This document shows positions 1 through 64,000 of a stretch of DNA of 64,000 bases, one piece after another. The first letter of the stretch is position 1. Every line of letters begins with the position of its first letter. The DNA is taken from contig BPKI01000001.1 in assembly GCA_026005055.1 (NCBI GenBank), forward strand, positions 1,116,001-1,180,000, read 5' to 3'. The DNA is from Lysobacterales bacterium (lineage in GTDB: Bacteria > Pseudomonadota > Gammaproteobacteria > Xanthomonadales > BPKI01). The translations under genes and the position numbers were made by a program. Below the pieces are notes generated by a model. The model ran no database searches and was not told where the DNA came from. It saw nothing but the letters and a program-made list of their open reading frames with translations.

Positions 1-2
1 AA

Positions 3-134
3 GAGGTGAACAACGCGGTGGACGCGCTTTCGAGCATGATCGAGCCTTTGGTCATGGTGATCATCGGCGTCCTGGTCGGCTCGATGGTGGTCGGCATGTA
101 CCTGCCGATCTTCAAGCTCGCTGCAGTCGTCTGA
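3..134 (+). CDS. pilC: Type IV pilus inner-membrane platform protein PilC, C-terminal end (partial)
   Basis: Only the last 43 codons are in the window. They encode a hydrophobic segment with the pattern EPLVMVIIGVLVGSMVVGMY, followed by LPIF and a short tail. This is the usual C-terminal transmembrane helix of PilC/GspF platform proteins, which anchor the pilus ATPase and feed pilins into the fibre. The gene ends 16 bp before the prepilin peptidase gene, matching the common pilB-pilC-pilD order. The family call rests on this short tail plus context. Confidence 0.75.
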   Translation, partial: EVNNAVDALSSMIEPLVMVIIGVLVGSMVVGMYLPIFKLAAVV

Positions 135-150
135 GGCAGCGCGGCAGCAC

Positions 151-1026
151 GTGATGAGCGAGGAGATTCTGGCGGCAGCGCCGTGGTTGCTGCCGACCGT
201 AGGCGTGCTCCTCGGGCTCATCGTCGGCAGTTTCCTCAACGTCCTCATCCTCCGACTCCCGGCCCGGCTCGAGTGGGCCTGGCGCCGTCAGGCGAGGGAG
301 TTTCTCGGTCTTCCCGAGGAGGAGGAGCGGCCGCCGCCGGGCCTCGTATTCGATCGCTCGCGCTGTCCGCGCTGTGGTGCGGGGATCGCGTGGTACGACA
401 ACATACCGGTCCTGTCCTGGCTTTTGCTCCGGGGGCGATGCCGTGCCTGCGAAGCCCCGATTTCGCTCCAGTATCCGCTGGTCGAGGGGCTCACGGCGCT
501 GCTATCGCTCGCCGTGGTCCTCCGTTTCGGGCCGAGTGCGGAGAGCCTGGTGATGCTGCTGCTCAGCTGGCTCCTGATCGCGATGGCGGTGATCGACCTC
601 AGGACCACGTGGTTGCCCGATGAGCTGACGATGCCCACGCTGTGGCTTGGGCTGCTCAGCTCGCTCTGGGGGCTGTTCGTCGAGCCGCGGGAGGCGATCC
701 TCGGCGCCGCTGTGGGTTATCTCAGTCTGTGGAGCGTCTACTGGGGTTTTCGCCTGCTCACGGGCAAGGAGGGCATGGGCTACGGCGATTTCAAGTTGCT
801 GGCCGCGCTCGGCGCCTTTGCCGGCTGGCAAGGGATTCTGCCGATCGTTCTGCTCTCGAGCGTGCTCGGCGCCATCATCGGCTCGCTCTACCTCGCTCTG
901 CGGGGCAGAGACCGGAGCACTCCCATCCCCTTCGGGCCCTTCCTGGCGCTGGCGGGTTGGTCGTATCTGATGATCGGCGAGGAGGGGATCGAGGCTGCTT
1001 GGCGGCTGCTCAGCGCCACGGCTTGA
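151..1026 (+). CDS. pilD: Prepilin peptidase / N-methyltransferase PilD
   Basis: Inner-membrane aspartic protease that cuts the leader from type IV prepilins and methylates the new N-terminus. The 291-residue product has the family's normal length. Two CxxC pairs (Cys72/75 and Cys97/100) form the cytoplasmic zinc-binding loop of the methyltransferase part. The catalytic aspartates are visible as Asp149 (VIDLRTTWLPDELT) and Asp213 in GMGYGDFK. About eight hydrophobic segments span the protein. A GTG at the given start and an ATG one codon later are both possible. It follows pilC directly. The coaE gene that often comes next is absent; a convergent VanZ-like gene overlaps the last 17 bp instead. 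Confidence 0.95.
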   Translation: MMSEEILAAAPWLLPTVGVLLGLIVGSFLNVLILRLPARLEWAWRRQAREFLGLPEEEERPPPGLVFDRSRCPRCGAGIAWYDNIPVLSWLLLRGRCRACEAPISLQYPLVEGLTALLSLAVVLRFGPSAESLVMLLLSWLLIAMAVIDLRTTWLPDELTMPTLWLGLLSSLWGLFVEPREAILGAAVGYLSLWSVYWGFRLLTGKEGMGYGDFKLLAALGAFAGWQGILPIVLLSSVLGAIIGSLYLALRGRDRSTPIPFGPFLALAGWSYLMIGEEGIEAAWRLLSATA

Positions 1027-1420
1027 AACGTTCGCTGATGTAGAGCATCCGCCGTTCGAGTCGGACCAGGGCATCCGACCAAGGAGACAGGGCGAGGAGG
1101 CTGCCCACGAGGATGCCGCCCCAGTTCGCCGCGAGATCGACCCAGTCGCCCTGACGCCAAGGAAGGAGGACTTGGATGCCCTCGAGCAGAGCACCGAATG
1201 CGGCGAGCATCAGAAGCGAATCGCGCAGCGCACGCCACCGCTCTCGCAGCAGCACGGCATAGGCCGCGAGAACGGCAAATCCGGCGGCATGGGCGAGCTT
1301 GTCCGAGTGGGCGAGCTGAAGCGGTGCAGGTATTCCGGGGGCTACGAGCACAGAGGCGAGTAGCAGCCAGAGCGACCATTCCAGGCCGCGCCACCAGAGA
1401 AGCAGTCGCAGGGGACGCAC
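1010..1420 (-). CDS. VanZ-like small membrane protein
   Basis: A 136-residue membrane protein with four hydrophobic helices. It carries the VanZ-family signature SDKLAHAAGFAVLA near residue 40 and EGIQVLLPWRQGDWVDLAAN near residue 85; in the family the Gly-Asp-x-x-Asp-x-x-Ala-Asn pattern is conserved. VanZ raises teicoplanin resistance in enterococci, but most homologues have no assigned function, so none is given. The start is GTG. It converges on pilD with a 17 bp overlap of the two 3' ends. Confidence 0.85.
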   Translation of the reverse strand: MRPLRLLLWWRGLEWSLWLLLASVLVAPGIPAPLQLAHSDKLAHAAGFAVLAAYAVLLRERWRALRDSLLMLAAFGALLEGIQVLLPWRQGDWVDLAANWGGILVGSLLALSPWSDALVRLERRMLYISERFKPWR

Positions 1421-1446
1421 GGGTCGTGGAGGAACCGCCTCGAGAC

Positions 1447-1467
1447 GGCTCGCTAGGATAGCGAGCC
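1447..1467. promoter_or_regulatory. Perfect 9-bp inverted repeat with 3-nt loop
   Basis: GGCTCGCTA, then gga, then TAGCGAGCC form an uninterrupted dyad between the divergent VanZ-like and Rrf2 genes. No T-run follows on either side, so it is not an intrinsic terminator. It lies just upstream of the candidate -35 of the SUF operon, which fits a protein-binding operator or an RNA hairpin in the leader of the VanZ-like gene. Function is not shown. Confidence 0.5.
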
Positions 1468-1472
1468 CGCGG

Positions 1473-1501
1473 CTGCACGGAGGCGGTTCTCGCGCTAAAA
1501 T
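1473..1501 (+). promoter_or_regulatory. Candidate sigma-70 promoter of the SUF operon
   Basis: CTGCAC (1473-1478) and TAAAAT (1496-1501) are separated by 17 bp and sit 27 bp before the regulator's ATG. The -10 element is good and the -35 is weak, which is common for promoters controlled by a regulator. No other strong -10 was noticed in the gap. Confidence 0.45.
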
Positions 1502-1506
1502 GGGAC

Positions 1507-1523
1507 CAATCGAGTACGGATTG
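1507..1523. promoter_or_regulatory. Candidate Rrf2-type operator overlapping the transcription start
   Basis: CAATC, seven bases, then GATTG form a 5-bp perfect dyad directly downstream of the -10 element and just before the ATG of the Rrf2 regulator. Rrf2 proteins commonly repress their own operon from sites at the start point. The site would block transcription of the whole regulator-sufBCDS unit. This is inferred from position and symmetry only. Confidence 0.35.
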
Positions 1524-1527
1524 AGTC

Positions 1528-1956
1528 ATGTTGCGTGTCAGCCGACTTTCCGACTACGCCGCAGCCGTGATGGGCTGCCTCGCCGCGGAGCCAGCCCGGA
1601 TCCTGAGCGCCGCCGAGATCGCCGAGCAGGCGCACTTGGAGCTTCCAACGGTCAGCAAGCTGCTCAAACGGCTCGCTCACGCCGGCCTGGTCGAGTCCTT
1701 CCGCGGAGCACGAGGGGGCTACCGATTGCGGCGGGATCCCGCGGCGATTTCGCTCGCCGAGGTGGTGGAGGCCATCGACGGGCCGATCGCGATGACGGAT
1801 TGCGCGATCCGTGCCCGGCTCTGCGAACGCGAGCGATTGTGCACGGTGCGGGAGTCCTGGCAGCGCGTGAGCCGCACGATCGAGCGAGCTCTTCGTGAAG
1901 TGAGTGTGGCCGAGCTTGCGTGTGCGCGCTCGATCCCCGTGCAGGTCCACGCTTGA
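1528..1956 (+). CDS. Rrf2-family SUF operon regulator
   Basis: A 142-residue transcription factor with the Rrf2 winged helix at residues 1-80, including the recognition segment [19 protein letters not shown] and the wing GARGGYRL. Three cysteines follow (in [15 protein letters not shown]), matching the ligand loop that binds an iron-sulfur cluster in IscR and SufR-like members. It is the first gene of the SUF operon and ends 14 bp before sufB. The likely role is sensing cluster supply and repressing the operon. A palindrome at the candidate promoter could be its own site. Confidence 0.9.
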
Positions 1957-1970
1957 ACGAGGATTGGCCG

Positions 1971-3410
1971 ATGAGCAATCGCGAGATCCACGACCGGCTG
2001 GCACGACGCTACGAGCATGGGTTCGAGACGGCGATCGAGACCGACATCGTTCCGCCAGGTCTCGACGAGAGCGTCATCCGACTGATTTCCGAGAAGAAGG
2101 AAGAGCCTGAGTGGCTCACCGAATGGCGGCTCAAGGCCTATCGTCACTGGCTGAGCATGGAGGAGCCGCGCTGGGCGAAGCTTCGCATCGAACCGATTGA
2201 CTATCAGGCGATCTCCTACTACGCCGCGCCGCAGCAGAAGAAGCGCCCGCGCTCGCTGGAAGAGGTCGATCCGAAGTTGCTTCAGACCTTCGAGCGCTTG
2301 GGCGTGCCGCTTCACGAGCGGGCGCGTCTTGCCGGCGTGGCGGTCGATGCGGTCTTCGACTCGGTGTCGGTGGCGACCACGTTCAAGGAGGAGCTCGCCG
2401 CCGCCGGGGTCATTTTCTGCAGCTTTTCGGAGGCGGTGCGCGAACACCCGGAACTGGTGCGCAAGTACCTCGGCACGGTGGTGCCCTACACCGACAATTT
2501 CTTCGCTGCGCTCAACTCGGCGGTCTTTTCCGACGGAAGCTTCGTCTATGTGCCCAAGGGCGTGCGCTGCCCACTCGAGCTTTCGACCTATTTCCGGATC
2601 AATGCCCGCGACACCGGCCAGTTCGAACGCACGCTGATCATCTGCGAGGAAGGGGCCTACGTCTCCTACCTCGAGGGCTGCACCGCGCCGATGCGCGATG
2701 AGAACCAGTTGCATGCGGCGGTGGTGGAGCTGATCGCGCTCGATGAGGCGGAGATCAAGTACTCGACCGTGCAGAACTGGTATCCCGGCGATGAGGAGGG
2801 CCGCGGCGGGATTTATAACTTCGTGACCAAGCGCGGCGACTGTCGCGGCCGGCGCAGCCGCATCTCCTGGACTCAGGTCGAGACGGGCTCCGCCATCACC
2901 TGGAAATATCCGAGCTGCATCCTGCGCGGGGAGGAATCCTCAGGCGAGTTCCATTCGGTGGCCTTGACCCACCACCGCCAGCAGGCGGATACCGGTACCA
3001 AGATGATCCACATCGGTAAGCGCACTCGGAGCAAAATCGTCTCGAAGGGTATCAGCGCGGGTCATGGTCAGAACACCTACCGAGGCTTGGTCAGGGTGCT
3101 GCCCACGGCCGAGGGGGCGCGCAACCACACGCAATGCGACAGCTTGCTGATCGGCAGCCACTGCGGCGCGCACACCTTTCCCTACATCGAGGTTCGCAAC
3201 CCCACCGCCATCGTCGAGCACGAAGCCACGACCTCCCGCATCTCCGAGGAGCAACTGTTCTACTGCCGGAGCCGAGGGATCGACGAGGAGAACGCGGTGG
3301 CTTTGATCGTGGATGGATTCTGTCGGCAGGTGTTCAAGGAGCTGCCGATGGAGTTTGCGATCGAGGCGAAGAAGCTGCTCGAGCTCAGCCTCGAGGGCGC
3401 GGTGGGCTGA
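1971..3410 (+). CDS. sufB: Fe-S cluster assembly scaffold SufB
   Basis: A 479-residue subunit of the SufBCD scaffold complex, which builds iron-sulfur clusters in the cytoplasm. The length and blocks such as [39 protein letters not shown] and the C-terminal [20 protein letters not shown] are typical of SufB. The ATG at 1971 is preferred because it starts the conserved MSNREI segment and lies just past the regulator's stop, behind a GAGG-like ribosome site; a longer reading from 1920 would overlap the regulator. It is followed 15 bp later by sufC. Confidence 0.97.
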
Positions 3411-3425
3411 GCGGAGGAGTGAAAG

Positions 3426-4189
<764 letters not shown>

Positions 4190-4193
<4 letters not shown>

Positions 4194-5506
4194 TCGCGCC
4201 GCTCTTGCAAGGCTTCCTCGATGAGTTCGAGCGGCTCGAGGCGGCGATGCCGGGCTACGAGCAGGCTTGGCTACGCCAGCTTCGTCGCGATCGTCTCGAT
4301 GCCTTCGTCACGTCGGGTCTACCCGGGCGTCGGGAGGAGGCTTGGAAGTACACCCCGCTCAAAGGACTCGAGCAGCGAGCCTTCGCCCTGCCGCGTGGCT
4401 CGGCTCTCCCCCCGCCGCTACCGCCGCCGCTCGACGCCGTCAGGCATCGCCTCGTGTTCGTCGATGGCCGTTTCGCGCCGGAGTCGAGTCGGCTCCCTGC
4501 CGACGCCGAGATCGAGTTCCTCCCCCTCTCCGAGGTATTCCGGAATCACGATGCCGCGGCCCGCTTCCGGATCGCGCGGCTGATGGGAAGCGGCGAAGAC
4601 GCGCTCGACCATCTCAACGCGGCGCTGGCGACGGATGGCTTGCTGTTGCGAGTGCCTGCCGGGCGCAGTGTCCGGGAGCCCGTGCATCTCGTCTACCTCG
4701 GGTCGAAGCAGAGCTCGGGCAGGGCGTGGCATCTGCGCGGACTGATCGAGCTCGAAGGCGGAGCGCGGCTTCGGATCGTCGAGCACTTTTACGACGGGGG
4801 TGAGGAGGCTGAGCTTTCGAGCGTGATCAACGAAATCCAGCTCGCCGCCGATGCCGAGCTCGAGCTGGTGCGGTTCCAGGACATGGGGGCTCGGAGCATC
4901 CTGCTCTCCAGGACCAGGCTTCAGGTCGAGGCTCGCGGGCGACTTCGGATCACCGCCATCGACCGCGGTGGCGAGCTGGTGCGTTCGGAGTGGCTGACGA
5001 CCTTGCGTGGCCGCGAGGCGCATGGCGACATCGCGGGAGTCGCTCGGCTGCGGGGGCGGCAGCATGCCGATCAAGTGGTGGAAGTGCGCCACCTCGAGCG
5101 GGACACCTCGGCCGAGGTTCGTTTCAGAGGGGTCGCCGAGGATCAGTCGCGGGCGGTCTTCACCGGCACGCTTCACGTCGCGCCCGGTGCCTCCGGGGCC
5201 GAGACTCGGCTGAGCAGCCGCAACCTTCTGCTCTCGCCCCAGGCCGAGGTCGATACCCGGCCCGTTCTCGAGATCCATCACGACGAGGTCGTGGCGGCGC
5301 ACGGCGCGACGGTGGGTCAGCTCGACCCCGAGGCGCTGTTCTATCTCCGCTCGCGCGGTTTTTCGGAGACCATGGCCCGCGCCATTCTGATCGGTGCGTT
5401 TCTGGAAGAGATTTCGATCCGCCTGCCGGAGCCTCGATTCGCCGAGTGGGTGTCGAGCCGAATGGGCCTCGATCACCCTCTGCCGTGGGGAGGTGAGAAA
5501 ACTTGA
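4190..5506 (+). CDS. sufD: Fe-S cluster assembly protein SufD
   Basis: A 438-residue paralogue of SufB that pairs with it on SufC. The C-terminal half carries the shared SufBD beta-helix core and ends in LFYLRSRGFSETMARAILIG, the counterpart of the SufB tail. The conserved EAWKYTPLKG block near the N-terminus is typical of SufD. The ATG overlapping the sufC stop is chosen; an upstream in-frame start would lie deep inside sufC. It overlaps the TTG start of sufS by four bases. Confidence 0.95.
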
Positions 5507-6768
5507 GCGAAGCGCTGTTGAGCGAAGCGCAGATCCAGCGTCGCTTGTTCGAGCTCGTGCGCGAGGAGTTTCCGGCCCTCGGCCGGCAGGTGCACGGCAA
5601 GGCGCTGGTCTATTTCGACAATGCGGCCACCACCCAGAAACCTCTCCGCGTGCTCGAGGCGATGGATCGCTTCTACCGTGCGCACAATGCGAATGTGCAC
5701 CGCGGGGTGCACGCCCTTGCGGTCGAGGCGACGGAGCTCTACGAGGGCGCAAGAGCGACCCTCGCCCGATTCCTTGGGGCCGCCGATCCTCGTGGCGTGG
5801 TGTTCACACGGGGCGCCACCGAGGCCGTGAATCTGGTGGCGCAGGCTTACCTCGCGCCTCGGCTGAAGCCGGGCGAGGTGGTGCTGGTCACGGCGATGGA
5901 CCACCACAGCAACCTCGTGCCGTGGCAAATGCTCTGCCGCGCTCGCGGCGCGAGGCTCATGGCCGTGCCCGTGGATGAGAAGGGCATGCTCGACCTCGAG
6001 GGGGCGGCCCGGATGCTCACAGGCTATCCGGTGCGGCTCTTCGCTTTCCCGCACGTTTCCAATGTGCTCGGCACGGTCAATCCGGTGGCCGAGCTCATCG
6101 CCCTTGCGCGCGCGCAGGGGATACCCACTTTGGTGGATGGCGCACAGGCGGCTGCCCACCTTCCGATTGCCTTCGACCGCCTCGGCTGCGATTTCTACGT
6201 CCTTTCCGCGCACAAAATGTTCGGGCCGACGGGCATCGGCGCCCTCATCGCGCGGCGCGAGCGGCTTCAGGAGATGGAGCCTTGGCAGGGTGGGGGCGAG
6301 ATGGTCCTCGAGGTCTCCCTCGAGGAGAGCGTTTTCGCGGAGCCGCCCCTCCGCTTCGAAGCAGGAACGCCAAACGTGGCGGGCGCCGTCGGTTGGGCGG
6401 CAGCCTGCGAATTTCTGCGCGCCCTTCCCGAGGGCGCGATCCAGGCCCACGAATCGGCGCTCTCGAGGGCCCTTCAGGAGGCGCTCACGGCGATCCCGGG
6501 CTTACGGGTGCTCGGCGAGCAGCCCGGCAAAATCGCCATCGCCAGCTTCGTACTCGAAGGCGTGCATCCGCAGGATCTCGCCCTCTTCCTCGATCTCGAG
6601 GGGGTGGCAGTACGAAGCGGACACCATTGCGCCCAGCCCCTTCATCGCCGTTTCGGTGTTTCCGGGAGCTGCCGTGCCTCGCTCGCGCTCTATAACACCC
6701 CGGAGGAGATCGAGGCCTTCGCCTCTGCCCTGCGGCGAAGCCTCCACCGCCTGGCTCAAGCCGCGTAG
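5503..6768 (+). CDS. sufS: Cysteine desulfurase SufS
   Basis: A 421-residue PLP enzyme that removes sulfur from cysteine as a persulfide for cluster assembly. The PLP lysine is in LSAHKMFGPTG and the persulfide cysteine is in RSGHHCAQPLH, the short-loop form typical of SufS (type II) desulfurases. The start is TTG, overlapping the sufD stop, behind GGGGAGGTGAG. Type II enzymes normally need SufE or SufU to accept the sulfur, and neither gene follows here. Instead a convergent gene overlaps its last 13 bp. Confidence 0.96.
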   Translation: MSEALLSEAQIQRRLFELVREEFPALGRQVHGKALVYFDNAATTQKPLRVLEAMDRFYRAHNANVHRGVHALAVEATELYEGARATLARFLGAADPRGVVFTRGATEAVNLVAQAYLAPRLKPGEVVLVTAMDHHSNLVPWQMLCRARGARLMAVPVDEKGMLDLEGAARMLTGYPVRLFAFPHVSNVLGTVNPVAELIALARAQGIPTLVDGAQAAAHLPIAFDRLGCDFYVLSAHKMFGPTGIGALIARRERLQEMEPWQGGGEMVLEVSLEESVFAEPPLRFEAGTPNVAGAVGWAAACEFLRALPEGAIQAHESALSRALQEALTAIPGLRVLGEQPGKIAIASFVLEGVHPQDLALFLDLEGVAVRSGHHCAQPLHRRFGVSGSCRASLALYNTPEEIEAFASALRRSLHRLAQAA

Positions 6769-7529
6769 AGGGGCTCCGGGAGCACATCGGCACCGCAGCT
6801 CAAACCCTCGAGCCAGTCGAGGAATTCCGCGATCACGCGGGGGTCGGCGAAGGGCAGGCCATGCTGGGGCACGATCATCTTCGGCTGCAGCCGTCGCACC
6901 ATGCGCACCCAGAGCCGACAGGCGCGATTGCTCGCCATGTAGCGACGATGAAAGCCTTCCATGCGCGGAAGGTGGGCGCGGAAATCCTCGACCGGCCGAT
7001 ATGGCTCGCCGCTCGGTACCAGCGAGCTGCCGACGTCTCCGGAGAAGAGGACACCGCTCACCGGATCATAGAAGCTGAAATTCCCGACCGAGTGGAGAAA
7101 ATGGGCGGGCAAGGCGCGAAGCTCGGCGCCATCCATCGGGATCGAGCCGCCCTCATCGGGCAGCAGCAGATAGCGATCCTCCCCACGGGCCCTTTCGAGG
7201 AAATGCGGCACTAGATGCGGCAGGAACCGTCCCCAAATCCGGGAAACCGCGATGCGAGCTTGGGTGTAACTCAGGCAGCGGTCGGCGGCGCCGATGATGT
7301 CCGGATCCTGGTGCGAGGCGATGATCCAGGTCAGTTTCTGGATCGGCAGGTACTTCGAGACGGCCAGCGACAAGGGCGTGTAGAGCAAGGCTCCCCCGGG
7401 ATCGATCAGGGCGGCGGCGCTGCGGTGCTGCACCAGGAACTGGTTGGCTTGAACGCCCTCTTCGCTTCGCACCAAATCGTTGAACACGACCACCCGGTGC
7501 TCGGCGCTTTCGTAAAGCACGTGGCTCAT
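6756..7529 (-). CDS. Metallo-beta-lactamase-fold protein related to oxygen-binding diiron domains
   Basis: A 257-residue protein with the beta-lactamase fold as used in flavodiiron proteins. Visible ligand motifs are SHQDPDII (His73, Asp75, Asp77), a His in AHFLHSVGNF, FSGDVGSS and PQHG. In flavodiiron proteins the first motif is HxExDH; here Glu is Asp and the second His is Ile78, so one metal site may be altered or differently filled. There is no flavodoxin domain. The ATG at 7529 starts the conserved MSHVLYES segment; a GTG four codons upstream is possible. It faces sufS and diverges from the GNAT fusion gene. An oxygen or redox role near the SUF operon is inference. Confidence 0.75.
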   Translation of the reverse strand: MSHVLYESAEHRVVVFNDLVRSEEGVQANQFLVQHRSAAALIDPGGALLYTPLSLAVSKYLPIQKLTWIIASHQDPDIIGAADRCLSYTQARIAVSRIWGRFLPHLVPHFLERARGEDRYLLLPDEGGSIPMDGAELRALPAHFLHSVGNFSFYDPVSGVLFSGDVGSSLVPSGEPYRPVEDFRAHLPRMEGFHRRYMASNRACRLWVRMVRRLQPKMIVPQHGLPFADPRVIAEFLDWLEGLSCGADVLPEPLYAA

Positions 7530-7632
7530 CGGAACATCCACCAGACAACCGTCGGTCAGGGTATGGTGGTCCTCACCTGGGGCTCTTGATTTGCATCAAA
7601 CCTCGCACGTGAACGAGATCACGAAAGACGCG

Positions 7633-8562
7633 ATGACGCCCCTCCCATCCGATCGTGTCAGCGATCTGACGATCGAGCGAAACACGGAACGTGAGCGGAA
7701 AGTGAGCTGTGCCCGCTGTGGTGCTTCGCTCAGGCTTGAGCTCGAGGTAGAGGATTCACAGCCGTCCTGCACTCTTGAGGTCGAGGCGACCGGCGGCTGT
7801 GCCGCTTTTCGCGCGGCCAACGATGCGCTCGCTCGCGCCCTTCCAGGGCGATCGCCCGCGCAGCTTCGCGCTGCGGCCAAAGCCTGGCAGATCGCAGCGC
7901 CGGCTGGTTTGCTCGCAGCGGGCGGAGGAAGCGGCGGGGATGCGGGCGAAGAGGGCGACTGCTGGAAAAAGCCCTGGCTTCTGCTCGGCTCGCTCGGGTC
8001 GGATGATCCCACCGACCCCGAACGGGAGGCATTCTGGCAGACCTGTGTGCTCCGTCGAGCCACCGCGGAGGACATCCCGCGTCTGCTCGATCTGGTCGAG
8101 AGTGCGTATCGGGGCGAGCGAAGCCGCCGGGGCTGGACCACCGAGGCGGATCTGCTCGATGGCCAGCGGACCGATGCGAGCATGCTTGCCGAGCTCATCG
8201 AGGGCGAGGCGCAGACGATCCTCCTCATCGAGCGACGGGCCGAGCTCCTTGCCTGTGCCCATCTACGCCGCGAGGGGGAAACGGCTTGGTTTGGTCTTTT
8301 CGCCGTGAGCCCTCCGTGGCAGCGCTCGGGTTTTGGCGGAGTCCTGTTGCAAGCGGCGGAGCTCTTCGCGCGCGAGCGCCTCGGATGTCGGCTGCTCAAG
8401 ATGAAGGTGATTTCGCTGCGCCGAGAGTTGATCGCTTGGTACGAACGTCGCGGCTACCGCCTCACCGGCGAAAGAGCGCCGTTTCCCTACGGCGATGAGC
8501 GTTTCGGGCGTCCCCGGCGGGCTGATCTCGAGTTCGTGGTTCTCGCGCGCGGGCTGAGCTAG
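7633..8562 (+). CDS. GNAT acetyltransferase with a cysteine-containing, SufU/IscU-like N-terminal part
   Basis: From the ATG used here the protein has 309 residues; a TTG at 7591 would add 14. Residues from about 140 on form a GNAT domain, with the acetyl-CoA loop in AVSPPWQRSGFGGVLLQAAE and the family block RRGWTTEADLLDGQRTD. Before it is a cysteine-containing stretch: Cys26 and Cys29 in SCARCGAS, Cys56 in TGGCAAFRAANDALA and Cys110 in DCWKKPWLLL. The spacing and the GxGC-then-helix pattern recall SufU/IscU scaffolds (NPxCGD, GxGCxIS, KCAxLPW), but the match is weak. It sits just beyond a SUF operon lacking sufE/sufU. The GNAT call is firm; the scaffold-like call is tentative. Confidence 0.7.
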   Translation: MTPLPSDRVSDLTIERNTERERKVSCARCGASLRLELEVEDSQPSCTLEVEATGGCAAFRAANDALARALPGRSPAQLRAAAKAWQIAAPAGLLAAGGGSGGDAGEEGDCWKKPWLLLGSLGSDDPTDPEREAFWQTCVLRRATAEDIPRLLDLVESAYRGERSRRGWTTEADLLDGQRTDASMLAELIEGEAQTILLIERRAELLACAHLRREGETAWFGLFAVSPPWQRSGFGGVLLQAAELFARERLGCRLLKMKVISLRRELIAWYERRGYRLTGERAPFPYGDERFGRPRRADLEFVVLARGLS

Positions 8563-8564
8563 GG

Positions 8565-8600
8565 GCAAAAAAAGACCCTCCGGGTTGGAGGGTCGAAAAC
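8565..8600 (-). terminator. Intrinsic terminator reading from comEA
   Basis: On the minus strand GACCCTCC, a five-base loop and GGAGGGTC form a perfect 8-bp stem followed by seven T residues. It ends the transcript running from comEA through the structured region. It is only a few bases past the stop of the plus-strand GNAT gene; in that direction the stem is not followed by a T-run. Confidence 0.9.
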
Positions 8601-8812
8601 GCTGCGACCTCGCTCGGGGTGTTGGGGGATGGGTCGCAGCAAAACGCGGTTGTCCTCCCCCTGGGGAAGCGCCTCGCCGGTCGTCATGTCGCGATCGGGG
8701 ACCGTCCCTGGCCCCCATCGCGATCCGTCCCTGGCGGAGCCAGTTCGCATTCCCTCGTCGAGTGGCTCCCCGTCCTTCCGGCACTCATGCCGACGCTTCC
8801 CGGCGTCGCGGA
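8601..8812 (-). other. Structured non-coding region between comEA and its terminator
   Basis: No gene is supported here, but several dyads are packed together: GCTGCGACC (8601-8609) with GGTCGCAGC (8632-8640); a near-perfect pair around TCGCGATCGGGG and CCCCCATCGCGA (about 8691-8722); and CGACGC/GCGTCG around 8792-8809. The decamer-like CGTCCCTGGC also occurs twice. With the terminator at the far end, this could be a long structured 3' UTR or a processed small RNA. No known RNA family was recognised. Confidence 0.4.
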
Positions 8813-9109
8813 TCAGTCTGCCTTCCCCCTGGGGGCCGCTTGGGACTCCACAACAATGCGACTGCGGTTGCGTTCCACCGTCGCCAGGCCGATGCCCTTG
8901 ACCTTCACCAGCTCATCGGCGCTCTTGAAGGGGCCGTGTTGCTCGCGATAGGCCACGATCGCCTCGGCCTTCTTCATGCCGATGCCGTGGAGCGCGGCGG
9001 CGAGCTCCGCCGCCGAGGCGACATTGAGGTCAACCGTCTGTTCGGCGAATGCCGGGGCCGACAAGGCCAGGGCGAGTGCGAACATGGCATGGCGAATTCC
9101 CTTGAACAT
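8813..9109 (-). CDS. comEA: ComEA-like helix-hairpin-helix DNA-binding protein
   Basis: A 98-residue exported protein: signal peptide at about residues 1-22 (cut after AFA), then a tandem helix-hairpin-helix domain with ALHGIGMKKAEAIVAYRE and KVKGIGLATVERNR. ComEA binds incoming double-stranded DNA in the periplasm during natural transformation, working with type IV pili; the pilus genes at the left end of the window fit this. It stands alone and starts behind GAGGAG. Short exported single-domain ComEA proteins are usual in Gram-negative bacteria. Confidence 0.9.
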   Translation of the reverse strand: MFKGIRHAMFALALALSAPAFAEQTVDLNVASAAELAAALHGIGMKKAEAIVAYREQHGPFKSADELVKVKGIGLATVERNRSRIVVESQAAPRGKAD

Positions 9110-9339
9110 GGTCGTGATCTCCTCGATGGTTTCCTTGGGGTTTGGAGCCTCGCCGGCTGCGGTCCCTCAGCGAGCCGCCCCCGGCAGCCGCCGGCACCCG
9201 CAGGCGCCGACGGTGTCCATGCTCCGCCATCGGCGTCTCAGGGTTTGAGAGGCGAAGACCGAGATCGAGGTCGGCAGAGCGCCACGGCTGAAGTCGGAAA
9301 ATGCCGACACCCAATGGCCGCCCGCCGAAGGGGGGAGGT

Positions 9340-9345
9340 TAGAAT
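9340..9345 (+). promoter_or_regulatory. Candidate -10 element of the M20 peptidase gene
   Basis: TAGAAT lies 30 bp upstream of the peptidase ATG in a locally AT-richer stretch of an otherwise GC-rich gap. No convincing -35 is seen at the expected distance. The rest of 9110-9375 holds nothing recognisable apart from the comEA ribosome site. Confidence 0.3.
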
Positions 9346-9375
9346 CGCGTTCTCTGTGCTTCGTGAGGCCTAGGC

Positions 9376-10860
9376 ATGCTGAACCCCGGCACCCTGACTG
9401 CGCTGAAGGCGCAATGGCACGAGGAAATCCTCCCGCTTCTCTGCGACTACATCCGCATCCCCAACAAGTCGCCGATGTTCGATCCCGACTGGGCGAAAAA
9501 CGGCTACATGGACGAGGCGGTGGCGCTGATGGAGCGCTGGGCGAGGGCGCAGCCGATCGAGGGGCTGTCGGTCGAGGTGGTTCGCCTGCCGGGGCGGACA
9601 CCCCTGCTTTTCATGGAAGTTCCGGGAGCCGCGGGAATCGAGGACACGGTGCTGCTCTACGGCCATCTCGACAAGCAGCCGGAGATGACGGGCTGGGCCG
9701 AGGGGCTCGGCCCCTGGGTGCCGGTGCTCAAGGATGGCCGTCTTTATGGACGCGGCGGTGCCGATGACGGCTATGCCTGCTTCGCCTCGCTGAGCGCCTT
9801 GCTCGCGCTCGCCCGCGAGGGAAAGCCGCATGCGCGGGCGGTGATCCTGATCGAGGCCTGCGAGGAGTCGGGAAGCTACGATCTGCCGCATTACATCGAC
9901 CATTTGGCCGAGCGCATCGGCCGCCCGTCGCTGATCGTCTGCCTCGATTCCGGCTGCGGCGACTACGAACGCTTGTGGCTGACCACCAGCCTGCGCGGCT
10001 TGGTCGGCGGCATTCTCGAAGTCGAGGTGCTGGAGGAGGGGGTGCATTCGGGCGATGCCAGCGGGATCGTGCCCTCGAGCTTTCGCATCGCACGGCTTCT
10101 ACTCGACCGCCTGGAGGATGCGGCCAGCGGGGCGATCCGCCTTCAGGGTTTGCATGTGGAGATTCCCGAACTGCGGGTGCGCCAGGCGATGGATGCGGCG
10201 AGGGTGCTCGGCGATGCGGTCTATCGCAAGTTCCCCTTCGTCTCCGGCATGCGGCCGACGGCAGAGGCGCTCCATGAGCTCATCCTCAACCGCACCTGGC
10301 GGCCGGCGCTCGAGATCACGGGCGGCGAGGGCTTGCCCCCGATCGCGCAGGCGGGCAATGTGCTCCGCCCGCGCACGGCGCTCAAGCTCTCGATGCGTCT
10401 TCCGCCCACTTTGAATGGGGAGCTCGCGAAGGAGCTCATCGCCCGCGCCCTGAACGCCGATCCGCCCTACGGGGCGCGGGTGCGTTTCCGCGCCGATCAG
10501 GCGGCGACCGGATGGGAGGCGCCGCCGCTCGCGCCTTGGCTCGAGAACGCGGTCGAACAGGCCTCGCTCCATGCCTTCGGGCAGCCGCCTGCGTACATGG
10601 GCGAAGGCGGGACGATTCCGTTCATGGCCATGCTCGGCGAGAAGTTTCCGGGTGCGCAGTTCCTGATCACGGGCGTGCTCGGGCCGCACTCGAATGCGCA
10701 TGGTCCGAACGAGTTCTTGGATCTTCCCACCGCCCAACGCTTGACCCAGGTGGTCGCGGAAGTCTTGGCGGCGCACGCCGAGGCGGCTCGGCGCGGGCTC
10801 ACATCTTCGGCGCTGCATCGCCCGGGAACCGCCTTCGCGAGCGAGCACGGCTGCTGCTGA
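9376..10860 (+). CDS. M20-family metallopeptidase
   Basis: A 494-residue cytoplasmic zinc peptidase of the M20 (dipeptidase/carboxypeptidase) group. The metal and catalytic motifs are in order: YGHLDKQPE, GRGGADDGY, EACEESGS with the general-base Glu, CLDSGC, and the C-terminal GPHSNAHGPNE. A lid or dimerisation domain lies between. The length fits the broad-specificity dipeptidase-like members, which work on short peptides; the substrate cannot be read from sequence. The next gene begins six bases after its stop, so the two are likely co-transcribed. Confidence 0.9.
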   Translation: MLNPGTLTALKAQWHEEILPLLCDYIRIPNKSPMFDPDWAKNGYMDEAVALMERWARAQPIEGLSVEVVRLPGRTPLLFMEVPGAAGIEDTVLLYGHLDKQPEMTGWAEGLGPWVPVLKDGRLYGRGGADDGYACFASLSALLALAREGKPHARAVILIEACEESGSYDLPHYIDHLAERIGRPSLIVCLDSGCGDYERLWLTTSLRGLVGGILEVEVLEEGVHSGDASGIVPSSFRIARLLLDRLEDAASGAIRLQGLHVEIPELRVRQAMDAARVLGDAVYRKFPFVSGMRPTAEALHELILNRTWRPALEITGGEGLPPIAQAGNVLRPRTALKLSMRLPPTLNGELAKELIARALNADPPYGARVRFRADQAATGWEAPPLAPWLENAVEQASLHAFGQPPAYMGEGGTIPFMAMLGEKFPGAQFLITGVLGPHSNAHGPNEFLDLPTAQRLTQVVAEVLAAHAEAARRGLTSSALHRPGTAFASEHGCC

Positions 10861-10865
10861 GCCTC

Positions 10866-11339
10866 ATGCCCCGCCGCTTGGCGCTCAGGCGTTCGCCGAT
10901 TCATGGTCTCGGCGTTTTCGCGCGGGTCGATTTGCCGGCAGGGATCGCGCTGATCGAATACCGGGGGCGGAGACTCCGACACCGCCAGGCCGATGAACGC
11001 TACGGCGATGGCTGCGAGAGCGGCCACACTTTCCTCTTCACGCTCAACGAGCACTACGTCATCGACGCGAACGTCGGCGGCAACTGGGCGCGCTTCATCA
11101 ATCACGGCTGCGAGCCCAACTGTCGGGCGGTAGTCGTCGAGCACCCAAGCGGCGATCCTCGGCGCGATCGGGTGATCATCGAAACCATCCGTCCGATCCG
11201 AGCAGGCGAAGAACTCTGCTACGACTACGGGATCGTGCTCCCGGTCCGGCATACCGCCAGGATGAAGCGCATCTGGGCCTGTCGCTGCGGGGCGGCGAGC
11301 TGCACCGGGACGATGCTCAAGCCGAAGCGGCGAGGCTGA
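10866..11339 (+). CDS. SET-domain protein-lysine methyltransferase
   Basis: A 157-residue protein made almost entirely of a SET domain. The S-adenosylmethionine and active-site motifs RFINHGCEPNC and GEELCYDYG are intact, and a post-SET zinc motif CRCGAASCTGTM closes the protein. The ATG after the M20 stop is used; longer readings would run through that gene. Bacterial SET proteins methylate lysines of nucleoid or other proteins in a few known cases, but the target here is unknown. It overlaps a convergent gene by 23 bp. Confidence 0.88.
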   Translation: MPRRLALRRSPIHGLGVFARVDLPAGIALIEYRGRRLRHRQADERYGDGCESGHTFLFTLNEHYVIDANVGGNWARFINHGCEPNCRAVVVEHPSGDPRRDRVIIETIRPIRAGEELCYDYGIVLPVRHTARMKRIWACRCGAASCTGTMLKPKRRG

Positions 11340-12003
11340 GTTCGAGCGTGAGCTGACCCGGGCGCCGGCGCACGCCGCCGCGTTCGAGACGGAGCCGATG
11401 ACGGAAGCGGGGACCGTCCCAAACGAAGGTGTGGAATTCGCCGTTCTCGCCGCAGGGGTCGCAATCCGGAGGAAGCGCCGCGAGGAAGTCCCGGTCGTAT
11501 TCGCGGCCGAGCAGGTCTTCGGGCACGCGCTCGGGATCGATCGCCACCACCAGCGCCCGCCAGCCGCGGGCGAGGAAATGCTGCGCCAGCTGCGCCGTGG
11601 CCAGGCCCCACAGCGGAAAGAGCGCCTGCCAGCCGAGGCGGCTCAGTAAGCGCTCACGAAAGGCGCGGATGTCCTCAAGGAACAGGTCACCGAAAGCCAA
11701 GTGGGAAATCAGCGGATCGAGCCAAGCGATCTGCTCGAGCGACTCCTCGAGGGCGACACCGTAGCGATCATCGTCCGCCCCGAGCGGGATGCGCATCGGG
11801 CGTAGCGGAATCCCGAGGGCCTCGGCCTGGGCACGAAGGAGGCTTGCGGGAATGCCATGACCCGCGATCCACTCGCTGCCATCCGGCTCCACCCAGAGAG
11901 TGGCGAGCAGCGCTGAGACGTGCCACTGGCCGCTTGCGAGCAGGGCATCGAGCGCGAGCAGGCTGTCCTTGCCGCCGCTCGTGGCCAGCACGACCGAATT
12001 CAT
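11317..12003 (-). CDS. PP-loop ATPase of the diphthine-ammonia ligase (Dph6) family
   Basis: A 228-residue adenine nucleotide alpha-hydrolase-like enzyme. The PP-loop SGGKDS is at residues 9-14, and the Dph6 block GENGEFHTFVWDGPRF is near the C-terminus. In archaea and eukaryotes this family amidates diphthine on elongation factor 2; bacteria lack diphthamide, so the bacterial substrate is unknown. Its ATG overlaps the stop of the DUF2784 gene by one base. The 3' end overlaps the SET gene. Confidence 0.85.
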   Translation of the reverse strand: MNSVVLATSGGKDSLLALDALLASGQWHVSALLATLWVEPDGSEWIAGHGIPASLLRAQAEALGIPLRPMRIPLGADDDRYGVALEESLEQIAWLDPLISHLAFGDLFLEDIRAFRERLLSRLGWQALFPLWGLATAQLAQHFLARGWRALVVAIDPERVPEDLLGREYDRDFLAALPPDCDPCGENGEFHTFVWDGPRFRHRLRLERGGVRRRPGQLTLELSLAASA

Positions 12004-12407
12004 CAGCCCCTCGTACGGAAGCGCGGCGGCACCAGGAGGAAGACGAGCAGCACCGCCGTCCCGAAGAGACTGTAAGCCGCGAGAAAGACCCACCAAGGGG
12101 CCTCGAGGTAAAGCAGCCGACCCAGCCAGTAGCCGATGAAACTGCCCTCGTAGGAGGGTGCTCCGGCGAGCGCGCGCAAGCGCTGCTCCCACACGGTGAG
12201 CGGACAGAGCTCGCCGAGCCAGGTCTGGGCGACCACGAAAGCGATGGTGCCGAGGTGGGCGAGCCGGAACCAAAGATTCCGCACCCAGGCCCAACCCGCA
12301 AATGCCCCGATCAGGATCGCCAGGAATCCGCCGACCACGAAGAGCACGACGAGGGCATGCAGGATCAAGAGGACATCGGCGAGGATGAGGGCGACATCGG
12401 CGCTCAC
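12003..12407 (-). CDS. DUF2784 membrane protein
   Basis: A 134-residue protein with four predicted membrane helices and the DUF2784 hallmark RLAHLGTIAFVVAQTWLGE followed by LCPLTVWEQRLR. No function is known for the family. It is translationally coupled (TGATG) to the Dph6-like gene, so the two are likely expressed together. Confidence 0.85.
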   Translation of the reverse strand: MSADVALILADVLLILHALVVLFVVGGFLAILIGAFAGWAWVRNLWFRLAHLGTIAFVVAQTWLGELCPLTVWEQRLRALAGAPSYEGSFIGYWLGRLLYLEAPWWVFLAAYSLFGTAVLLVFLLVPPRFRTRG

Positions 12408-12442
12408 CCGGTAAGCTTAGCCAAGTCTCGAAGCATTACCAT

Positions 12443-13624
12443 ATGCGTTTCTCCCGATGTGGCGGCGCGATGGCCTGGTTTTTTCGGATGATGCTTCTCG
12501 CCGCGGGCGTGCTTTCCTCGGCCTTGGCGGCACCGCTCGCCTGGGCATTCGAGGATGCGGTCGTGCTGCCGCGCGATCGAGCGCCTTGGGAAAGCCCCGT
12601 CCGCCAGCCCTGGCGAAAGCATTTGCTCGCCCCGCCATCGGGCCGCATCCGGACCCCGGCGGAATACGAGGAGAACGAGGGTCTTCTCATCCGTTGGGGC
12701 GCGCTCAATTCCGTGCTCACCGAAGTGGCCGTCGCAGTCAGCCAGCATTCGGCGAGGGCGAGGCTCTGGATCGTCGTCGCCGATTCCGCTCAGCAAGGCG
12801 CGGCTCTCGCCACACTGACCCAAGCCGGCGTCGATCCAGCGCGCCTCAGTTTCATTCAGGCGCCGAGCAACTCGGTGTGGATTCGCGATTACGGCCCCCG
12901 CTTCGTGGGGGTGGATGGACGGCGGGCGATCATCGACCACCTCTACAATCGCCCCCGACCTTTGGACGATGCCATTCCAGAGGCCGTCGCCGCCTCCTTC
13001 GGGGAGCCGCGCTACGAGCTGCCGCTCGTGCATGGCGGCGGCAACTTTCATCTCTGGGCGACCCAATGGGCCCGGATGACCGATCTCATCCTCGCGGAGA
13101 ATCCAGGGAGCAGCGCCGGCGACATCGAGGCCGCTTTTGCCGCCTACCAGGGGCTTGCGCTCGGTATCACTGGAGCCTTTCCGGCGAGTTACGACAGCAC
13201 GCAGCACATCGACATGTGGTTGCTGCCGGTCTCCGACACACAAGCGATCATCGGCGAATATGCGGCCAGCGAAGGCGGCGGGGTGCCGCGCGCGGTCACT
13301 GAGAGTGTGGCCGCGGCGCTCGCCGCTCAGGGGATCGAGGTCTTCCGCACGCCGGGTTGGCGGCAAGGTGGCGTGCACTACACCTTCACGAACGCGGTCA
13401 TCCTCGACGACCTGGTGCTGATCTGCCGCTTCAATGGGCATGATGCGCGTAACGCCCAGGCCCGTGCCGTCTTCGAGCAGGCGTTCCCGAAGCGCCGAGT
13501 CCACGCCATCGACTGCTCGACTTTGATCACGTACGCCGGGGCTTTGCACTGCATCGCCATGCACGTACCGGCGGAAAAGGCGGTGGCGCGGGTATTCCGC
13601 AGCGACTTTGAGCGCGGCGGCTAG
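12443..13624 (+). CDS. Exported peptidylarginine deiminase / agmatine deiminase-family protein
   Basis: A 393-residue guanidino-modifying enzyme of the PAD_porph family. Catalytic motifs are WIRDYGPRF, HGGGNF, STQHIDMWLL and the nucleophile cysteine in GALHCIAMHVP. A clear signal peptide (about residues 10-35, ending PLAWA) precedes the domain, so it should act in the periplasm or outside the cell. Classical agmatine deiminases are cytoplasmic, so a secreted deiminase acting on peptidyl- or free guanidino groups is as likely. An ATG at 12470 is an alternative start that keeps the signal peptide. No polyamine genes are nearby. Confidence 0.85.
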   Translation: MRFSRCGGAMAWFFRMMLLAAGVLSSALAAPLAWAFEDAVVLPRDRAPWESPVRQPWRKHLLAPPSGRIRTPAEYEENEGLLIRWGALNSVLTEVAVAVSQHSARARLWIVVADSAQQGAALATLTQAGVDPARLSFIQAPSNSVWIRDYGPRFVGVDGRRAIIDHLYNRPRPLDDAIPEAVAASFGEPRYELPLVHGGGNFHLWATQWARMTDLILAENPGSSAGDIEAAFAAYQGLALGITGAFPASYDSTQHIDMWLLPVSDTQAIIGEYAASEGGGVPRAVTESVAAALAAQGIEVFRTPGWRQGGVHYTFTNAVILDDLVLICRFNGHDARNAQARAVFEQAFPKRRVHAIDCSTLITYAGALHCIAMHVPAEKAVARVFRSDFERGG

Positions 13625-13996
13625 AGCTCGCGGCGCGAGCAGCGTCCGGCCCGAGGAGCGGGCCCCGGCCTGGGCCAGCCTTCGCCCCACCTCGGCTTGA
13701 GCGAGGGGAACGGGAGGCGCCGACGCGGGGTGGCAAAGCAGAGCGGTCGCTCGGAAAGCACGCCGAAGGCCCCTCCTCGATCCAGCTGGGGGCGTCGCTC
13801 TGGCGCCGAGAACGAGCGCTCTCCAAAAGCGATGCGGCCTCGCTCTCAGGCGCACTCGAAGCGCTGCCGTCCTCGACGGCGAGGGCTGGGACGGCTATCG
13901 CCGCAGCGCGGATGGAGGCAGGCGTGGGATGGTGCCCGCGCGGACTTTCCGCTTGCTGAAGGTGCGTGCCGTCGATCGCGGTATCCCCGACCGGAG
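13625..13996. other. Gap of 372 bp without a recognisable gene
   Basis: It contains a 6-bp dyad with a five-base loop (GGCCCG/CGGGCC, 13648-13664) soon after the deiminase stop, without a T-run, so at best a weak terminator. Readings through the gap have arginine- and serine-rich compositions typical of non-coding GC-rich DNA. The upstream region of the following pseudogene is at its right end. Confidence 0.6.
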
Positions 13997-14892
13997 ATGC
14001 GCATCGGACAAGCCCTGTTGAGCCGCATCGCCAGTGCCATCCTGGCGCTCTCTTGGGTGTTTCCCGTGCGTGCCCAAAGCGAGCGCCTCGGCAACGGCCG
14101 CTTCAACACCGACCTCGGCGGTTGCCAGCTCGAAAGCGGTGCCTTCAGCTCTTGGAGTTCGACCGATGTCGACAGCACTCCCACCTCGGGCTCGGGGATT
14201 CTCTCGCGCACGACGACGAGTTCAGACAGCGGTTTCGAGCAACGTCGGGGCGTCAACGTTCGAGCCCGGATCCTGCTGCCTGGCGGCAGCGATGCCCAGA
14301 CCGCTTTGGTGGTCATTCCCTATGCTTCGCCGGATTGCAGCGGCCCGGTCCTCGCCGGCAGCCTCGTGCGCTCGTTACCACTCCCCGCGATGTCTGGATC
14401 AGGGCCTCGACCTTCTTCCACTGGCTTCCGAGTGCCCGTTCCGTGAAGCTCGCGCTCGCGATGCGCAATCCCTCGGCTCCGGCGTCGGTGCGTTTCGATG
14501 AGGTGTCCTTACGCGATACCGCCCAGGTCGGCCACCATCTCTGGGGCACCTGGTACAAAGCCGCGTGAAATGGGCAAGTCGCCCTCGACCTCGCCAATCC
14601 GCAGGATTCGACCACCGCTGCCCCCTTCTTCGGGGGCGGTACACCTGGTCGGAAGCGACGCCGGGTCAGCGCAACTGGTGGACGATCCAAGGCGCGTTGG
14701 ATGCCAAGGCCGTCGTGTTCTCGGTGTTCGAGACGCGCGATGGCCGTAACCTCGATCCCGCACCAGTCAACCACGCGACGATCGGTCAGGGCGAGATCTT
14801 TTTCTCAAGCTGCACGCAAGCAAGCCTCATCGCCTCGGCGAATGGCCGTTCCGTCGAGTTCCCGCTGCTAGTGCCCAATCGGTCCGAGTGCG
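13997..14892 (+). pseudogene. Broken exported protein with a C-terminal GTWY/TPGQR-type domain
   Basis: The first frame gives a signal peptide (MRIGQALLSRIAS to PVRAQ) and a secreted-protein domain beginning NGRFNTDLGGCQLES. Near 14370-14390 the reading shifts by one base and continues as VWIRASTFFHWLPS and HHLWGTWYKAA. It then meets an in-frame TGA at 14566-14568, continues as NGQVALDLANPQDSTTAAPF, and shifts again near 14637 to YTWSEATPGQRNWWTIQG and IFFSSCTQASLIASANGRS. The last part matches a C-terminal module seen in exported proteins of Xanthomonadales-like bacteria (GxWYxxxxxGQG, TPGQRxW, ANGRSG). At least three lesions make it non-functional. The exact end is unclear. Confidence 0.8.
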
Positions 14893-15097
14893 CGAGCGAC
14901 TTCCTCCGAGGAAGGTCTGGAGGGATCGATCGTCGACCGGCAAGGCTGCGCCGCCCTCGGCGCGTGACCGGCGGCACCGTGAGACGAGTCTTTGTCGGCT
15001 CGATTCGCGGGCCGATCCTCCGGGGCCGACGGAAGCTCGGAATGTGTGGGAACGGCGTTGAGTGGGGATTCCTCCGCCAATCGCCTCGTGCAGTCGA

Positions 15098-15775
15098 TCA
15101 GACGCCCGGGCGCTCGCCCCAAAGGACTTTGTGCAGCTGAAGCTGGAAGCGCACCGGCAGACGCTCGGCAAGAATCCATTCGGCGAGGCTTGCCGGTTCG
15201 AGCTGACCGTAACTCGGCGAAAAAAGGACGGTACAGCGATCGGCCAGGCGGCGCTCGCGCACCGTGGCGCTGGCCCAGTCGAAGTCGGCGCGATCGCAGA
15301 TCACGAACTTGAGCTGATCGCCAGGGCGGAGATAATCGAGGTTCTCCCAGCGGTTGCGATGTGCCTCCCCTGAGCCGGGGGTCTTGATGTCGATGACTTT
15401 GATCACCCGCGGATCCACCGCCGCCACGTCGATCGCGCCGCTCGTCTCGAGCGAGACGGTGTAGCCCTGATCGCAAAGCCGGCGGAGGAGGAGGAGGCAG
15501 TGGCGCTGGGCGAGGGGCTCGCCGCCAGTCACGCAGACGTGCCGCACCCCGAAGCCCGCGACCCGATCGAGAATCCGCGACAACGCCAGTTTCTCGCCGC
15601 CGTGAAAGGCGTAGGCGGTGTCGCAGTAGTGGCAGCGAAGAGGGCAGCCGGTGAGGCGGATGAAGACCGTGGGCCAGCCGACCTGCTCGGCCTCACCTTG
15701 GATCGACAGAAAGATTTCCGTGATGCGAAGCAGCGGCTCGGATTGCCGGACTGCCGCATCCGAACCTTCGTTCAT
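15098..15775 (-). CDS. queE: 7-carboxy-7-deazaguanine synthase QueE
   Basis: A 225-residue radical SAM enzyme that contracts the ring of 6-carboxytetrahydropterin in queuosine and deazaguanine synthesis. The cluster motif is CPLRCHYC, preceded by FLSIQGEAEQVGWPTVFIRL and followed by the SAM-binding CVTGGEPL, all as in QueE. It lies four bases after cpoB, at the end of the tol-pal run, the same place as in many pseudomonads and xanthomonads. Other queuosine genes are not in the window. Confidence 0.95.
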   Translation of the reverse strand: MNEGSDAAVRQSEPLLRITEIFLSIQGEAEQVGWPTVFIRLTGCPLRCHYCDTAYAFHGGEKLALSRILDRVAGFGVRHVCVTGGEPLAQRHCLLLLRRLCDQGYTVSLETSGAIDVAAVDPRVIKVIDIKTPGSGEAHRNRWENLDYLRPGDQLKFVICDRADFDWASATVRERRLADRCTVLFSPSYGQLEPASLAEWILAERLPVRFQLQLHKVLWGERPGV

Positions 15776-15779
15776 CGCC

Positions 15780-16670
15780 TCAGCGGCGGGTTTCGAGCCG
15801 CAACGCGCGCAGCCGACCCTGCGCCAGGCGGGCGACCGGGGTGTCGGGGTAGAGGCGCACGACTTCGCTCAGCACCTGCTCGGCCTGATCCCATTCCCGC
15901 AGCTCGTAGTGGCAGTAGCCGATCTTGAGCATCGCATCTGGCGCCTTGGCGCTGTTCGGATGCTCGCGAAGAAGCGCCTGGAAAGTCTCGAGCGCCACCC
16001 GGTAGTTCTGGGTCACGTAGTACGACTCGCCGAGCCAATACTTGGCGTTGTCGACGAACTGACCATCCGGAAACTGGCGCAGGAAATCCTGGAAGCGGCG
16101 CGCCGCTTCGGCATAGCGCCCATCGCGCAGGGCTTGGAACGCTTGTTCGTAGGCCGTTCGCTCATCCAGCGCAGGCGCGGCGGGCGATGAGGGGACCGCA
16201 GCCGCTCCACCCGTGGGCGGCGGCACCGGGGCGGGCTCTCCAGCTTCGGGGAGCGGAGGCGGAGTGAACTCGATCGGGCCCGAACGGAGCCCCCCAGCCG
16301 GCGGGGACGCCTCCTCTCCCGCCGGCGGCGTAAGGCCGACGCTGGGTGGCACGCCTTCAAGGCGGGAAAGCCGCGCGTCGAGATCGACGTACTGATCGCG
16401 CTGGCGCCGCCGCAAGCCCTCGAGTTCGAAGGTCTGCTGCTCGATCAGACCGCGCAGAGCGCGCAGTTCGTTTTCGAGGTCCTCGATGCGCTGCAAGAGC
16501 TCGCGGGTGGAATGGGGCACGCCGCCCTGCACTTGCTGCTCGAGACGCTGCACTCTCTCGGAGAGGCTGAGGCGGCTACCCGCAGAGGTCGTCTGGGCGA
16601 GGGCCGGCATGGCCGCGACGAGCAAGGCGCTCGACGCGGCCATCCAAACCCATCGGATCGGGCGCGCCAT
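15780..16670 (-). CDS. cpoB: Cell division coordinator CpoB (YbgF)
   Basis: A 296-residue periplasmic protein. A signal peptide ending in ALAQ is followed by a coiled-coil trimerisation segment (about residues 35-95), a Pro/Gly/Ala linker, and three TPR-like repeats at the C-terminus (YEQAFQALRDGRYAEAARRF and onward). CpoB links peptidoglycan synthesis with Tol-driven outer-membrane constriction. The ATG overlapping the pal stop by one base (TAATG) is chosen over longer readings. Confidence 0.95.
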   Translation of the reverse strand: MARPIRWVWMAASSALLVAAMPALAQTTSAGSRLSLSERVQRLEQQVQGGVPHSTRELLQRIEDLENELRALRGLIEQQTFELEGLRRRQRDQYVDLDARLSRLEGVPPSVGLTPPAGEEASPPAGGLRSGPIEFTPPPLPEAGEPAPVPPPTGGAAAVPSSPAAPALDERTAYEQAFQALRDGRYAEAARRFQDFLRQFPDGQFVDNAKYWLGESYYVTQNYRVALETFQALLREHPNSAKAPDAMLKIGYCHYELREWDQAEQVLSEVVRLYPDTPVARLAQGRLRALRLETRR

Positions 16671-17185
16671 TAGCGGGCGGTGTAGATGATCTCCACCCGG
16701 CGGTTGCGCCACCAGCAGTCCTCGTTCGACTCGGTGCAAACCGGACGCTCCTCGCCGTAGCTCACCGTCGAGACCTGGCCGGCATTGGCGCCCTGCGCGC
16801 GAAGCGCGGAGGCGACCGAGTTGGCGCGGCGCTCGCCGAGACCGAGGTTGTACTCCCGGGTGCCGCGCTCGTCCGCGTGACCCTCAAGCGTGATCCGCGC
16901 CGAGGGACGATCGCGCAGGTACTTGGCGTGGCAAGCAATGACCGACTCGAACTCGGGCCGGATGTTGCTCTTGTCGAAGTCGAAGTAGATCTGCCGCTGG
17001 CGCAGGCAGCTGTCCCGGTCGAGATCCTCCGGCGTATAGCGCCCGTCGCTCGGCTGCGGCCTCACCACGGGAGCGGGAGTCTCGGCCACCGGCTCAGCCG
17101 GCGCAGGGGCGGGCTTCTTGGTGGCGCAGGCGGCGAGAGCGCCGCTGGCGAGAATGATGGCGGTCAGACGGATCGTCGGGCTCAT
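16670..17185 (-). CDS. pal: Peptidoglycan-associated lipoprotein Pal
   Basis: A 171-residue outer-membrane lipoprotein. The lipobox is LAAC with lipidated Cys20, then a Pro/Ala linker, then an OmpA-like domain with IYFDFDKSNIRPEF and the diaminopimelate-binding LEGHADERGTREYNLGLGE. Three cysteines in the domain (in DSCLRQ, IACHAK and SNEDCWW) plus one in RPVCTE are more than in E. coli Pal and could form disulfides. It follows tolB after 70 bp. Confidence 0.97.
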   Translation of the reverse strand: MSPTIRLTAIILASGALAACATKKPAPAPAEPVAETPAPVVRPQPSDGRYTPEDLDRDSCLRQRQIYFDFDKSNIRPEFESVIACHAKYLRDRPSARITLEGHADERGTREYNLGLGERRANSVASALRAQGANAGQVSTVSYGEERPVCTESNEDCWWRNRRVEIIYTAR

Positions 17186-17255
17186 GGCTGTTTGACTCGA
17201 GAGGGCAAATGTTCAGGGCAAAGACGAGTTGGGGTCAGAGCGCTTCGGACCTCGC

Positions 17256-18578
17256 TCAGCGCGGACGCAAGGGCGACCATGCGGGTTCGCGCACATCGCC
17301 CTCCGCCAAGACCAGACGCTGGCGGACGCGACCGTCAGCCGACACCGCATGGAGCACTCCGCGTCCCTGATCACGGGACGCATAGATCACCATGCTTCCG
17401 TTCGGAGCGAAGCTCGGCGACTCGTCGAGAGGTCCCAGGGAGATGACCCGAACCTCCCCGGGTTCGCCGAGAGACCGGTCCAAAATGACGATACGATACA
17501 CGTTTCCATTTCCTTGCGCCATAGCCACCCGCCGGCCGTCGAAGGCGACGCTCGCTCGCGCGTTGTACTCACCCTGGAAGGTCATGCGCACGGCCTCGCC
17601 GCCGCTCGCGGGCATGCGATAGAGCTGCGGCTTGCCCGCCCGGTCGGAGGTGAAGATGATCTCGCGCCCGTCGGGGGTCCATACCGGTTCGGTATCGATG
17701 GCGAAATGCCGGGTCAGCCGGGTGAATTCCCGGGTCTCCAGGTCGAGGACGTAGATCTCGGGATTCCCATCCTTCGAAAGGGTCAGGGCGAGACGTCGGC
17801 CGTCGGGGGAAAAACTGGGGGCCCCATTGATGCCCGGAAAAGCACTGAGCAGTTCCCTCCGGCCCGTGGCCAGCTCCTGGACGAAGATCGCCGAGTTGCC
17901 GCGTTCGAAGCTGACGTAGGCGATGCGGCGTCCATCCGGCGACCAGGCGGGGCTGAGCAAGGGCTCGCGCGAGGAGACGACTTCTCGCGGATTGAAGCCG
18001 TCGGCATCGGCGACCATGAGGGTGTACTGCATCCCCTCCGGTCGGCGGACCGAGGTGACGTAGGCGATGCGCGTGAAGAAGGCGCCTGGGATGCCGAGGA
18101 TGGCCTCGTAGACGATGTCGGAGATCTGGTGGGCGATGGAGCGGATCTCCGCGCTTCTTCCAATCATCGCCTGGCCGAGCATCCGCACTTGTTTGGCCAC
18201 GTCGAAGAGCTCGAACTCGACCCGATACTCGCCTGGGTCGCCATCGAGGACGCGACCGATCAAGAGGAAATCCTGCTTGAGTAGCCTCCAGGTGGCGAAG
18301 CGGACGTCGGCGTGGCGGACCGGGCGCTCGATCATGTCCTCGAGCGGCAGGGCGCGGAACTGGCCCGAGCGGTTGAGGTTGTTGCGGATGATGGCGGCGA
18401 TGTCGTGCTCGGGCGGGGGGGCGGACGCTTCGAAGGCGAAGGGTACGACGGCAATCGGTAGAGCCGTGGGTACCCCATCGACGATGTCGATGGTGAGCCG
18501 TTGTGCCGCGAGCGGAGGGCTGGCGGCGGCGAGCACGAGGAGGAGTGGGAGCGGAAAGAGCCGTCGCAATACTTGCAT
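17256..18578 (-). CDS. tolB: Tol-Pal translocation protein TolB
   Basis: A 440-residue periplasmic protein with a signal peptide, an N-terminal alpha/beta domain and a C-terminal six-bladed propeller built of repeats such as SPDGRRIAYVSFERG and TPDGREIIFTSDRAG. It binds Pal and receives energy through TolA. Length and order in the operon are standard. The gap to pal (70 bp) is the largest in tolQRAB-pal and could hold a minor promoter, but none stands out. Confidence 0.97.
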   Translation of the reverse strand: MQVLRRLFPLPLLLVLAAASPPLAAQRLTIDIVDGVPTALPIAVVPFAFEASAPPPEHDIAAIIRNNLNRSGQFRALPLEDMIERPVRHADVRFATWRLLKQDFLLIGRVLDGDPGEYRVEFELFDVAKQVRMLGQAMIGRSAEIRSIAHQISDIVYEAILGIPGAFFTRIAYVTSVRRPEGMQYTLMVADADGFNPREVVSSREPLLSPAWSPDGRRIAYVSFERGNSAIFVQELATGRRELLSAFPGINGAPSFSPDGRRLALTLSKDGNPEIYVLDLETREFTRLTRHFAIDTEPVWTPDGREIIFTSDRAGKPQLYRMPASGGEAVRMTFQGEYNARASVAFDGRRVAMAQGNGNVYRIVILDRSLGEPGEVRVISLGPLDESPSFAPNGSMVIYASRDQGRGVLHAVSADGRVRQRLVLAEGDVREPAWSPLRPR

Positions 18579-18581
18579 TGT

Positions 18582-19460
18582 TCAGCCGTCGTAGCGGAAG
18601 TTGAAAACGATTTCGCGCTGAAAAACCGATTCGAAGCCCCGATAGGGAAGCGGCTGGGCGCGAAGAACCGCGGCTTCGATCGAGCGCCGAGTGATCTCAT
18701 CGGCGTTGCAGGGTGCGAGCACTTCGGCGCTGATCACCTCCCCGCCCGGGATCTGGATGATGCGCAGGCGGCAGGAAAGCCCCGGCCGCACGCTCTCGGG
18801 CCTGAGCCAGTTCTGCGTGACCAACTGCTGGATGGCGATCGCGTAGCGGGCGGCGAGGGATTCATCCACGCCCTCGTTGCCCGGCGGGGGTTGCGGGCGC
18901 TGTTCGGAGGGCGCCGCGCGGGCCGCTGCGAGATCGGCGAGCTGCTTGAGGCGTTCTTGCTCGAGCCTCGCCTGGCGTTCCGCATACTCGCGCTCCGCGC
19001 GAAGGCGCTCGAGTTCCTGCTGCCGTCGGCGATCCTCCTCGAGGGCGCGGCGGGCGGCCTCTGCCCGCTCTCGGCGGGCCCGATCCTCGGCGTCGAGGTC
19101 CGCCTGGCGCGGCTGGCGCTGGCGCTCCCTCTGCTCCACCGGTGCGCGTTCCGGGGTCGGCTTCGCGGTGATCGCGGCGACCTTTTCCTGCTGGCGGGTA
19201 TCCGGCCGTCGTGGCGGCGGCGCCGCTTGCGGCGGGCTCGGGCGCGGCGCCGCGCGCGGCGGCGGCTTCTCGCCCGGCACCGGACCCGTCCAGATGACCG
19301 CCTCGATCGGTTCGCCTGCGACCGACGGCGGCGGGGTACTCCGCTGCTGCCACCAGGCCCCGGCCAGGATCAAGCCGACCGCGATCAGGTGGACGCCCAG
19401 CGAGAGCAGCCCTGCGTAGATCCGGTCGACGGGCCGGTCGATGGCCAAAGTCGCGCTCAT
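18582..19460 (-). CDS. tolA: Tol-Pal energy transducer TolA
   Basis: A 292-residue inner-membrane protein spanning the periplasm. One N-terminal helix (about residues 16-36) is followed by a Pro-rich stretch, a long Arg/Glu/Ala-rich helix (residues about 80-190, with many RxxAEExRR-like repeats) and a C-terminal domain with the cysteine pair of TolA domain III (LSCRLRI and APCNADE). It starts one base after tolR ends. Confidence 0.95.
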   Translation of the reverse strand: MSATLAIDRPVDRIYAGLLSLGVHLIAVGLILAGAWWQQRSTPPPSVAGEPIEAVIWTGPVPGEKPPPRAAPRPSPPQAAPPPRRPDTRQQEKVAAITAKPTPERAPVEQRERQRQPRQADLDAEDRARRERAEAARRALEEDRRRQQELERLRAEREYAERQARLEQERLKQLADLAAARAAPSEQRPQPPPGNEGVDESLAARYAIAIQQLVTQNWLRPESVRPGLSCRLRIIQIPGGEVISAEVLAPCNADEITRRSIEAAVLRAQPLPYRGFESVFQREIVFNFRYDG

Positions 19461-19461
19461 C

Positions 19462-19902
19462 TCAGCGCCCGCCCTCCCGCGGCGGCGGCTGGCTCATCAG
19501 GCCCACTTTCGGGACGCCGGCTTTCTGAAGCACCACCATGACCTGGTAGATCGTCCCGTAGCTCACCCGTTCATCGCCGCCGATCAAGACCGGCAGCTCG
19601 GGGTTTTGACGGATGAACGCGGCGATGCGCGCCTCGAGCGCGGCGAGCTCGATCGGTTCCGGCGCTTCCCCGGAGAGGCGCAGATAGACACGACCCTCGC
19701 GGTCGACCTCGACCACGGCGGGCTCCTTGTCGCGCTCCAGCGTCTTGGCATCGGCCTGCGGGAGCTGGATGTCCACGCCGAGGGTGAGCAGCGGCGCCGT
19801 GACCATGAAGATGATGAGCAGCACCAGCATCACATCGATGTAAGGCACGACGTTGATCTCGGCCATCATGGCCCGTCTGCGCCGTTGGATCGTGGCCGGC
19901 AT
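19462..19902 (-). CDS. tolR: Tol-Pal proton channel subunit TolR
   Basis: A 146-residue ExbD/TolR family protein. It has a short cytoplasmic tail, one transmembrane helix containing the conserved proton-carrying Asp (VVPYIDVMLVLLIIFMVTAP), and a periplasmic domain. The ATG giving MPATIQRRRRAMMAEIN is chosen; longer readings enter tolQ. It is 11 bp from tolQ. Confidence 0.96.
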   Translation of the reverse strand: MPATIQRRRRAMMAEINVVPYIDVMLVLLIIFMVTAPLLTLGVDIQLPQADAKTLERDKEPAVVEVDREGRVYLRLSGEAPEPIELAALEARIAAFIRQNPELPVLIGGDERVSYGTIYQVMVVLQKAGVPKVGLMSQPPPREGGR

Positions 19903-19913
19903 CGCGGGTTCCC

Positions 19914-20591
19914 TCAGTCGAGCGCCGCCTGGCGCTGGAGGATGGTCGAGAACTCCTCGCTGAAGGCTTCGTAGCGGCTGTGCAGCCGCTCCACCTTGTG
20001 CGAGAAACGGTTGTAGCCGATCACCGCCGGGATGGCGGCGAAGAGCCCCATCGCGGTCGCGATCAGCGCCTCGGAGATGCCTGGCGCCACCATCGCGATC
20101 GTCGCCTCCTTCACGTTGGCCAGGCCGTGGAAGGCGAGCATGATCCCCCACACCGTTCCGAAAAGACCCACGTAGGGGCTGGTCGAGCCGACGGTGGCGA
20201 GGAACTCGAGGTTTTGCTCCAGCCGGTCCACTTCGCGGGTGAGGGCGACGCGCATCGCCCGCTGCGCGCCCTCGATGCGCGTGCGGGCATCCAAACCGCG
20301 TTTCTGGCGAAGGCGCTGATACTCGCGGAAGCCCGATTCGAAGATCGCCTCGAGACCCGAGGCCTCGCCAGGCTCGTGTCCGAGCTCCGCGTACAAGGTC
20401 TCGAGCTCGCCGCCCGACCAGAAGCGGTCCTCGAAGGCCGCCGCCGCGGCCTCGGCGCGGTCGAGCATGAACTTCTTCCGGAAGATCACCATCCACGAGG
20501 CGAGCGAAGCGAGAAGCAAAAGGGCCATCACCACCTTGACCGGAATGCTGGCGGCGAGGATCAGATGGAGGACATCGAGCTCGGTGTTCAT
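19914..20591 (-). CDS. tolQ: Tol-Pal proton channel subunit TolQ
   Basis: A 225-residue MotA/TolQ/ExbB protein with three transmembrane helices; the last two contain the conserved FLATVGSTSPYVGLFGTVWG and the Ala/Gly-rich IPAVIGYNRF region. It assembles around TolR to convert proton flow into force on TolA. Its start overlaps the ybgC stop by four bases. Confidence 0.97.
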   Translation of the reverse strand: MNTELDVLHLILAASIPVKVVMALLLLASLASWMVIFRKKFMLDRAEAAAAAFEDRFWSGGELETLYAELGHEPGEASGLEAIFESGFREYQRLRQKRGLDARTRIEGAQRAMRVALTREVDRLEQNLEFLATVGSTSPYVGLFGTVWGIMLAFHGLANVKEATIAMVAPGISEALIATAMGLFAAIPAVIGYNRFSHKVERLHSRYEAFSEEFSTILQRQAALD

Positions 20592-21006
20592 GCGTGGGGT
20601 GGAACCTGGGCGAGACGTTGACGGAGGTCTTCAGGAATGGGCAAGGGGCGGAAATCATCCGCACGCAAGCAGGCGGCGTCCACCTCGGCGGTGGCGAGCG
20701 TCTCGCCCGCCCGCTCGATCGCCTGCGCGAAGCGGGCGCTCGCCGGGCCGAGCCGCTCGATCCGGGTCAGGACCTGAAGCAGCTCATCCAGGCGCGCCGG
20801 TTTGTGGAAGCGGACGGCGATCCGGCGGATGGCGAAGACGATGCCGCGGGAAGCGGCGAGTTCCCGCTGCTCGAGGCCGAGCGCGCGCAGCAACTCGCTC
20901 CGTCCCCGCTCCAGGAAACGGAGGTAGGCGGCATGGTAAACGACGCCGCCGGCGTCGGTATCCTCCCAGTACACCCTGACGGTCCAGCGGAACGCCGGAT
21001 CGAGGC

Positions 21007-21010
<4 letters not shown>
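20588..21010 (-). CDS. ybgC: Tol-Pal-associated acyl-CoA thioesterase YbgC
   Basis: A 140-residue hotdog-fold thioesterase. The catalytic block is [27 protein letters not shown], shown here as [13 protein letters not shown] with the active-site Asp. YbgC sits at the head of tol-pal operons in most proteobacteria and acts on short-chain or phospholipid-related acyl-CoA. It overlaps both ruvB and tolQ by four bases, so translation is coupled across the ruv and tol parts. Confidence 0.95.
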
Positions 21011-22038
<1,028 letters not shown>

Positions 22039-22089
22039 GAGGGACGGCGGGCGCACATCGGCCTGGCAGTGTAGCAAGAGCGGCGGGGA

Positions 22090-22680
22090 TCAGCCCTTCA
22101 GCGCCTGGCGCAGGGCCTTGCGCAGCAGCTCCTCGGCGGAGTCGCCCTCGGAAAAGACGGCGCGGATCAGTTGTTCGGCTTCGTGGGGCTTGTAGCCGAG
22201 CTGGCGAAGGGCGGCAATCGCCTCGGCCATGGGATCGGCGGGGCTTGCGTTTGCGAAGGAGGCCAGGCTGCGCGACCACTCCCCGGCGCGCTCGCGCAAC
22301 TCCACGACGATGCGCTCGGCCGTCTTGCGGCCGATGCCGGGAATGCGGCAGAGGGCGGTGAGATCGGCGGCCTCGATCCAGCGCGCGCACTGTTCGGCGC
22401 TCGTCGCCGAGAGAACGGCGAGGGCGATCTTCGCCCCCACCCCGTTGACTCGCAGCAGCTCGCGGAACATGCGCCGATCGGCATCGCGCAGGAAAGCGTA
22501 GAGCACGGCCTGATCCTCGCGCAGGGCGAAGTGGGTGAAGAGTTCCACCGGGCGCCCCAGCTCGGGCAGGCCCGCGAAGACGCTGAGCGGCGCCTCGAGC
22601 TCGTAACCCACGCCCTGCACGTCCACCACCAGCACCGGTGGTTGCTTGGCGATGAGGATGCCCTTCAAGCGCCCGATCAC
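22090..22680 (-). CDS. ruvA: Holliday junction DNA-binding protein RuvA
   Basis: A 196-residue protein with an N-terminal OB fold (MIGRLKGILIAKQPPVLVVD), two helix-hairpin-helix motifs (LLRVNGVGAKIALAVLS and LCRIPGIGRKTAERIVVELR) and a C-terminal RuvB-binding domain (AIAALRQLGYKPHEAEQLI). The start is GTG overlapping the ruvC stop by four bases. RuvB follows after 51 bp. Confidence 0.97.
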   Translation of the reverse strand: MIGRLKGILIAKQPPVLVVDVQGVGYELEAPLSVFAGLPELGRPVELFTHFALREDQAVLYAFLRDADRRMFRELLRVNGVGAKIALAVLSATSAEQCARWIEAADLTALCRIPGIGRKTAERIVVELRERAGEWSRSLASFANASPADPMAEAIAALRQLGYKPHEAEQLIRAVFSEGDSAEELLRKALRQALKG

Positions 22681-23237
22681 GTCAGCCTCAGCATCCGTCC
22701 CCGCCTGCGGCGCAGCGGAAGGATCGTCTGGCCCGTGCGGGCTCCGACCTGGCGTACGTGCGCGTGCGCGATGGCCACGGCGAGTGCATCCGCGGCATCG
22801 CTCTGAGGGACTTCGGGAAGGGAAAGCAACACCCGCACCATGTGCTGCACTTGCTGCTTTTCGGCGGCGCCGGTTCCGGCGACGGCCTGCTTGACCTGCA
22901 TCGGCGCGTACTCTTCGACCTTGAGTCCGGCGAGCACGAGGGCCGAAAGCGCGGCTCCACGTGCTTGCCCGAGCTTGAGCGCCGAATCGGCGTTGCGCGC
23001 GAGGAAGACGCGCTCGATCGCGGCCTCATGGGGCAGGAAGCGGTCGATCGCGGCGGAGAGGGCCTCGAGGATCCGCCGCAGGCGGGCGAGGAAATCAGCC
23101 TCTCGGCCCAGCGAAACGGTGTCGTGATAAACATGCCGGAGGCGCCCGTCCGGAAGCAGATCGATGAGGCCGAGGCCGGTATGCATCGATCCGGGATCGA
23201 CGCCGAGGATACGGAGCGGGACGGCGGTGCGGCTCAA
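22677..23237 (-). CDS. ruvC: Holliday junction resolvase RuvC
   Basis: A 186-residue RNase H-fold endonuclease that cuts Holliday junctions. Catalytic acids are visible in LRILGVDPGS, AAIERVFLARNADSA and the C-terminal PQSDAADALAVAIAHAH. No ATG is available near the conserved start; the TTG at 23237, eight codons before ILGVDPG, is the best candidate. A 49 bp gap separates it from yebC. Confidence 0.93.
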   Translation of the reverse strand: MSRTAVPLRILGVDPGSMHTGLGLIDLLPDGRLRHVYHDTVSLGREADFLARLRRILEALSAAIDRFLPHEAAIERVFLARNADSALKLGQARGAALSALVLAGLKVEEYAPMQVKQAVAGTGAAEKQQVQHMVRVLLSLPEVPQSDAADALAVAIAHAHVRQVGARTGQTILPLRRRRGRMLRLT

Positions 23238-23286
23238 CTTCGGGCGCTCTTGCGCGACCGCGACAATGTAACGCAGCCCGCACCTC

Positions 23287-24027
23287 TCAGCCGAAAGCCT
23301 CGCGCGGTAGATCGGCGTTGCTGTGCACGCGCTGCACGTCGTCGAGGTCCTCCAGGTGGTCGAGCAGCTTGACCACGGTCTTCGCCGTCTCGCCTTCGAC
23401 CGGGACTTCGGTGGCGGCGCGCATCGTGACTTCGGCCTCATCGGCCTTGAGCCCGGCCCGCTCCAGCGCATCGCGCACCGCCTCGAAGGACTCCGGCGCG
23501 GTGAGCACCTCGATCGAGCCGTCTTCCTCGAAGCGCACGACATCCTCCGCTCCGGCCTCGAGCGCGACCTCGAGGATGCGATTCTCATCGGCTCCGGGCG
23601 CGAAACTGAGCACCCCGACCTTGCGGAAGAGGTAGGCGACCGAGCCCTCGGTGCCGAGATTGCCGCCGTGCTTCGTGAAGGCATGACGGACCTCGGAGAC
23701 GGTTCGGTTGCGGTTGTCGGTCATGCATTCGACCAGCACGGCCACGCCGCCCGGTGCATAGCCCTCGTAGCGGACTTCCTCGTACTCGGCGCCCTCGAGC
23801 CCACCGGTGGCCTTGCGGATCGCCCGCTCGATGTTGTCCTTCGGCATGTTCGCGGACAGAGCTCGATCGATCGCAAGCCGCAAGCGCGGATTGGCCGCCG
23901 GATCGCCGCCGCCCTGCCTTGCCGCGACCGTGATCTCGCGGATCAGCTTGGTGAAGATCTTGCCTCGTTTGGCATCCTGCGCATTTTTGCGGTGCTGGAT
24001 GTTCGCCCATTTGCTATGGCCGGCCAT
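23287..24027 (-). CDS. yebC: YebC/PmpR-family protein
   Basis: A 246-residue cytoplasmic protein starting with the family signature [20 protein letters not shown]. Members act as transcription regulators or, as shown more recently for some, help ribosomes through proline stretches. The Gly-rich [17 protein letters not shown] block is conserved. It begins the 12-gene run through queE, the common yebC-ruvC-ruvA-ruvB arrangement. The ATG four codons inside the longest reading is chosen because it matches the family. Confidence 0.96.
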
Positions 24028-24130
24028 GTTCGCGCGCAATCATCGAACGAGGGAACACGACAAGATAGCAAGTCGACGAGCGTTTGCGGCAGGGCAGGCG
24101 CCGAGGGGCGGACACCGGGCCTCCTTCGAG

Positions 24131-24763
24131 CTACGCCGGGCCACGCCGCAGGCTGGCGAAGGAGCCCTCGGTGATGAAGGCCCCCGCCGCGCGCGCGGCG
24201 AGCGGGGAGAGCAAGAGACCGGAATGGTTCAGGCGCAAGCGGAGGTGGTCGCGGATCCCCGGAAGCTCGGTCTCGGCGATGCTCACCACCCCGTCGTGGG
24301 GGTGCGGAAGCGAGGGCAGAAAGAGGCCGATGCCGATCGGAAGCTCACCGGCGATCACGCCGACCTCGCAATGCGAAGGCGCCTGGGCGAGGCCCTCGAT
24401 GAGCAGCCTCGCGTGGCGTCCGAGGCTCGGCTTGGTGATCGGCGAGCGGGCGAGCGCGCGCGCCACCGCGCTGCCGCGAAGCGGCGAGCCGAGACAAACC
24501 GCGCGCGGCACCGAAAGCTCGTGCGCGGCGATGGCGGCCACGGCGAAGAGACCGCCCAGGCTGTGCCCGACGATGCCCGAAGGCTGGATCTCGCGGCAGA
24601 GCTCGGCCAAGCGCCGAAGCACCTGCTCGCTGCTCTCGTGCAAGGTGCTGTAGCGGAAGAGCCGGATGCGAAAGCCCCTGGCTTTGAGCCGCCGCGCGAG
24701 CACGATCAGGGTCGCCTGCGGCAGCCAGATACCGGGCAAGAGCACGAGCAGCGGCGGGTTCAT
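24131..24763 (-). CDS. Alpha/beta-hydrolase (small lipase/esterase type)
   Basis: A 210-residue cytoplasmic hydrolase. The nucleophile elbow is GHSLGG (residues 66-71), preceded by the oxyanion region LLPGIWLPQATLIVLARRL. Candidate Asp and His of the triad are in HPHDGVV and LNHSGLLLSP. The compact size resembles bacterial class I-like esterases without a lid. The substrate is unknown. Its ATG overlaps the stop of the membrane-protein gene by four bases, placing it last in the dxs operon. Confidence 0.8.
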   Translation of the reverse strand: MNPPLLVLLPGIWLPQATLIVLARRLKARGFRIRLFRYSTLHESSEQVLRRLAELCREIQPSGIVGHSLGGLFAVAAIAAHELSVPRAVCLGSPLRGSAVARALARSPITKPSLGRHARLLIEGLAQAPSHCEVGVIAGELPIGIGLFLPSLPHPHDGVVSIAETELPGIRDHLRLRLNHSGLLLSPLAARAAGAFITEGSFASLRRGPA

Positions 24764-25506
24764 GGCTGCTTTGAGGCGCGCGGCGAACCGAGCTGCTTCA
24801 AAGCGGCCGCGAACTCGCGCTCGTAAAGGAGCGCGACCAGCTCGAAAGCCGCTTTGAGCAGCACGAAGACCGCGCCGAGAAGCGGACCAGCGGCGAGCAG
24901 CACGCCGACCACCAGCATCCCTTGGAGGAAAAACAGCTGGAGGAAGGGGAAAGCCACGATCGCGGCAAGCACCGGCGTTTCCTGGCGATCCTCGGCGATC
25001 TGCCGTTGATTCGCGACGAGGCTCTGGACGGCGAGCAGCGCGAGCGCGATCCAGACCGAGCGGTTCTCTCCCGGCCAGGCGCTGGTCAAACCGAGAAGCA
25101 TCGCCGCATAGCTCAGGTGGACGATCAGCCCGAAGAAGACAAGGGCCGTCCCGAGGGTGATCTTGAGTCCGCGCAGGAGCCCTTCCGCAGGCAGCCCCTC
25201 GGGCAGGCGAAAGCCGGAGAGATCAGCCGCATGAAGCGCCCACAGCCGTCGCAGGGTGAGCAGAAAGCCAAGGACGCTCTGCCCGAAGAACGCCCAGATC
25301 AGCGCCGAGAGCAGGGCGTTTTGGATGAAAAGGATGAGCAGGATCGCGAAGTGCGCAGCGATGACGAGCAGCGCCTCGCGGCCGATCGGGGTGGCGCGCG
25401 GAATCTCCTCGCGCAGGATGCGGATCAAGAGCGAGAGCGGTCGGAGCCGCGCGGCGATGGCGCGGCGCTCGCCGGGATCGGGGCGAGGCGGCAAGACGGC
25501 GCTCAT
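24760..25506 (-). CDS. Multi-pass membrane protein of unknown function
   Basis: A 248-residue protein with about six hydrophobic segments (for example AHFAILLILFIQNALLSALI and FPFLQLFFLQGMLVVGVLLA) and an Arg-rich N-terminal tail. The family was not recognised. It is coupled by four-base overlaps to the cysteine-synthase-like gene before it and the hydrolase after it, so it is probably part of the same function. The ATG giving MSAVLPPRPD is used. Confidence 0.75.
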   Translation of the reverse strand: MSAVLPPRPDPGERRAIAARLRPLSLLIRILREEIPRATPIGREALLVIAAHFAILLILFIQNALLSALIWAFFGQSVLGFLLTLRRLWALHAADLSGFRLPEGLPAEGLLRGLKITLGTALVFFGLIVHLSYAAMLLGLTSAWPGENRSVWIALALLAVQSLVANQRQIAEDRQETPVLAAIVAFPFLQLFFLQGMLVVGVLLAAGPLLGAVFVLLKAAFELVALLYEREFAAALKQLGSPRASKQP

Positions 25507-26666
25507 GCGCTTGGGTTTCCACCCCGCCGATCCTCGGCGAAAAGAAGTCTCAAGGGCGTGGGCGGCTGCCAGCTTCCCTTCCGCCACAGCGATTCGATCG
25601 CCGCAAGCCAAGGCTCCGGGTCGAGCCGCTGCGCCCTCCGCCAGCCGGGATCGTAGAGGGTCCTCTGATAGCGCTCGCCCCCATCGCCGAGAACGCTCAA
25701 GATCGCGCCCTCGGCCCGCGCGGCGATCAAAGCGAGACAGGCCACGAAGTGGGTGCCGGAGGAGCCGCCGAAGCGCCGGCCGGTGAGCCGCTCGAGGAAC
25801 AGGCAGCCGGCGATGCTCGCCTCATCGGGCACGCGCAGCGCGGCATCCACCAGCCGGGGCAGGAAGCTCGGCTCCACCCGGGGGCGGCCGATCCCCTCGA
25901 TCAGGCTACGCTCGCCATCGTCCCTCGCCGCCGTACCCTGCCAAGCCGCCATCAGCACCGATCCGGGCGGATCGACGAGCAAAAGGCGCGTGCCCAATCC
26001 CTGATAGCGGAAGTAGCGCCCGGTGGTGGCGAGCGTGCCGCCGGTGCCGGCTCCGCACACGAACCAAGCGGGTTCGGCGATGCCGGCGCGCTCGAGGTCG
26101 CCGATCATGCTCTCGGCGATGTTGTTGTTGCCGCGCCAATCGGTGGCCCGCTCGGCGTGCGTGAACTGATCGAGGTAGCAGCCCTGCCGTTCGCAGGCGA
26201 GCTCCGCCGCCCGCGCATAGACCTGAGTCGCATCCGCCACGAGCTCGATTCTCGCCCCGAGGGCCTCAAGCTCGGCGAGCTTGTCGGGAGCGGTGCCCAA
26301 GGGCAGGACCGCGATGTAGGGTACTTCGAGCAAGCGCGCGAACCAGGCCTCGGAAATCGCGGTGCTGCCCGAGGAGGCATCGAGCGCAGGGCAGCCGGGT
26401 AAGAGCTCGTGGTTGCAAAGCGCATAGAGGAACAGCGAGCGGGCGAGGCGGTGCTTGAGACTGCCGCTCGCGTGGCCGGTCTCGTCCTTGAGGAAGATCG
26501 CGGCCCTGGGATGAGCCGGTGGATCGAGCCGAAGCATGGGGGTGTCGCGAGCGGAACGCGCTTCCTCACGAAGCCGGGCGACCCTTTCTCCGATCCAGCG
26601 GCGGATGACTCCACTGCCGCTCTCGCGCGCGGGCCCGGAGGCGGGCCGATCGGCGATCGCATTCAT
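25503..26666 (-). CDS. PLP-dependent cysteine-synthase-family enzyme
   Basis: A 387-residue fold-type II PLP enzyme. The PLP lysine is in GHASGSLKHRLARSLF, the substrate loop is SSGSTAISEAWFA, the phosphate loop is GAGTGGTLATTGRY, and the C-terminus has LGDGGERYQRTLYD. These mark a cysteine synthase/cystathionine beta-synthase relative, but the N-terminal extension and changed loops set it apart from CysK and CysM, so the substrate is open. It follows dxs after 10 bp and overlaps the next gene. Confidence 0.85.
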   Translation of the reverse strand: MNAIADRPASGPARESGSGVIRRWIGERVARLREEARSARDTPMLRLDPPAHPRAAIFLKDETGHASGSLKHRLARSLFLYALCNHELLPGCPALDASSGSTAISEAWFARLLEVPYIAVLPLGTAPDKLAELEALGARIELVADATQVYARAAELACERQGCYLDQFTHAERATDWRGNNNIAESMIGDLERAGIAEPAWFVCGAGTGGTLATTGRYFRYQGLGTRLLLVDPPGSVLMAAWQGTAARDDGERSLIEGIGRPRVEPSFLPRLVDAALRVPDEASIAGCLFLERLTGRRFGGSSGTHFVACLALIAARAEGAILSVLGDGGERYQRTLYDPGWRRAQRLDPEPWLAAIESLWRKGSWQPPTPLRLLFAEDRRGGNPSA

Positions 26667-26676
26667 GCCCGCGGCA

Positions 26677-28587
26677 TCAGGCCGAGGCGAGGCGACGGTC
26701 CTCGCCGGATGCGGCGAGGAGCTCGCCGAAACGTTCGAGCAGGGCGCGGCGGATGCCGGTGGCATCGAGTCCTGCCTCGGCCAAGAGCTCCTCGCGACTT
26801 GCTTGTTCGAGGAAGCGATCGGGAAGTCCGAGCTGGAGCAGAGGCATGATGAGGCCCTCGCGCGCCATCCACTCCCCGACCGCCGATCCGGCGCCGCCCG
26901 CGACGACGTTGTCTTCCAGGGTGACCAGCGCCTCGTGGCTCGTCGCGAGCTCGGCGAGCAGCGCCTCATCGAGCGGTTTGACGAAGCGCATGTTGACCAC
27001 GGTGAGATCGAGGGCCTCTCCGACCTCGAGCGCCGCCTGCAAAGGCGCGCCAAAAGCAAGCAGCGCGATCCTGCGCCCGCGCCGACGAAGCTCGGCCTTG
27101 CCGATCGGCAGGGTGGCAAGCCCCGCTTCGGGCTTGACGCCCGGTCCGCTGCCGCGGGGATAGCGCACCGCCGCCGGTCCCGGGTGGAGGAAGCCGGTGC
27201 TGAGCATCCGTCGGCACTCGGCCTCGTCGGCCGGGGCCATGATCACCATGTTCGGGACGCAGCGCAGATAACTCAGGTCGAAGGCGCCCGCGTGGGTGGG
27301 ACCATCGGGGCCGACGACGCCGGCGCGGTCGATGGCGAAGAGCACGTCGAGATTCTGGAGCGCGACGTCGTGAATGAGTTGATCGTAGGCGCGCTGCAGA
27401 AAGGTCGAATAGATCGCCACCACCGGCTTGAGCCCCTCACAGGCGAGGCCGGCGGCGAAGGTCACCGCGTGCTGTTCGGCGATGCCGACGTCGAAGTAGC
27501 GCTCCGGAAAGAGCCGGGAGAAACGCACGAGCCCCGAACCCTCGCGCATCGCCGGGGTGATCCCGACCAGGCGCGGGTCGGCCGCTGCCATATCGCACAG
27601 CCAGTCGCTGAAGACCTCGGTGTAGCTGAGGCGGGCGCTCGGCTTGCGCACCACGCCCGTGGCCGGGTCGAAGGGGCCGACTGCGTGATACTCGATCTGA
27701 TCCTTCTCCGCCGGCGGATAGCCCTTGCCCTTGACGGTGACGATGTGCAAAAGCTTGCGCCCCTTGAGGCCCTTGAGCGTTTCGAGGGTGCGCAGCAGCA
27801 GCGGCAGATCATGCCCGTCGATCGGGCCGGTGTAGTGAAAGCCCATTTCCTCGTAGAGCACGGAGGGCAGGGCCATCAGGCGCTTCCAGGACTCCTCCCA
27901 GCGCTTGAGGAATCGCCCGAAGGCGGTGGAGCGCGGGAATAGGCGCTTGCCGCGCTCGCGCAGCGTCTGGTAGCCGCGGCCGGCGAGCAGGCGCGTGTAC
28001 ATGCGGGTGATCGCGCCCACATTCTCGCTGATCGACATCCGGTTGTCGTTGAGGATCACCAACAGATCCGGCTCCGGTTCCAAGCCGCCGCCGTGATTGA
28101 GGGCCTCGAAGGCCATGCCGGCGGTCATCGCCCCATCGCCGATCACCGCCACCACCTTGCGCGCCTCGCCGCGGCGTTGCATGGCCACGGCCATCCCCAG
28201 CGCCGCCGAGATCGAGGTCGAGGAATGGCCTACACCGAAGGTGTCGTATTCGCTTTCCTCGCGCTTCGGAAAAGGCGCAAGCCCATCCTTTTTCTTGATG
28301 GTCTCGATCCGGTCGCGGCGGCCGGTGAGGATCTTGTGGGGGTAGCACTGATGCCCCACGTCCCAGACGATGAGATCGCGCGGGGTGTCGTAGAGCCAAT
28401 GGAGCGCCACCGTGAGCTCCACCACCCCAAGACCCGCGCCGAAGTGACCGCCCGATTTGGCCACCGACTCGATCAGGAACTGGCGAAGCTCGGCGGCGAG
28501 CTCAGGCAGCTCCTCGGCGGGCAAGCGCCGGAGATCGGCAGGCGAGTGAATGCGGGCAAGCCGCGGGAATCGCGAAAGATCGGCCAT
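26677..28587 (-). CDS. dxs: 1-deoxy-D-xylulose-5-phosphate synthase
   Basis: A 636-residue thiamine-diphosphate enzyme that makes the first intermediate of the MEP isoprenoid pathway from pyruvate and glyceraldehyde 3-phosphate. Visible are the catalytic His region [19 protein letters not shown], the TPP/Mg motif [18 protein letters not shown] with LNDN, and the transketolase block [17 protein letters not shown]. It heads a four-gene coupled operon. Dxs is usually next to ispA and xseB; here its partners are different. Confidence 0.97.
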
Positions 28588-28906
28588 GAGCGGCGATTAT
28601 CCGGCGCATTTCAGCAAAGCGGCAAGCTCGCTCTGCAAATGGCATAGGCAGGCACCGCGTTCAGCTTGAGCTCGGCAGGAACGCGGGCGGTGAACGCCGC
28701 CCCACCCGCGACCTCGGGCGCGAGGGGGCGTCCAATGGCGAGAAGCGATCAGTCGAGACGGGCGCCCCTCTCACGAGGGGGTGTCGAAACGGCGCGGGAA
28801 ACCCTTCTGCTCGAAAATGCGCCCACCTGCCGCGCGGGTCGCTCGCTCGGCGCGGCCTGCCGTGCTCCCCGGGGTGCCGACGCTTTTCGCCGCGACGGCG
28901 GGGCTC
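28588..28906. other. Gap of 319 bp without a recognisable gene
   Basis: The right side is the end of the minus-strand sialidase-like gene and the left is the 5' region of dxs, so the dxs promoter should lie here. No strong -10/-35 pair, ribosomal leader or RNA fold stands out. Confidence 0.6.
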
Positions 28907-30109
28907 TCACGGCCCGGCGAGCCGCCTGAGCTCGATCGCGCGGCGACCATCGCGCTCCACCGTCCAGGCGGCCCAGAGGCCCTCGCGGGGATGGTAGGCA
29001 AGCTCAGGGAAGCCCGCGCGCCGGCCGGCGGCTTTGGCCACGGTTTCCCGGGGTCGCTCGATTCCGCCGGGACCGTAGGCGCGAAGCTCGATGAAGCTGG
29101 CCTTACCCGCCTCGCGAAGATAGGACACCCAAAGGCGCCCGTCGGGGGCAGCGGCGAGCGCCACCCGGCCGAGCAGATCATCGCCTGCGGCGATCTCCAA
29201 AGGCGTGGCGAAAGGCGCCTCCGGCGTCGGTGCGATGGCAAGGAGCAGGCGCGGACGACCCTCGGCGGCGGTGAACCAGGCCACCGCCAAGCCCTCGCCC
29301 AAAACCGCGATGCGCGGCCCGTTGACGGGACAGGCCGCGATCTGCCAGCGATCGGGGTGAACGGTGATCGGGGCTTGCCAACGGCCTTCGCGGGTGCGGA
29401 CCAGCCGGATGTCCCGGATTTCGCCCTCCTCCCGCCCGCGGTAGACGACCACGGGGCCCTGTGGGGTGCTCAGCGCATCGGTGCTACAGCACTCGCAGAC
29501 CCGGTCATCGAGCACCTCCTCGCGCAGCAAGCGACCGCGCCGATCGAAGGCCGCATGGCGAAGCTGCATCGCCCCCTCGCCGGCTTGCTCGCCGAGCGCG
29601 CGTCCATCGAGCCATACCAGGCCGAGCGTGCCATCGGGCCAGCGCAGATGGCTTGCGAAGCCGAACTCGCTCGGAAGCCAGGGATGCGGGCTGAAAGGCG
29701 GCGCAAAGGCGCCGCCATCGGCGGCGAGCGCAATGCGGATGCCGTAGGCATAGGGCTGCTTACCGCTTCGCTCGATCCAGTGGGCGACTGTGAGGCCATC
29801 GGAGGTGATCCTCACCGCCGGCCGATCGGCCCAGTTGACGAACCAGCCGCGACCGCGCGCGACCTCGATCGCATCGCCAAGCCGCCCTTCCAAGATCGGC
29901 GCGTAGAAAAGCGCCGATTCATCGTGCCGATGTTCGAGCCAAGAGAGGATCGGCGGCCGATCGGGATCGTCGGCGGATAGGCGCGGCGCGAGCGCCTCGC
30001 CATCGGCGACCGCGATCAGCGATCCCGATGGCTGCGGGTGGCGGCTCAGCCAAGCGAGCACAAGAGCGGCGAGCAGCACCGCAAGCAGGATGAACGCACG
30101 CTTGCCCAT
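28907..30109 (-). CDS. Exported sialidase-like (BNR-type) propeller protein
   Basis: A 400-residue protein with an N-terminal membrane-spanning signal (FILLAVLLAALVLAWL) and a body of repeated beta-strand blocks ending in W/Y-rich motifs, such as LGLVWLDGRALG, LAVAWFTAAEGR and LWVSYLREAG. This is the pattern of BNR/exo-alpha-sialidase-like propellers. A CECCSTDA motif in the middle is conserved in this group and may bind metal or form disulfides. Enzymatic sialidase residues cannot be confirmed. It stands alone and diverges from the glycine-zipper gene. Confidence 0.7.
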   Translation of the reverse strand: MGKRAFILLAVLLAALVLAWLSRHPQPSGSLIAVADGEALAPRLSADDPDRPPILSWLEHRHDESALFYAPILEGRLGDAIEVARGRGWFVNWADRPAVRITSDGLTVAHWIERSGKQPYAYGIRIALAADGGAFAPPFSPHPWLPSEFGFASHLRWPDGTLGLVWLDGRALGEQAGEGAMQLRHAAFDRRGRLLREEVLDDRVCECCSTDALSTPQGPVVVYRGREEGEIRDIRLVRTREGRWQAPITVHPDRWQIAACPVNGPRIAVLGEGLAVAWFTAAEGRPRLLLAIAPTPEAPFATPLEIAAGDDLLGRVALAAAPDGRLWVSYLREAGKASFIELRAYGPGGIERPRETVAKAAGRRAGFPELAYHPREGLWAAWTVERDGRRAIELRRLAGP

Positions 30110-30191
30110 TCCTCGATGATGCCTGAACGGAATCCTCGCGCCCTCGGTTTTTTCAGAGGCGATTCATTGGGTAGGCGGCAGCATCGGAGCC

Positions 30192-30211
30192 ACGATCGCG
30201 CAGGCGATCGT
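30192..30211 (+). promoter_or_regulatory. Perfect 8-bp hairpin in the leader of the glycine-zipper gene
   Basis: ACGATCGC, GCAG and GCGATCGT form an uninterrupted stem with a tetraloop, ending 23 bp before the ATG. It could be a leader hairpin affecting translation, or a palindromic operator in the divergent promoter region. The bases after it (CTTTCG) are too short in T to make a terminator. Confidence 0.45.
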
Positions 30212-30234
30212 CTTTCGAATCAGAGGTGACTGTC

Positions 30235-30762
30235 ATGCGTATCCTGCTCAGCTCGATGTTGTCTCTCGGCATGGTTTTCTCGGCGACGGCGCTCGCCCAG
30301 CCCGCCTACGACTGGGCAAGGGTCGTTCGGGTCGAACCGGTCGTGGTCTATCAGCAGGTGCCGGTGACCGAGCGCTTTTGCGAGCGTCAACCGGTCACGG
30401 TAGTGGAACGCCGCCGCAGCGATGATCGCGCGCCTGCCATTCTCGGCGCCATCGTCGGCGGGGTGATCGGCAACCAGTTCGGCCGCGGCGACGGGCGCGA
30501 TGCCGCCACGGCGGCGGGCGCTCTGCTGGGCTATCACGCCGTGCGCGATTCACAGCGTCGGTACGATCGCGACTACGGCGGAACGCGCTACGTCGAATAC
30601 CGCGATGTCTGCCGCAACGAGACCTTCTATCGCACCGAGGAGCGCATCGTCGGCTACGACGTGACCTACCGCTACAACGGGCGGCTTTACACCACCCGCA
30701 TGGATCATCATCCCGGCGACCGGATTCGGGTGGTAGCCGACGTGAGGCCGGTACGCTACTGA
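30235..30762 (+). CDS. Exported glycine-zipper 2TM-domain protein
   Basis: A 175-residue exported protein: signal peptide ending ALAQ, then a glycine-zipper segment ILGAIVGGVIGNQFGRGDGR followed by ATAAGALLGY, and a C-terminal domain rich in Tyr/Arg (GYDVTYRYNGRLYTTRMDHH). The glycine-zipper 2TM domain occurs in SlyB/Rickettsia 17-kDa-like outer-membrane proteins. It has no lipobox cysteine. The ATG behind AGAGGTGACTGTC is chosen; a GTG three codons earlier is possible. An intrinsic terminator follows. Confidence 0.85.
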   Translation: MRILLSSMLSLGMVFSATALAQPAYDWARVVRVEPVVVYQQVPVTERFCERQPVTVVERRRSDDRAPAILGAIVGGVIGNQFGRGDGRDAATAAGALLGYHAVRDSQRRYDRDYGGTRYVEYRDVCRNETFYRTEERIVGYDVTYRYNGRLYTTRMDHHPGDRIRVVADVRPVRY

Positions 30763-30786
30763 ACGAGCCACACACGCGATCGAAGC

Positions 30787-30820
30787 AAGGGCCGCGGCAA
30801 ACCCGCGGCCCTTTGCTTTT
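30787..30820 (+). terminator. Intrinsic terminator of the glycine-zipper gene
   Basis: AAGGGCCGCGG and CCGCGGCCCTT form an 11-bp perfect stem with a five-base loop, followed by TGCTTTT. It lies 25 bp after the stop codon. Confidence 0.92.
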
Positions 30821-30886
30821 GCGAGGCGAGATGCGCGTTGCGGTCGCTCCGGGTGCAAAGGATCGCCCGTCCGAATCATCGAGGCG

Positions 30887-31213
30887 GTGAAAACGACAAC
30901 CGCGCGCATGCGCGAAAGGCGGGCGAGGCGCTCGGGCGAGGGCGCGGCATCGGCATTCCTCCTCGAGCTCGCGCGGTCATCGCTCTGGTGGCAAAAACCG
31001 GAGGAGGCGCTTTGTCGTTCGGAGCGGGTGCTTGCCCAGGTGATGGATCGCGGAAGCTAAGAAGAAATCCTCGCCTCGTAGCGCGAGTTGGGTCGGGCGC
31101 GGCTTGCTGAGGTTCTCGGCCGTGCGCTGGCGGGCCGTTCAAGTCCCGATCCTCGGCGTTTGGCACGATCGGCGGCTCGGTCCCGGCGCGAAGCCGCCCC
31201 CTGCCGAGGCGGG
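30887..31213 (+). pseudogene. Broken partner gene of an AbiEii-type nucleotidyltransferase
   Basis: From a GTG the frame reads 57 codons (MKTTTARMRERRARRSGE to LAQVMDRGS), then hits TAA (31058) and TAG (31079). In the same frame it goes on as ELGRARLAEVLGRALAGR. The neighbouring frame then gives VPILGVWHDRRLGPG and PPPAEA, which resembles the W-H-RLG-PP ending of small proteins often found just upstream of this nucleotidyltransferase type. That family memory, plus position, is the basis of the call. Two nonsense codons and a probable shift would inactivate it. Confidence 0.45.
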
Positions 31214-31871
31214 ATGTGGGCCGAGCAAGGCATCTCTCAGGCCCATCTCGGAATCCTGCCGAAGGGGAAGCGAGCACGAGGGCCCTAGCTCTCGCCGCTG
31301 ACCGATGTGGGATTTGTTCTTGACGGGGGCACCGCCATGGCCATGCGCGTGGGACATCGCGCCTCGATCGGCTTCTTCTCCGACCGACCGCCCAACGAGG
31401 CGCCATGCGAAAGCGGCGTGCCGCTCTCAAAAAATGCACGGCTCGAACAGGCGGAAGCCGAGGCTTGCGCCTGGCGGATTGCGATCGGCGGGGGCGAAAT
31501 CCGGCTGGCGCTTGCCGGCGCCATGGGCTTCGGTCGGCTGGGGAAATCCCGAACGAAGCCACGACCGGGTCGCCTCGATCGCTTCCCCGCTTGACCTCCT
31601 CGCCACCGCGCTCAAGCTGATTCTTGAGCGCGCGGAAGCCAAACACGAGCGCGATACGGTCGCACTGTTCGCCGCGGGATGGGCGCTTGCCGATGGGCTT
31701 GCCGCCGCCCGCGCCCTCTTCGGGAGCCACTTCTTGCCGGCGGAATGCCTCCGTGCGTTCGCCGATTTCGAGGATGGCGATTGGCCCTTTCTCGATGCCG
31801 GTGTGCGCGAAACGCTGATCGAAGCAGCGCGGATGGTGCGTGAGCTCCCCTTGCCGCGGACCATCCCTTGA
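31214..31871 (+). pseudogene. Broken AbiEii/AbiGii-type nucleotidyltransferase (toxin family)
   Basis: Pieces in order give a recognisable AbiEii-like protein: QAHLGILPKGKRARGP, an in-frame TAG (31286), then LSPLTDVGFVLDGGTAMAMR with the GG-T nucleotidyltransferase motif, FFSDRPPNEAP, and GAMGFGRLGKS. After a shift near 31560 it continues as SPLDLLATALKLILERAEAK, ALADGLAAARALFG and the tail AARMVRELPLPRTIP. Residues usually found before FFSDRP (DFDFF) are partly missing. Intact members are abortive-infection toxins or cargo of mobile islands. The lesions rule out an active product here. Confidence 0.75.
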
Positions 31872-31945
31872 CCGATCCCAGGGGAGCCCAAGAGCAAACG
31901 AGCTTGAAGCATCGCGGACGAAGAAGCCCGAAGGGGTATGGGCGG

Positions 31946-32875
31946 TCAATCGTCCTCGGCGAAGAATGCCTCATCGAGCTGCTTGATCTCGATGCAGCGC
32001 TCGCTTCGCACCGCCACGCCGTGCTCGATCATCAGCTCGGCGAGCCGATCCCCATCGATCAGGACGATACGGGGCGTGTTGAGATTTTCGGCATATCGCC
32101 GAGCCTCGTCCGTGAAGGCTCCGGTGGTGATGAACACGCCCTTGCGGGCTTTCTTGCCCTGAACCGCTCCGACGAAACCCTGCACTTCAGGGCGTCCCAC
32201 CTTATCGGCCCGTCGTTTCGCCTGGATATAGATTTGCTCGAAGCCGAGCGGATCATCGAAGATGACCCCATCGACGCCCTCATCGCCCGGCCCGCCGAGC
32301 GCTTTCGCCGCCGATTGCTCGCCGCCGCCGTAACCCAGCGCGAGCAGCACGCGGATCACGATGCGCTCGAAAGCGGCTGGCGTGACGGTGGACAGGCGCT
32401 CGCGCAATTCCCGGGCGAGTGCCGCTCGCAGTTCTTGGGCGGCACGCTCGATGCGCTCGCTGGGCGTGGCCTGGGCGGTGGAGGGCTGATTCGCAGGGGA
32501 CTGAACGTCTTCCGTCGTGCCGCGCGATCGCGCCAGGAAATCGCGGAAGTCTTGGTAGTGCTCACGCAGGAAAGCGACATTCACCACCGGCGGCGGGGAC
32601 TCGAGAAGTTTTTTCCCCTCCTCCGTGATCGCCGCCATTCCGCGCTGGGGCGATGCGATCAGGCCTGCCGCTTTGAGGTAGGTCACCGCCCAGCCGACAC
32701 GCCCCCGAAAGATGGGCTGACCGCTGCTCTCGTGGCGTAGTGCGAGCTGTTCGTCCGAGAGCTGGAACTGCCGGGCAAGCGCTTCGGTGAGTTGGCGCAA
32801 AGTGAGCGGGCCCGCTTGCAGAACGCGCAGGGCGGGCAACATCAGCGTCTCAAAAGAGGGAAGAGAATCGGCCAT
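31946..32875 (-). CDS. Mrr-like type IV restriction endonuclease
   Basis: A 309-residue protein: an N-terminal winged-helix Mrr_N domain (residues 1-95, with FRGRVGWAVTYLKAAGLI) and a C-terminal PD-(D/E)xK endonuclease domain (residues about 160-290). Catalytic positions fit the Mrr pattern: Glu170, Asp202 in DEGVDGVI, and QAK at 218-220. Mrr proteins cut foreign methylated DNA. It lies 63 bp after hsdR on the same strand, as is common for mrr beside hsd loci. The reading frame is complete. The ATG giving MADSLPSFETLM is used. Confidence 0.88.
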   Translation of the reverse strand: MADSLPSFETLMLPALRVLQAGPLTLRQLTEALARQFQLSDEQLALRHESSGQPIFRGRVGWAVTYLKAAGLIASPQRGMAAITEEGKKLLESPPPVVNVAFLREHYQDFRDFLARSRGTTEDVQSPANQPSTAQATPSERIERAAQELRAALARELRERLSTVTPAAFERIVIRVLLALGYGGGEQSAAKALGGPGDEGVDGVIFDDPLGFEQIYIQAKRRADKVGRPEVQGFVGAVQGKKARKGVFITTGAFTDEARRYAENLNTPRIVLIDGDRLAELMIEHGVAVRSERCIEIKQLDEAFFAEDD

Positions 32876-32938
32876 CGGCTGCCATGATGGCATTCTTCGA
32901 GAAGGGCCGGAAGCGAAGCGCGCGATCTTCGCGATCGC

Positions 32939-36076
<3,138 letters not shown>

Positions 36077-36080
<4 letters not shown>

Positions 36081-38352
36081 CCGAGATTCGCCTCCTCCGT
36101 GGTGCCAGTCACTAGGCCTTCCATTGCCTCGAAATGCTTTGGGTCTTCCGACTTGATCAACTCGAGGAGATCGGCCAAGACGGCACGCGCTTCGCCGAGC
36201 AGTGACGGATCATGCTCGGGCTCTGCAACAATGTCCCCGTGGGAATGGGTGTGTACGAATCGAGCGATACGAAGTTTCTTTGGCTCGTCGAAGTTAACGT
36301 CCTTCAGTTTCCGCCAAAGCTCTCCGCCAATCTGGGGCCGTCGGAACGCCAAGAACATTTCGAGTAGCCGCCGCGCGATGTTCGGTAAACCGTAGTTCCG
36401 CTCAAGAGCGCTCTCGCCCGCTTGGTTGGCGGCTCGGTGCACGCACGCGAACAAGTAGTGATACTCGGATTCGTACTGCTCCAGCAGCGGATCCAGCGCG
36501 CGAAGCACTGTGCACCTTGGGTTGGCCCCCTGCACTTGATCAAGCATGTAGAAACGTGCAGGACGCTGATTGACGTCCTGCTTGTGCTGTCCTTTCTGGT
36601 GACGAAACCAGTTTCGGACTTGCCGAAAGAACGCGAAGTTGTGAGTCAGCACGAACAGCTGCCCCGCGTCCTGCGTGCGATGTCTTATGAACCCGAACGC
36701 GAGATAAAGTGCATTCGCGTCCAGGCTGGATACTGGGTCATCGACAACAACGACACCGTGACGCAAGTCAAACTGACGGTCGCGGAGCGACTTCAAAAAA
36801 TAGAGAAGAGCCACCGCCGTCCGTTCGCCCTCGCTGAGCGCCTCGGCGACTTGGCCGTTACGCAGTAGCTGATACCCGGTGTCCTTGACCTGAAGATTGA
36901 GCTCATCGTGCCCGAGATACTTGCGAAGATCCTCGTTGAGTTCTTCCGCGGGCTGCCGGTGCTCAACGATCTCGCGTTCCAGGTTGGCGATTGCGGCCTC
37001 CAGACGCTGAACGTCCTGCTCTGCGGCCTGCACAGCGGAGGTCGCCTGCTGCGCAGCGTCCCTCAAGCGGATGAAGTCCTCGAGAGCCTCTGCGATCATG
37101 TTGGAAGCTAGGCGCTCACGGGCATCATTGACTCTGGTGTGGAACTCATCGCACGCCTGGTTATGCTTGCGGATCACCGCGTTCAGCTTCCTGACCGCCT
37201 CCGCGTCTACCTCCGGCGGTTGAAGCGCCGCGCTGATTTGTTCGAACGCTCGATGCTTTTTGTCCTCGAGGGCCTGGACCGCGCTATCAAGAAACTCACG
37301 AGTCGCCTTCAGGGCCTGCGTCAACCCGGCCTCCGCGGCCTCAAACTCCGCCGCGAGGTCGTCGTAAAGCTCAGCCCTTTTCGGTAGTCTGAGATCGGAC
37401 GCCGCTTCCGAAGATTTCTGGAGCTCGTCGATGAACTGGTCCAGGCTCCGCATGAATTGCTCATACTGGGCGCTGAAATGGGCATCCAGCGCCGCCAAGC
37501 GATCCTTCGGCAGCGGTTGCTCGCAGAACAGGCATCGATCGGCGTTGCGCTCGCTATGTAGCCTTAGACCTTCACGGGTCCACGCCGCGAGCGTGGCATC
37601 AGCCTTGAGAGCTTCAATCGCCGCTGAGACAATTGTGGTTCTCAGGAGCCCCGACAGCCGGGCGACGATCGCCTCGAAGTTCGGCAGAGCGTATGCGAGC
37701 TCCTGTACCTTCGGTTTCGGTGTCGCCCGCTGCTGCGCGAGCAACCGGTCCCGGTCCTCGCCGCTGAGGCGGTGAGCCTGTGCGTCGCCGCCGCCGGCCA
37801 TCTTCTGTGCGGCGCCTCGGAAATCAGTCTTGTTGTAGTTGTTGTACGGGTTCTGGCCGCTGGACCGTAGCGTATCTCTGATGACACTGGCACGGTTAAT
37901 GCAGAACTGGTCGAAGTCCCTCTCGGCTTTCTGCTGGATGGCGCGCGCGGAATCCAGCTTCGACTGGGCAGTGGTGTGCTCGCCCCTCAGACGCTCGACG
38001 TCCTTCTGCTTCTCGACGCTTTTCTCGCCCAGCACAAGAATCGGGGCCAAGTCCCCGCCTTTTGAGGGAAACACGTTCTCGGCAATAAAATCCCGATTGA
38101 ACACCCGTACTGGAACGGTCGCGGTCGAGAACTCGTCGTGCCGAACGTCCAGCCCATCCAACTCAAGCGTGACTTCACCCTCTGGCGCCGTTCGCTTCTC
38201 CAGGCAGCGCAGTATCCGGCTCAGGGTCGTCTTCCCGGTGCCGTTCCAGCCGTAGATCAAGTTGAAGCGACCAAAGGCAGGCAGGTCGGAAGGCCAAGTG
38301 AAGTCACGCAGAACCCCGGGATGTTTTAGGCGCCTGATTTTCTTAATCAAGC

Positions 38353-38356
<4 letters not shown>
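36077..38356 (-). CDS. RloC/PrrC-like ATPase, candidate anticodon nuclease
   Basis: An intact 759-residue AAA_13/ABC-type ATPase. Walker A is GWNGTGKT (36-43), the signature LSEGE (507-511), Walker [13 protein letters not shown] (535-546) and the H-loop His572. Between them is a long coiled coil carrying a CxxC (Cys275, Cys278), like the zinc hook of RloC. After the ATPase head, Arg662, Glu666 and a His cluster (702, 704, 706) match the order and rough spacing of the Arg-Glu-His nuclease triad of PrrC. PrrC sits between hsdS and hsdR in E. coli; this gene has the same place, overlapping both by four bases. RloC/PrrC cut tRNA anticodons when phage or damage disturbs the restriction enzyme. The start is GTG. 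Third codon positions are visibly AT-richer than in neighbours, suggesting transfer. Confidence 0.75.
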
Positions 38357-39727
<1,371 letters not shown>

Positions 39728-39738
<11 letters not shown>

Positions 39739-39829
39739 ACCCCAGCTCCTTCAGGTTAGCGGCAATGGCGGCATCGAGTCTCGCCGCCTCGGCCTGCTGT
39801 TCGCTAGACATGCTTTCCACCGTGCTCAT
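39728..39829 (-). pseudogene. 33-residue ORF copying the C-terminus of HsdM
   Basis: It encodes a short peptide whose core [20 protein letters not shown] matches the last residues of HsdM ([20 protein letters not shown]) encoded 1.3 kb away. It has its own ATG overlapping the fic stop by four bases and a TGA 11 bp inside hsdS. This looks like the original hsdM-hsdS junction left behind, or copied, when fic entered. It may still serve translation coupling into hsdS. Confidence 0.8.
39739..39804. repeat. Direct repeat, fic-hsdS junction copy of the hsdM 3' end
   Basis: Sixty-six bases nearly identical to 41085-41150 (58 of 66 match by eye), in the same orientation. The two copies flank the fic gene. 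Confidence 0.85.
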
Positions 39830-41005
39830 GCCGCCGCCTCCGCGTCGTCCTCGAACAGCCGCAGGTACGGCTCGAAGCGAAAGCGCCGGTTGCGGGCGTA
39901 GCCGGTTATCTCGCGCAGCAGCCCGATGCCTTCGAGCCGCGCCACGATCTGGTTGGCGCCGGCCGGGGTGAGGCCCAGCCACTCGCGCACGGTGGCCACC
40001 GTGACGATGGGGTGGTCGAACAGACGGTCCATCACGCGCTGGCCGTTGGCGGCGGCACGGCCCAGGTGCTCGGTGATTCTGGCGCGGTAGTCCTCGCGCA
40101 TGCGCAGAATCGCAGCGGCGGTCGGGTGGCCTGCTGGCTCACTTCGGCGACGCCGTCGAGGAAGAAGGCGAGCCAGCCCTCCCAGTCGCCGGCATCGCGC
40201 ACGGCCTGCAGCCGTTCGTAGTACTCGGCGCGGCGCTGCTTGAAGTAGTGCGAGAGATAGAGCACGGGCCTGGCCAGCAGCCGCTTTTCGGTCAGCAGAA
40301 AGGTGATGAGCAGGCGGCCGACGCGGCCGTTGCCGTCCAAGAAGGGGTGGATGGTCTCGAACTGGGCGTGCGCCAGGCCCACCTGCACCAGGGGCGGCAG
40401 CCCTGCGCCGTCGTGCAGGAATTTTTCGAGATCGGATAAGGCCTGCGGCACTTCCTCGGGCGGCGGTGGCACGAAGGTCGCGGTGGCCAGCGTGCAGCCG
40501 GCCGGCCGATCCAGTTCTGGCTGGTGCGCAGTTCCCCCGGTTGCAGGCGGTCGCCACGGACGCCCTGCATGAGCTGCGCATGGATCTCGCGGATCAGGCG
40601 CACCGAGACGGGAAGATCGGCCAACCGTGCCAGGCCATGGTTCATGGCCCGCACGTAGTTGGCTACCTCTTGCACGTCCTTGGGGGTGTCGGGGTCGAAA
40701 AGCTGCGCCTCGGCGGCGAGCAGGTTTTGCAGCGAGCTCTGTGTGCCCTCGATCTGGCTGGAGAGCACCGCCTCCTTGCGCACGTACATGTAGACGAAGA
40801 GATCCGGATTGGGCAGCGTGAGCACCGCGCCATCGAGCCGGCCCAGCGCGTAGTCGGCGGCGGAGAGCCGCTCGCGCAAGGCGCCGCCGAGATCGAGCGG
40901 CGGGTCGGTCGGGCGGCAACGGCGCCGGGATGAAGGCCCGGTAGCCGGCGGGCTGGCGGAGGTAGCGCCCGGCCGGCTCGCCTTGTTTTCATGTGCGTTG
41001 CTCAT
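39826..41005 (-). pseudogene. Fic-family AMPylase gene with several frameshifts
   Basis: Assembled from three frames it gives a class II Fic protein of about 390 residues. The N-terminal inhibitory motif is SSQIEG (S/TxxxE/NG) in VLSSQIEGTQSSLQN, the active motif is HPFLDGNGRVGR, and the C-terminal winged helix has TVATVREWLGLTPAGANQIV. Shifts are needed near 40975 and 40915 (the piece GRYLRQPAGYRAFIPAPLPP is out of frame with its surroundings), near 40505 and near 40138. Fic enzymes transfer AMP to proteins. With four lesions it should be inactive. It lies between hsdM and hsdS, a known place for Fic genes in type I loci. Confidence 0.88.
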
Positions 41006-41079
41006 GGCCCGCAAAGCGCCCCTTGTTAAACGTTGCGTTTATTATGAATACGAAAGGGGGCGCCTGATCAACGCCGCGT

Positions 41080-42641
<1,562 letters not shown>

Positions 42642-42667
42642 GGGGTTTTTCCGGTGTGGGACGGAAC

Positions 42668-42696
42668 GCTCTAGACCCTTTGCGGTGCGGTAACAA
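42668..42696 (-). promoter_or_regulatory. Candidate promoter of the hsd locus
   Basis: On the minus strand TTGTTA and TAGAGC are separated by exactly 17 bp, with the -10 about 27 bp before the hsdM ATG. It is the only reasonable pair seen in the gap before hsdM. Confidence 0.4.
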
Positions 42697-42995
42697 CTCA
42701 TGGGGTTGGTGAGGAACTTGCGGGCTCGCCGTCTCAGGGGGCGAGACGGGTCGGCGATGCCCTCTTTCTGCAGCAAGGGTAGCAACATGGGTAGCGTGCC
42801 GCGGAGGGCTTCTGTTCGGGGAAGCGCCGTTGCGCGTTGGTGCGCGATCGCCGCTCGTGCATGAAGGACACTCTCCTTCGCTGAGGGCCGCGGCGCGTCC
42901 ATCCCGCCTTTCTCGACCCTTCGCGCGGCGAGCGCTTCCAACCTTGGGCTCTGAAGCAGGCTAAGCTGCGCCGAGCGAGATCAAGGGGTTCGGTC
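42697..42995. other. Island edge without a recognisable gene
   Basis: About 300 bp between the hsd promoter and the amidohydrolase gene. No tRNA, integrase or flanking repeat that would mark an attachment site was seen. Readings through it have no recognisable protein pattern. Confidence 0.5.
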
Positions 42996-44672
42996 ATGCG
43001 GTGGGTGATGAATGTCCTCGCCTCGTGTTGCCTGGTGGGTTGCGTGCTGCCGCTGCTCGCGCTCGAGGACAGGGAGGGCGGGGTCCGGCTGTTGCACGGG
43101 GTCGTCTTCTACACGCTCGAGGAGAGCATGCCGAAGGCGGAGGCGTTAGCGGTGGCTGCGGACGGGCGGATCCTGGCGCTCGGGAGTCTTGCGGAGCTCG
43201 CGGCGCGTTTTCCGCAGGCCGAGCGCGAGGCGCTTGCGGGGGCTGCGGCCTTGCCCGGGCTCATCGACGCGCACGCCCACCTGCTCGGACTCGGACTCGC
43301 CTTGGCGAACGTCGATCTCTCGGGGGCGACAAGCCCCGAAGAGGTGGTGCGGCGTCTCAAAGAGGCCGAGCGCGATCTGCCGCCTGGTCGCTGGCTCGTT
43401 GGACGGGGCTGGGACCAGACCCGGTGGGACCCGCCGGTCTTTCCGGACAGAGCCCTTCTCGATCGCCATTTTCCTGAGCGCCCGGTGTGGCTCGAGCGCG
43501 TGGACGGGCACGCCGTCTGGGCGAATGCTGCGGCGCTTGCGCACGCACGCCGCGACCTGGCTGGCGAATGGCAGCCGGAGGGCGGGCGAATTCTGCGCGA
43601 TGAGAGAGGCGAGCCGACCGGGGTGCTGATCGATGCCGCCATGGCCCTGGTGCAGGTACCTCCGCCGGATGCGGCGATGAGGCGCGAGGCCTTGCGTCGG
43701 GCGGTGCGCGAGGCGGCGCGCGCGGGGTTGACCGGCGTGCACGATGCCGGGATGGACCGAGAAACGCTCATGAACCTCGCCGATCTCGCCGACCGCGGCG
43801 AGTTACCGATTCGCATCTACGCCATGGCCGATGGCGACGGGCCGACGCTCGATTGGCTGTGCCGCGAGGGTCCCTACGAACACCCTTCCGGCCGGCTGCG
43901 GATGCGGGCGGTCAAACTCTACGCCGATGGGGCGCTCGGCAGCCGCGGCGCCGCCTTGCTCGCCGACTATGCCGACGAGCCGGGCCACCGAGGCCTGCTG
44001 GTGATGGCTCCGGAGCGGCTCAGGACGGCGCTCGCCAAGGCCCGCGACTGCGGGATCCAGCCGGCGGTGCACGCGATCGGCGACCGAGCGAACCGCATCG
44101 TGCTCGATCTCTACGAGGAGACCTTCGATCCGGAGCAGCGCGCGCGAATGCGGCCGCGGGTCGAGCACGCGCAAGTCGTCGCCCCGATCGATCTGCCGCG
44201 CTTCGCGGCGCTCGGTGTGATCGCATCGATGCAGCCGATCCATGCCGTCTCGGACATGCGCTGGGCCGGGCTCCGGCTGGGGCCGGGGCGGCTGCGCGGG
44301 GCCTATGCCTGGAAAAGCCTGGCCGAAAGCGGGGCGGTGCTCGCCTTCGGCTCGGATTTCCCGGTCGAGCCGGTGAGTCCCTTGCTCGGGCTGCGCGCTG
44401 CGCTCACGCGGCAGGACGAGCGCGGAGCGCCTGAGGGCGGGTGGCTGGCCGAGGAGAGGCTGGACCCGGTCGCGGCGCTACGCGCTTTCACTCGCGGCGC
44501 GGCTTACGCCGCCTTCGCCGAGGATGAGCTCGGTTCGTTCGCCCCGGGCAAGCGCGCCGACTTCGTCCTGCTCGACCGCGATCCTTTTGCCCTGGCGGCG
44601 GGGGAATGGGGATCGCTTTCGGTCCTTGGCACCTGGCTCGACGGCAGGAGGGTCTCGCCGTCGTTCCGATGA
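42996..44672 (+). CDS. YtcJ-like exported amidohydrolase
   Basis: A 558-residue metal-dependent amidohydrolase. Motifs are PGLIDAHAHLLGLG with the first metal His pair, VKLYADGALGSRGAALLADY with the bridging Lys, HAIGDRAN, and GSDFPVEP with the catalytic Asp. The N-terminus is hydrophobic and contains LVGC at residues 13-16, which could be a lipobox, so it may be a periplasmic lipoprotein. YtcJ-type members are often annotated as putative amidases or N-substituted formamide deformylases; the substrate is unknown. Confidence 0.85.
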   Translation: MRWVMNVLASCCLVGCVLPLLALEDREGGVRLLHGVVFYTLEESMPKAEALAVAADGRILALGSLAELAARFPQAEREALAGAAALPGLIDAHAHLLGLGLALANVDLSGATSPEEVVRRLKEAERDLPPGRWLVGRGWDQTRWDPPVFPDRALLDRHFPERPVWLERVDGHAVWANAAALAHARRDLAGEWQPEGGRILRDERGEPTGVLIDAAMALVQVPPPDAAMRREALRRAVREAARAGLTGVHDAGMDRETLMNLADLADRGELPIRIYAMADGDGPTLDWLCREGPYEHPSGRLRMRAVKLYADGALGSRGAALLADYADEPGHRGLLVMAPERLRTALAKARDCGIQPAVHAIGDRANRIVLDLYEETFDPEQRARMRPRVEHAQVVAPIDLPRFAALGVIASMQPIHAVSDMRWAGLRLGPGRLRGAYAWKSLAESGAVLAFGSDFPVEPVSPLLGLRAALTRQDERGAPEGGWLAEERLDPVAALRAFTRGAAYAAFAEDELGSFAPGKRADFVLLDRDPFALAAGEWGSLSVLGTWLDGRRVSPSFR

Positions 44673-44753
44673 GGCGCGTGCGGCGCGGGCGATCCCTCGG
44701 CTGTCATATTTGCGGCATAGTGTTCCGGCGCAGGCGATCGGAGGGTGGAGACC

Positions 44754-46466
44754 ATGATCAGCGTCGAGCGCAGCTTCTACGAGAAGTTTCCGCGGCTCGC
44801 GGAGGGGCGGGCACGCGGCTGGAGTCGGCCGGTGGTGGAGCTCTTGCGCAGGATCGCCTGTGAGGAGCGGATCAACCGTGAGCTCGCGACCTTTCCGCGC
44901 GAGCGGGGCTTTGCCTTCGTCCGGCGCGTGCTCGAGCACCTCGACTTCGGCTACGAGGTCGCCAACACCGACCGCGAGAACATTCCCGCGGAAGGGCCGC
45001 TGATCGTGGTCGCCAATCATCCGCTCGGCGCGCTCGACGCCCTGGCGCTGCTCGATCTGATCGGCGGCGTGCGTCGCGACGTGCGCATTTTCGCCAACGA
45101 CGTGCTCGGACAGTTCGAGCCGCTCAAAGAGCTCTTGCTGCCGGTCGACGTGGTCGGGGGTCGCGCCGAGCTCAGCAGCGTGCGCGAGGCTTTCCGGGCG
45201 CTCGAGCGGGGCGAGGCGCTGATCGTCTTTCCCGCCGGGGAGGTCTCGCGCATCCGTCCGAGCGGTGTGCGCGACCGGCGCTGGTCCCCTTCCTTCGTGC
45301 GCTTCGTACGCAAGACCGGGGCGCCGGTGCTGCCGGTGCACCTCGGCGGGCACAACTCGGTCACGTTCTACGGTGTGTCGATGCTCGCCAAGCCGCTCGC
45401 CACCCTGTTGCTGCCGAGGGAGATGTTCGGGCATCGGGGTTTGCGCATCCGTGTCTCGGTGGGTCGGCCGGTGCCGCCTGAGAACCTGAGCGAGGCGGCG
45501 GGCGATGCCCGCAAGCTGGCGCAGCGGATGCGCCGGCACGTTTACCGGCTGGCCAAGCGCCGCCCGCCGCTCTTTGCCGCCTTCACCCCGGTCGCGCACC
45601 CGGAGAATCCGGCCGAGGTGGCGGCCGAACTCGCTTGTGGCCGTGTGCTCGGTACCACCACGGGCGGCAAGCGGGTGCTGCTTCTCGAAGGCTCGGCGGA
45701 TGGAGCGGCGATGCGCGAGATCGGGCGTCTGCGCGAGCTCACCTTTCGCAAGGTGGGGGAGGGTACGGGGATGAAACGAGACCTCGACCGCTATGACCCC
45801 CATTACCGCCACATCGTGCTCTGGGATGCGGAGAGGGTGCAGATCTGCGGCGCCTACCGGCTCGCCGAGGGGGAGCGCATCCTCGCCGAGCTCGGGATCC
45901 AGGGGCTCTACACCAGCAGCCTGTTCACGTTCTCCGATCGTGCCCGACCCATCCTCGAGCAGGGGATCGAGCTCGGGCGGAGCTTCGTGCATCCTGCCTA
46001 CTGGGGTAGCCGCAGCCTCGATTACCTCTGGCAGGGCATCGGCGCATACCTCAAGGCGCATCCGCAGATCCGTTACCTCTTCGGGCCGGTGAGCATCAGC
46101 CCTCAGCTCCCGATCGCCGCGCGGGAATGGATCGTCGCCTACCACCGCCACTACTTCGGCGACCGCGAGGGACTGGCGCAGGCGCGCAATCCTTTCTCGG
46201 TGGGCCGGCCAATCCAGCAGCGGGCGGATGAGGCCTTCGCCACCCTGGATGCCGCGGCCGGGGCACGGCGGCTCAAGGAGGAACTCGCCGCACTCGGGGC
46301 CAGCCTGCCCACGCTCTACCGCCAGTACGTGGACCTCTGCGAGCCCGAGGGCATTCGCTTCCTCGACTTCGGCGTGGATCCGGATTTCGGCGGCTGCGTG
46401 GACGGACTCATCGTGGTCGATCTGATGCACCTGAAGGCGGTCAAGCGCCAGCGCTACCTGGCCTGA
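44754..46466 (+). CDS. PlsC acyltransferase-GNAT fusion, OlsF-like
   Basis: A 570-residue two-domain protein. Residues about 60-260 form a PlsC-type acyltransferase, with ANHPLGALDALAL (His89, Asp95, one residue longer than the usual HX4D) and VFPAGEVSR. Residues about 320-520 form an OlsB-like acyl-ACP N-acyltransferase, with ELGRSFVHPAYWG and RYLFGPVSISPQLP. This is the domain order of OlsF, the bifunctional synthase of ornithine lipids, in which the GNAT part adds a 3-hydroxy acyl chain to the amino acid and the PlsC part adds the second. The amino acid used cannot be predicted. The ATG is behind GGAGGGTGGAGACC; a GTG three codons upstream is possible. Confidence 0.8.
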   Translation: MISVERSFYEKFPRLAEGRARGWSRPVVELLRRIACEERINRELATFPRERGFAFVRRVLEHLDFGYEVANTDRENIPAEGPLIVVANHPLGALDALALLDLIGGVRRDVRIFANDVLGQFEPLKELLLPVDVVGGRAELSSVREAFRALERGEALIVFPAGEVSRIRPSGVRDRRWSPSFVRFVRKTGAPVLPVHLGGHNSVTFYGVSMLAKPLATLLLPREMFGHRGLRIRVSVGRPVPPENLSEAAGDARKLAQRMRRHVYRLAKRRPPLFAAFTPVAHPENPAEVAAELACGRVLGTTTGGKRVLLLEGSADGAAMREIGRLRELTFRKVGEGTGMKRDLDRYDPHYRHIVLWDAERVQICGAYRLAEGERILAELGIQGLYTSSLFTFSDRARPILEQGIELGRSFVHPAYWGSRSLDYLWQGIGAYLKAHPQIRYLFGPVSISPQLPIAAREWIVAYHRHYFGDREGLAQARNPFSVGRPIQQRADEAFATLDAAAGARRLKEELAALGASLPTLYRQYVDLCEPEGIRFLDFGVDPDFGGCVDGLIVVDLMHLKAVKRQRYLA

Positions 46467-46484
46467 GGCGGCTGTCCGGCCCCG

Positions 46485-46515
46485 TTACAAAACTGTCACC
46501 GCATGGTGCTAGACT
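46485..46515 (+). promoter_or_regulatory. Candidate promoter of the Oar-like receptor gene
   Basis: An AT-richer stretch holds TTACAA and TAGACT, 19 bp apart, about 120 bp before the ATG. Spacing is long, so the pair is uncertain; AACCAGGGGG further down is not a ribosome site. The leader would be over 100 nt. Confidence 0.3.
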
Positions 46516-46631
46516 GTTAAGACCTCATTAACCAGGGGGCCGAGGCGGCTCGTCCTTGCTCGATCGAGAAGGATCCCGTCGCGCCGCTTCCCGAAACGCA
46601 TCAACCCTCAACGAGAAGAAGGCAGCGAACG

Positions 46632-49600
46632 ATGAAACTCGGAATCGGCTTGAAGCTGTTCCTCATTGCCCTGCTGTCCGTCGCGGCCACCGGCCAGGTT
46701 TACGCCCAGGCCACTGCCGCGAATGCGGCCGGGCGCGTGAGCTATGCCGACGGCCCCGGCGTGGCCGGCGTCACGGTCGAGCTGGTGCACGTTCCTTCGG
46801 GCACCCGCAGCCGCACCACCACCGACGCCGAAGGCCGCTGGTCGGCGCGCGGCTTGCGCGTGGGCGGCCCTTACACCGTGTCGGTGAGCGGCGAGGGCAT
46901 TCAGACCACGGCGCAGGAGAACATCTTCCTCCTGCTCGGTGAGACCACGACCATCAACTTCACCGTCGAGCGCAGCGCCGATCTCGGTCGGGTGGTGGTG
47001 ACCGGGGCGGCGATCTCCGAAGTCTTCGACCCGATGAAGATGGGCGCGGGCACCAACGTCACCCGCCAGCAGATCGAGCAGCTGCCCTCGATCAGCCGCA
47101 ACATCCAGGACTACGTTCGACTCGATCCCCGCATCACCCAGGTCGATCGCGAGCGCGGCGAAATCTCGGCGGGCGGTCAGAACACGCGCTTCAACAACAT
47201 CCGCATCGACGGCGTGACCACCAACGACGGCTTCGGGCTCGAGGCCAACAACCTGCCGACCGAGCGCCAGCCGATTTCGATCGACTCGATCGAGGAGATC
47301 AACATCTCGCTCGCCAACTTCGACACCGCGCTCGCCGGTTACACCGGTGCCTCGATCGATGCGGTCACCAAGTCCGGTACCAACGAGTTCCAGGGCAGCG
47401 GCTACTACATCTACCGCGACAACTCGATGATCGCGAAACTCGATGGTCGCCGCTTCACGGGCTTCGAGGACGAGACCACCTATGGGGCCACGATCAGCGG
47501 TCCGATTCTGCGCGACACCTTGTTCTTCTTCCTCGCCTACGAGAAGTTCGAGCGTGCGGCGCAGGGCCCGGTGTTCGGTCCGCGCGGCTCGAACGCCAGC
47601 CAGATCGTCCAGGGCATCACCGTCGAGCAGCTGCAGCAGATCCAAGAAATCGCCCGCACGGTTTGGGGCTTCGACGCGGGCAGTTTCACCCCGCCGAAGA
47701 CCCTCGATTTCACGATCGAGGACATCCTCGCCAAGCTCGACTGGAACATCGCGGAGAACCACCGCGCCAGCCTGCGGTACAACCGCACCGAGCAGACCGA
47801 GCCCTTCCTGCGCCAGTTCGGCCCCCGCTCGCTCTCGCTGTCCTCGTTCTGGCACGAGAACGACAAGAAGTTCGAGTCGCTGGTGCTTCAGCTCTTCTCC
47901 GACTGGACCGACACCATCTCCACGGAGTTCAAGGCCAGCCGCTCGAAGCAGGAGTCTTTCTGGAACAACTTCTCGCGGCTGCCGCAGATCCGCATCTGCT
48001 TGAACAGCCCGACCAACACCTGCTCGGGCGCGGACACGGTCTTCCTCGGCACCGAGCAGTTCCGCCACATCAACGAGCTCGAAGTGGAGAAGACCAACGT
48101 CTTCGGCGCGCTCAACTGGTTCCTCGGCGCGCACGAGGTGAAGCTCGGCTTCGACTGGCAAGAAGAGGACATCTACAACCTCTTCGGCCGCGACCAGTTC
48201 GGTGTTTATGACTTCTACGGAATCGAGGCCTTCCGCAACGGTACGCCGGGCTTCTTCTCGGTGCGCTATCCGATCGGTGGCGGCATCGACCGCATCGCCG
48301 CCTTGTGGAAGCTGCGCAACCTCGGCCTGTTCCTGCAGGACACTTGGATGGTCAGCCCGAACCTCACCCTCATGGGCGGCGTGCGGGTGGACATCATCGA
48401 CATCCCTGAGAAGCCGGTGTACAACCGCACCGCTTCGGAGCGTTTCGGTCTGCGCAACGATTACACCATCGATGGCGAGAAGGTCTGGCAGCCGCGCCTC
48501 GGCTTCAACTACAGCTTCGATACCGATCGCAGGCTGCAGTTGCGCGGCGGCGTGGGCCTTTTCCAGGGTGCGGCAGCCAACGTCTGGCTCTCGAACCCCT
48601 TCACCAACAACGGTGTGACGCTGGGCGTCTTCACCTCCACCAACCCGGCGCGTGATGGCATCCGCTTCAGCCCGAATCCGGATCAGCAGCCGGGTCCGCG
48701 GCCGACGGGTGGTTTCGGGCCGGTGGATTTCATCGAGCCGGGCGTCAAGCAGCCGACGGTGTGGAAGCTCAACCTGGCGGTCGATCACGAGCTGCCCTTC
48801 TGGGGCCTGATCGGCTCGGCGGAGCTTCTGCTCACCGACGTCAAGAACGGCATTTACTACGACAAGCCGAATCTCGCGGTGCGAGGCATCCTGCCCGACG
48901 GCCGTCCCCACTCCTGGACGACGGTGGCTCGCGGTCAGTGGACTGGCGCGGCGGCCCAGCGTCCTGCCTTGGATACGCGCTTCGACCCGGATGTGACCAT
49001 CCTGCGCCGGACCAACAAGGGCAAGGGCCAGCAGCTCACGCTCTCGTTGCAGAAGCCGCAGGACGAGAACTGGTTCTGGAGCGTGGCCTACACCTACACC
49101 TACGCGACCGAGGTGAATCCGCTCACCTCCTCGCAGGCGGCCTCGAACTGGAACAACGCCATCCGTCGTTTCACCAACGAGAACATCTCGGAGCGCTCGA
49201 TCTACGCCATTCGCGATCGCTTCAACGCTTCGCTCGGCTACCAGGAGTTCTTCTTCACCGACCTCAAGACCTCGGTGGGCTTGTTCTACGAAGGTCATAG
49301 CGGGCGTCCCTTCACCTACGCCTTCGTCAACGACGTCAACGGCGACGGCCGCGTCAACGATCCGCTCTACGTACCGAGCGGACCGGGCGATGTGATCTTC
49401 ACTGGTGGCACGGCGATGGAGCAGGCCTTCTTCGACTACCTGCGCCGCACGCCGGGGCTTGCGCGCTGGGCGGGTCAAATCGCGGGGGTCAACACCGAGC
49501 GCTCGCCTTGGGTGCACCGCATCGATCTTCGCATCTCGCAGGAGCTTCCGGGCTTCTGGAAGGGTAAGAGCGAGCTGTGGGTTGACGTCATCAACTTCGG

Positions 49601-49805
49601 CAACTTGCTCAACAAGCGCTGGGGCGTGATCGAGGAAGTGCCCTTCCCGTACAACTTCGGCGTGGTGCGTTTCGCCGGCGTGGATCCGGCCACCGGGCGG
49701 TATGTGTATGACTTCCGTCCGGATGACATCCGCGATCTCACCCGCCGCGACAACCGCGGGGAATCGCGCTGGGCTATCCAAGTCGGGTTCCGCTACAAGT
49801 TCTGA
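46632..49805 (+). CDS. Oar-like TonB-dependent outer-membrane receptor
   Basis: A 1057-residue outer-membrane protein. It has a signal peptide (residues 1-25, VYA), a carboxypeptidase-regulatory-like beta-sandwich domain (about 30-115, TDAEGRWSARGLRVGGPYTV), a plug domain (about 118-260, with NIRIDGVTTNDGFG and GYTGASIDAVTKSGTNEFQG), and a long barrel ending in the C-terminal aromatic GFRYKF. This layout is that of Oar-type TonB-dependent transporters, which are abundant in Xanthomonadales-like and myxobacterial genomes. The cargo is unknown. It is monocistronic and ends in a strong terminator. Confidence 0.93.
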   Translation: MKLGIGLKLFLIALLSVAATGQVYAQATAANAAGRVSYADGPGVAGVTVELVHVPSGTRSRTTTDAEGRWSARGLRVGGPYTVSVSGEGIQTTAQENIFLLLGETTTINFTVERSADLGRVVVTGAAISEVFDPMKMGAGTNVTRQQIEQLPSISRNIQDYVRLDPRITQVDRERGEISAGGQNTRFNNIRIDGVTTNDGFGLEANNLPTERQPISIDSIEEINISLANFDTALAGYTGASIDAVTKSGTNEFQGSGYYIYRDNSMIAKLDGRRFTGFEDETTYGATISGPILRDTLFFFLAYEKFERAAQGPVFGPRGSNASQIVQGITVEQLQQIQEIARTVWGFDAGSFTPPKTLDFTIEDILAKLDWNIAENHRASLRYNRTEQTEPFLRQFGPRSLSLSSFWHENDKKFESLVLQLFSDWTDTISTEFKASRSKQESFWNNFSRLPQIRICLNSPTNTCSGADTVFLGTEQFRHINELEVEKTNVFGALNWFLGAHEVKLGFDWQEEDIYNLFGRDQFGVYDFYGIEAFRNGTPGFFSVRYPIGGGIDRIAALWKLRNLGLFLQDTWMVSPNLTLMGGVRVDIIDIPEKPVYNRTASERFGLRNDYTIDGEKVWQPRLGFNYSFDTDRRLQLRGGVGLFQGAAANVWLSNPFTNNGVTLGVFTSTNPARDGIRFSPNPDQQPGPRPTGGFGPVDFIEPGVKQPTVWKLNLAVDHELPFWGLIGSAELLLTDVKNGIYYDKPNLAVRGILPDGRPHSWTTVARGQWTGAAAQRPALDTRFDPDVTILRRTNKGKGQQLTLSLQKPQDENWFWSVAYTYTYATEVNPLTSSQAASNWNNAIRRFTNENISERSIYAIRDRFNASLGYQEFFFTDLKTSVGLFYEGHSGRPFTYAFVNDVNGDGRVNDPLYVPSGPGDVIFTGGTAMEQAFFDYLRRTPGLARWAGQIAGVNTERSPWVHRIDLRISQELPGFWKGKSELWVDVINFGNLLNKRWGVIEEVPFPYNFGVVRFAGVDPATGRYVYDFRPDDIRDLTRRDNRGESRWAIQVGFRYKF

Positions 49806-49828
49806 GCCGCGCGCTCCGAGCCATCGGG

Positions 49829-49861
49829 AAACGGCCGGCTTCGTCCGGCCGTTTCTTTTTT
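49829..49861 (+). terminator. Intrinsic terminator of the receptor gene
   Basis: AAACGGCCGG, a six-base loop and CCGGCCGTTT form a 10-bp perfect stem followed by CTTTTTT. It begins 24 bp after the stop codon. Confidence 0.95.
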
Positions 49862-50098
49862 GGCCGACCGCGCCGAGACGAATCCGCAGAGACGTTGAGG
49901 AACGTTCTAAGCTGCGGCGCAGAGGATCGTCGAGCCATTCGCTTGCCCGCGCATCGGACGAGAGCGCGGTTGTTGGGTCTGATCGTGTTCGCGAGGAAAC
50001 GACGGCCGACCGAACGAAGGGTTGGCCTCCATCCGGGGTCTTGCAAAGCCGCGGGCGGGCGCTGAGGATAGCGGGTCATCCTTTGCGAAGACGAACCG

Positions 50099-51109
50099 GT
50101 GATCGATCCGAGCGTGTTCTCCGACTCCGTACCCATCGCGACCTCGGGCGCCGGCGAGCCCGCCGACCGGGCGTCAGAGGCGAACTGGGTCGAGGACGCT
50201 TCGCGTGAGTCATGGACGATCGGGAGGACGGACGAGGCGTGCTGGTCCTTCCCCGCCGAGGACCGGTTTGCCTCGAGTGATTTGCCGGTCCGGCCGGGGA
50301 ATGCCGGCATACCCTGCGCGCGTCGATGGCTCGATCTGCCGTTTCGTAAGGCTTTCTGTGTGCGCGCAGAAACCCATCAGCGGCTGCGCGCCCTCGAGCG
50401 AGGGCGCCTCGACTTGCTCCTGACCTGCTCGCAGGTTCGAGGGATCCCGGCGGCCGAAGTCGGCGGTCGTGCCACGAGCGAGGACGCGGATCGGATGAGG
50501 CTGCGCCTTGCGAATCGCGCTTTGCGCAATGCGCCCGCCCCGTCGCCTGCGCCGCTCTTCGCCCGTTTTCGTTCGGAGAACTTCGCTGAAGCGGCGACGA
50601 TCATCCGCGAAGGCGATCGTTGCGCTCGCATCACCTACGGAGAGCCCAAGCTCTGCCGCCGTACCCCAAAGGGTGGCGAGCGTGGCTTCGATCGCCAAGC
50701 ACCGCGATGCGGCTTCGCCGAGGAGGCTCTGCTCGGCGCCGCGCCTCGCAATGCCGCCGCACGGACGGCCGAGGCCTTCGTAGGGATGGCACTCGAGCAG
50801 CGCGAGTTCGAGCGGCTGCTCGAGCGCTTTGCGGGTCGCGATCGCGCGCCAGAGGAATGCGGGGACCAGGCAGTCCTGCTCGACGCGCGTACGCCTCAGG
50901 AGGATGAGGCGCATCATCCACCGGATAGGCTCGACGTCGCGCGTTTCGAGGGTCGAGCGGCGGCCGAGCGCTCAGCCCGCGACCGAATCGATGCCGTGGA
51001 TGGTGAAACCGGAGTCGGCAGCGCAGCGGCGGCCTGCTTGCTCTGCGAGCGCGGCTTCGATGCCAGGCGCCTTCGCTCCCATCAGCCGCCACGGGGAGGA
51101 ATCGCGTGA
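50099..51109 (+). CDS. Uncertain ORF of unknown function upstream of ppnN
   Basis: A 336-codon reading whose TGA overlaps the GTG start of ppnN by four bases, the coupling seen in many pairs here. Against it: no recognised domain, a composition rich in Arg, Ala and Glu with scattered Cys, and weaker third-position GC than clear genes in the window. A 235-codon reading lies on the opposite strand (50210-50917), with no recognised domain either. It may be a fast-evolving gene, a decayed one or non-coding. The 237 bp before it (49862-50098) show nothing. Confidence 0.25.
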   Translation: MIDPSVFSDSVPIATSGAGEPADRASEANWVEDASRESWTIGRTDEACWSFPAEDRFASSDLPVRPGNAGIPCARRWLDLPFRKAFCVRAETHQRLRALERGRLDLLLTCSQVRGIPAAEVGGRATSEDADRMRLRLANRALRNAPAPSPAPLFARFRSENFAEAATIIREGDRCARITYGEPKLCRRTPKGGERGFDRQAPRCGFAEEALLGAAPRNAAARTAEAFVGMALEQREFERLLERFAGRDRAPEECGDQAVLLDARTPQEDEAHHPPDRLDVARFEGRAAAERSARDRIDAVDGETGVGSAAAACLLCERGFDARRLRSHQPPRGGIA

Positions 51110-52524
51110 GTTCGCTCGACGTCCTCGCCGAGGACCGGATCGAGACGGTCCCGGGCAAGCCGGCGGTCTGCAACGCGCGTATCGCTCCCAAGGGTGGGCT
51201 CGACGTGCTCTCGCGCGCCGAGGTGGCGCGCCTGCGCGATGCCAGCCGCGGCGATCTCTACGAGTTGCTCAGACGCTGTGCCCTGGCCGTGCTGACCGGC
51301 GGCAGCGTCAACGATGATCCTCGACGGCTCTCCGAGCTCTACCCGGACTTCGCGATCCGGGTGTTGCAACAGGACCGTGGCATCAAGCTCGAGCTCGACA
51401 ATGCGCCGGCGCAGGCTTTCGTCGACGGCAAGATCATCCGCGGCGTGGGCGAGCAGCTTTTCTCGGTGGTGCGCGACATCGTCTATACCGCGATCGAAAT
51501 CCAGGAATCCGGCCGCTTCGACCTCCGCACCAGCGAGGGCATCACCAACGCCGTCTTCGAGATCCTCCGCAATGCGCGGTTGCTCGTTCCCAATCAGGAC
51601 CCGGATCTCGTCGTTTGCTGGGGTGGGCATTCCATCGGCCCCGAGGAATACGACTACACGAAGAAAGTCGGCTACGAGCTCGGCTTGCGCGAACTCGACA
51701 TCTGCACCGGCTGCGGACCGGGGGCGATGAAGGGACCGATGAAAGGCGCCACCATCGGCCATGCGAAGCAGCGACGCCTGCGGAACCGCTACATCGGCAT
51801 TACGGAGCCGGGGATCATCGCCTCGGAATCGCCCAATCCGATCGTGAACCGGCTGGTCATCATGCCGGACATCGAGAAGCGCCTCGAAGCCTTCGTCCGG
51901 CTCGGTCATGCCATCGTCGTCTTTCCCGGCGGCGTGGGGACGGCCGAGGAAATCCTCTACCTGCTCGGCATCCTCACCCATCCGGCCAACGCGGGCATTC
52001 CATTCCCGCTGATCTTCACCGGCCCGCGCAGCGCCGCTGCTTATTTCGAGCGCATCGACGCCTTCTTGAGGCTTGCGCTGGGCGAGGAAATCGCCCGCTT
52101 CTACGAGGTGATCATCGACGACCCGGTCGCCGTCGCGCGCCGCACGTGCAGCGGCATCGCCGCCGTCCGCGACCACCGGATCAAGGTGAAGGACGCTTTC
52201 TTCTTCAACTGGTCGCTGCATATCCCGCTCGAGTTCCAGCAACCGTTCCAGCCCACCCACGAAGCGATGGCCGCGCTCGACCTCCGCGCCGGACGCGAGC
52301 GGCACCTGCTCGCGGCCGACCTCAGGCGCGCCTTTTCCGGCCTGGTCGCGGGCAACGTCAAGGAGAGCGGTATTCGCGCGATCGAGGAGCACGGTCCATT
52401 CGAAATCCGCGGCGATCCTCGGATCATGGCGGCGCTCGATGAGCTTCTCGCGTCCTTCGTGGCGCAGAAGCGGATGAAGCTGCCCGGCCAGGAATACGTC
52501 CCGTGCTATCGCATCGTGCGCTGA
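51106..52524 (+). CDS. ppnN: Nucleotide 5'-monophosphate nucleosidase PpnN (LOG family)
   Basis: A 472-residue cytoplasmic enzyme that splits purine and pyrimidine monophosphates into base and ribose phosphate. The LOG-family motif is [10 protein letters not shown], and the nucleotide-binding [20 protein letters not shown] and [15 protein letters not shown] segments are intact. The extended N- and C-terminal domains and length match PpnN (YgdH) rather than the short Lonely Guy proteins. PpnN activity is tuned by (p)ppGpp in E. coli. thyA follows after four bases, so the two nucleotide-metabolism genes are likely co-transcribed. Confidence 0.94.
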
Positions 52525-52528
52525 GGCC

Positions 52529-53326
52529 ATGCGTCCCTATCACGAGCTGATCGAGCGCATCCTCGCCGCCGGCGAGCGGCGCGAGGACCGCACCGGTGTC
52601 GGCACTCTCTCGATCTTCGGCCACCAGATGCGCTTCGACCTCGGCGAGGGTTTCCCCTTGCTCACCACCAAGAAGCTGCACGTCAAATCCATCGTGCACG
52701 AGCTTCTCTGGTTCCTACGTGGCGAAACCAACGTCCGTTCACTCCAAGCCGAAGGCGTTTCCATCTGGAACGAATGGGCCGACCCCGAGGGTGAACTCGG
52801 CCCCATCTACGGCAAACAGTGGCGAAGCTGGCAAGGCTGCGATGGGCGGGTGCACGACCAAATCGCATGGGTCGAGGCCGAGATTCGCCGAAACCCCTCC
52901 TCAAGACGCCTGTTGGTCTCGGCCTGGAACGTGGGCGAGCTCGATCGGATGGCGCTTCCACCCTGCCACGTCCTCTTCCAGTTCTACGTCCACCGAGACG
53001 GAAGACTCTCCTGCCAGCTCTATCAGCGTTCAGCCGACGTCTTCCTCGGCGTGCCCTTCAACATCGCCTCCTACGCCCTGCTCACCTCGATGCTCGCGCA
53101 CACCACCGGGCTCAAACCGGGCCTCTTCATCCACACCCTGGGCGATGCTCACCTCTACCTCAACCACCTCGAGCAGGCGCGAATGCTGCTCTCGCGCGAA
53201 CCCTACCCGCCGCCGACCCTGCGCCTCAACCCCGACGTCCGCTCGATCCTCGATTTCCGCTACGAGGACATCCTCATCGAGAACTACCGCTGCCATCCCC
53301 CCATCCGCGCGGAGGTCGCGGTCTGA
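52529..53326 (+). CDS. thyA: Thymidylate synthase ThyA
   Basis: A 265-residue enzyme that methylates dUMP using methylenetetrahydrofolate. The catalytic Cys146 is in [13 protein letters not shown], the folate and dUMP sites are seen in [20 protein letters not shown], and the C-terminal IRAEVAV closes the site. The length equals that of E. coli ThyA. Dihydrofolate reductase, which recycles its product, is encoded 1.2 kb downstream on the same strand. Confidence 0.98.
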
Positions 53327-54116
53327 GACCGGCGAGCGGCTCCGGCAAGGGGGCCGCCTCCGCCTCTCGTGAGCGTTCGGGTGTTCGAGAAGGGGTTGCT
53401 CGCGCCCCGGGAAAGCGTCGCGATGCCGTTTCCTCGAGGCATGAGCGAAGGCCGACTCGCAGGTCTTCGCAGAAGCTCGCCCCCTGGCCACCGAGCAGCG
53501 CCTGGCCGCGGGAGTCACGCAGTTGGCTCCGCGGCGAAGTCCGCTCCCGAGGCCTGAATTGGAGGGGCGTGGCTTCGCCCCGCCGCGCCGGGGCAGGGGA
53601 GCAGCCTGGACCGTGGCCTTCGAGAGATCGGCCCTGGCGGGGGTGGACGCGGTTCGGGAAAGCGGCTCGGAAAGGGCGGAGGGGGACTGCGCTTTCGATC
53701 GCGGTGCCTCCTCCGCGTCCTTCAGGAGTTGGTCGATGACGCACGTCCACCTGCCGCTCAAACAGCTTCGGACCTCGGCACCGCCCGCGTGAGCGGGGTG
53801 ATGAGTCTCCGAGGAGTCGTCGAGCTCTCCGCACGACAGATCCGAGCGTGAGCGATGCTCCGAGGCGCGAGGATTCCCGCGGGTCCGGTGGGGATCGTCC
53901 CCGCGCGGCTTTCCTCCCTCCCCCTGGCCGAGGGGCGTTCTATGCCGGATCAGGCTCTCGGTGTCCCCGCGGCAGCCCGGCAAGGACCTGCCGCCGCACC
54001 GCGCTGCCTCCACCGATCGCCGGTGCCGAGGCGGATGCCTTTGCCGTATCGTTTCTGGCGATGATGGTCGGGCTTCACCGACGGCTATCCGAACCGAGCG
54101 AGGAGGGAGGCAGGGC
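53327..54116. other. Gap of 790 bp without a recognisable gene
   Basis: This is the longest gap in the window. It has a 6-bp stem with a six-base loop (GGGGCG/CGCCCC, 53564-53581) and several short open readings of about 60-90 codons with arginine- and proline-rich composition, none resembling a known protein. A strong AGGAGGGAGG ribosome site at its right end belongs to the next gene. Confidence 0.55.
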
Positions 54117-54575
54117 ATGATCCGCATGGTCCTTTCGCTGGTTTTGGGCGTAGGCCTTCCCAGCTTGGCTTCGGCTTGCATCTTCGACACCGACTGCGAG
54201 ATCGGAAGTCGCTGTCTCAAGCCGCGCGGTGCGCTCCACGGCGTCTGCGCCGGGGGTCTGGAGCCGGGCCGTCCGGCTTGGTCGGAAGTCGAGCCCGATC
54301 CGCTCGAGCTCGATCCGGGGCATGGCGTGGGCTGCCGCTTCGATACGGACTGCGGCCCGGGGCTTCGCTGCGCGAAGGAGCCGGCGTCAGCGCGCGGCGT
54401 ATGCATGTCGCTCGACTTCGAGCGGCGTTTGATCCGCGATTCGGCCGGTTGGAGCCGCGAGCCTCACGAAGAGCGCCGTACACGGCCGTGCCTCTCGCGC
54501 TTCGATTGCGGTTTCGGTGAGCTCTGTCTCAGCCGCCGTGGCTTCGGACCGGGGCGATGCATGAAGAGCCGCTGA
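54117..54575 (+). CDS. Small exported protein with three exact cysteine repeats
   Basis: A 152-residue protein with a signal peptide (residues 1-20, LSLVLGVGLPSLASA). The mature part has exactly twelve cysteines, in three sets with identical spacing C-x5-C-x5-C-x10-C: 21/27/33/44, 73/79/85/96 and 125/131/137/148. The sets are exactly 52 residues apart. Each reads roughly CxFDTDCxxGxRC then GVC. Cys21 is the first mature residue; ASAC is a poor lipobox, so lipidation is uncertain. The pattern points to small disulfide-stabilised modules. No family was recognised. The last 19 bp overlap folA, which suggests co-expression. Confidence 0.8.
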   Translation: MIRMVLSLVLGVGLPSLASACIFDTDCEIGSRCLKPRGALHGVCAGGLEPGRPAWSEVEPDPLELDPGHGVGCRFDTDCGPGLRCAKEPASARGVCMSLDFERRLIRDSAGWSREPHEERRTRPCLSRFDCGFGELCLSRRGFGPGRCMKSR

Positions 54576-55060
54576 GCATCGCGCTGATCGCCGCCCACGA
54601 CCGCAGGCGGGCGATCGGAAAAGCCGGGCGTCTGCCTTGGCATCTGCCGGCCGATCTTCGCCGCTTCAAGGCGCTCACCGTGGGCCATCCAGTGGTGATG
54701 GGCCGTCGCACCTTCGAATCCATCGGACGGGCCTTGCCCGGGCGAAGGAATCTCGTCCTCTCGCGCTCCTCCTTCCCGCTACCCGATGAGGTCGAGCGAG
54801 TCGCTTCGCCAGAGGAGGCTTGCGAACGGGTGCGCAGGGGCACGTTGTGGGTGATCGGCGGAGAACAGACCTACCGGCTCTTCCTGCCCCTCGCGGATCG
54901 GCTGGAGATCACCGAGGTGGAGACGGAGACGGAGGGTGCCGATGCGTGGTTTCCAGAGATCGCCGAGCCGCAGTGGAAACTGCTCGCGTGCGAGGCGCGG
55001 CCGGCCGATGCCGAGAACCCCCACCCGATGCGTTTCCTGAGCTTGCGCCGTCGCGGCTAG
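54557..55060 (+). CDS. folA: Dihydrofolate reductase FolA
   Basis: A 167-residue enzyme that reduces dihydrofolate with NADPH. The N-terminal SIALIAAHDRRRAIGKAGRL, the catalytic Asp33 in LPADLRRFKAL, the NADPH site MGRRTFESIGRALPGRRN and VIGGEQTYRLFL are all intact. The ATG lies 19 bp inside the preceding gene. It supports the thyA reaction upstream. It overlaps the convergent apaH by four bases. Confidence 0.97.
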   Translation: MHEEPLSIALIAAHDRRRAIGKAGRLPWHLPADLRRFKALTVGHPVVMGRRTFESIGRALPGRRNLVLSRSSFPLPDEVERVASPEEACERVRRGTLWVIGGEQTYRLFLPLADRLEITEVETETEGADAWFPEIAEPQWKLLACEARPADAENPHPMRFLSLRRRG

Positions 55061-55899
55061 TCCCCGGCGGGACAGCGCTCGCGATGCGCCGGGACCGAAA
55101 CGATCCGCGGCAGCGGGGCCGGATCGTCGAGCCGGAGCGCGGTGAGGTGCCCGCCCCAGACGCAGCCGGTGTCGATGCCGAAGACGCCGCAGCCGATGAA
55201 CAGGCCGAGCGTGGACCAGTGACCGCACACGATGCGCGTCTCACGCCGCTTCGTTCCGGGTACGGCGAACCAAGGGTAGTAGCCGGGTTTCTGACTGCCG
55301 GGCGCGCCCTTGCTCTTGAAGTCGATGCGGCCGCGCTCGTCGCAATAGCGTAGACGCGTGAGCACGTTGATGATCGCGCGCAGCCGGGCGATGCCTTTGA
55401 GCCCATCCTGGAAGGCGGCGGGTTTGTCTCCGAACATGCGAGAGAGGAGCTCGCGCTGTCGCGGCCCAGCGAGGGCGCGCTCGACCTCGCCCGCCAGCGC
55501 GAGGGTCTTCTCGACGCTCCAGCGCGGATCCAGGCCGGCGTGGACCATGAGCCAACCGAGCTCAGGGTCGTGGTGCGCCAGCTTGCGCGTCCGAAGCCAT
55601 TCGAGGAGTTGAGGACCGTCCTCCGCGTGGAGGATGCGAGCGAACTCCTCCCGCACCCTTCCACGGGGCCGAGAGTAGGCGACGGCCAGGAGGCTGAGAT
55701 CGTGATTGCCGAGGGTCACAATCGCGCGCTCGCCGAGGGCTCGTACTCTTCGCAGCACCTCGAGCGAACGCCCGCCGCGGTTGACCAGATCGCCGCAGAA
55801 CCACAGCTGGTCGCGTCCGGGGTCGAAGGCGATGGCGGCGAGCAGTTCCTGAAGCTCCTCGTCGCATCCTTGGACGTCGCCGATCGCCCAAACCGCCAT
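55057..55899 (-). CDS. apaH: Diadenosine tetraphosphatase ApaH
   Basis: A 280-residue metallophosphatase that splits Ap4A symmetrically and removes Np4A caps from RNA. The metal motifs are MAVWAIGDVQGC, GDLVNRGGRSLEVL, TLGNHD and MVHAGLDPRW. It is two bases after apaG, in the conserved rsmA-apaG-apaH order. Confidence 0.97.
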   Translation of the reverse strand: MAVWAIGDVQGCDEELQELLAAIAFDPGRDQLWFCGDLVNRGGRSLEVLRRVRALGERAIVTLGNHDLSLLAVAYSRPRGRVREEFARILHAEDGPQLLEWLRTRKLAHHDPELGWLMVHAGLDPRWSVEKTLALAGEVERALAGPRQRELLSRMFGDKPAAFQDGLKGIARLRAIINVLTRLRYCDERGRIDFKSKGAPGSQKPGYYPWFAVPGTKRRETRIVCGHWSTLGLFIGCGVFGIDTGCVWGGHLTALRLDDPAPLPRIVSVPAHRERCPAGD

Positions 55900-55901
55900 C
55901 G

Positions 55902-56282
55902 TCAGTGGATGACGCGCGGTACGGCGAGCCGGAAGGGAGGGATCGGCGCGAGGAAGCGGGTGCCGTCCTCCGCCAGCATCTCGTAGCTGCCCCGCATGCT
56001 GCCGACGGCAGTCTCCAGCACGGCTCCGGAGGTGTACTCGTAACGCTGACCGGGTTCGAGTCGCGGTTGCTCGCCGACCACGCCCTCGCCGCGAACCTCC
56101 TGCACCTTACCGTTGCCGTCGACGATGATCCAATGCCTTCTCAGCAGTTGGGCCGCGATGCGCCCGGTGTTGAGCAGGCGCACGGTATAGGCGAAGACGT
56201 AACGGTTCTCGCGCGGATCCGATTGATCGGGGAGGTAACGCGAATCGACTCGAACCTCGATGGCGTATAAAGGATCGCTCAT
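55902..56282 (-). CDS. apaG: ApaG domain protein
   Basis: A 126-residue protein with the fibronectin-like ApaG fold: NRYVFAYTVRLLNTGRIAAQ, HWIIVDGNGKVQEVRGEGVV and SMRGSYEMLAEDG are family-typical blocks. Its biochemical role is not settled; it is nearly always linked to apaH and rsmA. It follows rsmA by nine bases. Confidence 0.96.
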   Translation of the reverse strand: MSDPLYAIEVRVDSRYLPDQSDPRENRYVFAYTVRLLNTGRIAAQLLRRHWIIVDGNGKVQEVRGEGVVGEQPRLEPGQRYEYTSGAVLETAVGSMRGSYEMLAEDGTRFLAPIPPFRLAVPRVIH

Positions 56283-56291
56283 ACGTACGGA

Positions 56292-57095
56292 TTATAGTTC
56301 GCGGACGGTGGTGCGCTCGTGGAGAGCGAGGGAAAGCCTGCACCAGTCGCTCACCGGGATCGTCTCGGGACGACGCACGGGGTCGATGCCGAGCGCCATC
56401 AGCAGATGTCGATCGGCGAGGCCGGAGAGGGCGTTGGCGAGGGTTTTGCGCCGCTGGGCGAAAGCCTGGCGGAGCAGCCTTTCGAGGGTTTCGCGGTGAG
56501 CCTCGGGGCGGCGCTCGGGTGGCAGCGGGATCAGCCGGACGAAAGTCGATTCGACCTTCGGCGGCGGTCGGAAGCAGCCGGGTGCGACGCGGAACAGCGC
56601 CTCCACGTGGCACAGGCTCTGCACGGCCACGCTCAGTCGACCGAAGGTCTTGCCTCCCGGCGCCGCGGTCATGCGCTCGACCACCTCGCGCTGGAGCATG
56701 AAGTGCATGTCCTCGATCGCATCGAGCTGAGTCAGGCAGCGAAACAGAATCGGGCTCGAGACGAGGTAGGGCAGGTTGCCGACGACCCGCAGCCGACCGT
56801 TCCCGGCGAGCGCCCGGAGGTCGATGCGGAGCGCATCGCCGTGGATGAGCTCGAGCGTTCCCTCAGACCGCGCTTTTTCCGCCAGCGGCCCCAGCACCTC
56901 GCGATCGAGCTCGATCGCGGTGAGCGAACCGGCGGCGCGAAGCAGCGGCAAGGTGAGGGCGCCGAGGCCGGGACCGATCTCGAGGATCCGCTGGCCGGGC
57001 GCGGGCGCGATGGCGCGGACGATCCGCTCGATGGTGCCAGGATCGTGCAGGAAGTGCTGACCGAGGCGCTTCTTGGGCAGGGGCTCGCCTGGCAT
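56292..57095 (-). CDS. rsmA: 16S rRNA dimethyladenosine methyltransferase RsmA (KsgA)
   Basis: A 267-residue enzyme that dimethylates two adenosines near the 3' end of 16S rRNA. It starts with the family signature KKRLGQHFLHDPGTIERIV, has the SAM motif EIGPGLGALTLPLL and the target-base motif NLPYLVSSPI. The ATG giving MPGEPLPKKR is preferred to longer readings. It diverges from lptD across about 80 bp. Confidence 0.97.
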   Translation of the reverse strand: MPGEPLPKKRLGQHFLHDPGTIERIVRAIAPAPGQRILEIGPGLGALTLPLLRAAGSLTAIELDREVLGPLAEKARSEGTLELIHGDALRIDLRALAGNGRLRVVGNLPYLVSSPILFRCLTQLDAIEDMHFMLQREVVERMTAAPGGKTFGRLSVAVQSLCHVEALFRVAPGCFRPPPKVESTFVRLIPLPPERRPEAHRETLERLLRQAFAQRRKTLANALSGLADRHLLMALGIDPVRRPETIPVSDWCRLSLALHERTTVREL

Positions 57096-57175
57096 CGCGG
57101 CGGCGCGTCGCGGCCGATTGCCGGTCTTCGGGGAATCCCGTAAGTTTAGCCGCCGTTTCCCGAGGCACGCTGCCT

Positions 57176-59437
57176 TTGGCGAGGGTCTCACGCCCGGTTC
57201 TCTTCCTGCTGCTGTTCCTCGGCACGGCGGCGACGGCGGTGAAGGCGCAGGTCTGCCTTCTGGGCAAGCCCTGCGACCCGGCCTATTGGCGTCTCTGCCG
57301 GAGCCAGTCTCTGCTCGGCGGCGGTCCGGGAGCGGAAGTCGAAGGGGTAGGCACCGATTCGCGGCAGAGGGCTCCGGTGCTGATTTCCGCCGCCACCGTC
57401 GAACGCGACGAGCAGGAGCTCTACCGCCTCACGGGAGCGGTCGAATTCTCTCGCGCCGATCAGCGTCTCAGCACCGAAAGCCTGCTTTACGACGCCCGTA
57501 CGCAACGCTTCCTCGGCGAGCGGCCGCTGCTCTACCGCGATCGAAGCCTGGTCGCCGCCAGCGCCCGGGGCGAGGGTTCGCTCGCCGAGGAGCGGGCGGT
57601 GTTCGAGGACATCCGCTACGAGCTGGTCGGAACGCGCGGCAGCGGCGAGGCCGTGCGGATTCGGCGCGAGCCGGGGGAGCGAAGCATCCTCGAGCAGGTC
57701 ACCTTCAGCACTTGCGATCTCGACGACCGGCGTTGGGAGTTCAGCGCCCGGGAGATCGAGCTCGACCACGCAAGCGGCTGGGGCGAGGGGCGCGACTTGA
57801 GCCTGCGCGTGGGCGGCGTTCCGATCCTCTGGGCCCCGTACTGGCGATTCCCGCTCGATGATCGCCGACGCAGTGGCTTCCTGACGCCGGTGCTCGGCTC
57901 CTCGAGCAACAACGGAATCGACCTCACCGTTCCTTACTATCTGAACCTCGCGCCGAACTACGACGCCACCCTCGCCCTGCGCCTTATCGGCGGACGCGGC
58001 GGGATGTTCATGGGCGAGAGCCGCTACCTCACCCGGCGTGAGCGAGGGGAGTTCGAGCTCACGCTGCTGCCGAGCGATCGCGATTTCGGGACCCGCCGTT
58101 GGTCATGGATGGTCCGCCACGACGGGCGCTATGGCGAGGGCTGGAACCTGCATGCCCGCCTCGCTCGCGTCTCCGATCGCAGCTATTTCGAGGACTTCGG
58201 CGACTCGGTCACGCGCACCGCGACCCGTTTGCTTTACAGCCGGGCGGCTCTCGAGCGGCGCTTCGGCCCGCTGCGCGCCGAGCTCAGTGCGGATGCCTGG
58301 CAGGTCACCGACCCGCTGTTCCCGGCCGGCGCCGAGCCCTACGCCCGCCGGCCGCGGATTTGGGTCGAGGGGCGCCAGGGGCTCGGGGGTGGGCTGGAGA
58401 GCTTCCTCGCCGCCGAGCTGGTGTCCTTCCGCAAGGATGGCGCGCTCGAAGGCGAGCGCGCGGACCTTCTCGCCGGGTTGGCCTGGAACCTCGAGCGCGC
58501 CTTCGGCTTCCTCCGCCCCGAACTCGCCTATCGTCACACCGTCTATCGTCTCGACCGGAGGAACCTGCCGAAGCCCGAACGCAGCCTGCCGATCGCCAGC
58601 CTCAAGGCCGGACTGTTCTTCGAGCGCGACGCCACGCTTTTCGGCCGCCGCTTCCTGCACACCCTGGAGCCGAAGCTGCATTACCTCTACGTTCCTTTCC
58701 GCGCCCAGGACGATCTTCCGATCTTCGACACCGCGGCACCAGCCTTCTCCGCCGCGCAGCTCTTCCGTACCAACCGCTTCGTCGGCGCCGACCGGCAGGG
58801 CGATGCCGATCAGCTCGCCTGGATGGTGGATCAGCGTCTGATCGACGGGCTCGGCCGCGAGCGCGCCGTGCTCTCCTTGGGCCAGATCCACTACCGCAAA
58901 CCACCGCGGGTGGGCCTTCCCTCCGAGCCGCTGCCGGGACCCTCCCGCTCGCCCTGGGTCGCGGAGCTCGATCTCGCGCTCGACCGCCGCTGGCGGCTCG
59001 TGCTTTCCGAGCAGTGGGACGGTGAGCGAGATCGAAGCGAGTTCACGGCCGCCCGCATCGAGTACCGCAATCCGCCCGCGCAAGAGGGGCGGATCGGGCT
59101 CGTCGCCGCTTTGTCTTACCGTTTCCGACGGGACTTCCTCGAGCAATACGATCTCTCGCTGTTGCTTCCCTTCGGTGAGCACTGGCGCGGATTCGCGCGC
59201 TGGAACTACTCGACCCGCGATCGCCAGACGATGGAGGCGCTCCTCGGCGTCGAATACGAGACCTGTTGCACGGCGTGGCGTTTCATGGCCAGGCGCTATC
59301 TGCGTAACGTGCAGGGCGATTTCAACAACGGGATCTGGCTGGAGCTCGAACTGAAGGGCGTCGGCAGCCTCGGGCGCAAGGCGGCGCCTCTGCTCGAGCG
59401 TGCTATCCTTGGCTACGGCTCGCGACCGTGGGATTGA
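57176..59437 (+). CDS. lptD: LPS assembly outer-membrane protein LptD
   Basis: A 753-residue barrel that inserts lipopolysaccharide in the outer leaflet. It has a signal peptide (LFLLLFLGTAATAVKA), the periplasmic OstA/jellyroll domain (residues about 60-190) and the large LptD barrel. Cysteines in VCLLGKPCD, RLC, FSTCDLDDRRW and the C-terminal YETCCTAW supply the disulfides needed for LptD folding; the adjacent pair near the C-terminus is as in E. coli. Only a TTG start is available before the signal peptide. surA follows, as in most gammaproteobacteria. Confidence 0.96.
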   Translation: MARVSRPVLFLLLFLGTAATAVKAQVCLLGKPCDPAYWRLCRSQSLLGGGPGAEVEGVGTDSRQRAPVLISAATVERDEQELYRLTGAVEFSRADQRLSTESLLYDARTQRFLGERPLLYRDRSLVAASARGEGSLAEERAVFEDIRYELVGTRGSGEAVRIRREPGERSILEQVTFSTCDLDDRRWEFSAREIELDHASGWGEGRDLSLRVGGVPILWAPYWRFPLDDRRRSGFLTPVLGSSSNNGIDLTVPYYLNLAPNYDATLALRLIGGRGGMFMGESRYLTRRERGEFELTLLPSDRDFGTRRWSWMVRHDGRYGEGWNLHARLARVSDRSYFEDFGDSVTRTATRLLYSRAALERRFGPLRAELSADAWQVTDPLFPAGAEPYARRPRIWVEGRQGLGGGLESFLAAELVSFRKDGALEGERADLLAGLAWNLERAFGFLRPELAYRHTVYRLDRRNLPKPERSLPIASLKAGLFFERDATLFGRRFLHTLEPKLHYLYVPFRAQDDLPIFDTAAPAFSAAQLFRTNRFVGADRQGDADQLAWMVDQRLIDGLGRERAVLSLGQIHYRKPPRVGLPSEPLPGPSRSPWVAELDLALDRRWRLVLSEQWDGERDRSEFTAARIEYRNPPAQEGRIGLVAALSYRFRRDFLEQYDLSLLLPFGEHWRGFARWNYSTRDRQTMEALLGVEYETCCTAWRFMARRYLRNVQGDFNNGIWLELELKGVGSLGRKAAPLLERAILGYGSRPWD

Positions 59438-59484
59438 GGTCCCGAGCCTGGCCCGCCGAAGCCTCCTTCGATCGAACCCACCCG

Positions 59485-60777
59485 ATGCCGAAATCCCTCC
59501 TCCTCGTCCTTTCGCTGCTCCTTGGGCTCCCCCTCGCTTCGCGTGCATCCGCCGAGGAACTTGATGCGATCGTGGCCGTAGTCGACGAGCAGGTGATCCT
59601 GAGGAGCGAGCTCGACCGCGCGCTCGCCAATGTACGCGAGCGCTACAAAGGCGAGCCGGAGAGGCTGCCGCCGCCGGCGGTGCTCGAGCGACAGGTGCTC
59701 GAGAGCTTGATCATGCTCAAACTGCAGGTCGCGCGCGCCCAGGCGGCGGGCATCCGCATCGGCGAGGGCGAGCTCGACCAGGCGATCGCGATGGTGGCCA
59801 ATCAGTACCGCATGGGTATCGGCGACCTGCGGCGGGCGCTCGAGGCCGACGGGTTTTCATGGGAGGAGTATCGCGAGACCCTGCGCGAGGAGCTGATGGT
59901 GCAGCGCCTCAGGCAGCGCGTCATTCAGAGCCGGGTTTCGGTCTCGGAGACCGAGGTGGACATCCTGCTGGCCTCGGATGCGCTCAAGCGCGGCGAGGTG
60001 CGCATCGCCCACATCCTCATCGCGATTCCGCCCGGATCGGATGCCGAGACCATCGCGCTCGCCCGGCAGAAAGCCGAAGGCGTCCACCGCCTGCTCGGCG
60101 AGGGCATGGATTTTTCCGCCGCGGCGATCCGCTACTCGGATGCCCAAAACGCCCTCGAAGGCGGGGTCATCGGCTGGCGTCGCTTCGACGAGCTGCCGGA
60201 ACTCCTGGCCAATGCCGTGGCGGGTCTGGAGCCGGGCCAATACAGTCCGCCGATCCGCGGTCCGGCCGGATTCCACATCGTCAAGCTGCTCGAGCAGCGT
60301 GAACCCTCGCGTCAGGTGGTGCGCGAGTTCAAGGTGCGGCACATCCTCATCCGCGAGAACGAGCTTCGCAGCGCGGCCGCGGCCTTCGACCGCATCCGCG
60401 AGCTGAGGGCGCGGATCCTCGCCGGCGAGGATTTCCAGGCGGTGGCCCGCGAGGCCTCCGAAGACGACAGCACGCGCAACCTCGGCGGCGATCTCGGCTG
60501 GGTGCAGGCGCAGACCTTCGGTCCGCAGTTCGCGGAGGTGATCGAGCGTCTGCGCGATGGGGAGGTCAGCGATGCCTTCCGCAGCGAGAGCGGCTGGCAC
60601 ATCCTGCTGCGCGAGGCCTCGCGCGAAGTCGATCGCACCGAGGAGTATCTGCGCGCTCAGGCTCGCGACACCTTGCGCCGGCGCAAGGCCGAGGAGGAAT
60701 ACGAGCTATTCCTGCGCCAGATGCGCAACGAGGCCTTCGTCGAGATCCGCCTGGGCGAGGCCGCACAGCAGGGCTGA
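59485..60777 (+). CDS. surA: Periplasmic chaperone / peptidyl-prolyl isomerase SurA
   Basis: A 430-residue periplasmic chaperone for outer-membrane proteins including LptD. It has a signal peptide ending in ASAE, the SurA N-domain (DAIVAVVDEQVILRSELDRA) and two parvulin domains (RIAHILIAIPPGSD and VRHILIRENE, each with GGVIGWRRFDELP or GGDLGWVQAQTFG). The ATG giving MPKSLLLVLSLL is chosen for its signal peptide. The stop overlaps the pdxA start (TGATG). Confidence 0.96.
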   Translation: MPKSLLLVLSLLLGLPLASRASAEELDAIVAVVDEQVILRSELDRALANVRERYKGEPERLPPPAVLERQVLESLIMLKLQVARAQAAGIRIGEGELDQAIAMVANQYRMGIGDLRRALEADGFSWEEYRETLREELMVQRLRQRVIQSRVSVSETEVDILLASDALKRGEVRIAHILIAIPPGSDAETIALARQKAEGVHRLLGEGMDFSAAAIRYSDAQNALEGGVIGWRRFDELPELLANAVAGLEPGQYSPPIRGPAGFHIVKLLEQREPSRQVVREFKVRHILIRENELRSAAAAFDRIRELRARILAGEDFQAVAREASEDDSTRNLGGDLGWVQAQTFGPQFAEVIERLRDGEVSDAFRSESGWHILLREASREVDRTEEYLRAQARDTLRRRKAEEEYELFLRQMRNEAFVEIRLGEAAQQG

Positions 60778-61760
60778 TGCGTTTCGCCTTCACCCCCGGC
60801 GAGCCGGCCGGGATCGGCCCCGATCTCGCCGTCTTGCTCGCCCAGGAACCGCAGCGTTCGGCCGCGGTGCTTGCCATCGCCGATCCGCAGCTGCTTGCCG
60901 CCCGTGCCGCGAGTCTGGGACTGCCGTTCCGCGCCCTCGGCGAGGCCGAGGATCCCTCCCGCCCTGGCGATCTCCGGGTGCGACCGGTGCCCCTGCGTGC
61001 GCCGGTGGAGCCGGGGCGACTCGATCCGCGCAATGCGCCCTACGTGCTCGCCTGCCTGGATGAGGCCATCGGGCTTTGCCGCGAAGGGGCGAGTGAGGGG
61101 ATGCTCACCGGGCCAGTGCACAAGGGCGTCATCGTGCTTTCAGGAAAGCCTTTCACGGGGCACACCGAATACCTCGCCCGAGGCTTCGGGGTGGACCGGC
61201 CGCTGATGATGCTGCTTGCGGGAAAGCTTCGCGTGGCGCTGGCGACCACCCACCTCCCGCTCGCCGAGGTGCCTCGGGCGATCCGCCCCGAGGGACTGAC
61301 GGCGGCGCTCAGGACCCTGCTCGACGGCTTGCGGCGTTGGTTCGGCCTCCCTCGGCCGAGGGTGATGGTGCTCGGGCTCAATCCCCATGCGGGCGAGGAA
61401 GGGACGCTGGGCCGGGAGGACATCGACGTCATCGCGCCCACGATCCGCCGTTTCGCCGCGGAGGGCGAGTCCGTCTTCGGGCCTGTGGCCGCCGACACCG
61501 CCTTCGTCCCCGCGCGACTGGCCTCCTGCGATGCGGTACTCGCGATGTATCACGATCAGGGCCTGCCGGTGCTCAAGCACCTCGGTTTCGGGCGAGCGGT
61601 GAACCTGACACTCGGATTGCCCGTGCCGCGCGTCTCGGTCGATCACGGGGTGGCCTTGGATTGCGCAGGCACCGGCAGAGCCGACCCCGGCAGTCTGTTC
61701 GCGGCGCTCGAACTCGGCCTCGTCCTCGCCGAGGCCGCGCGGCGCGGCGCTAATCCATGA
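60777..61760 (+). CDS. pdxA: 4-hydroxythreonine-4-phosphate dehydrogenase PdxA
   Basis: A 327-residue NAD-dependent enzyme of pyridoxal phosphate synthesis. It starts with the family pattern FAFTPGEPAGIGPDL, and has the metal-binding GHTEYLAR, LGLNPHAGEEG and YHDQGLPVLKHLGF blocks. It is coupled to surA by a one-base overlap. In E. coli rsmA follows pdxA on the same strand; here rsmA is on the other side of lptD in the opposite direction. Confidence 0.97.
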   Translation: MRFAFTPGEPAGIGPDLAVLLAQEPQRSAAVLAIADPQLLAARAASLGLPFRALGEAEDPSRPGDLRVRPVPLRAPVEPGRLDPRNAPYVLACLDEAIGLCREGASEGMLTGPVHKGVIVLSGKPFTGHTEYLARGFGVDRPLMMLLAGKLRVALATTHLPLAEVPRAIRPEGLTAALRTLLDGLRRWFGLPRPRVMVLGLNPHAGEEGTLGREDIDVIAPTIRRFAAEGESVFGPVAADTAFVPARLASCDAVLAMYHDQGLPVLKHLGFGRAVNLTLGLPVPRVSVDHGVALDCAGTGRADPGSLFAALELGLVLAEAARRGANP

Positions 61761-62670
61761 GCATCGCCCGGAGATGGGCGCGAGTGCATTCCGTGAGCGC
61801 GCTCAGGCTGTATCCGCCCTCGAGGGTGGAGACGAGCCTTCCTTCCGCGTGGCGCACGGCGAGGGCGCATAGCTCGCGGGTGATCCAAAAATAGTCGTCG
61901 GCCTCCAGGCGGAGATCGGCGAGCGGGTCGAGACGGTGGGCGTCGAAGCCGGCCGAAACCAGGATCAGCCCCGGCGCGAAGGCATCGAGCTCGGGCAGAA
62001 GCAGCTCCCGCCAGGCGGTGCGGAATGCTTCGCTGCCCGAACCGGGCGGTAGCACCGCGTTGCGGGCGTTGTCGCTTCGAGGCTCGAGGCCGGTTCCGGG
62101 ATAAAGCGGCCATTGATGGCTGGAAAGATAGAGCGCGCGCGGCTCTCCGGCGAGGATCGCTTCGCTGCCGTTGCCATGGTGCACGTCGAAATCGACCACC
62201 GCCACGCGCTCGATCGCATGCGCGCTAAGCGCGTAACGCGCGGCGATGGCGATACCGTTGACCGGGCAAAAACCCATGGGACGATCGCGCGTGGCGTGGT
62301 GGCCAGGCGGCCGGGTGGCACAGAAGGCGCGCCTCTGGGAGCCGGCGAGAGCCTCGTCGATCGCGGCGAGCAGGGCGCCGACCGTGCGCAGCACCGCCTC
62401 TGCGCTGTGCTCCGAGAGAACCGTGTCGGGATCGAGCCGCAGGCGGAATCCGGTCGGCACCGGTTCGAGCACCCGTTCGATCAGCTCCGGCGCATGCGCG
62501 AGCGCCAGCGCCTCGCGGGAGGCGAGCGGAGCCGCGCGCAGCACGATGCGGCCGGCGAACTCGGGCATCTCGAGCGCGGTGAGCACCGCCGCCAGCCGCT
62601 TCGGGCTTTCCGGATGGCCGGGGCCGGGATCGTGGAGGGCGCAGGCCGGATGGGTCCAGACCGAGAGCAT
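61750..62670 (-). CDS. Histone deacetylase-like amidohydrolase
   Basis: A 306-residue zinc amidohydrolase of the HDAC class II/acetylpolyamine type. The active-site motifs are RPPGHHATRDRPMGFCPVN, VDFDVHHGNG with zinc ligands, and SAGFDAHRLDPLADLRL. In bacteria such enzymes deacetylate polyamines or proteins; the substrate is not known. It converges on pdxA with an 11 bp overlap and lies five bases after the cobalamin adenosyltransferase gene. Confidence 0.92.
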   Translation of the reverse strand: MLSVWTHPACALHDPGPGHPESPKRLAAVLTALEMPEFAGRIVLRAAPLASREALALAHAPELIERVLEPVPTGFRLRLDPDTVLSEHSAEAVLRTVGALLAAIDEALAGSQRRAFCATRPPGHHATRDRPMGFCPVNGIAIAARYALSAHAIERVAVVDFDVHHGNGSEAILAGEPRALYLSSHQWPLYPGTGLEPRSDNARNAVLPPGSGSEAFRTAWRELLLPELDAFAPGLILVSAGFDAHRLDPLADLRLEADDYFWITRELCALAVRHAEGRLVSTLEGGYSLSALTECTRAHLRAMLMD

Positions 62671-62675
62671 CGCCC

Positions 62676-63227
62676 TCAGCGCGTCCTCGCACTCTTCCAG
62701 AGCGCCTCACCGCCTCCGCGATCGCGGGCGATCACCCGGCAGAGCACGAAGAGCAGATCGGAGAGGCGGTTGAGATAGCGCACCACCTCGGGTCGCACGC
62801 TTTCATGGCGGGTGAGACGCACCACCTCGCGTTCGGCTCTGCGGCAGATGGTGCGGGCGAGATGGCAGGTGGCGGCCGCGCGCCCTCCGCCGGGGAGGAT
62901 GAACTCGCGAAGCGGGGGCAGCTCGGCATTGAGTCGGTCGAGGGTGCGCTCGAGCGCCTCGACGTGCTCGTCGGCGATGGCGGCATGGCCCGGCACGGCG
63001 AGCTCGCCGCCGAGGTCGAAGAGCTGATGCTGGATCGGCTCGAGGGCTTCGCGCACCGCTTCGGGCAGCTCCTCGGCGAGCACCATCCCGAGCGCTGCGT
63101 TGAGCTCGTCCACCGTGCCGTAGGCGCAGACCCGAGGATGGTCCTTGGGCACGCGGGTACCATCCCCGAGACCGGTGCTGCCATCGTCGCCAGTGCGCGT
63201 ATAGATGCGGGAGAGGCGATGGCCCAT
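62676..63227 (-). CDS. Cob(I)yrinic acid a,c-diamide adenosyltransferase (PduO type)
   Basis: A 183-residue enzyme that adds the adenosyl group to corrinoids. The ATP-binding N-terminus RIYTRTGDDGSTGLGDGTRV and the conserved NRLSDLLFVLCRV with Arg and Asp near the C-terminus mark the PduO family. Its ATG overlaps the stop of the membrane-protein gene by one base. No other cobalamin genes or cobalamin riboswitch were seen in the window. Confidence 0.95.
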   Translation of the reverse strand: MGHRLSRIYTRTGDDGSTGLGDGTRVPKDHPRVCAYGTVDELNAALGMVLAEELPEAVREALEPIQHQLFDLGGELAVPGHAAIADEHVEALERTLDRLNAELPPLREFILPGGGRAAATCHLARTICRRAEREVVRLTRHESVRPEVVRYLNRLSDLLFVLCRVIARDRGGGEALWKSARTR

Positions 63228-63814
63228 CAGGCCCCCCGGAGCCGGTGGACCGCAGCCAGGGCCCCGGCGAGGCCGATCGCGAGCGCGTGGAGGATGGCAA
63301 GAATGCCGACCCAGAGCGCGGTGGTGCCGAGGAAGGGCAGGAACCAGTGGCTCATGTTGAGCAGCCAGCCACCGAAGCTCGGCGAGGCGACCACCCCGCT
63401 GAGCCAGTAGAAGCTCCCGTTGGAGAGGAGGAAACAGACGGCGAACGAGGTCAGCAGGGCGAGCGGCAGGCGAGCGAGCGTTCGAGCCGGCTCGCCGCGA
63501 CCGGCCCGTGCGAGCCAAGCGCCTCCGGCGCTCAGGCTGGCGTAGGCCGGCAGCAGGAACCAATACGCCGGCGAGACGCAGTAATGCTCGAAGAAGCCGA
63601 GGCCCTGGGCCTCGATGACCCAGGCATCGACCAGAACCGCGGTGCCGAAAAGCAGCATGAAGCTGAGGAGGAGGTGAGCGCGCAGGTAGTAGCCGGCGGC
63701 GAAGAAGACCGCCCAGGAGGCGTCGGGCAGCGCCTCAAAGTGTCCGGCGCGGGTGCCGACCAAGAGGAGAACGAGCGGCAAGAGCAGCGCGAGACGCAAA
63801 CGGACAGTTCGCAT
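63227..63814 (-). CDS. Membrane protein coupled to the cobalamin adenosyltransferase gene
   Basis: A 195-residue protein with about five membrane helices, beginning LRLALLLPLVLLLVGTRAG. Conserved-looking motifs are LRAHLLLSFMLLFGTA, FLLSNGSFYWLSG and MSHWFLPFLG. The family was not recognised. Translational coupling to the adenosyltransferase gene suggests a role in corrinoid uptake or delivery, but this is only context. It diverges from the monooxygenase gene across 74 bp. Confidence 0.75.
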   Translation of the reverse strand: MRTVRLRLALLLPLVLLLVGTRAGHFEALPDASWAVFFAAGYYLRAHLLLSFMLLFGTAVLVDAWVIEAQGLGFFEHYCVSPAYWFLLPAYASLSAGGAWLARAGRGEPARTLARLPLALLTSFAVCFLLSNGSFYWLSGVVASPSFGGWLLNMSHWFLPFLGTTALWVGILAILHALAIGLAGALAAVHRLRGA

Positions 63815-63888
63815 GTTGGGATTCCGACTCGCGGAGGACGACTCATTGTATCGGGCGAGAAAGCGCGCTCGCCGGCTATGATGCGCGG

Positions 63889-64000
63889 ATGCACGAGTGC
63901 TTCGACGTCGCGGTGGTCGGCGGCGGCCCGGTGGGCACGCTCGCCGCGCTCGCCTTCGCGCGCCTTGGGCTGCGAAGCGCGCTGGTGGAGGCCCGCGCGC
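63889..64000 (+). CDS. UbiH/VisC-type FAD-dependent monooxygenase, N-terminus (partial)
   Basis: The first 37 codons run off the window end. They hold the FAD-binding Rossmann motif VAVVGGGPVGTLAALAFARL followed by an acidic strand end ALVEAR, as in ubiquinone hydroxylases UbiH, UbiF and UbiI. Which of these it is cannot be told from this piece. Confidence 0.75.
   Translation, partial: MHECFDVAVVGGGPVGTLAALAFARLGLRSALVEARA

Follow-up and report, generated by a model that had tools for sequence, protein, structure and literature searches.

A twelve-cysteine exported protein encoded between thyA and folA and its unnamed gammaproteobacterial family of two-module relatives

In hirudin, residues 16–37 form the pattern C-x5-C-x5-C-x8-C, with the cysteines paired 16–28 and 22–37. 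The N-subdomain of Dkk4 CRD1 has the arrangement C41-x5-C47-x5-C53-x9-C63, with disulfides C41–C53 and C47–C63 (C1–C3 and C2–C4) and with Asp44 and Asp46 conserved, and the Dkk and colipase domains have been proposed to descend, by doubling, from a one-subdomain ancestor (PMC6078440). Bacterial exported proteins that are small and rich in disulfides are poorly catalogued, as they are short and score below profile cut-offs. Here, we describe a protein of this kind encoded in a 64 kb stretch of DNA (the window) from a Lysobacterales bacterium, whose genome is a single contig of 2.44 Mb and the sole genome seen of its taxonomic family. The gene and its parts are as follows.

54101–54110, forward strand: Shine-Dalgarno-like AGGAGGGAGG, 6 nt 5' of the ATG (from sequence)
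54117–54575, forward strand: coding sequence of the exported 12-cysteine protein, 152 aa (from the ORF translation and homologues)
54117–54176, forward strand: signal peptide, residues 1–20, MIRMVLSLVLGVGLPSLASA, likely cut by signal peptidase I at ASA↓C (from sequence and hydropathy)
54177–54248, forward strand: module M1, residues 21–44, CIFDTDCEIGSRCLKPRGALHGVC (from sequence and an AlphaFold pLDDT of ~87)
54249–54332, forward strand: spacer 1, 28 aa, predicted to be mostly disordered, alignable to the spacer of the relative L038
54333–54404, forward strand: module M2, residues 73–96, CRFDTDCGPGLRCAKEPASARGVC (from sequence and positional profiles)
54405–54488, forward strand: spacer 2, 28 aa, with 1/28 identity to spacer 1
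54489–54560, forward strand: module M3, residues 125–148, CLSRFDCGFGELCLSRRGFGPGRC, of M1 type and not in the two-module relatives

A spurious open reading frame was rejected on the basis of the strong Shine-Dalgarno sequence, the hydrophobic N-terminus ending LASA↓C, the coding-like GC3 and the independent homologues; the gene is genuine and in no curated family. The same N-terminus bears out the signal peptide and export proposed in the first-pass annotation, and the cut site is supported by comparison with relatives, which have ASA↓AC and AQA↓GC. Cysteines are found at positions 21/27/33/44, 73/79/85/96 and 125/131/137/148, with no other in the 152 residues, and the earlier description of twelve cysteines in three C-x5-C-x5-C-x10-C sets, 52 residues apart, is exact on the translation. 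Throughout the six frames of the 64 kb this pattern was matched just by these three sets, shuffled windows gave an average of 0.03 matches per window, and random placement of 12 cysteines reproduced the register in 0 of 200,000 cases. No second copy was found in a profile search of the window's own genome.

A search for homologues sharing the cysteine spacing, as suggested in the first-pass annotation, revealed a family with a two-module core, the modules lying 49–53 residues apart and once 59. It was found with a profile of five modules followed by a profile of eight two-module stretches; most of the weak matches to the five-module profile lacked the four-cysteine pattern, and the weak order-level matches L003, L004 and L006 were dropped on this ground. 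A typical member comprises about 100 residues, with a signal peptide, an M1 module (C-x5-C-x5-C-x10-12-C), a spacer and an M2 module (C-x5-C-x5-C-x9-11-C). Among the relatives, the first cysteines of M1 and M2 are 52, 52, 53, 49, 49, 51, 49, 53, 52, 59, 53, 53 and 53 residues apart; the distance is 52 in the window protein. The latter has the complete family core (signal peptide, M1-spacer-M2, spacing 52, and 46% identity to L038). A self-excluding profile built from six relatives gave 72 bits on window residues 21–98, spacer included, and 13.5 bits on M3, compared to an average of 2.4 and a maximum of 26.9 bits for 2000 decoys with the cysteine register kept and the remainder shuffled; the profile used to find the relatives contained the window modules, a mild circularity that is outweighed by the decoy margin. 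Unlike a protein ending after M2 or after whole pairs, the window protein continues into a third module of M1 type; this varies the family architecture, and the core match stands. Among the relatives, L041 has two whole M1-M2 pairs, and in L005 an M1-M2 pair is fused C-terminally to a Sel1/TPR-like protein. Judged by sequence, the window protein is thus a member of an unnamed, thinly scattered gammaproteobacterial two-module family.

At E ≤0.001, matches were obtained in 2 of 399 genomes from the order, in 8 of 369 from the class and in 2 of 379 in a phylum sample, each count including the window's own genome. This scattered occurrence suggests horizontal transfer or frequent loss. Two of the class matches contain stops, two in one case and one in the other; members broken by stop codons, apparently decaying copies, were seen at L089 (genome G344) and L088 (genome G224). 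In single-protein searches no relatives were found in plasmids, phages or viral contigs, and one Nannocystis locus had a single short repeat in common. The relative at L085 sits, by eye, among phage-like genes. The nearest relative of the window protein, in G191 (46% identity), is encoded 3' of a hemW-like gene. A 237-residue protein with no Pfam match is encoded downstream of the closest relative (L083, 8003–8716).

The first-pass annotation had read the exact register as a recent tandem duplication whose spacing is held by disulfide modules. The second part of this proposal, for modules whose disulfides are predicted, is counted as supported, and the first part is not borne out. A recent duplication of one unit within the gene would account for three sets in exact 52-residue register, but M1 and M2 are identical at 14/52 residues and, over the whole repeat, at 64/156 bases, the M1 and M3 cores share 38/72 bases, and the two spacers have 1/28 residues in common; residue identity is 10/28 for M1-M3 and 9/28 for M2-M3. 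Furthermore, distant relatives already carry the M1-M2 pair at equal spacing, and M1 and M2 match different positional profiles: M1 scored 53 bits on the M1 profile vs 36 on the M2 profile, M2 41 bits on the M2 profile vs 28 on the M1 profile, and M3 23 bits on the M1 profile vs 10 on the M2 profile, a positional split that is imperfect among the relatives, as the first module of L038 scores better on the M2 profile. The M1 and M2 of the window are each closer to their positional counterparts in relatives than to one another. A later event would be possible for the M2-M3 distance only, yet M3 is least like M2. Recent duplication is already refuted for M1-M2, and for the gene as such we give it hardly any credence. 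Since M1 and M2 fit their own positional profiles, M3 fits that of M1, and the relatives have the M1-M2 pair, these comparisons indicate that the M1-M2 register goes back to an old two-module protein, to which M3, a module of M1 type, was added.

No known family had been recognised for the protein in the first-pass annotation, and the database searches agree: all Pfam matches were below cut-off (ACI44 20.6 vs 27, Dickkopf_N 20.2 vs 25 and DX 20.3 vs 25 bits), every one of them a small animal cysteine module, and NCBIfam and PHROGs gave no match. Folding was performed with window sequences only, the whole protein being modelled by AlphaFold2 without relatives. A single module, the unit for which the first-pass annotation had proposed structure prediction, was folded with the window's own repeats and gave a predicted hairpin (pLDDT 87.8). 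In the whole protein, pLDDT was ~87 for M1 and M3, ~70 for M2 and 47–50 for the linkers; the predicted structure is one of hairpin modules and disordered linkers. Foldseek returned no significant match (the lowest E was 0.05 with the whole protein and 4.5 with the module), as expected for 28 residues. Of the four matches to the module, two were the Dkk4 N-terminal region (TM 0.59) and Dkk1 CRD2. For the whole model, a double-ICK toxin (E 0.05, prob 0.66) came first, with mamba intestinal toxin and Dkk1 also among the top three. These matches are consistent with a Dickkopf-type module, though no proof of one, and the Dickkopf N-subdomain is, weakly and in the predicted fold, the best structural relative of the module.

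With a double-ICK toxin heading the whole-model list and one relative located amid phage-like genes, the protein could be imagined as a small secreted antibacterial or toxin-like peptide of the cystine-knot type. This is very unlikely: the fold match is below significance, PHROGs gave no match, immunity and processing genes are both absent, and the mature protein is not cationic (21 K/R vs 20 D/E). A secreted inhibitor, e.g. of proteases, that blocks a host or competitor enzyme was also considered, as hirudin, the Ascaris carboxypeptidase inhibitor and WAP-type inhibitors are built on similar cysteine modules. The Ascaris inhibitor was the top PDB sequence match for a single module (E 0.003), hirudin matches the two-module profile weakly, and ACI44 is among the sub-threshold Pfam matches. 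However, the match is limited to a 15-residue C-x-x-D-x-D-C...C stretch, which leaves the inhibitory loop or tail uncovered and also matches Dickkopf and P2X, neither of which is an enzyme inhibitor, and we consider inhibition an unlikely function.

The genomic neighbourhood of the gene includes apaH and two folate genes.

52529–53326, forward strand: thyA, thymidylate synthase, a neighbour 790 nt upstream of the cysteine-protein gene
54557–55060, forward strand: folA, dihydrofolate reductase, a neighbour with its start codon within the 3' end of the cysteine-protein gene

The first-pass annotation had placed the gene between thyA and folA and named folA as an unexpected partner. The placement and the overlap with folA (19 nt, 54557–54575) hold, except that thyA does not abut the gene. 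The overlap suggests translational coupling and might point to a functional partnership with FolA or ThyA, i.e. a folate operon protein, but the cysteine protein is exported and FolA is cytoplasmic, none of the relatives examined lies beside folA, and the slot in relatives is empty or holds unrelated genes. Among the 30 best folA loci, the gene was present only at the window's own. In 20 relatives of the order with thyA visible near folA, the gap between them was ≤67 nt in 13, 173 nt in one, 638–665 nt in four and ~1 kb in two, the larger gaps holding unrelated genes, e.g. for a membrane protein of ~210 aa. A partnership in folate metabolism is therefore highly improbable; as relatives lack the gene at this place and the slot tolerates other inserts, folA is an incidental neighbour, although the two genes may be translationally coupled through their overlap.

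In one family of the order (L008, L012, L031 and L036), the slot encodes an integral membrane protein of 202–214 aa, which presumably resembles DUF2238; elsewhere it holds a Ppx-like gene (L018) or an opposite-strand membrane-protein gene (L032). The 790 nt between thyA and the cysteine-protein gene (53327–54116), where most relatives have ≤67 nt, are high in GC, and neither a convincing gene nor a convincing promoter, terminator or RNA family was evident there. Around the gene itself, RNA families and promoters were not above chance. Upstream of ppnN, 46632–49805 encodes a large outer-membrane protein that is, by eye, TonB-dependent and Oar-like.

A polysaccharide-export context in one clade provides the first functional hypothesis for the family. 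All members of this clade (7/7, from six genomes of one family and G923) lie within polysaccharide-export genes, with neighbours encoding Poly_export/SLBB, Wzz/GNVR, a Polysacc_synt flippase, a group 1 glycosyltransferase, GH5 or GH113, and a deacetylase; this context is Pfam-confirmed for the representatives in L086, L105, L106 and L108 and a by-eye resemblance in L103, L104 and L107. At these loci (L086, L103–L108), the two-module gene is a putative small accessory of the exopolysaccharide export cluster. It mostly stands next to an exported GH5-like enzyme, or near a GH113 enzyme. As genomic context, the link to polysaccharide is established for this clade only, and may not extend to the window protein, because the latter falls outside the clade, which has 99/99 support; any tie of the window protein to envelope polysaccharide would be putative.

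DsbA (CIHC), DsbB and two GspG genes are present in the window's own genome, so that the cell can draw on oxidation and perhaps also on type II secretion. On balance, we lean towards a Dsb-oxidised, Sec-exported, non-enzymatic and multivalent protein with a binding or structural role in the envelope or secretome, made of a two-module core and an extra M1-like module. Following Sec export and cleavage at ASA↓C, DsbA/DsbB would oxidise each module, pairing C1–C3 and C2–C4, and this pairing would cross-brace a tiny hairpin equivalent to a single subdomain, or half, of a Dickkopf/colipase-type domain. Three such rigid beads, joined by two flexible linkers of 28 residues each, would form a protease-resistant multivalent protein acting in the periplasm, at the cell surface or in the medium, where the beads would bind or stabilise something outside the cytoplasm without an enzymatic role. 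By analogy, the cysteine-rich repeats of a placozoan lysozyme offer a possible precedent for a stabilising role, and the authors of that study cite links of such repeats to prokaryote transfer (PMC12855814). Structure and export are well supported; disulfide pairing, cell location and the binding role are what we infer.

Alternatively, Cys21 could be lipidated and serve as an outer-membrane anchor, as LASAC is compatible with a loose lipobox, the signal of the relative L040 ends TVAGC, and L005, the Sel1/TPR-like fusion, has a lipoprotein-like start. Such a lipoprotein is quite unlikely, as position −3 is Ala instead of Leu/Val/Ile, Cys21 is in exact register with the internal Cys73 and Cys125, in L039 and L042 an A-x-A site lies one residue ahead of the first module cysteine, and lipidation would strand Cys33 unpaired. 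Beyond the favoured multivalent binding or structural role, the unnamed family might represent free-standing Dickkopf/colipase subdomains arranged as beads, serving exopolysaccharide assembly or envelope attachment, and hence the proposed one-subdomain ancestral state or an independent arrival there; we regard this as conceivable, if doubtful. In any case, starting from the window protein, a family can be defined whose two-module register is conserved and whose disulfide pattern is testable.

With Dickkopf_N (PF04706, colipase-type fold), the modules share the C-x5-C-x5-C-x9-C spacing of the N-subdomain, a short hairpin and the C-x-x-D-x-D-C motif, which is found in M1 and M2, M3 retaining the second Asp only. 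The Dickkopf domain, in contrast, consists of two subdomains with ten cysteines and five disulfides, whereas the window module is a free-standing four-cysteine subdomain, bacterial, borne on 28-residue linkers and below the PF04706 gathering score (20.2 vs 25 bits). Myxo_Cys_RPT (TIGR04201) is likewise a short bacterial cysteine repeat and weakly matches the relative L039 (17.8 vs a cut-off of 25), but its model spans 22 positions and the window protein has no match to it at E ≤5; the repeat of the Nannocystis locus differs by a shorter last loop. DX (PF01666), the EB module (PF01683), ACI44 (PF15270) and DUF7107 are animal secreted cysteine modules of similar spacing, and DX matches one relative at E 8.6e-8, whereas the window protein stays under the cut-offs of DX (20.3 vs 25) and ACI44 (20.6 vs 27). 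Hirudin shares the cysteine core, but forms a single domain with three disulfides and has an acidic inhibitory tail, which the window protein lacks. Free-standing subdomains in bacteria bear on the doubling proposal for Dickkopf and colipase (PMC6078440) as a likeness, not as established common descent. Compared with these systems, and with the duplication and folA-partner readings unsupported, what is new here is a variant within the known class of secreted cysteine modules.
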